A program made the position numbers and the translations under genes. From Bacilli bacterium (lineage in GTDB: Bacteria > Bacillota_I > Bacilli_A > RF39 > UBA660): a stretch of DNA of 43,892 nt. The stretch covers positions 1 through 43,892 of the forward strand of contig JAFOMI010000053.1 of the NCBI GenBank assembly GCA_017418945.1, read 5' to 3'. Shown here in pieces: positions 1 to 43,892 of the stretch. How positions within the stretch are numbered: the first letter of the stretch is position 1; each line of letters opens with the position of its first letter. A model generated the notes under the pieces. It made no database searches. It was not told the origin of the DNA and worked only from the letters and a program-made list of their open reading frames with translations.

Positions 1-128
1 AAATAAAAAAATACGTCCATTGGTATAATAATGAACGTATTCAAAAGAAACTTGGATACTTGTCTCCTGTACAGTATCGATTAAAATATTCAAATTAATT
101 TATCTTTTTATTTAGTGAGTACTTGACA
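1..128 (+). mobile_element. Right end of an IS3-family insertion sequence
   Basis: The window opens inside the last codons of an IS3-type transposase (stop at 96-98). About 30 bases later, ending at 121-128, lies ACTTGACA. Read inward on the other strand this gives TGTCAAGTACTCACT, the TG...CA style of IS3-family terminal inverted repeats. The left end and target duplication lie outside the window or cannot be tested; the next bases, GGT, would be the candidate 3-bp duplication. The element end at 128 is inferred. The transposase assignment is firmer. Confidence 0.6.
3..98 (+). CDS. IS3-family transposase (OrfB), C-terminal fragment
   Basis: Partial gene; only the last 31 codons lie in the window, open at the 5' edge. 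The translation contains HWYNNERIQKKLGYLSP, the hallmark C-terminal end of the DDE integrase domain of IS3/IS150-type transposases, which cut and join DNA during transposition. The reading frame ends at TAA 96-98, about 30 bases before the presumed inverted repeat, as expected for an IS3 element. Whether the rest of the gene is intact cannot be seen. Confidence 0.85.
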   Translation: MKKYVHWYNNERIQKKLGYLSPVQYRLKYSN

Positions 129-134
129 GGTACT

Positions 135-155
135 AGTATCTAATACTCTTTTTTT
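135..155 (+). terminator. Weak terminator-like hairpin next to the IS end
   Basis: AGTAT (135-139), loop CTA, ATACT (143-147), then C and a seven-T run. The stem is only 5 bp, so termination would be weak. It points rightwards, the direction of transcription leaving the insertion sequence, and overlaps the stop of the opposite-strand YlmH-like gene. Confidence 0.3.
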
Positions 156-834
156 ATATGTATTTATCTATAATAATTATTAAGTTATCTTTTTTTGTAG
201 AATTTATAATTCTATTAAATCTATACTTTCCAAATCTTTTTACTGAGAATATGTCATTTTCTTTTAATTTATATGAATTATTCTTAAGTAAATCATAGTT
301 CAAAAGAATTTCTTTATCTTTTATTTTATCTTTAATACTATCTCTATTACTATGTATTAATCTTCCAATCACAGTATCTATTCTTAAACTTGATACTATT
401 AGTTCTATTTCTTCATAAGATCTTTTATAGTCTTTTAAATACTTACTATCTAATTTATTTAAAGATATATTAAATCTTCCAATTTTATTAAAAGAAGATA
501 TTAAATAGTTTTCTATTTCTTCTAATATAAAAATATAATACCTATTATTATCTATAATAATGTCTCCAAACATAGATTCATCTACATTTAATGAAAATAA
601 CGCACCTAATATATCTTGATGTTTTAATTTATTATTTGTGATTATTTCATAAAGACAAATATTTGGTTCATTTTTTTTATAAAAGATAACTTTTTCAGAA
701 TCTAGTGTTGTTTTATATATTAAGTACTTTTCTTTTTTTAATTTTCCTTTTAATTCATTTGCTTCTTTAGGATTTAAAAAGAAAGTAGAGTAAGAATTTG
801 TTAATCTATTGTAATTTTTTTCTATCTTATACAT
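154..834 (-). CDS. YlmH-like S4-domain RNA-binding protein
   Basis: Encodes 226 aa resembling Bacillus YlmH, a cytoplasmic RNA-binding protein linked to 50S-subunit peptidyl-tRNA handling and ribosome-associated quality control. The N-terminal half carries the family-like segment DILGALFSLNV...FGDIII (about residues 74-93). The C-terminal 80 residues look like an S4 domain: SLRIDTVIGRLIHSNRD, a central KDKEILLNYDLL strand, then ENDIFSVKRFGKYRF. The start has a GAGGT ribosome binding site about 8 bases upstream. The gene stands alone here, whereas ylmH usually sits in the ylm/divIVA cluster. An IS3 end lies 25 bp past its stop. The family is assigned by motif order; exact function is inferred. 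Confidence 0.75.
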   Translation of the reverse strand: MYKIEKNYNRLTNSYSTFFLNPKEANELKGKLKKEKYLIYKTTLDSEKVIFYKKNEPNICLYEIITNNKLKHQDILGALFSLNVDESMFGDIIIDNNRYYIFILEEIENYLISSFNKIGRFNISLNKLDSKYLKDYKRSYEEIELIVSSLRIDTVIGRLIHSNRDSIKDKIKDKEILLNYDLLKNNSYKLKENDIFSVKRFGKYRFNRIINSTKKDNLIIIIDKYI

Positions 835-900
835 ATAATAACCTCGTAAAAGTATTATATAGTATTTTTGATATTTAGTATATAAAAAATAAAAAGTTCA

Positions 901-929
901 TTGACAAAGATAAAAATACTAGATATACT
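901..929 (+). promoter_or_regulatory. Consensus sigma-A promoter
   Basis: A perfect -35 box TTGACA (901-906), a 17-base spacer and a -10 box TATACT (924-929). The predicted start near 935-937 falls at the first base of the structured leader, so the whole leader would be transcribed. The same box pair with the same spacing recurs at 18514-18542. Confidence 0.85.
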
Positions 930-933
930 TATA

Positions 934-1033
934 GCAGTGAGGAGATATAAACTAACTAGTGAGCTATCTCGGGATAAAACCTACACGCATGTAACGCGGA
1001 GTCGCTGTAAAAAGTTGATTTCGCGTTTTTTTT
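934..1033 (+). promoter_or_regulatory. Structured leader with intrinsic terminator; unassigned riboswitch or attenuator candidate
   Basis: The leader can fold as a three-way junction. P1 is GCAGTGA (934-940) with TCGCTGT (1002-1008), P2 is GAGATA (942-947) with TATCTC (965-970), and P3 is TACA (982-985) with TGTA (990-993) closing a CGCA loop. A competing hairpin, AACGCGGAGTC (993-1003) with GATTTCGCGTT (1017-1027), has 11 bp including two G-U pairs. It runs into eight T residues (1026-1033), a classic intrinsic terminator. Terminator and P1 share bases 1002-1003, and terminator and P3 share 993, so the folds exclude each other. I do not recognise a known riboswitch, T-box or ribosomal leader in it. 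The controlled gene starts 39 bases past the T run. Confidence 0.65.
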
Positions 1034-1072
1034 CCAAACACGAAATAACTAATTAAGAGGAGGATTTTAAAA

Positions 1073-1579
1073 ATGGAAAAAGCATTAAACGTTGATAGTA
1101 GTTTTTTTAAGAAATGCAAATACAATGTATTTGATCAATATGAAGAAATAACAAATGAAAACCAAAAGAAAAATGAAATAATAGAGGTTAAAGAAATATC
1201 TAAAAAATTATGTGAAGAAAAGAATATAAATGTGAATAGATTAGTTCTTAAAGAATTAGAAGAATTAGGATTTAAAAAAGATCTACCATCATTCTTTTTA
1301 TCAAAGATAATAGAAGAATTTTATCATGAAAGAGAAGCTTTTGATGATTCTGAATATTTTGATTTAAGTTTTTCAAATAATGAACATTATTCTAGTTTAC
1401 AAAATAAGTACTGTATTTACCCTTTAGAAGCTTATAGAGGATTCGTTGCAAAAGCAGTAGGTGAATCATCTTATGAAAACAAAAATATTAATGATGTTGT
1501 ATTTGATTTAGTTAAGAGAGTTTCAAAAAAAATAGAAGCTTCAAAAAAATTAACTTTAGAAAATAAAGAGAGTGATTAG
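1073..1579 (+). CDS. Unknown 168-aa protein controlled by an attenuator-like leader
   Basis: Start ATG at 1073 with AGAGGAGG at 1056-1063. The protein is soluble and charged, with no signal peptide or membrane segment. Residues 60-130 carry ELGFKKDLPSFFLSKIIEEFYHERE and later NKYCIYPLEAYRGFVAKAVGE. The order of these two helix-rich stretches loosely recalls the C-terminal DNA-binding domain of Spo0A, but identity is low and receiver residues are absent; treat this as a hint only. It is co-transcribed with the acetyltransferase that begins 1 base after its stop. The upstream terminator-bearing leader implies regulated expression. Confidence 0.7.
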   Translation: MEKALNVDSSFFKKCKYNVFDQYEEITNENQKKNEIIEVKEISKKLCEEKNINVNRLVLKELEELGFKKDLPSFFLSKIIEEFYHEREAFDDSEYFDLSFSNNEHYSSLQNKYCIYPLEAYRGFVAKAVGESSYENKNINDVVFDLVKRVSKKIEASKKLTLENKESD

Positions 1580-1580
1580 T

Positions 1581-2123
1581 ATGTATTTTAAAAAGATTGA
1601 GGGAGAAAGAATATATCTTTCACCAGTAGACATAAATGATGCTGAAAAGTATGTTAAATGGTTATCTGACAGAAGTGTAACTAATGGAATTAGACAAACA
1701 AGAAAAATTATTAATACTGTTGGAGAAAAAGAATGGCTTTCTAAAATATTAGAAAAGGGTGAATATACTTTTGGTATTATAGATAAAAATACTGATGAAT
1801 TAATTGGAAACTGTGGAATAATGAATGTAAATGAAATTGATGGAACAGCAACTTTAGGTATTTTTATTGGGGAAGAAGATTATAGAAATAAAGGAATAGG
1901 TAAAGAAACATTAAATCTATTATTAGATTTTGGTTTTAATCAATTAAGACTACACAACATTGATTTAGGCGTATTTTCTTTTAATGAAAGAGCAATATCA
2001 TGCTATAAAAAAATAGGTTTTAAAGAATATGGAAGAAGACATGAAGCATACTTTATGGATGGAAAATGGTTTGATATTATAGAAATGGAAATGTTAGAAG
2101 AAGATTATAAAAATAAAAAGTAG
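1581..2123 (+). CDS. GNAT-family N-acetyltransferase (RimJ/RimL type)
   Basis: 180 aa. The sequence has the layout of RimJ/RimL-like acetyltransferases: an N-terminal GERIYLSPVDINDAE segment, a central GNCGIMNVNEIDGTATLGIFIG strand pair, and the acetyl-CoA pyrophosphate loop YRNKGIGKE (Q/RxxGxG/A). It ends with NERAISCYKKIGFKEYGR. Such enzymes move acetyl from acetyl-CoA to an amine on a protein, antibiotic or small metabolite; the substrate is not evident. An upstream in-frame GTG at 1572 exists, but ATG 1581 fits better with the AGAGAGTG site 6-13 bases ahead. It is likely translated from the same mRNA as the preceding gene. Confidence 0.88.
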   Translation: MYFKKIEGERIYLSPVDINDAEKYVKWLSDRSVTNGIRQTRKIINTVGEKEWLSKILEKGEYTFGIIDKNTDELIGNCGIMNVNEIDGTATLGIFIGEEDYRNKGIGKETLNLLLDFGFNQLRLHNIDLGVFSFNERAISCYKKIGFKEYGRRHEAYFMDGKWFDIIEMEMLEEDYKNKK

Positions 2124-2145
2124 GCATTTAAAATGTCTACTTTTT
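2115..2145. terminator. Bidirectional terminator between convergent genes
   Basis: AAAAAGTAG at 2115-2123 pairs with CTACTTTTT at 2137-2145. The stem continues inward through G-T, C-G, A-T, T-A and T-A to a three-base loop, about 14 bp in all. A-rich and T-rich flanks allow it to stop transcription both from the acetyltransferase (+) and from the GH25 lipoprotein (-), whose stop codon overlaps it. Confidence 0.8.
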
Positions 2146-3354
2146 ATAATATATATCTATATCAACATCACCATCAATACCATCGATTTTACCATCACTA
2201 CACATTTGCCACATTATATAATCACCAGTATATGTAGTTTCGTCGGTATAGTGTGCAAGCCATACAGGATATGTATCATTTAACCATACTTTTTCTAAAT
2301 AGTTTTTACTACTATAAAGCATTACTTCATATCCATCTTCATTAACTATTCTATAAAACTCGTTTATGTAATTCATTAAATCATATGTATTAAGTTTTAA
2401 TTCTCTTATATCTGACCATGATTCAAAATCATATGCAATAGGAAAGTCTAACTTTTCTTTTTTTAATTCCTTTTTTATAAATTTAGCTTGTTTAATTATT
2501 TCATCTTTTTTAGATGCTGATGTATAAACATATACGCCAACTTTTAATCCTGCTTCTTTAGCTTTTTTTAGATTTTGCTTGAAATAAGAATCTAATCCTA
2601 TTTCATCATTTGGCCCATTACTAACAGCCATTCTAATAATAACAAATTCACAACCAGCATTTTTAATTTTATTAAAATCAATATCTCCTTGCCATCTTGA
2701 TATATCTATTCCAATCATAGTATCTTTAGTTTTGTATTTATTAATAACATCACTAAATAATATTCCTGCTTCTTCATCTTCATATTCATCATTTTCATTA
2801 ACTAATTCATCTATAGAATCATCTTTTATTTCATTTGGATCAGATATAGTTAAAGTAAAACTTTCAGTTGTTTTATTATTAGAACTATCATAAAAAACAT
2901 ATTCTAAATTATAAGTTCCAGGTTTGTTTAAATCATAATCATTCATTATTTTACATTTAACTTTTCTATCATAATTATCAATAAAACTAGCATGAGAACA
3001 AAAATCATCTACATCATCTTTAATAGTGTAATTATATTCTTTTGGTGCATGAAGAGTAATAGGAGGTTTAGTATCTATTATTTTATATGTAACGTCATAT
3101 TTATAGTCTCTATTTTTATATTTATATTTTATTGTAACCTTATTTTCTCCTATTTTAGATGTATTTAATTCTTCTTTCAAATTTGTAATTTTTACATTCT
3201 TTTTTACAATTAATTCTTTAACTAAATGTTTGTCATATACTTCAAAAGAGGAGTCTTTTATCTCTATATATACCTTTTTTGGCATCTTGTATTCATCATA
3301 AAAAGTACATCCTGTAATGAAAAATATAAAAATAATAACGAGTAGTTTTTTCAT
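2137..3354 (-). CDS. GH25 (lysozyme-type) lipoprotein with Ig-like domain
   Basis: 405 aa. Starting at the ATG at 3354 gives a lipoprotein signal: MKK, a hydrophobic run, and the lipobox ITGC. A GGTGAT site sits just upstream, so the longer frame from 3378 is unlikely. After a 70-residue spacer comes a DUF5011/Ig-like segment (KPPITLHAP...YNLEYVFYDSSNNKTT). The last 200 residues form a GH25 muramidase domain with IGIDISRWQGDIDF, FVIIRMAVS, VGVYVYTSA, the catalytic-type AYDFES (DxE) and WLAHYTDE near the end. It probably hydrolyses peptidoglycan beta-1,4 bonds at the outer membrane face, in remodelling or defence. It is expressed alone, divergently from the ribosomal operon. Confidence 0.88.
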   Translation of the reverse strand: MKKLLVIIFIFFITGCTFYDEYKMPKKVYIEIKDSSFEVYDKHLVKELIVKKNVKITNLKEELNTSKIGENKVTIKYKYKNRDYKYDVTYKIIDTKPPITLHAPKEYNYTIKDDVDDFCSHASFIDNYDRKVKCKIMNDYDLNKPGTYNLEYVFYDSSNNKTTESFTLTISDPNEIKDDSIDELVNENDEYEDEEAGILFSDVINKYKTKDTMIGIDISRWQGDIDFNKIKNAGCEFVIIRMAVSNGPNDEIGLDSYFKQNLKKAKEAGLKVGVYVYTSASKKDEIIKQAKFIKKELKKEKLDFPIAYDFESWSDIRELKLNTYDLMNYINEFYRIVNEDGYEVMLYSSKNYLEKVWLNDTYPVWLAHYTDETTYTGDYIMWQMCSDGKIDGIDGDVDIDIYYKK

Positions 3355-3457
3355 ATAATCACCATTTTTATTATACATGAAATAAAACTTTAAGTAAATT
3401 GAATTAAAGGGTAGGTTTACATCAAAAAAAAGAATTTGCGAAAAATGAAAAAAAGTG

Positions 3458-3486
3458 TTGATTTTACTAGAAAAAGTTGCTATAAT
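3458..3486 (+). promoter_or_regulatory. Promoter of the S10-spc-alpha operon
   Basis: TTGATT (3458-3463), 17 bases, TATAAT (3481-3486), predicting a start near 3493. No other promoter of this quality was noticed before rplQ, so this is likely the main promoter for all 29 downstream genes. Confidence 0.8.
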
Positions 3487-3492
3487 TATCTA

Positions 3493-3617
3493 TGTGTGAC
3501 TGGCGAAGATATGCAAGGTTGCTGATACACCAGGTTAAGTTGCTATTTAAAATATAGTTAAAATCGGGTAATTAGGTTTTTGCATGGAGCAAGTCTATAC
3601 AAGATATAGGCGAAGGG
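3493..3617 (+). promoter_or_regulatory. S10-operon leader RNA (probable ribosomal-protein leader)
   Basis: About 125 transcribed bases precede the rpsJ ribosome binding site and contain several local stems: GTGT (3494-3497) with ACAC (3527-3530), TTGC (3580-3583) with GCAA (3589-3592), and CTATA (3595-3599) with TATAG (3605-3609). The GC content and organisation exceed those of other intergenic regions here. Firmicutes are known to carry a conserved leader upstream of rpsJ, thought to mediate feedback by a ribosomal protein, and this segment fits that role by position. No T-run terminator is seen inside, so control would act on translation or by another mechanism. Confidence 0.6.
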
Positions 3618-3627
3618 AGGATTAACG

Positions 3628-3930
3628 ATGACAAACAAGATCCAAATTAATTTAAAAGCATACGATCATAGAACAATAGATCAAGCTGCTTCTAAAATTG
3701 TTGAAACTGTTAAAAGAACAGGCGGAGAAGTAAGTGGTCCAATTCCACTACCAACTAAGATTGAAAAAATCACTATTCTAAGAGCAGTTCACAAATATAA
3801 AGATTCTCGTGAACAATTTGAAATGAGAACACACAAAAGATTAATTGTTATCAATAACCCTAGTAAAGACACAATTGAGGCATTAACTCGTTTGGATTTA
3901 CCTAGTGGTGTTGAAATAAATATTAAATAG
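3628..3930 (+). CDS. rpsJ: 30S ribosomal protein S10
   Basis: 100 aa, normal length for S10 (NusE). Family signatures include [12 protein letters not shown] at the N-terminus and [19 protein letters not shown] in the centre. S10 sits in the 30S head and doubles as NusE in transcription antitermination with NusB. First gene of the operon, preceded by AAGGGAGG at 3613-3620 and by the structured leader; rplC follows after 11 bases. Confidence 0.98.
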
Positions 3931-3941
3931 TAGGAGGAAAT

Positions 3942-4685
3942 ATGAAAAAAGGAATCTTAGGTCGTAAGATCGGGATGACACAAGTTTTTGCTAAAAATGG
4001 TAAATTAACACCTGTTACTGTTATTGAAATTGAACCAAACTATGTTTCACAAATCAAAACTGTTGAAACTGATGGTTATAATGCAATTCAACTTGCTGCT
4101 TTCGATAAGAGAGAAAAACTTAGCAACAAACCTGAAATGGGTCATCTAAAAAAAGCTAATGTAACACCTAAGCGCTTCGTTAAAGAAATCAGAAACGTTG
4201 ATGTTAGTGCTTATACATTAGGACAAGAAATTAAGGCTGATATCTTTGCTGTTGGAGAAATGGTAGATGTTTCTGGTGTAAGTAAAGGTAAAGGTTATCA
4301 AGGCGTTATTAAACGTTTTAATCAAAGTAGAGGTCCTATGGGACATGGTTCTCAATACCATAGAGGTGTAGGATCACTTGGTACAATGCTTCCAATGCAT
4401 GTATTAAAAGGTAAAAAATTACCTGGACATATGGGTCATAAATTAATTACTGTTCAAAACTTAGAAGTAATTGAAATTGATTTAGAAAATAATGTTATCT
4501 TAGTTAAAGGTAATGTTCCAGGACCAAAGAAGTCATTAGTTATTATTAAAACTGCAGTTAAAAATGAAGGTAAAGTAAAAGAACAAGATGAATTAGTAAC
4601 TTATGTTACTGAAGAAGCTGTTGAAACTACTGAAACTGCTGAAGAAACTGCAGAAGTAAACACTGAAGAATCATCACAAGAATAA
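3942..4685 (+). CDS. rplC: 50S ribosomal protein L3 with an acidic C-terminal extension
   Basis: 247 aa. Residues 1-207 match bacterial L3 ([13 protein letters not shown] at the start, [12 protein letters not shown] and LPGHMGH in the centre). L3 reaches into the peptidyl transferase centre and nucleates 23S rRNA assembly. The usual length is about 205-215 aa. Here roughly 40 more residues follow, rich in Glu and Thr with 13 acidic residues and almost no Lys after position 213. An acidic tail on an rRNA-binding protein is unusual and likely disordered. The frame is continuous to TAA and rplD follows normally, so a sequencing frameshift is not needed to explain it. Confidence 0.97.
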
Positions 4686-4740
4686 TCTTCAAATTTATTA
4701 ATAATAATTAAAAAGATTTGTGATGAAAGGAGGAAATAAT

Positions 4741-5367
4741 ATGCCTAAAGTAACACTTTTAAATTTAAAAGGTGAAAAAGTTAAAGATATAAAACTAAAT
4801 GACGAAATATTTGGAATTGAACCAAATAACCAAACAATTTATGATGCTGTTGTTAGAAAAGGAGCATCATTAAGACAAGGTACTCATAGTACTAAGGATA
4901 GAAGTGAAGTTAGTGGTGGTGGTATTAAACCATGGAGACAAAAAGGAACTGGTAGAGCTAGACAAGGTTCTATTAGAGCTCCACAATGGTATCATGGTGG
5001 TGTAGTATTTGGTCCAAACACTAATAGAAACTATGAAAAGAAACAAAATAGAAAAGAAAGTAGATTAGCTTTAAAATCAGCATTATCTTATAAAGCATCA
5101 AATAAAGCAATTATGGTTGTTGAAAACATTGATGTTAAAGATGCAAAAACTAAAACATTTACAAATTTACTTGAAACTTTAAAAATTGAAGGAAAAGTAT
5201 TAGTAGTTGTTAAAGAATTATCTGAAAATTTAATTCTAGCATCTCGTAATTTAAGAAATGTTAAGTTAATCGAATCTCATGAAATCAACACTTATGATGT
5301 ACTTAACTATAAAACTATAGTTATTACTGAAGAAGCTGTTAAAATGCTTGAGGAGGTACTTAAATAA
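4741..5367 (+). CDS. rplD: 50S ribosomal protein L4
   Basis: 208 aa from ATG 4741, which has AAAGGAGG 7-14 bases upstream. The in-frame ATGs at 4720 and 4723 would place that Shine-Dalgarno inside the gene and are rejected. L4 lines the nascent-peptide exit tunnel; the loop motif [19 protein letters not shown] is present (about residues 60-78). In several bacteria L4 also represses its own operon. The stop overlaps the rplW start (TAATG), giving translational coupling. Confidence 0.97.
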
Positions 5368-5648
5368 TGATAGGAAGTTATAGAGATATTATATTAGCTC
5401 CAGTTATTACTGAAAAAGCAGCTATGATTGCAGCTAATGGTGATAAAATCGTTTTCAAAGTTAAAAAAGATGCGAATAAAACTCAAATCAAACAAGCTAT
5501 TGAAAAGATTTACAATGTAAAAGTTACAAAAGTAAATACAATTAACGTTAGACCTAAAGCAAAAAGAGTAGGACGTTATGAAGGAACTACTTCAGCTTAC
5601 AAAAAAGCAATTATTACTTTAGCTGAAGGAAGTAAAATAGAATTATAG
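5367..5648 (+). CDS. rplW: 50S ribosomal protein L23
   Basis: 93 aa, standard size. Signatures: [12 protein letters not shown] at the N-terminus and [20 protein letters not shown] in the middle, followed by [18 protein letters not shown]23 lies at the tunnel exit and docks trigger factor and SRP. The start overlaps the rplD stop by one base; the ribosome binding site AGGAGG (5351-5356) lies within rplD. Confidence 0.97.
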
Positions 5649-5659
5649 GAGGTTTTAGA

Positions 5660-6487
5660 ATGGCTATTAAACATTTTCGTCCAATAACACCTGGACAAAG
5701 AAAGAAAAGTACATTAGTAAATAACGAGCTAACTAAAACAGCTCCAGAAAAAAGTTTACTAAAAACTTTAAAAAAGAATAGTGGACGTAATAATTTAGGG
5801 AAAATAACTGTTAGACATCAAGGCGGCGGAGAAAAAAGAAAATACAGAATTATTGATTTTAGAAGAAATAAATTTGGTATTGAAGGTACAGTTGCTACTA
5901 TTGAATACGATCCAAACAGAAGTGCAAATATTGCATTAATTAATTATGCTGATGGTGAAAAAAGATATATTATCGCACCAAAGGGATTAAAAGTTGGAAT
6001 GAAAGTTATATCTGATGAAAAAACTGACGTTAAAGTTGGTAATGCAATGAGATTAATGAATATTCCAGTTGGTACAACAATCCACAACATTGAATTAACA
6101 TTAGGTAAAGGTGGACAAATAGCAAGATCTGCTGGACAAAGTGCTCAAATTCTTGGTAGAGAAGATAAATATGTATTAATTAGATTATCTTCAGGAGAAA
6201 CAAGAAAAGTACTTGGAACATGTATGGCTACTATCGGTGAAGTTGGTAATGAAGATTATTCATTAGTAAGACTTGGTAAAGCTGGTAGAACTAGACATAT
6301 GGGTATCAGACCTACAGTTAGAGGATCTGTTATGAATCCAAATGACCATCCACATGGTGGTGGTGAAGGTAGAACTCCAGTTGGTCATAAGAAACCAATG
6401 ACTCCATGGGGTAAACCTGCACTTGGTTACAAAACTCGTAAAACTAAGAAGAGTTCAACAAAATTAATTGTTACTCGTCGTAAATAA
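5660..6487 (+). CDS. rplB: 50S ribosomal protein L2
   Basis: 275 aa, full length. Contains the conserved C-terminal stretch [18 protein letters not shown] with the peptidyl-transferase-associated His, then [13 protein letters not shown]. The N-terminal [14 protein letters not shown] is typical. L2 is a primary 23S rRNA binder needed for subunit association. An AGGAGG site precedes it, 11 bases after rplW. Confidence 0.98.
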
Positions 6488-6508
6488 ATAAGGAAAGGAT
6501 GAATATAA

Positions 6509-6778
6509 ATGGCTAGAAGTTTGAAAAAAGGACCTTACGTTTTTGATAGATTATTAAAAAAGGTTCAAGAAATGAATAATAGTGGAAAAAAAGAAGTCGT
6601 TAAGACTTGGTCACGTCGTTCAACTATTTTTCCTGATTTTATTGGACATACATTTGCAGTTCACAATGGAAAAGAATTTATTCCAGTATATGTTACTGAA
6701 GATATGGTAGGTCATAAACTTGGAGAATTTGCTCCAACTAGAAAATTCGGTGGACACGGAAATAAAGATAGTAAATAG
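6509..6778 (+). CDS. rpsS: 30S ribosomal protein S19
   Basis: 89 aa. Signatures: [11 protein letters not shown] at the start and a C-terminal half with [18 protein letters not shown]19 forms a head complex with S13 and contacts the A-site tRNA region. Preceded by GGAAAGGATG; rplV starts 30 bases downstream. Confidence 0.98.
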
Positions 6779-6808
6779 TTGAACTTAACTTAAGGAAGGA
6801 GATTTGAA

Positions 6809-7144
6809 ATGGAAACAAGAGCAACTGCTAGAACAGTTTTACTTGTTCCAAGAAAAGCAAGATTAGTAACTCGCTTAATTCAAGGAAAAAGTATTGCTGA
6901 AGCTAGTGCAATTTTAAACAATATGAATAAAAAATCTGCTCGTTTAATAAATAAAGTTTTAATATCTGCAACAGCTAATGCAGAAAACAATTTTAAATTA
7001 GATAAAAATAACTTATATGTTAAATCAGCATATATAAATGATGGTCCAATTTTAAAAAGACATAGATTTGGATCTAGATCACACATTGATAGACACGATA
7101 AGAAAACAAGTCATATCACAGTAGTGGTAGCAGAAAAAAATTAG
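6809..7144 (+). CDS. rplV: 50S ribosomal protein L22
   Basis: 111 aa, standard length. RKARLVTRLIQGKSIAEA and the C-terminal hairpin ILKRHRFGSRSHIDRHDKKTSHI identify L22, whose beta-hairpin forms part of the exit-tunnel constriction with L4. The C-terminus is KTSHITVVVAEKN. A good GGAAGGAG site lies ahead of the ATG. Confidence 0.97.
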   Translation: METRATARTVLLVPRKARLVTRLIQGKSIAEASAILNNMNKKSARLINKVLISATANAENNFKLDKNNLYVKSAYINDGPILKRHRFGSRSHIDRHDKKTSHITVVVAEKN

Positions 7145-7160
7145 TGAAGGAGGTTAATTT

Positions 7161-7841
7161 ATGGGACAAAAGGTAAATCCAATTGGAATGAGAATCGGAA
7201 TTAATAAAGATTGGTCAAGTAAATGGTTTGCTGAAAATAAAGATTTTGCTAAATATTTAAAAATTGATAACGAAATTAGAAAATATTTAAACAAAAGATT
7301 AAAAGATGCTGCTGTTTCTTCAATTGATATTAATAGAAATAACAAGAAAACAGAAGTTGTTATTTATACTGCTAAGCCTGGTGTTGTTATTGGACATGGC
7401 GGTGAAGAAATAGAAAAGATTAAAAATGAAATAAATAAATTAACAAAAGAAGAAATCGTTGTTTCAATATTTGAAGTTAAAAACCCTGATTTAGTTGCTA
7501 AATTAGTTGCTGAAAATATTGCAAAACAAATTGAAAATCGTGGTTCTTACAAAATGGCTCAAAAAAGAGCAATTAGAAATACAATGAAAGCTGGAGCTAA
7601 AGGTATTAAAACTTCAGTATCTGGAAGATTAAACGGTGCAGATATTGCTAGAAGCGAAGGTTATAATGAAGGAACTACACCTCTACATACTTTAAGAGCT
7701 GATATCGACTATGCAACAGCAGAAGCTGATACAACTTTTGGTAAGATTGGTGTAAAAGTTTGGATATACAAAGGTGAAGTACTTCTAAAGAAAAATAAAA
7801 AAGGAGGTAACGAACATGGCGTTAATTCCAAAAAGAACTAA
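7161..7841 (+). CDS. rpsC: 30S ribosomal protein S3
   Basis: 226 aa. Starts [13 protein letters not shown]; the KH domain carries [14 protein letters not shown], and the C-terminal domain has [22 protein letters not shown]3 lines the mRNA entry channel and helps unwind mRNA. The last 26 bases overlap rplP, so the short [13 protein letters not shown] tail is encoded over the rplP ribosome binding site and start. This overlap is larger than elsewhere in the operon. Confidence 0.98.
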
Positions 7842-8247
7842 ATATAGAAAAAATCATAGAATTTACCATGATGGAAAAGCTAAAGGTAATACTGAATTAC
7901 ATTATGGTACATATGGATTACAAGCTAAAGAAGGAGCTTGGATCACTCAACAACAAATAGAAGCTGCCAGAGTTGCAATGACTCGTTACATGAAAAGAGG
8001 AGGAAAAGTATTTGTTAATATATTCCCTCACTTATCATTAACAAGACATGCTGCTGAAACTCGTATGGGTACAGGAAAAGGTAATCCAGAAATTTGGGTA
8101 GCTGTTGTTAAAGAAGGTAAAATTATGTTTGAAATATCTGAAGTTACTGAAGATGTTGCAAGAGAAGCTTTAAGACTTGCTTCACATAAATTACCTGTTA
8201 AATGTAAATTTGTTAAAAAAGAAAGTGGTGAAGTAAATGAAGGCTAA
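7816..8247 (+). CDS. rplP: 50S ribosomal protein L16
   Basis: 143 aa. The start [14 protein letters not shown] and internal [21 protein letters not shown] with [15 protein letters not shown] are diagnostic of L16, which supports A-site tRNA and L27 positioning. Its AAAAGGAGG site lies inside rpsC. It overlaps rpmC by 11 bases, so rpsC-rplP-rpmC are translationally coupled. Confidence 0.98.
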
Positions 8248-8434
8248 GGAATTAAGAGAGTTAACCACTGAAGAATTAGTAAAGAAAATCGAAGAATTAA
8301 AAGCTGAGCTTTACAATTTAAGATTTGCTAATGCAACTGGAAATTTAGAAAAACCTTCAAAAATTAAAGAAGATAGAAAGACAATCGCGAGAATTAAACA
8401 AATTTTAACAGAACGCGAAAATGAAAATAAGTAG
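8237..8434 (+). CDS. rpmC: 50S ribosomal protein L29
   Basis: 65 aa, two-helix protein: [30 protein letters not shown] (shown here as family-typical helices) then [16 protein letters not shown]29 sits at the tunnel exit next to L23. Starts inside the end of rplP and ends 9 bases before rpsQ. Confidence 0.96.
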
Positions 8435-8443
8435 GAGGCTTAA

Positions 8444-8701
8444 ATGGAAACAAAGAGAAAAGAATTAATTGGTATTGTTACTAGTGCTCAAAACGATAAA
8501 ACAATAACAGTTACAATTGAAACTTATAAGAAAAGCCCTTTATACGGAAAACGTGTTAAATCTTCAAAAAAATATAGAGCTCACGATGAAGAAAATAAAG
8601 CAAAAGTTGGAGATAAGGTGCGTATAGTTGAGACTAGACCTATATCAAAAACAAAGAGATATAATTTAGTTGAGATTGTTGAAGAAGCAATAATCTTATA
8701 A
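8444..8701 (+). CDS. rpsQ: 30S ribosomal protein S17
   Basis: 85 aa OB-fold protein. Signatures: [17 protein letters not shown] at the start, then [19 protein letters not shown] and [18 protein letters not shown]17 binds helix 11 of 16S rRNA early in assembly. A TAGGAGGC site just upstream overlaps the rpmC stop. Confidence 0.97.
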
Positions 8702-8726
8702 TCTCTAAGGAAAAAGGAGGATTAAT

Positions 8727-9092
8727 ATGATTCAACAAGAAAGTCGCTTAAAAGTAGCAGATAACTCTGGTGCTAAGGAAGTGTTAGTAATTAGAGTTCT
8801 TGGTGGAAATAAAACATTTGGTACTGTTGGTGACGTAGTAGTTGCTACTGTAAAGAAAGCTACACCAAATGGTACTATTAAAGCTGGAAAAGTTGTTAAA
8901 GCTGTTGTTGTTAGAACTAGAAAACCAGTTAGAAGAAGTGATGGTTCTTATATTAGATTTGATGACAATGCATGTGTTATTATAAATGACGATAAGAGTC
9001 CAGTTGGAACACGTGTACTTGGTCCAGTAGCGCGTGAACTTCGTGATAACGATTATATGAAAATTGTTTCACTTGCTAAAGAAGTTTTATAA
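8727..9092 (+). CDS. rplN: 50S ribosomal protein L14
   Basis: 121 aa (family usually 122). [18 protein letters not shown] and the C-terminal [23 protein letters not shown] identify L14, which contributes to the intersubunit bridge with h14 and binds L19. Strong AAAGGAGG site at 8714-8721. Confidence 0.98.
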
Positions 9093-9106
9093 TAAAGGAG
9101 GACAAT

Positions 9107-9418
9107 ATGAACTTTAAAGTAGGAGATAAAGTTGTAGTTATTTCTGGTAAAGATAAAGGTTCTGAAGGAAAAATAATTAAAACTTTAAAGAAAGAAAATA
9201 AAGTTGTAGTTGAAGGTATTAATATGATTACAAAACATGTTAAACCTAATGCTCAAAATGAAAATGGTGGAATCGTTAAGATGGAAGCACCAATTCATGC
9301 ATCTAATGTTATGATTATAGATCCAAAGACTAAAAAAAGAACTAGAATAGCACACTTAGTTGATGAAAAAGGAAATAAAAATAGAATTTCAGTAAAATCT
9401 AAAGAAATACTTAAATAG
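9107..9418 (+). CDS. rplX: 50S ribosomal protein L24
   Basis: 103 aa. KOW motif near the N-terminus (GDKVVVISGKDKGSEGKII) and the GGIVKMEAPIHASNVMI segment with the C-terminal NRISVKSKEILK. L24 initiates 50S assembly by binding the 5' domain of 23S rRNA. Intergenic gap of 14 bases with AAAGGAGG. Confidence 0.97.
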   Translation: MNFKVGDKVVVISGKDKGSEGKIIKTLKKENKVVVEGINMITKHVKPNAQNENGGIVKMEAPIHASNVMIIDPKTKKRTRIAHLVDEKGNKNRISVKSKEILK

Positions 9419-9436
9419 TGGAAGGAGGGTATATTT

Positions 9437-9976
9437 ATGAACCGCCTAAGTGATAAATATAAAAATGAAATAATTCCAAAGTTAATGGAAAAGTATAACT
9501 ATAAGTCAGTTATGCAAGTACCAAAATTAGAAAAAATTGTTATTAATATTGGTGTTGGTGATGCAACAGAAAATAGTAAATATTTAGATGCTGCATATCA
9601 AGAACTAGAATTAATTACAGGTGCAAAACCAGTAATTACTAAAGCAAAAAAATCAATCGCAGGATTCAAATTAAGAGCTGGACAAGCAATTGGTTGTAAA
9701 GTAACTCTTAGAGGAGAAAAAATGTATACATTCTTAGATAAATTAATAAGAATTGCATTACCTGGTGTTAGAGATTTTAGAGGAGTTTCTTCAAAAGCAT
9801 TTGATGGAAGAGGAAACTATACTTTAGGAATTAAAGAACAAATGATTTTTGCAGAAATAGAATACGATAACATTGTTAAAACTCGTGGAATGGATATTGT
9901 TTTTGTTACATCAGCAAAGACAAATGAGGAAGCGTTTGATTTATTAAATGAAATCGGAATTCCTTTTAGAAAGTAA
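9437..9976 (+). CDS. rplE: 50S ribosomal protein L5
   Basis: 179 aa, full length. Signatures: [35 protein letters not shown], and [22 protein letters not shown]5 binds 5S rRNA in the central protuberance and touches S13 across the subunit interface. GGAAGGAGGG precedes it. Confidence 0.98.
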
Positions 9977-9988
9977 TAGGAGGAAATA

Positions 9989-10174
9989 ATGGCAAAGAAA
10001 AGTATGGTTGTTAAACAACAAAGAAAACAAAAGTACAAAGTACGTGAATATACACGTTGCTCAAGATGTGGAAGACCACATGCAGTACTTAAAAAATATG
10101 GAATTTGTAGAATATGTTTTAGAGAACTTGCATATCAAGGACAAATTCCTGGTGTAAAAAAATCAAGTTGGTAA
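9989..10174 (+). CDS. rpsZ: 30S ribosomal protein S14, zinc-binding type (S14Z)
   Basis: 61 aa. Two CxxC pairs, CSRCGRPH and CRICFRE, form the zinc ribbon, so this is the short C+ (type Z) S14 typical of Gram-positive bacteria, not the 89-101 aa zinc-free form. S14 assembles late in the 30S head beside S3 and S10. It follows rplE by 12 bases with TAGGAGG. It may be called rpsN in some annotations. Confidence 0.98.
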
Positions 10175-10186
10175 GGAGGATATGTT

Positions 10187-10573
10187 ATGGTAGTATCAAG
10201 TCCAATCGCAGATATGCTTACTAGAATTAGAAATGCAAATGCTCTTCGTTATGCTGAAGTAGCTATGCCAACTTCTAAAATGAAAGTAGAAATAGCAAGT
10301 ATATTAAAAAGTGAAGGTTATATTAGTGATTATAGTGTTGATGATAAGACATTAACATTATCATTAAAATATGGAGAAAATAAAGAAAGAGTAATTTCTG
10401 GATTAAAATGTATTTCAAAACCAGGATTACGTGTTTATGCCAAAGCTGAAGAAGTTCCATACGTATTAAACGGTTTAGGAATTGCTATTTTATCAACATC
10501 TAAAGGAATTATGACAGATAAGTCTGCTCGTAAGGAAAATGTTGGTGGAGAAGTTTTAGCATATATTTGGTAA
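10187..10573 (+). CDS. rpsH: 30S ribosomal protein S8
   Basis: 128 aa. [14 protein letters not shown] at the start and [20 protein letters not shown] near the end with GGEVLAYIW terminal residues are diagnostic. S8 binds helix 21 of 16S rRNA. In other bacteria it represses the spc operon by mimicry; no such site was identified here. AAGGAGG just overlaps the rpsZ stop region. Confidence 0.98.
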
Positions 10574-10594
10574 CAAAAATAAGGAGGTTCCAAT

Positions 10595-11134
10595 ATGAGT
10601 CGTATAGGAAAAAGAATATTAGAAGTACCTGCTGGAGTTACTGTTACAGTTGAAAATGGTGTAGTTAAAGTTACTGGAACAAAAGGAACTTTAGAATTAA
10701 AATTACATGAAAATTTATCTTTAAATATTGAAGAAGGTAAATTAAGTATTGATTGTAACAAAAATGATAAACAATCTGAATCTATGTATGGAACAACTAA
10801 TGCATTAATTTCAAATATGATTACTGGTGTTAGTAAAGGATATGAAAAAGGATTAGAAATAATCGGTGTTGGATATCGTTTTGCTGTTAAAGGTAATGAA
10901 CTTGAAGTTACTGCTGGTAAATCTCATAAAGATTTAGTTAAAATTCCAGAAGGATTAACTGTAGAACAAGTAAGTAATACAGAAGTAACAATTAAAGGTA
11001 TTAGCAAAGAATTAGTTGGTGAATTCGCTGCTAAAGTTAGAAAATTAAGAAAACCAGAACCATATAAGGGTAAAGGTATTCGTTATAAAGATGAATTCAT
11101 TCGTCGTAAAGAAGGAAAGAAAGCATCTAAATAG
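10595..11134 (+). CDS. rplF: 50S ribosomal protein L6
   Basis: 179 aa. MSRIGKRILEVPAGVTV, GVGYRFAVKGN, and the C-terminal RKPEPYKGKGIRYKDEFIRRKEGK define L6, located near the factor-binding site and sarcin-ricin loop. AAGGAGG site 9 bases before the ATG. Confidence 0.98.
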   Translation: MSRIGKRILEVPAGVTVTVENGVVKVTGTKGTLELKLHENLSLNIEEGKLSIDCNKNDKQSESMYGTTNALISNMITGVSKGYEKGLEIIGVGYRFAVKGNELEVTAGKSHKDLVKIPEGLTVEQVSNTEVTIKGISKELVGEFAAKVRKLRKPEPYKGKGIRYKDEFIRRKEGKKASK

Positions 11135-11155
11135 TAGAAAAGGAGAGTCTTATAT

Positions 11156-11518
11156 ATGATTAAAAAAGTATCACGTAATGAAGCTCGTCAAGCAAGACAT
11201 GCAAGAGTTAGAGCAAAAGTGTCTGGTACAAAAGATATTCCAAGATTAAATGTATTTAGATCTGCTAAAAACATTAGCGTACAAATTATTGATGATGAAA
11301 ATGGTGTAACATTAGTTTCAGCATCAACAATGGAAAAAGATTTAAAAATTGCTAATGGTGGAAACATTGAAGCAGCTAAATTAATAGGTGCAGAAATTGC
11401 TAAAAGAGCAAAGAAAGCTAAAATCACTAAAGTAGTATTTGATAGAGGTGGATACCTATATCATGGTAGAGTTGAAGCTTTAGCTGAAGCTGCACGTGAA
11501 AATGGATTAGAATTCTAA
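11156..11518 (+). CDS. rplR: 50S ribosomal protein L18
   Basis: 120 aa. [25 protein letters not shown] and the C-terminal [24 protein letters not shown] identify L18, the main 5S rRNA partner. It follows rplF by 21 bases; the ribosome binding site is AAGGAGAG. Confidence 0.98.
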
Positions 11519-11531
11519 TAAGGAGGGTCAA

Positions 11532-12044
11532 ATGGAAAAGAGAGTAAATAACCCACGTAAACAAGATGAATTTAAAGATGAAGTTTTATCACTTCGTCGT
11601 GTTACAAAAGTAACTAAAGGTGGACGTACTTTACACTTCTCTGCATTCGTTGCCGTAGGTGATGGAAAAGGAAGAGTAGGTATTGGTTCAGGAAAGTCTT
11701 CAGAAGTTGTTGAAGCAATTAAAAAAGCTAGAATGCAAGCTGTTAAAAACGTTAAGAAAATTGACATTATAGATAATAGAACTATTTCACATGATACAAT
11801 CGGAGAAGCAGGAGCTGCTAAGGTTTTATTAAAACCTGCTAAAGCTGGTACTGGTATTATTGCTGGTGGTCCAGTTAGAACAGTTCTTGAACTTGCTGGT
11901 CTTAAAGACGTTGTATCTAAATCACTAGGATCAAATACTAAAATTAATACTTCTAAAGCAACTATGAAAGCTTTAACTTCACAAAGAAGTGCTGAACATA
12001 TTGCAAAATTAAGAGGTAAAACTGTAGAGGAGATTTTAGGATAA
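11532..12044 (+). CDS. rpsE: 30S ribosomal protein S5
   Basis: 170 aa. [30 protein letters not shown] and the C-terminal S5 domain with [20 protein letters not shown] are diagnostic. S5 is important for decoding fidelity and mRNA unwinding. Its stop overlaps the rplO start (TAATG). In most bacteria rpmD (L30) lies here; it is missing. Confidence 0.98.
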
Positions 12045-12487
12045 TGGAATTAAATGAATTAAAATATACTACTGGTTCAGTTAAGAACAGAAAAAGAGTA
12101 GGTAGAGGAATCGGATCTGGAAACGGTAAAACTTCTGGAAGAGGTCAAAAAGGACAAAACTCAAGAAGTGGTGGCGGAGTTAGATTAGGTTTCGAAGGTG
12201 GACAAAATCCATTAGTATTTAGAATAGCAAAAAGAGGTTTTAATAACTATGAATTTGCTACTAGATATGCAGTAATTAATATTAGTGATTTAGAAAAATT
12301 TGATGATGGAGCAGAAATTACTCCAGAATTATTAAAAGAAATGGGAATAGTTAAAAATTTACAAGATGGTCTTAAAGTTTTAGGTAATGGTGAATTAACT
12401 AAAAAATTAACAGTAAACGCAAATAAATTTTCAAAAGTAGCTAAAGAAAAAATAGAAAATGCTGGTGGAAAAGCGAAGGTGATCTAG
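12044..12487 (+). CDS. rplO: 50S ribosomal protein L15
   Basis: 147 aa. Glycine/arginine-rich N-terminus ([21 protein letters not shown], split over residues 18-38) followed by [20 protein letters not shown]15 is a late assembly protein of the 50S subunit. One-base overlap with rpsE; the ribosome binding site (AGAGGAGA) is within rpsE. secY follows after one base, the usual order. Confidence 0.97.
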
Positions 12488-12488
12488 T

Positions 12489-13745
12489 ATGTTTGCAAAA
12501 ATAAAGGATATATTTGCAAAAAGAAATAAGGATCTAAGAAAAAGAATCTTATTCACACTAGTATCATTAGCAATATTCATAATAGGTACAAATGTAAGAA
12601 TACCAGGAACTAAGGGAGTAACTAATGATTTAGGATTTCTTGAATTACTAAATGTTATTGGTGGTGGAGCTTTAAAGAACTCATCAATATTTGCACTTGG
12701 TGTTATGCCATATATTAGTGCATCAATAGTAATTCAATTACTTCAAATGGATATTATTCCATATTTCTCAGATCTAGCAAAAGAAGGTTATGCAGGAAGA
12801 AGAAAACTTAATAGAATTACAAGATATGTTGGTATTATAGTTGCTTTATTCCAAGGTATTGCATTAGCAATAGGATTACTTGGTACAGGAGCAAATACAA
12901 TAGAATATATTAGAATTGGTGTTATTCTAACTGCAGGAACTGCATTCTTATTATGGCTTGGAGATCAAGTTTCACAAAAAGGAATTGGTAATGGCTTATC
13001 ATTAATAATAATGGCAGGTATTATCGTATCAATTCCATACATGATGGTTGAAGCATTCAAAACATTTGTTCTTGGGAATGGTAATTTATTTATAGGTATA
13101 ATTTCATTCCTAGTATATGTAGCTATATATTTAGCGATAGTTGTTGGTGTTGTATTTATTTCTGAATCAGAAAGAAGAATACCAATTCAATATGCAAATA
13201 AAACTACAAGTTCTTATGGAGCTAAGCAAACATATATACCTTTTAAAGTAAATGCAGCAAATGTTATTCCAGTAATATTTGCATCTGCGATTATAACAAT
13301 TCCGCAAGTAATAGCTAGATTTATAACAAATGAAGGTTATATTAAATTTGTTAATAATTATATGAATTATAATACACCTATTGGTTTAACTATATATTTA
13401 TTATTAATAGTAATATTCAGTTATGTATATACAATATTACAATTTAAACCAGAAGAAATTAGTAAAAATTTACAACAAAATGGTGGATACATTCCTGGTG
13501 TTAGACCTGGAGTTGAAACTAAAAAATATATTACAAAAGTATTACTTAGAATTACTACTTTTGGAACATTATTCTTAGTTGTAATAGCAGCATTACCAAT
13601 ATTATTTCAAAATTATTCAAATGTAAATAATACAAATATTTCAATTGGTGGTACTGGATTATTAATCGTTGTAGGTGTAGCACTTGAAACTTATAAACAA
13701 GTAGATAGTGTATTAGAACAAAAAGAATATAAAGGAAGATTTTAA
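12489..13745 (+). CDS. secY: Protein translocase subunit SecY
   Basis: 418 aa, ten expected membrane segments, forming the SecYEG channel that exports and inserts proteins. Visible signatures: RKRILFTLVSLAIFIIGTNV (TM1), GVMPYISASIVIQLL (TM2), and the cytoplasmic loop SERRIPIQYA. The late QQNGGYIPGVRPGVETKKYI segment (the SecA/ribosome contact loop) is also present. Length is slightly short of the usual 430-440. The stop overlaps the adk start (TAATG). Confidence 0.98.
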   Translation: MFAKIKDIFAKRNKDLRKRILFTLVSLAIFIIGTNVRIPGTKGVTNDLGFLELLNVIGGGALKNSSIFALGVMPYISASIVIQLLQMDIIPYFSDLAKEGYAGRRKLNRITRYVGIIVALFQGIALAIGLLGTGANTIEYIRIGVILTAGTAFLLWLGDQVSQKGIGNGLSLIIMAGIIVSIPYMMVEAFKTFVLGNGNLFIGIISFLVYVAIYLAIVVGVVFISESERRIPIQYANKTTSSYGAKQTYIPFKVNAANVIPVIFASAIITIPQVIARFITNEGYIKFVNNYMNYNTPIGLTIYLLLIVIFSYVYTILQFKPEEISKNLQQNGGYIPGVRPGVETKKYITKVLLRITTFGTLFLVVIAALPILFQNYSNVNNTNISIGGTGLLIVVGVALETYKQVDSVLEQKEYKGRF

Positions 13746-14377
13746 TGAAGTGCATTATATTAATAGCAGCACCAGCTGCAGGTAAGGGCACAATTTCCAA
13801 ATATATTGAGGACAAATATAACTACAAACATATCTCAACAGGTGATCTTTTAAGAGAAGAGGTTAGAAATAATACTGATATTGGTAAAGAAATTAAACCT
13901 TTACTTGAAAAAGGATCGCTTGTAGGAGATAATATAATTGAAGAAGTTCTTTTAAAGGAATTAAGTAAAACTAATTCTAATATAATATTAGATGGTTATC
14001 CAAGAACTTTAAATCAAGCAAAAAAACTTGATGAACTTCTTATAAAAGCAAATGTAGAATTATCTAATGTTATTAATATTGATATAGATAAGGAAATTGC
14101 TATTGAAAGAATTACTAATAGACTAGTTTGTGATAATTGCAAAAGTGTCTATAATAAAAAATTAATAAAAGAAAACATATGCACAAAATGTGGTGGTAAT
14201 TTATCTTCTAGAAATGATGATAATAAAGAAACATTTTTAGATAGATATGATACATTTTTAAAAGAAACTAAACCTTTAATTAATTATTATGATGATAAGT
14301 TAGTAACTATTTATAATAATTCGAGTTTAGATAATATTTTTAAAGATGTAGATGGTATTTTGAAAGGAGATGCATAA
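13745..14377 (+). CDS. adk: Adenylate kinase, zinc-type lid, variant P-loop
   Basis: 210 aa. Interconverts ATP + AMP and 2 ADP. Recognisable parts are the AMP-binding HISTGDLLREEV, the DGYPRTLNQAKKL segment, the zinc lid CDNCKSVYN...CTKCGG (four Cys), and DRYDTFLKETKPLI. The P-loop reads AAPAAGKGT where the family normally has G-x-P-G-A-G-K-G-T. Two glycines are therefore alanines while the GKGT phosphate-binding end is kept. All other motifs argue for a working enzyme, so the loop may simply be lineage-specific. Overlaps secY by one base. Confidence 0.96.
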   Translation: MKCIILIAAPAAGKGTISKYIEDKYNYKHISTGDLLREEVRNNTDIGKEIKPLLEKGSLVGDNIIEEVLLKELSKTNSNIILDGYPRTLNQAKKLDELLIKANVELSNVINIDIDKEIAIERITNRLVCDNCKSVYNKKLIKENICTKCGGNLSSRNDDNKETFLDRYDTFLKETKPLINYYDDKLVTIYNNSSLDNIFKDVDGILKGDA

Positions 14378-14378
14378 T

Positions 14379-15137
14379 ATGATAACAATTAAATCTCCAA
14401 GAGAAATTGAACTACTAAGAATTGCCGGAAATGTAGTTTATCAAACTCATCAGTATATTAAACCTTTTATTAAAGAAGGTATAACTACTAGAGAGTTAGA
14501 TAAGTTATGTGAGGACTTTATTAGAAGTAAAGGTTGTACTCCATCTTTTAAAGGTTGTGAAGGATTTCCATATTCAGTATGCATGTCAGTAAATGACTGT
14601 GTTGTTCATGGTTATCCAAGTAATTATAAATTAAAGAATGGAGATATAATAACTCTTGATATAGGAGCATGTTATAAAGGATATCATGGAGATTCTGGTT
14701 GGACTTATGCTGTTGGTAATATTTCATCAGATGATAAGTTTTTAATGGAACATACAGAAAAAGCTTTATATGAGGGAATAAAAGAAGCAGTTGTAGGTAA
14801 TAGAATCGGAGATATAGGATATGCTATTGAAAAATATGCTTTAGAACATAATTTAGGAGTTGTTAAAGAATTTGTAGGTCATGGTGTTGGAACAGAGGTT
14901 CATGAAGATCCTAGTGTACCTAACTATGGTAAAAAAGGGACAGGTTTACGTTTAAAAGAAGGTATGGTAATAGCAATAGAACCAATGCTTACTTTTGGAA
15001 GTGAAGAAATAGAAATAGATGATAATGGTTTAACTGCATATACAGTTGATGGTTCTAATGCAGCTCATTATGAACATACTATAGCTATCACAAATGGTAA
15101 ACCAATAATCTTGACAGGAGAGATAAATAATGGCTAA
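14379..15137 (+). CDS. map: Methionine aminopeptidase, type I
   Basis: 252 aa from ATG 14379. The in-frame ATG at 14370 is directly on the AAAGGAG site (14363-14369), so the later start is preferred. It removes N-terminal Met from new proteins using a dinuclear metal site. Ligands are visible in [17 protein letters not shown] (two Asp), [19 protein letters not shown] (His), IAIEPM (Glu) and YEHTIAIT (Glu). An N-terminal catalytic-pocket His is in NDCVVHGYP. The start lies 1 base after the adk stop; the stop overlaps infA by 8 bases. Confidence 0.97.
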
Positions 15138-15348
15138 AAATGATGCAATAGAAGTTGAAGGTAAAGTTATAGATGTTTTACCTGGCGGTAAATTTAAAGT
15201 AGAATTAGATAATGGTTTTACTGTAGAAGCTCATGTTTCTGGTAAAATACGAATGAATAACATTCGCATCTTACCAGGCGATACAGTTGTTTTAGAATTA
15301 TCACCATCAGATATAACACATGGGCGTATAATTTGGAATAAAAGATAA
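15130..15348 (+). CDS. infA: Translation initiation factor IF-1
   Basis: 72 aa OB-fold factor that occupies the 30S A site during initiation. [20 protein letters not shown] and [20 protein letters not shown] are typical. Starts within the end of map (ACAGGAGAG upstream); the usual map-infA-rpmJ order is kept. Confidence 0.98.
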
Positions 15349-15361
15349 TGGAGGCGTAATT

Positions 15362-15475
15362 ATGAAAGTTAGAACTTCAGTAAAAAAAATCTGCGATAAG
15401 TGCAGAGTAATTAAAAGAAAAGGTGTTGTAAGAGTTATTTGTAGTAACCCTAAACACAAACAAAGACAAGGTTAA
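15362..15475 (+). CDS. rpmJ: 50S ribosomal protein L36
   Basis: 37 aa, too short for many ORF callers. [20 protein letters not shown] then [13 protein letters not shown]; the C..C (11, 14), C27 and H32 residues form the zinc site, so this is the zinc-containing L36 (C+). It lies between infA and rpsM with ATGGAGGCG upstream, its standard position. Confidence 0.97.
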
Positions 15476-15489
15476 TAGGAGGTAATATT

Positions 15490-15855
15490 ATGGCACGTAT
15501 TAAAGGTGTAGATCTACCAAATGAAAAAAATATTTGGATAGCATTAACATCAATTTATGGTATTGGTAGAAATTTATCAAAAGATATTTGTACTGATGCT
15601 AAAGTTGATATGGCTAAAAAAGCTAAAGATTTAACAGATGATGAAATAGCTGCATTACGTAGTGAAATTGATAAGCATCTTGTTGAAGGTGACTTAAGAA
15701 GAGAAGTTGCTATGAATATTAAAAATAAGATGGAAATTAATTCTTATCAAGGAACTCGTCATAAAAAAGGATTACCAGTAAGAGGACAAAGAACAAGAAC
15801 TAACGCAAGAACTCGTAAAGGTAAACCAAAAACAATTGCGAATAAGAAAAAGTAA
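15490..15855 (+). CDS. rpsM: 30S ribosomal protein S13
   Basis: 121 aa. [26 protein letters not shown] at the start and the basic tail [22 protein letters not shown] are diagnostic. S13 bridges to the 50S subunit through L5 and 23S helix 38. TAGGAGG site 6 bases upstream of the start region. Confidence 0.98.
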
Positions 15856-15875
15856 TAGGTTAGGAGGTTATTTAT

Positions 15876-16259
15876 ATGGCTTATAAAGCAAGAAAACGTA
15901 AAGTTAAAAAGAATGTACCTGTTGGATGTGCTCATATTAAAGCTTCATTCAACAATACTATAGTAACTATAACTGATACTGACGGAAACGCTATTAGTTG
16001 GTCAGCACCAGGAGCAGTAGGATTCAAAAGTGCAAAGAAATCAACTCCATATGCTGCACAAGTAGCTGCTGAAGCTGCTGCTAAAGCTGCTTACGATCAA
16101 GGTATGAGAAAAGTTGATGTATTTGTAAGAGGACTTGGTCCAGGAAGAGAAACTGCTATTCGTGCTCTTCAAGTTGCAGGCTTAGAAATAGTATCAATCA
16201 CAGACGATACACCAATTCCACATAATGGTTGTCGTCCACCAAAACGTCCAAGAGGATAA
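15876..16259 (+). CDS. rpsK: 30S ribosomal protein S11
   Basis: 127 aa. [22 protein letters not shown] and the C-terminal [15 protein letters not shown] identify S11, part of the platform at the mRNA exit. rpsD is not between rpsK and rpoA, as in Bacillus, where it is encoded elsewhere. Confidence 0.98.
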
Positions 16260-16280
16260 TAAGAAAAGGGAGTGTGTTAA

Positions 16281-17231
16281 ATGATAAAATTTGAAAAACC
16301 ACAATACAAAGTTACTGAATATGATGAAACAAGTAACTATGGTAAGTTTGAACTTGAACCACTAGAAAAAGGGTTTGGTTTAACTTTAGGAAATGCATTA
16401 AGAAGAGTAATGCTATCAAGTTTACCAGGAAGTGCGATTACTTCTATTAATATAGAGGGTGTTGAACATGAATTTCAAACTATAACTGGTATTTATGAAG
16501 ATGTTACAGCAATAGTTTTAAACTTAAAAGGAATAGTTATTAAAAACCATTCTGAAGAAGATCAAGTTTTAACATTAAATGTTTCTGAAGAAGGAACAGT
16601 TACAGCTGCTGATATTGATTGTCCAGCTGACGTAGAAATAATTAATAAAGACCAAGTAATTTGTACAATCGTTAAAGGTGGCAAATTAAATATGGAATTA
16701 ACTGTTTCAAATGGTAGAGGATATGTTAGAGCAGAAAATAATAAGAAATTATTAAAGAAACCTAAAATTGGAACAATTGCTATTGATTCAATTTATTCTC
16801 CAATCGAAAGAGTTAATTATGAAGTAGAAGAAGCTCGTGTTGGTCAATCTACTAATTATGATAAATTAATTATGGAAATTTGGACAAATGGTTCTATGAA
16901 AGCTGAAGAAGCAATTGCTTTAGCAAGTAGAATTATTATTGAACATTTAAATATATTAACTGATTTAAATGAAATTGCTGATATTACTGGAATTATGGCA
17001 GAAAAAGAAGAAGATCCTAAAGTAAAAGCTTTAGAAACTTCTATTGATGATATGGAATTCTCTGTAAGAGCATATAACTGCTTAAAAAGATCTGGTATTA
17101 ATACTATGCAAGACCTTGTTAATAGAAAAGAAAGCGATATGATGAAAATCAGAAATTTAGGAAAGAAATCATTAAAAGAAGTTCTTGATAAAGTTAAAGC
17201 TATGGGACTATCTTTTAAGAATGACGATTAA
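16281..17231 (+). CDS. rpoA: RNA polymerase alpha subunit
   Basis: 316 aa. The N-terminal dimerisation domain (FELEPLEKGFGLTLGNALRR) and C-terminal DNA/activator-binding domain (SVRAYNCLKRSGINTMQDLV, IRNLGKKSLKEV) are both complete. It nucleates assembly of the polymerase core and the alpha-CTD contacts UP elements and activators. Ribosome binding site AAAGGGAG; rplQ follows by 12 bases. Confidence 0.98.
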   Translation: MIKFEKPQYKVTEYDETSNYGKFELEPLEKGFGLTLGNALRRVMLSSLPGSAITSINIEGVEHEFQTITGIYEDVTAIVLNLKGIVIKNHSEEDQVLTLNVSEEGTVTAADIDCPADVEIINKDQVICTIVKGGKLNMELTVSNGRGYVRAENNKKLLKKPKIGTIAIDSIYSPIERVNYEVEEARVGQSTNYDKLIMEIWTNGSMKAEEAIALASRIIIEHLNILTDLNEIADITGIMAEKEEDPKVKALETSIDDMEFSVRAYNCLKRSGINTMQDLVNRKESDMMKIRNLGKKSLKEVLDKVKAMGLSFKNDD

Positions 17232-17243
17232 TAGGAGGATATT

Positions 17244-17585
17244 ATGGCATATAGAAAATTAGGAAGAGATTCAAAACATAGAAGAAGTATGCTTGCTAAT
17301 TTAACTAAAGCCGTTATCATGAACGAAAGAATCGAAACTACAGAAGACAGAGCTAAAGAAACAAGAAAGTTTGTAGATAAGATGATTACTTATGGTAAAA
17401 AAGGTGATTTAGTTTCAAGAAGAAAAGCATATGCTTTCTTACATAATGATAAAGATTGTGTTAAGAAATTATTTGATGAATTAGCTCCTCGTTATAAAGA
17501 AAGAAATGGTGGATACACTAGAATTATTAAGAAAGAAAATAGAAGAGGAGACGACGCTTTAGTTGTTATTCTAGAATTAGTATAA
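17244..17585 (+). CDS. rplQ: 50S ribosomal protein L17
   Basis: 113 aa. [23 protein letters not shown] and the tail [25 protein letters not shown] are diagnostic of L17, at the tunnel exit. Last gene of the 14-kb ribosomal block, closed by the terminator that follows immediately. Confidence 0.98.
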
Positions 17586-17599
17586 CATTAAGCTTTGTT

Positions 17600-17628
17600 A
17601 AAAGAAGTGATTATTCACTTCTTTTTTT
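17600..17628. terminator. Terminator of the ribosomal operon (bidirectional)
   Basis: AAAAGAAGTGA (17600-17610), loop TTAT, TCACTTCTTTT (17615-17625), with the T run continuing to 17629. The A-rich upstream arm means it also works for the convergent ZIP transporter gene on the other strand, whose stop is at 17628. Confidence 0.88.
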
Positions 17629-18419
17629 TATCCTAATGTAATATCTAAAAACATCATTATTGTAAATCCAATTATTGTAAATATAGCCATTAAATCTTTC
17701 TTTTTATTTGTCTGACTTTCTGGTATTAATTCCATGGTTACAACATATATCATTGCACCAGCTGCAAATGATAATAATAAAGGCATTAAAAATCTAACTT
17801 TCATTACAAGTACTGCACCAATCACACTTGATATTGGTTCAACTATTCCTGTTAATTGCCCTAAAAAGAATGCTTTTTTTCTTGAAAAACCTTCTCGTCT
17901 TAGAGGTATACTAACAGCACTTCCTTCCGGGAAATTTTGTAATCCTATTCCAAGAGCTATTAACCATGCTGATAATAAACTAGCTCCCTTGATTCCATAT
18001 AATATAGAACCAAAAGCAACACCAACAGCCATTCCTTCAGGAATATTATGTAAAGTTATAGATAAGATTATTAATGCACTTCTTTTAATTCTAGTATTAT
18101 TTTTATTTTTTGATTTTAGTTCATAAATTTTATTACCAAAGTATAAAAATATTCCTCCTAGCATAAATCCAATAGATAAAGGAAACCATTTTACCATGTT
18201 TAATTCTTCTAAAGTATTAATCGCAGGTAATATTAAAGAAAAGAATGATGCTGCTATCATAATACCTGCTGCTAAAGAAAGCATGCTATCCATGAATGTT
18301 TTATTTATTTTTTTCATAAATAATACAAGTGATGCTCCAAGTATTGTTATTCCATAAGTAAAAAGACCTGCAATTAATGCTTGAAATATTGGATTCAATG
18401 ACATAATTTCATTAATCAT
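17628..18419 (-). CDS. ZIP-family metal transporter (GufA/ZupT-like)
   Basis: 263 aa, about eight membrane helices. The paired metal-site motifs of ZIP proteins are clear: LHNIPEGMAVGVAFG (TM4) and LQNFPEGSAVSIPLR (TM5), plus GQLTGIVEPISSVIGA and late MELIPES. These proteins move Zn2+ or related divalent cations into the cytoplasm. A short lysine/asparagine loop around residues 101-110 replaces the histidine-rich loop of some relatives. The ribosome binding site (AGGAGAT on the minus strand) lies just upstream. A broad substrate range is likely; the metal cannot be read from sequence. Confidence 0.9.
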   Translation of the reverse strand: MINEIMSLNPIFQALIAGLFTYGITILGASLVLFMKKINKTFMDSMLSLAAGIMIAASFFSLILPAINTLEELNMVKWFPLSIGFMLGGIFLYFGNKIYELKSKNKNNTRIKRSALIILSITLHNIPEGMAVGVAFGSILYGIKGASLLSAWLIALGIGLQNFPEGSAVSIPLRREGFSRKKAFFLGQLTGIVEPISSVIGAVLVMKVRFLMPLLLSFAAGAMIYVVTMELIPESQTNKKKDLMAIFTIIGFTIMMFLDITLG

Positions 18420-18513
18420 ATTTATCTCCTTACACTATAGTATGTTATTCTAAATGTTTAAAATTGTGACTTATTTTTTACAAAAAAATTAAGTCTTAAA
18501 TAGGTTAAATTCA

Positions 18514-18542
18514 TTGACATAAAAACAGATAATTGTTATACT
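18514..18542 (+). promoter_or_regulatory. Consensus sigma-A promoter
   Basis: TTGACA (18514-18519), 17 bases, TATACT (18537-18542), the same elements as at 901-929. It drives the coiled-coil gene at 18573 with a leader of about 24 bases. Confidence 0.85.
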
Positions 18543-18572
18543 TTATATAGAATAAAGAGAGGTGTCTTTATA

Positions 18573-19343
18573 ATGGACAAAAAAGTAATTATTGAAGAAA
18601 ATGAAGAAGTACTAGAAAATAGTATTCCTGAAAATTTAAAGATATATTTAGAAAAAGATGAAAGTACTTTAAATAAAATAGATGAAACATTATCAAATTT
18701 AGATGAAAAAATGAATGCTTTAGAAAAAGAAAAAGTAGATAGTGAAAAAAGTTTTAGTGATAGATTAGCTGCTTTTGAAGAAGAATTAAAAAAAGAAAAA
18801 GAAAAAGCATTTGATGAATTTTCTAAAAGAGAAAATGAAATTAATGAAGAAAAAACAAGAGTAGAAAAAATTAAACTTGATGAACAAAGTAAACAAGTTA
18901 AATATATTGATTCTTTAAAAGAAATATCTAAAACTTATAATTCTAAAATTAATTCGATTGAAGAAGCTATCAAAGCTTGTGAAGATAATGAAACTTTAGC
19001 AAAAGCATTAGAAGAAGAAAAAAATAAATTAGAAGAAGCATTAAATAATGAATATGATTCTAGAAAGACTGAACTTGATGATGTTTTAGAAACTATTGGT
19101 GTTAAAAAGGCAGAAGTTCCTGAAGAACCAAAATTTGATTTAAACCTTGATTTTGAATTACCAAAGATTGATACAAATTATGATTTACCAAATGAAGATT
19201 TACTTAAACCAACAATTGAAGAATCATATGATAATGAAGTTATTTCTCATGAATCTGTTAAAGAAGTTATAAATGAAATATATGAATCAGAAGATATAAT
19301 GGAAAATCATGTATTTCCTTATCTTAGAGCGATAAGAGATTAA
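18573..19343 (+). CDS. Coiled-coil protein of unknown function
   Basis: 256 aa, highly charged, no signal peptide or membrane helix, so probably cytoplasmic. Residues about 28-170 are an almost unbroken coiled coil rich in Glu and Lys (LDEKMNALEKEK, FEEELKKEKEKAFDEF, LAKALEEEKNKLEEALN). The C-terminal third is acidic with short DLNLDFELPKID-like segments, and the end, MENHVFPYLRAIRD, is hydrophobic and could be a docking peptide. It begins an operon with the 83-aa gene 11 bases downstream and has a strong promoter. I do not recognise the family. Confidence 0.8.
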   Translation: MDKKVIIEENEEVLENSIPENLKIYLEKDESTLNKIDETLSNLDEKMNALEKEKVDSEKSFSDRLAAFEEELKKEKEKAFDEFSKRENEINEEKTRVEKIKLDEQSKQVKYIDSLKEISKTYNSKINSIEEAIKACEDNETLAKALEEEKNKLEEALNNEYDSRKTELDDVLETIGVKKAEVPEEPKFDLNLDFELPKIDTNYDLPNEDLLKPTIEESYDNEVISHESVKEVINEIYESEDIMENHVFPYLRAIRD

Positions 19344-19354
19344 GGGGTGAATTT

Positions 19355-19606
19355 ATGGAAAAGTTAAAATATGAAATTGTTACATTAAAAGATGGAAAAC
19401 GATATTTTGTTTTAGAAGATTTACTTTATCAATTTGATACATATGATTTAATATTAAATGTTGAAGATGAGAATGATATACAAATAGTATTACAAGAAGT
19501 TAGAAATGGGAAAACAATTTTAACTCCAGTAACAGATAATGATTTATTAAATGAATTATCATTACAATTTGAAGAAAATATAAGAAATAAACAACAAAAT
19601 TTATAA
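19355..19606 (+). CDS. Small protein, DUF1292-like
   Basis: 83 aa. The pattern YEIVTLKDGKRYFVLEDLLYQ, then DLILNVEDENDIQIVLQEV and TPVTDNDLLNEL, resembles the YrzB/DUF1292 family of small beta-rich proteins. That family binds no known ligand; the match is by pattern only. Follows the coiled-coil gene with AAGGGGTGA as ribosome binding site, and ends before a strong hairpin terminator, so the two form a transcription unit. Confidence 0.65.
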   Translation: MEKLKYEIVTLKDGKRYFVLEDLLYQFDTYDLILNVEDENDIQIVLQEVRNGKTILTPVTDNDLLNELSLQFEENIRNKQQNL

Positions 19607-19612
19607 TTTTGA

Positions 19613-19643
19613 GAAATTACTAAAAAAGTAATTTCTTTTTTTT
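19613..19643 (+). terminator. Intrinsic terminator
   Basis: GAAATTACT (19613-19621), loop AAAAA, AGTAATTTC (19627-19635), followed by eight T residues. Ends the coiled-coil/DUF1292-like operon. Confidence 0.88.
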
Positions 19644-19685
19644 GCAATATAATATATAATATAAACTTGTTTAGAGGTGAAGAAT

Positions 19686-20474
19686 ATGAATATTATTGAA
19701 GCTCATAAATTAAACTATAAAGTAAAAAATAAAAATATTTTTCACGACCTTGATATTACTATTCCATATAATGAATTTGTTACAGTAGTAGGAAAAAATA
19801 GTGTTGGTAAAAGTACATTATTGAAAATACTTAGTGGACAAATAATAACAGATTCTAAGGTTTCTGTAGATAATATTGAAGTAAATAAATTTAATATAGA
19901 AGAAATAATGCAAAGATATACTGTTATTTCTTCATATAATGAATTCTTTTCAAGAACTGTTTTAGAAGAAATACTTCAAGATAAAAGAAATGTTAGTGTG
20001 TTTGAAGTAAATAAAGTAAAGAAATTACTTGATGAATTTAATTTATTATATTTAGAAAAGATGACTGTACAAAATCTATCTTATGCTGAAAATCAAATAA
20101 TTGCTCTTATAAAAGCAATTATTAAAAAACCAAAGTTAATTGTACTTGATAATGCATTTTCAAAATTAGATATAGATAAAAGAAAAGAATTATATTCTTA
20201 TTTAAAGAATTTTGCAAGTAATAATGGAATTACAATTATTTCTACAACTAATAATCCGGAGGATTTAAGATTTTCAGATAGAGTACTATTATTAAAAAAT
20301 GGTAAAATTGATTATGATGGTAATTATGAAAATTTTATTAAAGAAATAGATTTAAATAAAGAAGGATTAAAATATCCTTGGGAAGTTGAAGTATCTAATA
20401 AATTAATGATGTATGATTTAATTGATAAAGATTGTTTTACAATTGAAGATTTAGTAGGTGAATTATGCAAATAG
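19686..20474 (+). CDS. EcfA1-like ABC ATPase with degenerate catalytic motifs
   Basis: 262 aa from ATG 19686, preceded by AGAGGTGA; the GTG at 19677 overlaps that site and is rejected. The Walker A loop is intact (VVGKNSVGKSTLLK). The signature that is normally LSGGQ reads LSYAE. Walker B reads LIVLDNAFSKLD, so the catalytic Glu is Asn. The switch position after Walker B (IISTTNNPED) has Asn instead of His, and the Q-loop position lacks Gln. In Firmicutes ecfA1-ecfA2-ecfT-truA follow rplQ. Here the ATPase pair precedes truA, supporting an energy-coupling-factor origin. It can probably bind ATP, but hydrolysis is doubtful. Overlaps the next gene by 10 bases. Confidence 0.78.
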   Translation: MNIIEAHKLNYKVKNKNIFHDLDITIPYNEFVTVVGKNSVGKSTLLKILSGQIITDSKVSVDNIEVNKFNIEEIMQRYTVISSYNEFFSRTVLEEILQDKRNVSVFEVNKVKKLLDEFNLLYLEKMTVQNLSYAENQIIALIKAIIKKPKLIVLDNAFSKLDIDKRKELYSYLKNFASNNGITIISTTNNPEDLRFSDRVLLLKNGKIDYDGNYENFIKEIDLNKEGLKYPWEVEVSNKLMMYDLIDKDCFTIEDLVGELCK

Positions 20475-21151
20475 AAGAATTTTATAAAAGAAATACAATT
20501 GTAGGTATTGTTGGAAATAGTGGATCAGGTAAATCTACATTTATAAATCAATTTAAACAAAGTAGTAAAGTTGGAATTATTAATTTTAATATAATTAATT
20601 CTATTAAAGTAATTGATCAAATAGAGTATTATGATAGATTTTATAATTATAAAATAAGAGAATTAGAAGGAAGAAGAGAAGAAATAATTAAGATGCTAGA
20701 AATAGACGACAGTATCTTAGATAATAATATATATGAATTAAGTGAAAGTGAACTTGCAAAAGTATTAATTGCATCAGTATTATTATATAATCCAGAAACT
20801 ATTGTATTTGATGAAATGCTTGATTCTTTTGATAATAAGACAAAAGAAAAGATATTAAAGTTAATAATAAAATTAAAGAAATTTTTTAAAAAAAATATAT
20901 TTATAGTTACTTCAAATATAGATGATATATATGAATTTATAGATGATGTAATTATAATAGATGATGGAAAAGTATTATTGAAAGGTAAAAAAACTATTTT
21001 GTTAGATAATATAAATATATTAACAGAAAAGAATATTAGAGTACCAAATATAGTTTATTTTATTAATAAAATGAAAGAAAAAGGTATTAATTTAGATAAT
21101 GTTGATTCAGTTAATGAATTAATAAAAACAATATATAGAGAAATGAGATGA
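20465..21151 (+). CDS. EcfA2-like ABC ATPase, divergent and shortened
   Basis: 228 aa (EcfA2 is usually about 280). Walker A is GNSGSGKST and Walker B is TIVFDEMLDSFD, with catalytic Glu retained. The signature is LSESE instead of LSGGQ, and the switch residue is Ser (IVTSNIDD). It would pair with the preceding ATPase to form a heterodimer with one partly competent site, as in asymmetric ABC systems. Start ATG 20465 with AGGTGAA inside the previous gene. No EcfT-type membrane protein follows: truA starts 4 bases after the stop. Vitamin-uptake ATPase function is possible only if EcfT is encoded elsewhere. Confidence 0.75.
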   Translation: MQIEEFYKRNTIVGIVGNSGSGKSTFINQFKQSSKVGIINFNIINSIKVIDQIEYYDRFYNYKIRELEGRREEIIKMLEIDDSILDNNIYELSESELAKVLIASVLLYNPETIVFDEMLDSFDNKTKEKILKLIIKLKKFFKKNIFIVTSNIDDIYEFIDDVIIIDDGKVLLKGKKTILLDNINILTEKNIRVPNIVYFINKMKEKGINLDNVDSVNELIKTIYREMR

Positions 21152-21155
21152 TATA

Positions 21156-21887
21156 TTGAGATATAAAGTAACATTTAGTTATGATGGATCAAAATTTAAT
21201 GGCTATCAAAAGCAAAAAGGAATTGATAATACAGTTCAAGGTAAGATTGAGAATGCTTTAAAAGAAATAAATAATAATGTTGAAACTAAGTTTACTTCTT
21301 CTGGAAGAACTGATAAAGGAGTTTCAGCATATAAACAAGTTGGATCTTGTGATATAGGTGTTAATATAACTCCATATAAATTGAAAAGAGCGTTAAATAG
21401 TAGACTTCATGATTATATTCATATAATAGATGTTGAAGAAACTTTTGATGATTTTCATCCTAGATATATGTTGAAAGAAAAAACATATATTTATAAAATT
21501 AATCTAGGAGAATATAATCCAATAGAAAAAGATTATGTATGTCAGTTATGTAAAGAATTAGACGTTGAAATTATGAAAAAAGAAATAAAAGATTTTATTG
21601 GAGAACATGATTTTTCAGCATTTTGTTCAAATGAAGATAAGAAAGATAATTGCATAAGAATTATATATGATGCAAAAATAGAAGAAAAAGATAATTATTT
21701 AATTATTAGTTTTACTGGTAATGGATTCTTAAAATATATGGTTAGAATTATGTGTGGATATTTAATATCAGTAGGTCTTCATAAAATAGAAGCAGGAAAA
21801 ATAAAATTATATTTAGAATCTAAAGAGAAAGTTTCTACAAAGACAGCAAGAGCTGAAGGTTTATATTTACTTGATATAAAGTATTAA
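21156..21887 (+). CDS. truA: tRNA pseudouridine(38-40) synthase TruA
   Basis: 243 aa, with a TTG start at 21156 (GAGATGAT upstream); translation begins MRYKVTFSYDGSKFNGYQKQ, as in the family. The catalytic Asp is in SSGRTDKGVSA. Other landmarks are NSRLHDYIHI, HPRYMLKEKTYIYKI, and NGFLKYMVRIMCGYLI. It converts U38-U40 of tRNA anticodon arms to pseudouridine. The position directly after the EcfA-like pair is conserved in Firmicutes, except that ecfT is missing. Confidence 0.96.
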   Translation: MRYKVTFSYDGSKFNGYQKQKGIDNTVQGKIENALKEINNNVETKFTSSGRTDKGVSAYKQVGSCDIGVNITPYKLKRALNSRLHDYIHIIDVEETFDDFHPRYMLKEKTYIYKINLGEYNPIEKDYVCQLCKELDVEIMKKEIKDFIGEHDFSAFCSNEDKKDNCIRIIYDAKIEEKDNYLIISFTGNGFLKYMVRIMCGYLISVGLHKIEAGKIKLYLESKEKVSTKTARAEGLYLLDIKY

Positions 21888-21917
21888 AAAAGATATAGAT
21901 TTAATCTATATCTTTTT
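21887..21917. terminator. Bidirectional terminator
   Basis: AAAAAGATATAGAT (21887-21900) pairs with ATCTATATCTTTTT (21904-21917) around a three-base loop, 14 bp, with T residues on both exits. Serves truA (+) and the convergent DUF378 gene (-), whose stop lies at 21916. Confidence 0.88.
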
Positions 21918-22116
21918 AATCTTCAAATAAGTCTACTAATTCTTTAATACTTAATAGACCAGATATACCTACAAGAATATATATTACTCTTGTAAGTGAA
22001 CTTTCTACACCACCAAATATTAGTGAAACAAGGTTAAAATCAAATAAACCGATTAGACCCCAGTTAATCGCACCAATAATTACAAGTAATAAAGATATTA
22101 TTCGTAATGTTCTCAT
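21916..22116 (-). CDS. DUF378 small membrane protein
   Basis: 66 aa with two hydrophobic helices. The N-terminal RIISLLLVIIGAINWGLIGLF and central FDFNLVSLIFGG are the hallmark of DUF378 (YuzA-like) proteins. Function is unknown. An AAAGGAGGA site on the minus strand precedes the start. It is a single gene facing truA. Confidence 0.9.
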   Translation of the reverse strand: MRTLRIISLLLVIIGAINWGLIGLFDFNLVSLIFGGVESSLTRVIYILVGISGLLSIKELVDLFED

Positions 22117-22235
22117 ATAATCCTCCTTTTATTATACATTAATTATAATAATCATTTTTTTTATTATTATTCATGAATATTTAAAAATTGTTATTAATAT
22201 AATTTTAATGTAAAACAAAAAGAAGAGGTGGAATT

Positions 22236-23228
22236 TTGAAAAAAATATTTTTAATGTTATTTTTATTTATTTTTGTTTGTACTTTAACAGGATGTAAAAA
22301 GTATAATGAGAATACAATTAAAAGAGATTTAGAAAAGGATATTAGTTCTATAAAAGGATATCATGTTATAGGTGATTTACAAATATATAATGGCGATAAT
22401 ACATATAGATATAAAGTAGAAACATCAAATTATAAAGATAATTATAGAGTAAGTTTAATAAATAAGAATAATAATTATGAACAAATTATTTTAAAAAATG
22501 ATGATGGTGTTTATGTTTTAACACCAAGATTAAATAAAAGTTTTAAATTTCAAAGTAATTGGCCTGAGAATAGTTCTCAAGTATATTTATTAGAATCATT
22601 AGTTAATGATATTAAAAATGATACTAATTTAAAACTAGTAGAAAAAAATAATGAATATATAATAGAATGTAAGTTAGCGTATTCTAATAATAAAAATTTA
22701 GTTAAAGAAAAGATATATTTAGATAAGAATTTAAATATTAAGAAAGTAGAAGTATTTGATGATGATAATAAAATGCAAATGAGAATGGTATTTAATGAAA
22801 TTGATAAAAAAGCAGCTTTTAATGATAAGTATTTTGATTTAAAAGAAAATTTAAAAAAGGATAATACTGAAACTAAAGAGACTATTTCTGAAATAGAAGA
22901 TACAATATATCCTATGTATTTACCAAGTGGAACATATTTATCAAAAGAAGAAAAAATATCCAAAAAAGATGGAGATAGAGTTATATTAACATTTTCAGGA
23001 GAAACACCATTTATGTTAGTACAAGAAACAGTAAGTAAAGATGATACAGAAGATATTCCTGTAATGGGAAGAATGGAATTTATATTAGACTCTGTAGGAG
23101 CAGTTTCAGATAATTCTATTAATTTTATATCTAATGGAATTGAGTATTACATATCATCAGATAATATGACTGAAGAAGAAATGATGCAGGTTGCAGAAAG
23201 TATTTCTCCAGTTGCGGTAATGAAATAG
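22236..23228 (+). CDS. LolA-fold-like lipoprotein (YdcC-like)
   Basis: 330 aa, TTG start at 22236 with AGAAGAGGTGG just upstream. Lipoprotein signal with lipobox LTGC (about residues 16-19), so it is anchored outside the membrane. The body is a series of beta-strands (HVIGDLQIYNGDNTYRYKVE, YIIECKLAYSNN, EKIYLDKNLNIKKVEVFDDDN) as in LolA/LppX-like lipid-binding proteins and Bacillus YdcC. The C-terminal 90 residues (PMYLPSGTYLSKEEKI...VMGRMEFILDSVGA) resemble a DUF4367-type domain. The family is inferred from pattern; a lipid or envelope-sensing role is possible. Confidence 0.7.
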   Translation: MKKIFLMLFLFIFVCTLTGCKKYNENTIKRDLEKDISSIKGYHVIGDLQIYNGDNTYRYKVETSNYKDNYRVSLINKNNNYEQIILKNDDGVYVLTPRLNKSFKFQSNWPENSSQVYLLESLVNDIKNDTNLKLVEKNNEYIIECKLAYSNNKNLVKEKIYLDKNLNIKKVEVFDDDNKMQMRMVFNEIDKKAAFNDKYFDLKENLKKDNTETKETISEIEDTIYPMYLPSGTYLSKEEKISKKDGDRVILTFSGETPFMLVQETVSKDDTEDIPVMGRMEFILDSVGAVSDNSINFISNGIEYYISSDNMTEEEMMQVAESISPVAVMK

Positions 23229-23248
23229 ATTTTTATATCTATTTTTTT
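23224..23248 (+). terminator. Intrinsic terminator
   Basis: AATAGAT (23224-23230), loop TTTTAT, ATCTATT (23237-23243), T run to 23248. It begins inside the stop codon region of the lipoprotein gene and is followed 8 bases later by a promoter. Confidence 0.75.
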
Positions 23249-23255
23249 ACATTTA

Positions 23256-23264
23256 TGTTATAAT
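23256..23264 (+). promoter_or_regulatory. Extended -10 promoter
   Basis: TGTTATAAT: an extended -10 TGn followed by perfect TATAAT (23259-23264), no clear -35 box. The predicted start is only about 10 bases before the ATG at 23280, inside or at the ribosome binding site GGTGAT, so the leader is very short. Confidence 0.55.
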
Positions 23265-23279
23265 TATTTTGGTGATAGT

Positions 23280-23816
23280 ATGAATAGAAAACAAGTTTTA
23301 AGAGATATGAAAAAAAAGAAAAAAGAAAAAAATATAGTTGAAGACACTAATTATGTAAGTAGATTTATTCTTTATTTATTAATATTATTAATATTACTAA
23401 TAATAGGTTATTTAATCGTTGGAATCTTTGTTAATAAAACTATTACATTTAATAAGAAAGAAGATAAGAAGACAAGTGATGTTACTATAGATAACAAAAC
23501 TATATTAGCGGGAGAAATATTTGATCAAAAAGAAAACGAATATTATGTTTTAGTTTATAATAAGAATGAAGAAAACAGTATTTTAGGTACATGGAAAAAT
23601 GCTTATACTGGAAAAGAAAATGCTTTAAAAGTATATGTTGTTGATAGTGAAACTAAGTTAAATGGTAATTTTATAGTAACTGAAAATGGTAATAGTAATG
23701 CTCAAAGTTATTCTGATTTAAAGATAGTTAGTCCAACTTTAATAAAGATTAGTGATAAAAAGATTGTTGATTATATTGAAGGAGAAGACGCAATTAAAAA
23801 CGTATTCAAAAATTAA
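23280..23816 (+). CDS. Membrane-anchored protein with a probable thioredoxin-like fold, no CxxC
   Basis: 178 aa. A basic N-terminus is followed by one strong transmembrane helix (residues about 28-52), then an extracytoplasmic domain. The domain has GEIFDQKENEYYVLVYNKNEE and the ending SPTLIKISDKKIVDYIEG. This recalls the cis-Pro plus 'Pxlikikdgkvvdyi.G' end of thioredoxin-fold proteins. No CxxC or any Cys is present, so it cannot be a redox enzyme. It could be a binding or adaptor domain. Unrecognised family; single-gene unit between two terminators. Confidence 0.65.
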   Translation: MNRKQVLRDMKKKKKEKNIVEDTNYVSRFILYLLILLILLIIGYLIVGIFVNKTITFNKKEDKKTSDVTIDNKTILAGEIFDQKENEYYVLVYNKNEENSILGTWKNAYTGKENALKVYVVDSETKLNGNFIVTENGNSNAQSYSDLKIVSPTLIKISDKKIVDYIEGEDAIKNVFKN

Positions 23817-23817
23817 A

Positions 23818-23843
23818 AAAACTATTTTATAATAGTTTTTTTT
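23818..23843 (+). terminator. Intrinsic terminator
   Basis: AAAACTATT (23818-23826), loop TTAT, AATAGTTTT (23831-23839), T run to 23843, directly following the preceding gene. Confidence 0.85.
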
Positions 23844-23844
23844 G

Positions 23845-23853
23845 TGTTATGAT
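23845..23853 (+). promoter_or_regulatory. Extended -10 promoter
   Basis: TGTTATGAT, an extended -10 (TG 23845-23846, TATGAT 23848-23853), immediately after the terminator T run. It predicts a leader of about 9 bases before the ctpA start at 23869. Confidence 0.5.
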
Positions 23854-23868
23854 TAAATAGGTGATAAT

Positions 23869-25044
23869 ATGAAGAGTAATGTAAAAAGAATAGTATTATA
23901 TGTTTTATTTTTATTAATAGGATTATTAATAGGAAGTTTTGGAACATATTTTTTAAATAGTTTTTATGTAAAAAATGTAGTTAAAGATAATACAGATAAA
24001 ACTATGTATGAGCCAATATATGAGGCTTATGGAATTATAAAAGAAAATTATTATAAGGATATAGATGATGAAACACTTATAAATGGAGCTATTAATGGTA
24101 TGCTTGAATCATTAAATGATAAGCATTCTGTATTCTTTGATGAGAATGCTAAAAATGAGTTTGAAACAGAACTTTCAGGTCAATATTATGGAATTGGTGC
24201 TCAAATAACTCAAATCAGTGAAGATGAAGTTATGATAAGTAAAGTATTTGATGATTCTCCTGCAAAGAAGTATGGATTAAAAGAAGGAGATATATTTGTA
24301 AGTATAGATGGTAAATCTACTAAAGGTTTAACTGTTACTGAAATAGCTACTAATTTAAAGAGTAAGAAAAAAGAAAAAGCAACTATAGTTGTTAGAAGAG
24401 ATGGAAAAGAAGTAGAAATTAAATTACAAAAAGATAATGTAAATTTATTATCAGTTAGTTCAGAAATGTTAGATGATAATATAGGATATATATCTGTTAG
24501 TATTTTTGGAGAAAAAACAGCAGAACAGTTTAAAAATGCTTTAGAAGGTTTAGAATCTAAAGGTATGAAATCATTAATTATAGATTTAAGAGGTAATAGT
24601 GGAGGATATTTATCGACAGTTACTTATATGCTTAATGATTTCCTAGATAATAGTAAAGTTATATATCAAATGAAGACAAGAAAAGGCACTAAAAAATATT
24701 ATGCACTTGATAATACAAAAAGAGATTATAAAGTTATAATACTAGTTGATGAAAATAGTGCATCTGCATCAGAAATAATGTGTTCAGCGATGAAAGAACA
24801 ATATGGTGCTACTTTAGTTGGAGTAAAAACTTATGGTAAAGGAACTGTTCAAGAAACAAGTGATTTATCAAATAATACATTAATAAAATATACAGTACAA
24901 GAATGGTTAACTAGTAAAGGAAATAGCATTAATGATGTTGGTGTAACTCCAGATTATGAAGTTACTTTAAGTGATGAATATAATAATAATCCAATTAGAG
25001 AAAATGATAATCAATTAAAACAAGCTATTGAACTTGCAAGATAA
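23869..25044 (+). CDS. S41-family C-terminal processing protease (CtpA/CtpB-like)
   Basis: 391 aa. N-terminal membrane anchor (residues 8-30), then a PDZ domain (GIGAQITQISEDEVMISKVFDDSPAKKYGLKEGD, about residues 104-140, fragment shown in part), then the S41 catalytic domain. The Ser is in NSASASEIM, the Lys four turns later in YGKGTVQE, and the oxyanion region is LRGNSGGYL. It cleaves exported substrates near their C-termini, outside the membrane; in Bacillus CtpB regulates sporulation signalling. Length is typical. Single-gene unit with a terminator on each side. Confidence 0.93.
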   Translation: MKSNVKRIVLYVLFLLIGLLIGSFGTYFLNSFYVKNVVKDNTDKTMYEPIYEAYGIIKENYYKDIDDETLINGAINGMLESLNDKHSVFFDENAKNEFETELSGQYYGIGAQITQISEDEVMISKVFDDSPAKKYGLKEGDIFVSIDGKSTKGLTVTEIATNLKSKKKEKATIVVRRDGKEVEIKLQKDNVNLLSVSSEMLDDNIGYISVSIFGEKTAEQFKNALEGLESKGMKSLIIDLRGNSGGYLSTVTYMLNDFLDNSKVIYQMKTRKGTKKYYALDNTKRDYKVIILVDENSASASEIMCSAMKEQYGATLVGVKTYGKGTVQETSDLSNNTLIKYTVQEWLTSKGNSINDVGVTPDYEVTLSDEYNNNPIRENDNQLKQAIELAR

Positions 25045-25047
25045 TTT

Positions 25048-25074
25048 AAGGAATATTAAATATTCCTTTTTTTT
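25048..25074 (+). terminator. Intrinsic terminator
   Basis: AAGGAATA (25048-25055), loop TTAAA, TATTCCTT (25061-25068), T run to 25074. Closes the ctpA-like unit. Confidence 0.85.
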
Positions 25075-25089
25075 ATTTTAAAAATAGAG

Positions 25090-25095
25090 TATAAT
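25090..25095 (+). promoter_or_regulatory. Probable -10 box for ntdP
   Basis: TATAAT at 25090-25095, about 15 bases past the preceding terminator T run and 20 bases before the ntdP start. No clear -35 motif is present; the T-rich stretch at 25067-25074 occupies that position. Confidence 0.4.
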
Positions 25096-25115
25096 ACTTA
25101 AGAACGGAGAAAAAT

Positions 25116-25646
25116 ATGAAGAAGGGTGAAAGATACAAAATACATGGTTATAAACATAATGGTAAATTATATAAAACATGGGATGAAGCAATTTTATTAG
25201 ACGAAACAGAAGATTATTATGTATTTGGTAATAAGAATACAAAAGTAACAAAAATGTTTGGTAAAAGCTGGTATACAAGAGAAACAGCAATACTATTTTA
25301 TTTTAAAAATAATTGGTATAATGTAGTCGCACAATTAAAGAAAAATGGAATTTATTATTATTGTAATATCGCATCTCCTGTAGTTATAGATAACAAAACT
25401 ATTAAATTTATTGATTATGATTTAGATCTTAGAATATTTCCAGATGATTCTTATAAAATATTAGATAAACAAGAATATGAATATCATAAAAAATTAATGA
25501 AGTATCCAAAAGATTTACAAGATATATTATCATTTAAATTAACAGAGCTTATTAATAGATTTAATAATAAAGATATACCATTTGATAGTGACATGATTAA
25601 AACATATGAAAAAAAGTATAACTTTTATAAAAGTATTGACTATTAG
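25116..25646 (+). CDS. ntdP: Nucleoside tri-/diphosphate phosphatase (Ntdp, YgaC-like, DUF402)
   Basis: 176 aa, the normal size for the Ntdp family (B. subtilis YgaC). Close family matches by eye: IHGYKHNGKLYKTWDE at the start, GKSWYTRETAILFYF, NGIYYYCNIASPVV, and IKFIDYDLDLRIFPD with the metal-binding acidic cluster. It hydrolyses NTPs and NDPs and has been linked to GTP/ATP homeostasis and virulence in staphylococci. ACGGAGA ribosome binding site. Single-gene unit with a terminator on each side. Confidence 0.93.
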   Translation: MKKGERYKIHGYKHNGKLYKTWDEAILLDETEDYYVFGNKNTKVTKMFGKSWYTRETAILFYFKNNWYNVVAQLKKNGIYYYCNIASPVVIDNKTIKFIDYDLDLRIFPDDSYKILDKQEYEYHKKLMKYPKDLQDILSFKLTELINRFNNKDIPFDSDMIKTYEKKYNFYKSIDY

Positions 25647-25660
25647 TTAATACTTTTTTT
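25629..25660 (+). terminator. Intrinsic terminator
   Basis: AAAAGTATTGAC (25629-25640), loop TATTA, GTTAATACTTTT (25646-25657), T run to 25660. The left arm lies within the end of the ntdP coding region. Confidence 0.85.
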
Positions 25661-25719
25661 GTATATTTATTCTTAAAAATACCATAACAAACATAGAATG
25701 TAATTAAGGAGGAATTCAT

Positions 25720-27945
25720 GTGTTTGGTAAATTCAGTGAAGAAGCAAGAAAAGCTTTAGCGCTTGCGAATCTAGAAATGTCAAAATTAAATCATCCGTTT
25801 GTAGGTAGTGAACATTTATTACTTGGAATTCTATCAATTAATAATGATTTAACTAAATTATTAAAGAAGAATGGATTAACATACAAAGTATTTAAAGAAG
25901 AACTAGTTAAGACTGTGGGTATTGGAAAAGAAGGGAATAATTGGTTTTTATATACCCCTTTATTAAAAAATATATTAAAAAGAGTAGTAGTAGATGCAAA
26001 AGATTTAAATGAAGAAATTACAATAACAAATTTATTTTTATCAATTTTAAATGAAGGAGAAGGAGTCGCATATAGATTATTAGTAGGTTTATCAATAAAT
26101 TTAGATAAAATAAATTATGAAATTAATAATATGAATAAAAAGAAAAAAGGTAAAAAATTATTACTTAATGAACTTGGAGTTAATTTAAATGAAGAAGTTA
26201 AAAATAATAAAATAGATCCAGTAATAGGAAGAGAAAATGAAACAAATAGACTTATAGAAATATTATGTAGAAGAACTAAAAACAATCCTGTTTTAGTAGG
26301 AAATGCAGGTGTTGGTAAAACAGCTATTGTAGAGAATTTAGCAAGAAGAATAAATAATTATGAAGTACCTAGTTCCTTAATTAATAAAACAATTATTTCT
26401 ATAGATATGGCATCTATTTTATCTGGTACTAAATATAGAGGAGAATTTGAAGAAAAATTAAAAAAAATAATAAAAGAACTTAATGAGAATAAAAATATTA
26501 TTTTATTTATTGATGAAATACATACGATCGTAAATGCTGGTTCTTCTGAAGGAGCTATAGATGCATCTAATATATTGAAACCATATTTAGCAAGAGGATT
26601 TATAAAAGTAATTGGATCTACTACTTTAACTGAATATAAACAAAGCATAGAAAAAGATAAAGCATTAGATAGAAGATTTCAAAAGATAATGGTTGAAGAA
26701 CCAAATAAAAAAGAATTAAAAAATATTTTAATAAATATAAAACCTATTTATGAAAGTTATCATGGAGTAATTATTTCTGATCAAATAATAGATGAAATAA
26801 TAAATTTAAGTTCTAAATATATTTATGATAGATATGAACCTGATAGATCAATAGATATATTAGATGAGGTTTCATCAAGAGTTTCTTTAAGAGAAATAAA
26901 AGAAGAAAAAGAATTAAATATTATTAATAAGAAAATAAAAAGTATGAAAAAGAAAAAGACTGAAGCATTAAATGAAAAGAATTATAAAAAAGCATGTGAT
27001 ATTAAAGAAGAAGAACTTGCTTTGGAAAATAAAAGAGATAATATTGAATTAAATATTTTAAGAAATAAGAGAATCAAAAAAGTTTCTTTAAATGATGTTA
27101 AAGATGTAATTAGTTCTAAAAGTGGTATACCAATTGTACTTGAAGAGAAAAATATATTTAATGAAATAACTAAGATTGAAAAGAATTTAAAGAGTAAAAT
27201 TATAGGTCAAGAAAAGGCAATAGATTCGTTAATAGAAAATACTAAAAAAATTAAATTAGGAATTAAAGATAATGATAAATGTTATTCTATATTATTTAGT
27301 GGTAATACTGGTGTTGGTAAAACGTTTTTATCAAAAAAATATGCATCATTATTAAGTAATCATGTTATCAAACTTGATATGAGTGAATTTTCATTAAGTG
27401 AAAGTATTAATAAATTAATTGGTTCTCCAGCGGGCTATATAGGATATAATGATGATAAAAATCTTTTAGAAGAAATAAGAGATTTTCCATATTCAATTTT
27501 AATTTTAGATGATATAGAAAAAGCACATAAATCAATAATAGATTTCTTTTTAAATATTATAGATGAAGGATATTGTTTAGATAATAAAGGCAATAAGATA
27601 AGATTCGATAATGTAGTTATTTTAATGACTACAAATAATATTTTAAAGAAACAAAGAGTAGGTTTTAATGAAGAAGAAAAAGAAGTAATTGGATTAAATA
27701 GTTTTACTAATAGAGTAGATGATGTGATTAATTTAGAAGATTTAAAAGAAAGTGATATTAATAAAATTATTTATAATGAAATAATGAAATATAATAAAAA
27801 AACAAAAAGCTTTATTAAATTATCTTTAGATGAAATAGAACGAATAAAAGAAAAAAGTGAGTATAAAAAATATGGTGCTAGAAAATTATATAAAACTATA
27901 AAAAAGGAACTAGATAATAGATTAGTAAATATTATATTTAGTTAA
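25720..27945 (+). CDS. clpC: ClpC-type AAA+ unfoldase, shortened and divergent
   Basis: 741 aa (Bacillus ClpC about 810), GTG start at 25720 with AAGGAGG. Clp_N repeats (FSEEARKALALANLEMS, GSEHLLLGIL), then the D1 AAA domain with Walker A GNAGVGKTA, pore KYRGEFEE and Walker B LFIDEIH. A UVR-like coiled middle domain follows (about residues 403-440). D2 has Walker A GNTGVGKT, pore GSPAGYIGY, and sensor-2 YGARKLY. Its Walker B reads LILDDIEKAH, so the catalytic Glu is Asp. Partner ClpP and the regulators CtsR, McsA and McsB are not adjacent. It unfolds proteins for ClpP degradation. Single-gene transcript likely. Confidence 0.9.
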   Translation: MFGKFSEEARKALALANLEMSKLNHPFVGSEHLLLGILSINNDLTKLLKKNGLTYKVFKEELVKTVGIGKEGNNWFLYTPLLKNILKRVVVDAKDLNEEITITNLFLSILNEGEGVAYRLLVGLSINLDKINYEINNMNKKKKGKKLLLNELGVNLNEEVKNNKIDPVIGRENETNRLIEILCRRTKNNPVLVGNAGVGKTAIVENLARRINNYEVPSSLINKTIISIDMASILSGTKYRGEFEEKLKKIIKELNENKNIILFIDEIHTIVNAGSSEGAIDASNILKPYLARGFIKVIGSTTLTEYKQSIEKDKALDRRFQKIMVEEPNKKELKNILINIKPIYESYHGVIISDQIIDEIINLSSKYIYDRYEPDRSIDILDEVSSRVSLREIKEEKELNIINKKIKSMKKKKTEALNEKNYKKACDIKEEELALENKRDNIELNILRNKRIKKVSLNDVKDVISSKSGIPIVLEEKNIFNEITKIEKNLKSKIIGQEKAIDSLIENTKKIKLGIKDNDKCYSILFSGNTGVGKTFLSKKYASLLSNHVIKLDMSEFSLSESINKLIGSPAGYIGYNDDKNLLEEIRDFPYSILILDDIEKAHKSIIDFFLNIIDEGYCLDNKGNKIRFDNVVILMTTNNILKKQRVGFNEEEKEVIGLNSFTNRVDDVINLEDLKESDINKIIYNEIMKYNKKTKSFIKLSLDEIERIKEKSEYKKYGARKLYKTIKKELDNRLVNIIFS

Positions 27946-27976
27946 TTAGTTTATAGTCTTTTTTTAAATAATATGT

Positions 27977-27982
27977 TATAAT
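27977..27982 (+). promoter_or_regulatory. Probable -10 box for cysS
   Basis: TATAAT at 27977-27982 in an otherwise T/A-rich gap, 26 bases before the cysS start. No convincing -35 box at 16-18 bp spacing. No terminator hairpin is seen between clpC and cysS, so read-through is also possible. Confidence 0.4.
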
Positions 27983-28007
27983 TTAATGTATTAATGAAGG
28001 TGATACA

Positions 28008-29396
28008 ATGAGATTATATAATACATTAACAAGAAAGATTGAAGAATTTATTCCTAATGAAGAAGGAAAAGTTAAATTGTATACTTGTGGACCTACAGTA
28101 TATAGTTATGCTCATATAGGTAATATAAGAAATTATATAGGACATGATATTCTAGATAAAACTTTAAGATATTTAGGATACGAAGTTACTAGATGTATGA
28201 ATATTACAGATGTTGGTCATTTAACATCTGATTCTGATTCTGGTGAAGATAAAATGCTTAAAGCAGTAAAAAAAGAACATAAGACAGCTATGGAAATCGC
28301 AGACTTTTATACTAAAGCATTCTTTAAAGACTTTGAATTAGTTAATTGTAAGATGCCTGAAATAGTTTCAAGAGCTACTGAAAATATAGATGAATATATT
28401 AAAATTATTACAAGATTATTAGAAACTGGTTATGCATATAAATCTGGAGGAAATATATATTTTGATACAACTAAATTAGAAGATTATTATGTATTAACTA
28501 ATCATAAAGAAGATGAAATGGTTGTAGGAGTTAGAGAAGGCGTAGAAGAAGATAGTAATAAAAGAAATCAAAATGATTTTGTTCTTTGGTTTACATCATC
28601 TAAATTTGAAAATCATGAATTACAATGGGATTCTCCATTTGGTAGAGGATATCCAGGTTGGCATATTGAGTGTACTGGAATATCAATTAAGTATTTAGGT
28701 GAATATTTAGATATCCATGGTGGTGGAGTAGACAATATATTCCCTCATCATACAAATGAAATTGCACAAAGTGAAAGTTATTTAGGACATAAATGGTGTA
28801 ATTATTGGTTTCATAATGAACACTTACTTGATGAAACAGGTAAAATGAGTAAATCAACAGGAGCAATTTTAACAGTATCTAAGTTAAAAGAAAATGGATA
28901 TAATCCATTAGCATATAGATTTATGTGTTTAAATTCACATTATAAAAAACAATTAGTATTCTCTTATGATGCTTTAAAGCAAAATGAAGATATTTTAAAT
29001 AAATTAAAAAATAAAGTTTTATCTATTTCTTATGATGGAAATTATAATGAAGATGATTTTAATAATTACAATGATAAATTTAAAGAAGCTTTAAGTGATA
29101 ACTTAAATACATCTAATGCTATAACAGTATTATATGATGTTTTAAAAGCGAACATTGGTAATGATACTAAATTAAAATTAATAGAAAATTTTGATAAAGT
29201 ATTATCACTTGATTTATTAAAAAAAGAAGAAATTGATAAAGAATTAGAAGAAAAAATAAATGAATTGATTATAAAAAGAAATAATTATAAAAAAGAAAAA
29301 GATTATGAAAATGCAGATAAAATTAGAAAAGAAATAGAAGATCTTGGTGTTAGTATTAAAGATACTAGGGAAGGAACTGTAATAGAATGGAAGTAA
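28008..29396 (+). CDS. cysS: Cysteinyl-tRNA synthetase
   Basis: 462 aa, standard class I synthetase. Signature CGPTVYSYAHIGNIRNYIG includes zinc-ligand Cys and the HIGN version of HIGH. Other motifs are NITDVGHLTSDSDSGEDKM, the zinc-site region GWHIECTGIS, DIHGGGVDNIFPHHTNEIAQSE, and KMSKS in ETGKMSKSTGAIL. The C-terminal anticodon-binding helices end with DTREGTVIEWK. It charges tRNA-Cys. The last ten bases overlap the next gene, so cysS and the YugP-like protease gene are coupled. Confidence 0.97.
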   Translation: MRLYNTLTRKIEEFIPNEEGKVKLYTCGPTVYSYAHIGNIRNYIGHDILDKTLRYLGYEVTRCMNITDVGHLTSDSDSGEDKMLKAVKKEHKTAMEIADFYTKAFFKDFELVNCKMPEIVSRATENIDEYIKIITRLLETGYAYKSGGNIYFDTTKLEDYYVLTNHKEDEMVVGVREGVEEDSNKRNQNDFVLWFTSSKFENHELQWDSPFGRGYPGWHIECTGISIKYLGEYLDIHGGGVDNIFPHHTNEIAQSESYLGHKWCNYWFHNEHLLDETGKMSKSTGAILTVSKLKENGYNPLAYRFMCLNSHYKKQLVFSYDALKQNEDILNKLKNKVLSISYDGNYNEDDFNNYNDKFKEALSDNLNTSNAITVLYDVLKANIGNDTKLKLIENFDKVLSLDLLKKEEIDKELEEKINELIIKRNNYKKEKDYENADKIRKEIEDLGVSIKDTREGTVIEWK

Positions 29397-30058
29397 TGTT
29401 TATTTTAGTTTCATTATTAATAACAGGATTATCACAATTAATATTATCAATTAAATATAGTTTTTATAAGAAAAGTGATATTAATAGTGAATTAAGTGGA
29501 TATGAAATAGCATCTAAAATTTTAAAAGAATATGATTTAGATGATATTACAGTTAATGAAATATCAGGAAATTTAACAGATCATTATAATAATAGTAATG
29601 GAACTATTAATTTATCAAGAGATATTTATGAAGGAAAAAGTATTGCATCTACAGCAGTAGCAGCACATGAATGTGGACATGCAATACAATATAAAGATGG
29701 TTATTTTCCAATTAAAGTTAGAAATACTTTAGTACCTTTTGTTAATATAGGAAATAAACTTGGATATATTGCAATTGTTATTAGTATAGGAGCATCATTA
29801 ACTAAATTATTTATTTTAGGTATTGTTTTAATATCATTTGCAGTAGTTTTTCAATTAATTACTTTACCTGTAGAATTTGATGCATCAAGAAGAGCTAATA
29901 AAGTACTTCTTGAAATGAATCTAATTAGTGAAGAAGAACAAAAAGGAACTAAAAGTATGTTAAGAGCGGCAGCTTTTACTTATGTCGCAGGATTATTTTC
30001 AAGTATTTTACAAATACTAAGATTAATATATATTTTTACAAATAGAAGAAGAGATTAA
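29387..30058 (+). CDS. YugP-like zinc metallopeptidase (membrane)
   Basis: 223 aa. Zinc-protease motif HECGH in TAVAAHECGHAIQYKDGY (about residues 93-97), and a second acidic ligand segment PVEFDASRRAN. One N-terminal and two or three central/C-terminal hydrophobic helices place it in the membrane. This matches Zn_peptidase_2/YugP, a poorly characterised family. ATG 29387 and ATG 29396 are both possible; AGGGAAGGA 12 bases before 29387 favours the first, which overlaps cysS by 10 bases. Confidence 0.88.
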   Translation: MEVMFILVSLLITGLSQLILSIKYSFYKKSDINSELSGYEIASKILKEYDLDDITVNEISGNLTDHYNNSNGTINLSRDIYEGKSIASTAVAAHECGHAIQYKDGYFPIKVRNTLVPFVNIGNKLGYIAIVISIGASLTKLFILGIVLISFAVVFQLITLPVEFDASRRANKVLLEMNLISEEEQKGTKSMLRAAAFTYVAGLFSSILQILRLIYIFTNRRRD

Positions 30059-30069
30059 TCTCTTTTTTT
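30047..30069 (+). terminator. Intrinsic terminator
   Basis: AAGAGA (30049-30054), loop TTAA, TCTCTT (30059-30064), then T residues to 30069. Short stem; overlaps the stop of the YugP-like gene. Confidence 0.65.
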
Positions 30070-30082
30070 ATTCTTTATATGA

Positions 30083-30088
30083 TATAAT
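30083..30088 (+). promoter_or_regulatory. Probable -10 box for the flavoprotein operon
   Basis: TATAAT at 30083-30088, 13 bases past the preceding terminator T run and 24 bases before the ATG at 30113. No -35 box fits. Confidence 0.4.
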
Positions 30089-30112
30089 AGGTAAGTAGAA
30101 ATGGGGTATATT

Positions 30113-31285
30113 ATGATTAAAGTTGGAATAATAGGAGGAGGTTATAGTGGAGTTATTTCTGCAATTTATGCATCAAAAAACTCTGAAGTAACTATTTTAG
30201 AAAGAAATCCATCATTATTAAAAAAACTTTTATTAACAGGAAATGGAAGATGTAATTATTTTAATGAAGATATGTCTTTAGATAAATTTCATTCTAGTAA
30301 TGAATCTTATATAAAAGAAATATTAACTAAAGAAAATATAAAAGAAGTTGTAGACTTTTATTATAGACTTGGATTATTTTCAAAAGTAAAGAATGGTTAT
30401 TATTATCCATATTCTAATCATGCAAGTTCAGTTAGAGATTTATTAATTGGAAAATTAAAAGAATTAAATGTTAATATTAAAACAGATTACTTAGTAAATA
30501 AAATTGAAAAATATAATGATAAGTTTATTATTAATGATGAATTAGAATTTGATAAAATAATTATTGGAACTGGAGGAATGGCTTATCCAAAAACTGGTTC
30601 AGATGGAATAGGATATGAATTATTAAAAGATTTTAATCATAATATTACTAAATTAAGTCCTAGTCTTGTACAGATTACATCAAATAATAAATATTTAAAA
30701 GAATTAAGTGGTATAAGATGTGAATCTAAATTAACCTTATTTAAGAATAATGAAATAGTAAAAAAAGAAATAGGTGAATTACAATTTACTGATTATGGAA
30801 TTAGTGGTATTTGTACATTTAATTTAAGTTCAAGATTAGATGATAAAAATGATAATCAATATATATTAATTAATTTTATGCCAATTTCTATTAAGGATTT
30901 TGATTTATTTATGAAGTCTTCATCAAATACTATTTTTGAAAGATTAGAAGGATTCTTAAATTATAAGTTAGTTAAAGTATTATTAAAAATATCTAGTATT
31001 AGTGAAGATAAAAAATATAGTGAAATAACAAATAAACAAAAAGAAGATTTAATAAATAATTTATTTAATTATAGAGTCAATATTATTGGAACTAAATCTT
31101 TTGATAATTCTCAAGTTACAAAGGGTGGTTTAGATCTTAATGAAATAAATCCATTAACAATGGAATCTAAAAAGGTAAAAGGACTATATGTAGTTGGTGA
31201 ACTTTTAGATTTAGATGGTGATTGTGGAGGATATAATTTAACAATTGCTTTTGTAACAGGTTTAATTGCGGGGACTAATATATGA
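30113..31285 (+). CDS. HI0933/BaiN-family FAD-dependent oxidoreductase
   Basis: 390 aa from ATG 30113 (GGGG at 30103-30106 as ribosome binding site; the ATG at 30101 would start on it). Rossmann motif VGIIGGGYSGVISA (GxGxxG), followed by LLTGNGRCNYFNED, the hallmark of the HI0933 flavoprotein family. Another landmark is IIGTGGMAYPKTGSDG. It ends with the FAD-binding GLYVVGELLDLDGDCGGYNL. Members are putative NAD(P)H or quinone-type reductases, and BaiN acts in bile acid 7-dehydroxylation; the substrate is not assigned here. Overlaps the next flavoprotein by 4 bases (ATGA). Confidence 0.87.
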   Translation: MIKVGIIGGGYSGVISAIYASKNSEVTILERNPSLLKKLLLTGNGRCNYFNEDMSLDKFHSSNESYIKEILTKENIKEVVDFYYRLGLFSKVKNGYYYPYSNHASSVRDLLIGKLKELNVNIKTDYLVNKIEKYNDKFIINDELEFDKIIIGTGGMAYPKTGSDGIGYELLKDFNHNITKLSPSLVQITSNNKYLKELSGIRCESKLTLFKNNEIVKKEIGELQFTDYGISGICTFNLSSRLDDKNDNQYILINFMPISIKDFDLFMKSSSNTIFERLEGFLNYKLVKVLLKISSISEDKKYSEITNKQKEDLINNLFNYRVNIIGTKSFDNSQVTKGGLDLNEINPLTMESKKVKGLYVVGELLDLDGDCGGYNLTIAFVTGLIAGTNI

Positions 31286-32844
31286 TAAGAATTAATAACA
31301 TTAAAATAAGTATTTTAGAAGATACAAAAGAAAATATAATTAATAAAATTGAAAAAGAAATAAAAGAAAAAGTGTTAGATTATAAAATAGTAAAAAAGTC
31401 ATTAGATGCTAGAAAAGAAATTAAGTATGTTTATACTTTTGATGTTAAAGTATTAAATGAAGAAAAGGTATTAAAAAGAAATAAAAATATAATTAAAACT
31501 CCAAAAGAAGAATATGTATTAAATATAACTGGAAAAGATGAATTAAAAAGTAGACCTATTATTGTAGGAACAGGCCCATCAGGATTATTTTTAGGATATA
31601 TGCTTTCTATGTATGGTTATAATCCTATATTAATAGAAAGAGGAGAAAAAATAGAAGATAGAGTAAAAACTGTTTCTTCTTTTTGGGAGAATAGTATTTT
31701 AAATGAAGAATCTAATGTTCAATTTGGAGAAGGTGGTGCAGGTACTTTTTCTGATGGTAAATTAAATACTCTTGTAAAAGATAAGTATTTTAGAATGAAA
31801 AAAGTTTTTGAAATATTTACTTTATGCGGTGCACCAGAAGAAATAATGTATGACTATAAACCACATATAGGTACTGATAAATTAAGAGAAGTTGTTATTA
31901 ATATGAGAAATAGAATAATTAGTATGGGTGGAGAATTTAGATATTCAACTAAATTAACTGATTTAATTATTAAAGATAATAAGTTAGAGGGTATTATTGT
32001 TAATAATAATGAAGAAATAAAAACTAATATTCTTTTTTTAGGAATAGGACATAGTGCAAGAGATACATATGAAATGTTACGTAAAAGAGGTCTATATATG
32101 AAATCAAAACCATTTGCGGTAGGTGTTAGAATTATTCATAAACAAGAAGATATAAATAAGAGTTTATATAGAGAATATTATGATAAATTAGGATCTGCAT
32201 CATATAAACTAACTTATAATACTAAAGATAATAGAGGAGTATATTCATTTTGTATGTGTCCAGGTGGATATGTAGTAAATGCATCTTCTGAAAAGAATAG
32301 ACTTGCTATTAATGGTATGAGTAATTATAAAAGAGATTCTGGTTATGCAAATAGTGCAATAGTTGTTACTGTTAATAGTAAAGATTATGGAGAAGAATTA
32401 TTTGATGGTGTTAGATTTCAAAGAGCATTAGAAGAAAAGGCATATAAGTTAGGAAAAGGAAATATACCTTGTCAAAGATATATTGATTTTAAAAACAATG
32501 TAATTAGTAATAAAATAGATCATATTGAAACTAAAGGTAATTATTCTCGTTGTAATTTAAATGATTTACTTCCAGAATATGTATCAGAATCAATAAAAGA
32601 AGCAATGCCATTTTTTAAGAAACAAATATCTTGCTTTGAAAATGATGATGCTGTTTTACTAGGAATTGAATCAAGAACTAGTTCACCAATTACTATATTA
32701 AGAGATGAGTTTGGTGAAAGTAATATTAAAGGAATCTATCCTGTTGGAGAAGGTGCTGGTTATTCAGGTGGTATTACGACTTCAGGAATGGATGCTATAA
32801 AGCAAGTAGAAAAGTTTGTTAATAGATTTAAACCTTTTAATTAA
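31282..32844 (+). CDS. COG2509-type FAD-dependent dehydrogenase
   Basis: 520 aa. After a short N-terminal domain comes IVGTGPSGLFLGYMLSMYGY (nucleotide fold), then the diagnostic NVQFGEGGAGTFSDGKLNTLVKD, GIGHSARDTYEML and GVRIIHKQEDIN. C-terminal GIYPVGEGAGYSGGITTSGMD binds FAD. Related proteins are annotated as uncharacterised FAD-dependent dehydrogenases; no substrate is known. It is translationally coupled to the previous flavoprotein (ATGA overlap), suggesting shared redox function. Confidence 0.87.
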   Translation: MIRINNIKISILEDTKENIINKIEKEIKEKVLDYKIVKKSLDARKEIKYVYTFDVKVLNEEKVLKRNKNIIKTPKEEYVLNITGKDELKSRPIIVGTGPSGLFLGYMLSMYGYNPILIERGEKIEDRVKTVSSFWENSILNEESNVQFGEGGAGTFSDGKLNTLVKDKYFRMKKVFEIFTLCGAPEEIMYDYKPHIGTDKLREVVINMRNRIISMGGEFRYSTKLTDLIIKDNKLEGIIVNNNEEIKTNILFLGIGHSARDTYEMLRKRGLYMKSKPFAVGVRIIHKQEDINKSLYREYYDKLGSASYKLTYNTKDNRGVYSFCMCPGGYVVNASSEKNRLAINGMSNYKRDSGYANSAIVVTVNSKDYGEELFDGVRFQRALEEKAYKLGKGNIPCQRYIDFKNNVISNKIDHIETKGNYSRCNLNDLLPEYVSESIKEAMPFFKKQISCFENDDAVLLGIESRTSSPITILRDEFGESNIKGIYPVGEGAGYSGGITTSGMDAIKQVEKFVNRFKPFN

Positions 32845-32875
32845 TATGTTAAAATGTATGTAAGGAGTAAAGAAT

Positions 32876-33631
32876 ATGAAGATAGTATCGTGGAATGTAG
32901 CGGGATTTAGAGCGTGTTTAAAAAAAGGATTTGATGATTTTTTTAAGAGTATAGATGCAGATATCTATGCACTTCAAGAATCAAAAGTATTAGAAGACCA
33001 ATTTGATTATAAACCAGAAGGTTATTATATGTATCTAAATCCAGCAGAAAAGAAAGGTTATTCAGGAACACTTGTTTATTCTAGAATAAAACCTATAAAT
33101 GTTACATATGGTTTAGGAATAGAAGAACATGACCATGAAGGAAGAGTTATTACTCTTGAATTCGAAGAGTTTTATTTAGTAGTTCAATATGTACCAAATG
33201 TTAAAAGAGATTTAAGTAGACTTGGTTATAGAATGGTCTGGGAAGATGAAATAAGAAAATATCTAAAAGCGTTAGAAGAAAAGAAACCTGTTATTATGTG
33301 CGGTGATTTAAATGTAGCACACGAAGAAATAGATATAAGAAATGCAAAATCAAATATTGGGAATGCAGGTTTTACATATGAAGAAAGAGGTAAATTTACT
33401 GAACTTTTAAATAGTGGATTTATTGATACTTTTAGATATTTTAATCCTACAAAAGAAAAATATTCTTGGTGGAGCTACATGGGAAGAGCAAGAGAAAATA
33501 ATATAGGTTGGAGATTAGATTATTTTGTAACAAGTAAAAGTATAATTGATAAAGTAAAAGATAGTTTAATATTAGATGATGTAATGGGTTCAGATCATTG
33601 TCCAATTGTTCTTGATATTAATTTAAAATAG
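32876..33631 (+). CDS. xth: Exodeoxyribonuclease III
   Basis: 251 aa, MgDNA endonuclease/exonuclease fold. Active-site segments: SWNVAGFRA (Asn), LQESKV (metal Glu), YVPNVKRDLSR (Tyr), CGDLNVAHEEID (Asp/Asn), WRLDYF, and the terminal DHCPIVLDI (Asp-His). It cleaves DNA 5' to abasic sites and removes 3'-blocking groups in base-excision repair. Ribosome binding site AAGGAG; the gap to the flavoprotein is 31 bases with no terminator, so read-through is possible. Confidence 0.95.
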   Translation: MKIVSWNVAGFRACLKKGFDDFFKSIDADIYALQESKVLEDQFDYKPEGYYMYLNPAEKKGYSGTLVYSRIKPINVTYGLGIEEHDHEGRVITLEFEEFYLVVQYVPNVKRDLSRLGYRMVWEDEIRKYLKALEEKKPVIMCGDLNVAHEEIDIRNAKSNIGNAGFTYEERGKFTELLNSGFIDTFRYFNPTKEKYSWWSYMGRARENNIGWRLDYFVTSKSIIDKVKDSLILDDVMGSDHCPIVLDINLK

Positions 33632-33644
33632 AAAGGGGTTTAAT

Positions 33645-34985
33645 ATGAAAAAAAGATTCATTAAAAAAATTATTGTTTCAACTTGTTTTATATCTTTTTT
33701 AGTATTACTTTTTTCATTTATTAATATATTTAAATGCAATAATGACATATCTTTAGTAAAAAGTATTATTAAGAATAAATATAAATCTGTTAATTATGAT
33801 AAAAAAACTAAGTATTTATATGCTTATAAAGATGGTGAATACGAAGTATATGATAATAATGGTAATAAATTATATTCTATTTTTGATGATTCTAATTTAA
33901 ATATCATTTCTGTAACTAAAAATTATTATGTTATTTATATAGATAAATATTATGTATATAATACTCAAAATGATTTATTCTTTTCATCAGATGATGTATA
34001 TTCATTAAATAGCTATTTATTTAAATCTAATGATAAAGTATTAGATTATAAAGGTAATGTTGTATTAGAGAATATAAATAAAATAGAATCATTTAATGGA
34101 AATAAACTTTTTAATGTTAACAATAAATATATAATTGATAAAAGAGGAAATATTATTTTAAAAGATTCTGTTATAAAAGAAGAAGTAAAGAATAAAAATA
34201 AGTTTTATATTATAAAAAAAGGTAAAAAATATTATACTTTTTTTCCTAATATTGAAAAGATAATTGGAACAGGTTTCAATGATTATAGAGTTGAAAAAAA
34301 GATCTTTATAGAAGATGAGAATGATAAGTATATTATTTTAAAAAGTGGAATTAGAAAGAAAATAAGTGAAGATAATTATCCAAGAAATGAATATGTTTCT
34401 TTTAATAATAAATATAAAACAGTTAAGGCATCAAATAAATATACTTTACTTGATAAAAATAATAATATAATAAAAGAATTAGATGAACAAATAATTGTTA
34501 AAAATTCTAAAGTAAAAAAAGGAAATATTATTAAAACATATTATTTATATGATATTAAAAGTAAAAAGTATTATAAATCAAAAACTTTTTATATAAAGAA
34601 TAATAAATATTATTTATATAAAAAAGATAATAATAGTTATTTATTAGATTCTAATTTTAAAGAAATAAGAAAGTCTTCATTTATAGATATTTATAAAAAT
34701 TATATTATTTATAAAGATAATAATAAGTTAGTATTTTTAAATGTATTAAAAAATAAGAAAAAGACTATTAGTATTAAGAATGAAGAATTAGCGATAGATA
34801 GTCTTTATAAAAACATATTAGTGTTAAAAGCAAAAGATGAAATAAAGGTTCTAAATTATAAAGGAAATACTATAAAAATAATAAAAGATAATAATATAAA
34901 AGATATTTATTTTGATAGTGATAATAATAGAGTAGTTATTATAACTATGAAAGATGGTTTAATAGGTTCTTACGTTTGCGAGTAA
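33645..34985 (+). CDS. Exported or membrane-anchored repeat protein, unknown function
   Basis: 446 aa with an N-terminal hydrophobic anchor (residues about 7-28), then a long Asn/Lys/Tyr-rich region of short beta-strands. Recurrent units such as YEVYDNNGNKLYSI, LDYKGNVVLENI, IDKRGNIILKDS and LLDKNNNIIKEL (pattern x-D-x-x-G/N-N-x-x) resemble WG/beta-propeller or YD-like repeats. This is visible pattern, not a confirmed family. It lies 13 bases after exonuclease III with AAAGGGG. A cell-surface role is the simplest reading. Confidence 0.65.
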   Translation: MKKRFIKKIIVSTCFISFLVLLFSFINIFKCNNDISLVKSIIKNKYKSVNYDKKTKYLYAYKDGEYEVYDNNGNKLYSIFDDSNLNIISVTKNYYVIYIDKYYVYNTQNDLFFSSDDVYSLNSYLFKSNDKVLDYKGNVVLENINKIESFNGNKLFNVNNKYIIDKRGNIILKDSVIKEEVKNKNKFYIIKKGKKYYTFFPNIEKIIGTGFNDYRVEKKIFIEDENDKYIILKSGIRKKISEDNYPRNEYVSFNNKYKTVKASNKYTLLDKNNNIIKELDEQIIVKNSKVKKGNIIKTYYLYDIKSKKYYKSKTFYIKNNKYYLYKKDNNSYLLDSNFKEIRKSSFIDIYKNYIIYKDNNKLVFLNVLKNKKKTISIKNEELAIDSLYKNILVLKAKDEIKVLNYKGNTIKIIKDNNIKDIYFDSDNNRVVIITMKDGLIGSYVCE

Positions 34986-34996
34986 GAACTTTTTTT
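34966..34996 (+). terminator. Strong intrinsic terminator
   Basis: GTTCTTAC (34966-34973), loop GTTTGCGA, GTAAGAAC (34982-34989), then seven T residues. The hairpin covers the stop codon of the repeat protein (34983-34985). Confidence 0.92.
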
Positions 34997-35006
34997 ATTA
35001 AATAGG

Positions 35007-35035
35007 TTGTACAATCCTAAAAAAAATGATATACT
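35007..35035 (+). promoter_or_regulatory. Promoter with 17-bp spacing
   Basis: TTGTAC (35007-35012), 17 bases, TATACT (35030-35035). The -35 box matches 3 of 6 positions, the -10 is strong. Drives the DUF1292-like gene at 35061. Confidence 0.55.
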
Positions 35036-35060
35036 TTAATATATAATAAGGGAGGCTAGT

Positions 35061-35321
35061 ATGGATAGAAAGGTAACAATCACTAATTCACAAGGGCAAA
35101 AAGCAGTTGCAGACATAGTAAAAATATTTAGAATTAATGAATTAAATAGTGATTACATTGTCTATACTTTTAATCAAAAAGATGCATCTAATAATGTAAA
35201 AGATTATGTATCTAAACTAAGAGTAGAAAATGGCAACTATTATTTTGATACGATTAGTGATGATAAAGAATGGGAACAAGTAAAAAATGTTTTAACAAAA
35301 TTATGTAAAGGTGGCGAATAA
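35061..35321 (+). CDS. Small DUF1292-like protein
   Basis: 86 aa. VTITNSQGQKAVADIVKIFRI, SDYIVYTFNQKDASNN and the C-terminal DDKEWEQVKNVLTKL give a beta-rich body plus a terminal helix, like YrzB/DUF1292 proteins. It resembles the 83-aa protein at 19355 in size and layout, and like it is paired with a low-complexity partner, here 35323. Start ATG 35061 with GGGAGG; it ends 1 base before the next start. Confidence 0.6.
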   Translation: MDRKVTITNSQGQKAVADIVKIFRINELNSDYIVYTFNQKDASNNVKDYVSKLRVENGNYYFDTISDDKEWEQVKNVLTKLCKGGE

Positions 35322-35322
35322 T

Positions 35323-35976
35323 ATGAATCAAGATTTTAACACATTTGAAAATCCATCAATTATAGGAAATGATTCTATTAAGGAAAATAATAATAAACAT
35401 ATTAATGAAAAATTAGATGCTATAGATGATAATATTACTAAATTATGTAATGGTATTAATAAAATTGAAGAAGCAGTTAATTTAATTTTAAACGAAGTTC
35501 AAAATAAAAGAGTTAATATGGTTAATTCTTTAGCAGAAGCTATTAAAGAAGAACCTAAATCTTTCGAAGAAATTGAACCAGTTACTTTTGAACCAATAGA
35601 ACCAGTAACTTTTGAAAAACCAGAAATTACTAATCCTGTTAAAGTAGAAACTGCTAATGAACAAGTAGAAACTAAAACATCAATTCCAGCAATTAATAAT
35701 ACTGTAGAAGCTCCAATCGAAACACTTGATTTAGACGGAATGATTTCAATAGATTCATTATTAAAACAATCAGAAGAAGTTCCTACTGTGACTACTGTTA
35801 ATAATGAAGAAAAAAATAATATAGGACAAACAAATAACGTTGAAATTATTGATATAAATATTCCAAATGCATATGGTGATGGAAAACAAAGATCAATTGC
35901 TCTAGATTTAAATAGTCATAATTCTTTATTAGATAAAAAGGGTGCTATGGCTTTAGTGTTTGAAAGAGCAGCTTAA
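35323..35976 (+). CDS. Acidic low-complexity protein, unknown function
   Basis: 217 aa from ATG 35323, using AAAGGTGG (35306-35313) as ribosome binding site; the GTG at 35311 is part of that site. An N-terminal coiled coil (residues about 24-60, IDDNITKLCNGINKIEEAV) is followed by a repeat EEIEPVTFEPIEPVTFE (about residues 80-96), then acidic Pro/Thr/Val-rich sequence. It ends with a conserved-looking LDLNSHNSLLDKKGAMALVFERAA piece. Cytoplasmic; not recognised. It may partner the small protein encoded just upstream. Confidence 0.65.
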   Translation: MNQDFNTFENPSIIGNDSIKENNNKHINEKLDAIDDNITKLCNGINKIEEAVNLILNEVQNKRVNMVNSLAEAIKEEPKSFEEIEPVTFEPIEPVTFEKPEITNPVKVETANEQVETKTSIPAINNTVEAPIETLDLDGMISIDSLLKQSEEVPTVTTVNNEEKNNIGQTNNVEIIDINIPNAYGDGKQRSIALDLNSHNSLLDKKGAMALVFERAA

Positions 35977-36000
35977 TGCTTAAAGCATCTCTTTTAAAAT

Positions 36001-36030
36001 AATAATCAATCATCTGATTATTGTTTTTTT
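36001..36030 (+). terminator. Intrinsic terminator
   Basis: AATAATCA (36001-36008), loop ATCATC, TGATTATT (36015-36022), G, then T residues to 36030. Confidence 0.8.
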
Positions 36031-36049
36031 ATAATAAAGATAGTATAAT
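36021..36049 (+). promoter_or_regulatory. Promoter built on the terminator T tract
   Basis: TTGTTT (36021-36026), 17 bases, TATAAT (36044-36049). The -35 hexamer sits in the right arm and T run of the terminator at 36001-36030. It drives the anchored protein/GGDEF/YihY genes. Confidence 0.5.
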
Positions 36050-36073
36050 TAAAAAGTTAAAGGAGTTAAAAAA

Positions 36074-36550
36074 ATGAAGAATATATTAAAGAAAATAAAT
36101 ATAAGAAAAGGTAAAAAAATAAAACTAGGTTATGTTCTAGTTAGTATAGTATTATTATTTGTTATTTTACTAGGAATAAAAATGATATTACCTAATAATT
36201 CATCGAAATATGGAGATAGGTTAGAAGGTATTAATTCTATTCCATTTGGTAAAACTGAAAAAAATAAAATAATAGATAAAATAAAAAAAGATGAAAAAGT
36301 AGAAAGTTGTAAATTAAATGTTGAAGGAAAATTAATTACAATCATTTTTGATGTTAAAAAAGATACAAGCATAGATGATGCAAAGAAAATTGCTTCTGAT
36401 TCATTAGAAGTAGTTGGAAAAAAAGTAAAAGATTTTTATGATATTCAATTTATGATTTCTAAAAAGAATGAAGAAACAAAAGAAGATGCTAAAAAAGAAT
36501 TTCCTATTATGGGATATAAAAATAAGAAAACTAGTGGAATAGTTTGGTAG
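36074..36550 (+). CDS. Membrane-anchored protein of unknown function
   Basis: 158 aa. Basic N-terminus (KKINIRKGKKIKLG) and one membrane helix (residues about 19-37), then a small extracytoplasmic domain with alternating strands and helices: SCKLNVEGKLITIIFDVK, SIDDAKKIASDSLEVVGKKV, DIQFMISKK. It ends IMGYKNKKTSGIVW. No recognised family. The gene is 14 bases before the solute-binding/GGDEF receptor gene, so it could be its accessory protein. Confidence 0.65.
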   Translation: MKNILKKINIRKGKKIKLGYVLVSIVLLFVILLGIKMILPNNSSKYGDRLEGINSIPFGKTEKNKIIDKIKKDEKVESCKLNVEGKLITIIFDVKKDTSIDDAKKIASDSLEVVGKKVKDFYDIQFMISKKNEETKEDAKKEFPIMGYKNKKTSGIVW

Positions 36551-36564
36551 TAGGGTGAAAAACT

Positions 36565-38631
36565 ATGAAAAAAAAGAAAAGTATAAATAGAAAAAGAGTA
36601 GCGCTTATAATAATTCCATTTTTATTATTAGTATTAACTATTATGGTAGCGGTATCAGTTAATAAGAAAAATGATAAAAATGGTGTGTTTTCACTACTTG
36701 AAAAAAGATGGATTGAAAAGAATAAATCTACAGTTGTAGATATTTCAATATTAAATGATGTTCCAATATTTGGTGAAGAAGGAGAAGGAGTATTCTTTGA
36801 TTTCTTAAATGATTTTACAGACGAAACAGAAATTAAATTTAATATGATTCCTTATAAATCAAATGGATCTTCAGCTTCAAAATATGTTTTTGAAATGACT
36901 AATAATAGTTCATTAAAAGACAATGAATTATTATTCTATACTGACAATTACGTATTAATTAGTAAAGATAATAATGAAGTTAAAAAAATATCTGATTTAA
37001 AAGGTGTTACTATTGGTGTACTTGAAACAGATTTAAATAAGATTAAATCTTCAATTGATGATTCTGATTTAATTATTTATAATTCATATAGTAATATTGA
37101 TTCAATAGTATCTTCATTAAATAATAATGATATTTTATATGCCATTATTCCAAAAACTATATATATTAATGAAATATTTGAAAATAACTATTATATAGTA
37201 GATAATATTTCTGAATTATCTAGTAATTATATATTAAATATTAATGGCGATGAAAAAATATTAAATAGTGTATTAAGAAAATTTTATACAAGATGGAGTA
37301 AGAGTAATTTAGATAAATCTTATAACCAAAGATTATTAACTTTATATTTTAATAAGAAAGAAGTAGACGATGAAACTATCGCAAACTTTGAAGGTAAAGA
37401 ATATACTTATGGATATGTTAAGAATTTACCATATGAATCAAAGATTAATAATGACTTTATAGGTTATAATAGTGAAATCTTAGATGGTTTTGCAAAAAGT
37501 ATGAATATTACTTTTAAAATAAAAGAATTTAATTCAGTTAAAGAATTAACTAAGAATTTAAACAATGGAAAGATTGATTTAGCATTTAATTATTATAATT
37601 TTGATGCATTAACAAATGATTTTGATTATACTTTCTCTCCATATGCAGAAAGAATAGTAATTTTAACTCATTTAAATAATGTTACTACTTCTGTTCATTC
37701 TTTAAAAAATTTAAAGGATAAAGAAGTTATGATGATTGATAATTCATTATCAAAATATATATCTTCTAATTATGGAGCAAAAGTTAAAACATTTAAAAAA
37801 GCAAGTTCATTATTTAATTCATTAGACCAAGATAGTATAGTAGTTTTAGATTATAATTTATATGATAATTATAGAAACTCTGAATTAAATAATTTTAAAT
37901 TAATTTATGATGATAGAGCTAAGAACTTAGACTTTAATTTTATGATATTAAATACTAATAAGAATAAAGCTTTTAATGGATTATTTAAATTCTATGTTTC
38001 TAATATTCAACAAGATTTATATATGGCAAGAGCAAAAGTAAAATTAGGAAAAGATAGTAAAAAGATTGACTTAACATTTATTTATATTTTAGTTTGTTTA
38101 TTTGTAATTCTTATTATAAGTTTAATGTATTTAAGAATTAAATATAATAGAAATAGAATAAGTAAAAATGATAGATTAAAATATGTTGATAGCTTAACAT
38201 CTTTAAAGAATAGACATTATTTAAATAAGAACTATGAAAAATGGCAAGAGAATAAAATATATCCTCAATCTATTATAATAGTTGATGTTAATAAAATTGG
38301 ACATATTAATGATGTTTATGGTCATCAAGAGGGTGATTTGGTTCTTAAAAAAGCAGCTAATATTCTTATAAATAATCAATTAGAACAAAGTGATATTGTA
38401 AGAACAAATGGTGATGAGTTCTTAATATATATGATTGGTTATGAAGAAAATAAAGTAATTGCATATATGAGAAAACTTAATAAAGAATTTAAAACTTTAC
38501 CATATAATTTTGGTGCAACATTAGGTTATAGTATGATAGTTGATGATATAAAAACTATTGATGATGCAATTAATGAAGCTGTTTTAGAAGTAAAAACTAA
38601 TAAGGAAGCTAATGCACTTTCAAATAAATAA
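36565..38631 (+). CDS. Tandem solute-binding-domain receptor with GGDEF domain
   Basis: 688 aa. TM1 (residues about 10-28), then two periplasmic-type solute-binding lobes in tandem (about 50-265 and 275-495), TM2 (about 505-525), then a cytoplasmic GGDEF domain (about 540-688). The lobes carry SBP-3-like signatures: ISDLKGVTIGVLE, NNDILYAIIP and NNGKIDLAFNYY. The GGDEF domain has the metal-site segment IIVDVNKIGHINDVYGHQEGD, but the signature reads RTNGDEF, so the first Gly is Asn. The inhibitory RxxD motif is not visible. It probably senses an extracellular amino acid-type ligand and makes c-di-GMP or acts as a non-catalytic receptor. It lies between an anchored unknown protein and a YihY protein. 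Confidence 0.88.
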   Translation: MKKKKSINRKRVALIIIPFLLLVLTIMVAVSVNKKNDKNGVFSLLEKRWIEKNKSTVVDISILNDVPIFGEEGEGVFFDFLNDFTDETEIKFNMIPYKSNGSSASKYVFEMTNNSSLKDNELLFYTDNYVLISKDNNEVKKISDLKGVTIGVLETDLNKIKSSIDDSDLIIYNSYSNIDSIVSSLNNNDILYAIIPKTIYINEIFENNYYIVDNISELSSNYILNINGDEKILNSVLRKFYTRWSKSNLDKSYNQRLLTLYFNKKEVDDETIANFEGKEYTYGYVKNLPYESKINNDFIGYNSEILDGFAKSMNITFKIKEFNSVKELTKNLNNGKIDLAFNYYNFDALTNDFDYTFSPYAERIVILTHLNNVTTSVHSLKNLKDKEVMMIDNSLSKYISSNYGAKVKTFKKASSLFNSLDQDSIVVLDYNLYDNYRNSELNNFKLIYDDRAKNLDFNFMILNTNKNKAFNGLFKFYVSNIQQDLYMARAKVKLGKDSKKIDLTFIYILVCLFVILIISLMYLRIKYNRNRISKNDRLKYVDSLTSLKNRHYLNKNYEKWQENKIYPQSIIIVDVNKIGHINDVYGHQEGDLVLKKAANILINNQLEQSDIVRTNGDEFLIYMIGYEENKVIAYMRKLNKEFKTLPYNFGATLGYSMIVDDIKTIDDAINEAVLEVKTNKEANALSNK

Positions 38632-38651
38632 TAGAATAGGTGATTTACGAA

Positions 38652-39479
38652 ATGAAAAATTTAAAAGATAAATATTTGCATTTCTGTAACAATATAATAA
38701 CAATAATGAGAAAGCCAGAGATGTCTGTTTTACCAGGCCATCTGTCTTTCTTTTTGTTGCTATCAGCAATACCTATAATTCTATTGTTTGCTATTATAGC
38801 AACTGCTTTTTCATTATCATTTGATAATATTGTTGAATTTATAACATTAAGTTTACCAGCAAGTACAAGTAAACTTATTATTCCATTATTTTCAGAACAT
38901 GTACTTGATTTTAGTATTGTTCTTCTTGTTTTATCAGCAATATATTTAGCATCTCGTGGTACAAAAGCAATTATAATCGCATCTAATAGTATTTATGGTG
39001 TTAGAAGAAATGCAATTCAAGATATAATAAAATCATTAATAATAACAATTTTATTAATATTATTATTTATTTTTATGATAGTTATATTAATTCTAGGAGA
39101 AAAGATTTTAGAATTAATTGGAACAATTGAAGAAATTAGTTTTATTACAAATAATATATTAAAATCATTTAATTTTTTAAGATGGCCAATTTCTTTATTT
39201 GTCATTTTCTTTACAATAAAATTAATATATACTTTAACACCAAATAAAAGAATAAATAGTAAGACTGTTAATAAAGGAACTTTCTTTACAACACTTTTCT
39301 GGATTCTATTAACATATATATATTCCTTTTATGTAACACATTATGCATCATATAATACTTATTATGGTAGTGCTTCAAATTTGGTGGTTTTGATGCTTTG
39401 GGTATATTTAATATCACAAGTATTTGTAATAGGAATGATTATAAATTCAATTGAAGATAAGAAATTTATGAATAAATAG
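38652..39479 (+). CDS. YihY/BrkB-family membrane protein
   Basis: 275 aa from ATG 38652 (AGGTGAT 7-13 bases upstream; the GTG at 38640 overlaps that site). Six or so membrane segments, beginning with SVLPGHLSFFLLLSAIPIILL. Landmarks typical of the family are ASRGTKAIIIASNSIYGV, then LRWPISLFVIFFTIKLIYTLTPNKR and SNLVVLMLWVYLISQVFVIG. It was once annotated as RNase BN by error; the true function is unknown. Close to the GGDEF gene (20 bases) and likely in the same transcript. Confidence 0.9.
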   Translation: MKNLKDKYLHFCNNIITIMRKPEMSVLPGHLSFFLLLSAIPIILLFAIIATAFSLSFDNIVEFITLSLPASTSKLIIPLFSEHVLDFSIVLLVLSAIYLASRGTKAIIIASNSIYGVRRNAIQDIIKSLIITILLILLFIFMIVILILGEKILELIGTIEEISFITNNILKSFNFLRWPISLFVIFFTIKLIYTLTPNKRINSKTVNKGTFFTTLFWILLTYIYSFYVTHYASYNTYYGSASNLVVLMLWVYLISQVFVIGMIINSIEDKKFMNK

Positions 39480-39510
39480 GGTTTAATTTATAGAAAAGTA
39501 TAGTCAAAAG

Positions 39511-39519
39511 TGATATAAT
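39511..39519 (+). promoter_or_regulatory. Extended -10 promoter upstream of the LtaS-like gene
   Basis: TGATATAAT: TG (39511-39512) plus TATAAT (39514-39519). No clear -35. The start would lie about 20 bases ahead of the ATG at 39546. Confidence 0.6.
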
Positions 39520-39545
39520 TGATATGTTATGCGAGGAGAGTAATT

Positions 39546-41612
39546 ATGAAAAAAATATCGAATAAATTTAAAAATATTAAAAATAAAATAGTTGAATTTA
39601 ATTATAAAGAATATGCAAATACAAATAAGCAATTTATAGCATTTGTTGTTAGTAATCTTATTAATGCTTCATTGCTTAGATTTTTTACTGTTCATAATTA
39701 TTTTGCAATTAAACCTTTACTTGCGGATTTAGCAGTAATTCTATTATTTGGTTCATTTGTATATTTATTTAAAACAAAGAAACAATTTACATACTTAATG
39801 GTAATATCATTTATATTTACATTAATATGTATTGTAAATTCATTATATTATACATATTATATGTCATTTGCATCATTTTCATTAATAGCAGTTTCATTAA
39901 CTGTTGTTGATGTTGGAGATGCAGTTATTAAGAATGTTTTACAATTTAAAGACTTCTTATTCTTATGGCAATTAATATTTATGCTTATTTATCATAGACA
40001 TTTAAGAAAAATAAAATATTATGAATTTGCAGGATCAAAAGAAAATAGAAAGAAAAGATTTACTGGAACTATTATTTCAGGAATAGTTGTATATGCATTA
40101 TTCTTTATGACAGTAACATCTGTTGAATTTAGTCGTTTATCAAAACAATGGAATAGAGAATTCTTAGTTACTAAATTTGGAGTTTATACATATCAATTAA
40201 ATGACTTGTTTAAGAGTTTAGATGCTAAATTTAATACTTTATTTGGTTATGATAATGCAGCTAAGAAATTTAGAGAATATTATGATGAAAATACTATTAA
40301 ACTTGAAAAGAATGATTATTCAGGAATTTTTGAAGGAAAAAATATTGTTCTAATACATGGTGAAAGTATTCAAAATGCCGCTATTAATCAATCATTTAAT
40401 GGTAAAGAAGTTACACCAAATCTAAATAAATTAAAAGATGAAGGAATTTATTTTAATAATTTCTATGCACAAGCAAGTAGTGGAACAAGTTCTGATTCAG
40501 AATTTACATTAGCTACATCTTTATATCCTGTTACTAATGGTGCAGTAGCAGTTAGTTATTGGAATAGAGAATATGAAACATTACAAAAAATGTTAAGAGA
40601 TCAAAAAGGTTATAATACTTTATCATTCCATGCTAATAATGGTGAATTCTGGAATAGAAATAATTTCCATAAGTCACTAGGATATAATACATTCTATAGT
40701 AAGAATTCATTTAAAGTTACTGAAGATAATACAATTGGCCTTGGATTATCTGATAAAGAATTCTTTAAACAATTAGTACCAATTTTAAAGAAAGAATATA
40801 ATGAAAAAGGTAAATTCCTAGCAACTACAATAATGCTTAGTAATCATACTCCATTTGATGCAGTAGATAAATATGGAGATTTTGAAACTAATATAAAAGA
40901 AGAAGTAGTAGAAAATGATGCTGATGGTAACCCAGTTACAAAAGAAGTTACATACCCATATATGGAAGGTACTAAACTAGGAAATTACTTTAAATCAGTT
41001 CATTATGCAGATTCAGCACTTGGTGAATTTATAAATGAACTTGATGAAGCTGGATTACTTGAAAATACAGTAGTTATATTATATGGAGACCATGATGCTA
41101 AATTACCAAAGTCTGATTATGTTAGACTATATAATTATGATAAAGAAACAGATAGTGTTTTAGATAAAGATGATGAAAACTATCGTGATGTTGATTATTA
41201 TGATTATGAATTAAATAGATCAGTTCCATTTATTATATGGACAAAAGATACTAAATTTAATAAAGTAATTTCAACAGCAATGGGTATGGTTGATATTTCA
41301 CCAACTCTAAGCAATATGTTTGGATTAACTCCTAAATATTCACTTGGAAGTGATATTATGAGTTTAGATAATAACGTAGTAGCGTTCCCAAACGGAAACT
41401 GGTTAACAAATGATATTTATTATAATAGTCAAAAAGATGAATATAAAGTTATAAATCCAAATGCAATTATAGATAGAGATACTATTTCAAAGAATTCAGA
41501 AATAGCATCTAAAAAACTAGAAATATCAAATGATATTATCTTATATGATTTAATAAAGAATGAGAATAAAAAGGAAAGATTGGATAGAGTAGAGGGTGAA
41601 GCAAATGAGTAA
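39546..41612 (+). CDS. Lipoteichoic acid synthase-like sulfatase-fold enzyme
   Basis: 688 aa from ATG 39546 (GAGGAGAG upstream; the earlier ATG at 39519 overlaps the promoter). About five N-terminal membrane helices (residues about 30-200), then an extracellular phosphatase-like domain from about residue 250. Motifs: LIHGESIQNA (Glu), SSGTSSDSEFTLATSLYP (nucleophile segment; the residue before SDSEF is Ser, where LtaS of S. aureus has Thr by my recall), LSNHTPFD, and LYGDHDAKLPKSDY. It transfers phosphoglycerol or a related unit from lipid to make teichoic-type polymers on the outer membrane face. It overlaps the next gene by 8 bases. Confidence 0.9.
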   Translation: MKKISNKFKNIKNKIVEFNYKEYANTNKQFIAFVVSNLINASLLRFFTVHNYFAIKPLLADLAVILLFGSFVYLFKTKKQFTYLMVISFIFTLICIVNSLYYTYYMSFASFSLIAVSLTVVDVGDAVIKNVLQFKDFLFLWQLIFMLIYHRHLRKIKYYEFAGSKENRKKRFTGTIISGIVVYALFFMTVTSVEFSRLSKQWNREFLVTKFGVYTYQLNDLFKSLDAKFNTLFGYDNAAKKFREYYDENTIKLEKNDYSGIFEGKNIVLIHGESIQNAAINQSFNGKEVTPNLNKLKDEGIYFNNFYAQASSGTSSDSEFTLATSLYPVTNGAVAVSYWNREYETLQKMLRDQKGYNTLSFHANNGEFWNRNNFHKSLGYNTFYSKNSFKVTEDNTIGLGLSDKEFFKQLVPILKKEYNEKGKFLATTIMLSNHTPFDAVDKYGDFETNIKEEVVENDADGNPVTKEVTYPYMEGTKLGNYFKSVHYADSALGEFINELDEAGLLENTVVILYGDHDAKLPKSDYVRLYNYDKETDSVLDKDDENYRDVDYYDYELNRSVPFIIWTKDTKFNKVISTAMGMVDISPTLSNMFGLTPKYSLGSDIMSLDNNVVAFPNGNWLTNDIYYNSQKDEYKVINPNAIIDRDTISKNSEIASKKLEISNDIILYDLIKNENKKERLDRVEGEANE

Positions 41613-42273
41613 AAAAGTAAAAAAAGAGAAAAAGAGAATGAGTAATCGTAAGAAATTAATTCTATGTGTTACTACTGTTTTAGTAATATTAGTATTATTC
41701 TTTGGTTACAATAAATTCATAAAGAAAGACAATTCAGCATCTAAACCAAAAGTAGTTGATGAAATAAAAAGTTTTAATTATGTAGTTAATGAAAATGATA
41801 CTAAATTGTTTAAAAAGACTTTTACTGAATTAAAAGAAGAATTAAGTAAAAAAGAAGTAGATAATAAAAAGTATGCAGAATTAGTTGCAAAATTATTTGT
41901 TATTGATTTCTTTAATTTAGGAAATAAAACAAGTAAAAATGATATTGGTGGAGTACAATTTGTTTATAATTCATATCAAACTGATTTTGTAGATTATGCA
42001 AGAGATGGAATGTATAAACAAGTTGGTAATAATATTTATGGTGATATTAAACAAAATTTACCAACTGTAAAATCAGTAAATGTAAGTAATATTGAAGAAG
42101 TAGATCCTACATCAATTTTTGGATCTGATGTATATAATCAAGGCGAAAATAGTAAAGGTTATGAAATTACTCTTGATTGGACATATGATAATTCAAATGG
42201 TTTTCAAGATAAAGCAACACTTACTATAGTTACTGATGGTGAAAAATTATCAGTTGCTAAAATGGAAGAATAG
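41605..42273 (+). CDS. Membrane-anchored protein between LtaS-like and LCP genes
   Basis: 222 aa from ATG 41605 (GGGTGAA at 41594-41600; GTG 41596 overlaps it). A basic cytoplasmic tail, one membrane helix (residues about 18-34), then a 180-residue extracellular domain with LFKKTFTELKEELSKKEVDN, KLFVIDFFNLGNKTSKNDIG and C-terminal strands (YEITLDWTYDN, ATLTIVTDGEKLSVAKMEE). Unrecognised family. Its position between a teichoic polymerase and an LCP ligase, with overlap on one side and 8 bases on the other, suggests a glycopolymer assembly role. Confidence 0.72.
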   Translation: MSKKVKKEKKRMSNRKKLILCVTTVLVILVLFFGYNKFIKKDNSASKPKVVDEIKSFNYVVNENDTKLFKKTFTELKEELSKKEVDNKKYAELVAKLFVIDFFNLGNKTSKNDIGGVQFVYNSYQTDFVDYARDGMYKQVGNNIYGDIKQNLPTVKSVNVSNIEEVDPTSIFGSDVYNQGENSKGYEITLDWTYDNSNGFQDKATLTIVTDGEKLSVAKMEE

Positions 42274-42281
42274 GAGGATTT

Positions 42282-43892
42282 ATGAGTAAAAAGAAATATA
42301 CTAAAGAAGAAAAAAGAATGTTTAAAAAGAAAAATAAAAATCTAAGCCTATTCTCAAGTGTAGTAGTTGGAATGTTTATTGTTTCAACTGTATACTTTAT
42401 ATTTAACTTATTAAAGTTAACAGGTGTTGAAAACTTATTAAGATATATTTTAATTGGAGTTTTAGGAATCTTTACTTTATATATAATTAAAAAGAATTTT
42501 TCACTTAGAATCCAACCTAAAAAATATAAAATAATAATTTTTAGTTTTATTCTATTATTACTAGGATTTGGAATGGTTTATGCAAGTAGACTAATATCAA
42601 GAGGTATTAGTACTATTGATAATTTAAATAAAAATGAAGTAACTTATTCAACTGCTTTAATTAAATTAAAGAGTAATAAAGAAGTAACAAAAGATACTGT
42701 ATCAACTAAAAAGATAGGTATTATATCAGATACAGATGATACAGAAGGCTATGTATTAGCGCAAACTATTATTAAAAAATTAGATATTACAGATAGTAAT
42801 TTAGTAAAATATGATGAATATATTACTATGCTTAAGGATTTATATTCAGGAGATGTAGATGCAGTATTTGTATCAGGTGGATATGTAGAAAAATATTCTG
42901 GATTATCTAGTTTTGAAAATATTAAAGATGACGTTAAAGTAATTTCTAAATATAAAAAGACAATGAAAAAAAGAGTTACTAATTCAACTAAAGTAAGTAC
43001 AAAGAGTGTAACTGAACCATTTACAATGTTATTACTTGGTGTTGATTCACCAGAGGAAAATATTTCTGATGCAGTAGCATTAGGAGATACAATTATGGTT
43101 GTAACATTTAATCCAAATACTTTAAATGCAACATTATTTAGTATTCCAAGAGATACTTATGTTCCTATAACTTGTTATGGTAATGCATTAAGTAAAATTA
43201 CACATGCTGCTTCAGGTGGAGATTCATGTATGATTGAAACTGTTCAAAACTTCATTGATATTGATATAGATTATTATGCCAAAATCAACTTTAGAGGTTT
43301 AATGAACTTGGTTGATGCATTAGGTGGAATTGATGTTGATGTTCCATATAGTTTCTGTGAAACAGATGAAAATAGAACATTCTATAATGCAGTATTTGTT
43401 AAAAAAGGTATGCAACACTTAGATGGAAGAGCAGCTTTAGGACTTGCAAGAAATAGAAAATATTATCCAACTTGTGGTGAAGAATATAATGAAGGAGATA
43501 GAAGTGACTTTGTAAGAGGCCAAAATCAACAATTAGTTTTAAAAGCAATCTTAAAGAGGGCTAAAGAAATAAGATCTGTTGATCAATTCTATAATGTTCT
43601 TGATACTATAAGTAAGAGTATGGATACTAATTTATCAAGAGAACAAATATTAGGCTTCTATAACATATTTAAGAAAGTATTATTATCAACAGATTCATTA
43701 ACTGATGGTAATGATGTAATAAGCATGCAAAGAACATTCTTAAGAGGTGGTGGAGGAATAATTATGGACCATGTCGCAGGTACTGGTTTATATGAATTTG
43801 TCCCATCACAAGAAGGATTAAATGCTATTAAAAAGGTTATGAGAATTAATTTAGGCCTTGAACAAGAAGAATATGATAAATCATTTAGTTTC
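42282..43892 (+). CDS. LytR-CpsA-Psr (LCP) family protein with extra solute-binding-like segment, 3' end missing
   Basis: At least 537 aa; the frame is open to the window end, so the gene is cut there. AGGAGG 8 bases before ATG 42282. Three N-terminal membrane helices (residues about 30-52, 58-75, 86-105). Residues about 143-225 look like half of a type-2 solute-binding domain (KIGIISDTDDTEGYVLA...LYSGDVDAVFVSGG). Then the LCP domain from about 245: LLLGVDS, SIPRDTYVPI (conserved Arg), NFRGLMNLVDALGGIDVDVP, LDGRAALGLARNRK, RSDFVRGQNQQLVLKAI. LCP proteins attach glycopolymers from lipid carriers to peptidoglycan. Forms an envelope operon with the two preceding genes. Confidence 0.92.
   Translation, partial: MSKKKYTKEEKRMFKKKNKNLSLFSSVVVGMFIVSTVYFIFNLLKLTGVENLLRYILIGVLGIFTLYIIKKNFSLRIQPKKYKIIIFSFILLLLGFGMVYASRLISRGISTIDNLNKNEVTYSTALIKLKSNKEVTKDTVSTKKIGIISDTDDTEGYVLAQTIIKKLDITDSNLVKYDEYITMLKDLYSGDVDAVFVSGGYVEKYSGLSSFENIKDDVKVISKYKKTMKKRVTNSTKVSTKSVTEPFTMLLLGVDSPEENISDAVALGDTIMVVTFNPNTLNATLFSIPRDTYVPITCYGNALSKITHAASGGDSCMIETVQNFIDIDIDYYAKINFRGLMNLVDALGGIDVDVPYSFCETDENRTFYNAVFVKKGMQHLDGRAALGLARNRKYYPTCGEEYNEGDRSDFVRGQNQQLVLKAILKRAKEIRSVDQFYNVLDTISKSMDTNLSREQILGFYNIFKKVLLSTDSLTDGNDVISMQRTFLRGGGGIIMDHVAGTGLYEFVPSQEGLNAIKKVMRINLGLEQEEYDKSFSF

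Follow-up and report, generated by a model that had tools for sequence, protein, structure and literature searches.

We describe a structured leader RNA at positions 934–1035 of the plus strand of the window, the 43,892-nucleotide stretch of DNA analyzed here. The core of this RNA (934–1008), a putative aptamer, is a four-way junction that shares bases with an intrinsic terminator immediately downstream. Comparison of 133 non-redundant copies, gathered from one family of Bacilli and from Clostridia, indicates that the leader is probably a cis-acting transcription attenuator of the ON type, most plausibly a riboswitch. The preliminary description of this DNA had proposed an orphan attenuator with mutually exclusive folds, a proposal that is strongly supported by the recurrence of the element, by covariation and by the overlap with the terminator. 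Judged from the sequences, attenuation itself appears close to certain.

In the window, the leader is preceded by a sigma-70-type promoter (TTGACA-17-TATACT, 901–929, plus strand), which matches the consensus at 11 of 12 positions, is the top-scoring site within the first 4 kb and lies where it had originally been placed. Transcription is expected to start at about 935–936, at the foot of P1. The junction, all on the plus strand, is formed by P1 (934–940/1002–1008), P2 (942–947/965–970), an internal loop (948–950/961–964) that separates P2 from P2b (951–953/958–960), P3 (971–973/980–982) and P4 (986–988/996–998), with G941, ACA (983–985) and GAG (999–1001) as joiners. P1 and P2 are as first drawn; both form when the leader (931–1010) is folded, and both are upheld by comparison. 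The segments taken at first for GC-rich linkers are not linkers; they correspond to P3 itself and to the 3′ strand of P4 with the joiner that follows it.

The intrinsic terminator (993–1033, plus strand) consists of a stem (993–1003/1017–1027) and a U-run of eight residues (1026–1033), again as initially proposed, and is contained in the minimum-energy fold of 931–1040. It overlaps the 3′ strands of P4 and P1, and bases 1002–1003 are indeed common to P1 and the terminator. The folding energy is only marginally unusual, with z-scores of −1.95 (931–1040) and −1.42 (931–1010); it is the comparative evidence that places the window leader far beyond chance. Foldings and the alignment of four congeneric leaders also suggest a possible second hairpin (1013–1050, plus strand), in which the 3′ arm of the terminator pairs with later bases (GUU..AAC plus UUCG/CGAA) and which is kept in all four leaders.

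A Shine-Dalgarno-like AGGAGG (1058–1063, plus strand) precedes the first gene, which encodes a 168-aa protein (1073–1579, plus strand). The second gene of the putative operon encodes a RimJ/RimL-like GNAT N-acetyltransferase (1581–2123, plus strand). On the minus strand, the operon is flanked by a divergent gene for a YlmH-like RNA-binding (S4-type) protein (154–834) and by a gene for a GH25 lysozyme-like protein with a lipoprotein-like N-terminus and Ig-like repeats (2137–3378). Further along, a promoter-like TTGATT-17-TATAAT with a TG before the −10 box, and a leader of about 140 nt (3458–3627 together), lie ahead of the S10 ribosomal operon; none of the ribosomal leaders in Rfam matched there.

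In three congeneric species, homologs of the 168-aa protein follow a nearly identical leader. A covariance model (R1) built from the window leader and these three relatives gave hits in 25 of 193 genomes from the window's family, representing 21 genera. When one genome per species was scanned with a degenerate pattern and a second model (R2) was then run, many gut Bacilli and roughly two dozen Clostridia joined the set, including the isolate Anaerobacterium chartisolvens DSM 27016, whose copy lies at 5979–6088 of L067 on the minus strand. With a third model (R3), the element was detected in 22 of 391 genomes from the class of A. chartisolvens and in 7 of 398 genomes of a phylum-wide sample. 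Six of the 395 genomes sampled from the window's class carry it, all from the window's own family, with no copy in other families of Bacilli in that sample. Conservation of the leader, on which the preliminary description had made its proposal depend, extends well past close strains and reaches another class.

Some of the 133 copies derive from fragmented MAGs. The genome to which the window belongs (an 868-kb assembly, 85% complete) yielded no further copy, either by DNA similarity or with the model. The strict pattern had no match in IMG/VR, and phage and plasmid collections gave no blastn match to one clostridial copy, a probe that is weak for a short RNA. Pattern matches in a Verrucomicrobiaceae MAG (L057) and a Burkholderiaceae MAG (L087) were missed by the model and were treated as chance. 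Two switches in series appear to be common: in 14 same-strand pairs, both copies occupy one leader and are no more than about 180 nt apart, and in 12 further pairs a gene-sized gap separates them (tandem examples include L014, L015, L022, L046, L048, L062, L064 and L091, among others). Four clostridial copies (L043, 65–238; L059, 5770–5936; L085, 3493–3659; and L088, 2649–2822) contain an insert of roughly 60 nt at the position of P2b, which resembles an added structured domain.

The aligned copies define a four-way junction with a core of roughly 70 bases. P1 has the consensus GYGA/UCRC and P3 GGG/CCU, while P4 is mostly CGN/NCG or, alternatively, CAA/UUG. P2 is free in sequence with an A-U at its end, the internal loop has the consensus UAA/GAGC, and P2b is variable. 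The joiners (G, none, ACA and GAG) are 97–100% conserved. In an alignment of 109 distinct sequences, 96.0% of the cells are paired and 16 of the 19 pairs show changes on both sides, with a covariation score of 0.493; shuffled alignments score 0.207, and sliding gives no more than about 0.10. Covariation, which had been suggested as a check on the proposed helices, is strong in P1, P2, P2b and P4; changes in P3 are mostly one-sided. As the structure itself guided this alignment, we complemented it with a test that needs no alignment, which covers P2 only. Across the 100 copies with P2 between fixed anchors (25 distinct arm pairs), 498 of 500 positions (99.6%) are complementary, compared to 65.9% with shuffled partners.

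The elements of the expression platform recur along with the junction. The best sigma-70-type promoter upstream of the copies scores on average 10.2 out of 12, compared to 8.0 for shuffled sequences, and among the 110 copies with a score of 9 or more, 103 have a −10 box that ends 3–10 nt before the element, which would put the start of transcription at P1. In 130 of 132 anchored copies, a hairpin of terminator type leads into a U-run, with a median energy of −18 kcal/mol compared to −6 kcal/mol when the downstream arm is shuffled. Of the four P1 3′ bases, three or more are paired to the downstream arm of the terminator in 118 of 130 copies (38% with a shuffled arm). The 3′ triplet of P4 also falls within the terminator stem in most copies, while still complementary to the 5′ strand of P4; the main exception is the CAA/UUG copies, in which the terminator starts at the P1 strand. 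In 123 of 125 copies the fold of lowest energy is the terminated one, and closure of P1 costs a median of 10 kcal/mol. The leader shows two traits expected of a transcription-attenuating riboswitch: a conserved, structured, aptamer-like domain in a 5′ leader, with a promoter upstream and a gene downstream, and a terminator that is mutually exclusive with the aptamer through the 3′ strands of P1 and, mostly, P4.

The genes that follow the element are diverse, with GNATs and DrrA-like ABC ATPases as the predominant types. Acetyltransf_1 (GNAT) matches were found in 32 of the 107 first downstream ORFs, and ABC ATPases account for another 22, with the daunorubicin-resistance type DrrA leading among the matches listed. 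At least 5 of the 107 match class I methyltransferase models, and nucleotidyltransferases, S51 and S66 peptidases and MFS transporters are also found downstream. An ANT(6) aminoglycoside adenylyltransferase, scoring above the curated cut-off, is located further along one clostridial operon. The L085 gene (1937–3382, minus strand) encodes a class I methyltransferase fused to a RimJ-like GNAT domain; the product of L090 (747–2288, plus strand) begins as a class I methyltransferase and resembles the L085 fusion by sequence and length. The genes downstream of the leader are of a kind that exports or chemically modifies toxic compounds.

In gut Bacilli, many leaders precede small proteins like the 168-aa protein of the window. 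While the acetyltransferase of the preliminary description stands as a GNAT, its "unknown protein" now has a predicted fold, in which residues of about 51–153 resemble the C-terminal domain of Spo0A. The predicted structure (pLDDT 84) aligns with the Spo0A DNA-binding domain (1fc3 and 1lq1) with a VIA-align Z of 11.4 and an rmsd of 2.3 for 94 residues, and the next unrelated row scores 4.2; the corresponding Foldseek match is weak (E 0.34). The predicted fold is that of the Spo0A effector domain, but identity is only about 10–16%, the receiver domain is absent and no sequence model matches: Spo0A is not among the Pfam and NCBIfam matches of the protein, and a sequence search for solved relatives returned only insignificant matches. 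Based on the predicted model, the protein may be a regulator with a putative DNA-binding function. Small, receiver-less Spo0A-C-like proteins recur among the gut Bacilli of the window's family, and their genes are often followed directly by one for an ABC exporter with a separate leader copy (e.g. L019, L021 and L031).

In the mechanism that we propose, transcription would start at the foot of P1 and the compact four-way-junction RNA would fold first. As the polymerase advances, the 3′ strand of P1, and mostly that of P4 too, would pair with the bases that follow and form the terminator; this terminated state is the more stable one, and the default would be OFF. A signal, most likely a small molecule, would be bound by the nearly invariant bases of the junction and internal loop. 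Binding would keep P1 and P4 shut and block the terminator, and the operon would then be transcribed. The ON direction is suggested by the folding energies and by the type of gene controlled. We infer that a ligand exists and that it binds the RNA directly; that it is a small molecule is likely, and that it is antibiotic-like is a plausible guess. As the genes would export or modify toxic compounds, a compound of this sort, or a metabolite indicating its effect, is the probable signal.

More tentatively, and with rather less confidence than in the attenuator itself, the element may represent an undescribed Bacillota riboswitch class that responds by direct sensing to an antibiotic-like compound, or to some general sign of its action, and activates a shared set of resistance-type genes. 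This set would comprise acetyltransferases, ABC and MFS exporters, methyltransferases, nucleotidyltransferases including ANT(6) and, in gut Bacilli, the receiver-less Spo0A-like proteins. The device is of an ordinary kind, a folded sensor competing with a terminator, yet it is structurally distinct and well supported, with a striking set of genes. If the reading is correct, it adds an uncatalogued structured leader RNA, represented by well over 100 copies, whose fold is defined and whose expression platform is clear, and which occurs both in uncultured gut Bacilli and in one or more cultured clostridia. The gene set would point to RNA sensing of toxic compounds, and many uncharacterized GNATs and exporters would gain a shared regulatory context.

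The diversity of the downstream genes counts to some extent against a ligand, since it could also fit a signal mediated by a protein or by the ribosome. The attenuator would then be real, with its junction recognized by a protein, such as an RNA-binding antiterminator, or controlled by a drug-stalled ribosome, and the various resistance-type genes would answer to a general stress signal. Leader-peptide attenuators are, moreover, the usual device upstream of such genes (PMC5418344). However, no conserved upstream ORF was identified: a start codon with a ribosome-binding site occurs in 14 of 133 copies, where about 20 are expected by chance. The near-invariant bases of the junction and internal loop are also as found in ligand-binding aptamers, and no recurrent RNA-binding protein gene was noticed beside the element, a point that comes from inspection rather than a systematic search. 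We consider control by a protein or the ribosome unlikely.

It is very improbable that the element is a trans-acting small RNA of about 100 nt from promoter to terminator, with its position upstream of genes being incidental. Such an RNA would have its own promoter and terminator, as this one does, but the first same-strand ORF begins within 150 nt of the element in 103 of 133 copies, the gene types recur across classes and copies occur in tandem in one leader. Additionally, the competition between terminator and P1 would be unneeded by a small RNA.

A divergent copy of a known class (guanidine-IV/Gd4v, ykkC, yybP-ykoY, NiCo or T-box) would be still more surprising, and we give this reading hardly any credence. 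The Rfam search proposed in the preliminary description returned no match for the leader in Rfam 15: at the gathering threshold, no family matches the leaders scanned, and relaxed scans of four copies, with E up to 10 (window and L067) or 2 (L112 and L022), gave only chance-level matches and none of these families. The same library did detect a T-box and a c-di-AMP riboswitch at other positions in the loci examined; T-box (RF00230) had no match in the leaders, the one detected in L049 being unrelated. The open-access literature contained no description of the motif, a scope that leaves subscription papers and preprints aside and allows for an earlier description. The context of GNAT and efflux genes does resemble that of Gd4v, whose ligand is unknown and which is common in gut bacteria (PMC9788692). 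Guanidine-IV and Gd4v consist of two hairpins, of which the 3′ one is the terminator, and a pseudoknot that connects them (RNA Biol. 2022, PMC9788692). They share with the mechanism proposed here a folded RNA that competes with a terminator upstream of GNAT and efflux genes. However, the present leader has a four-way junction separate from the terminator, and its main gene partners are an ABC-2 exporter, GNAT and Spo0A-like proteins rather than a transaminase or sugE; identity with these classes was rejected on the two-hairpin pseudoknot architecture, which the leader lacks, and on the absence of an Rfam match. The three-way junction of the preliminary description, with P3 at 982–985/990–993, is virtually untenable: these four bases can pair in the window, but UACA (982–985) is invariant while its 3′ partner UGUA is missing in some relatives (e.g. 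L003 and L004), and comparison gives instead a four-way junction with a different P3 and an additional P4, paired in 100% and 95% of alignment cells, respectively.

ON riboswitches for toxic ligands, such as guanidine, fluoride and Mn2+, use the bound aptamer to block a default terminator before export or detoxification genes. The same logic is proposed for the leader described here, which differs in having no sequence-structure match to these classes in the Rfam scans of four copies. Leader-peptide attenuators of antibiotic-resistance genes control similar downstream genes and also use a terminator platform, but they need a translated leader peptide, and none is conserved at this leader. The integron "aminoglycoside riboswitch" was proposed as RNA control of aminoglycoside-modifying enzymes (PMC7588185) and is disputed (PMC9410878). 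Natural RNA sensing of antibiotics is contested in the integron case, and the present leader offers a clean, testable system. The two are alike in that one operon under the leader carries ANT(6); the present leader differs as an attenuator on the chromosome of Bacillota that is supported by covariation.
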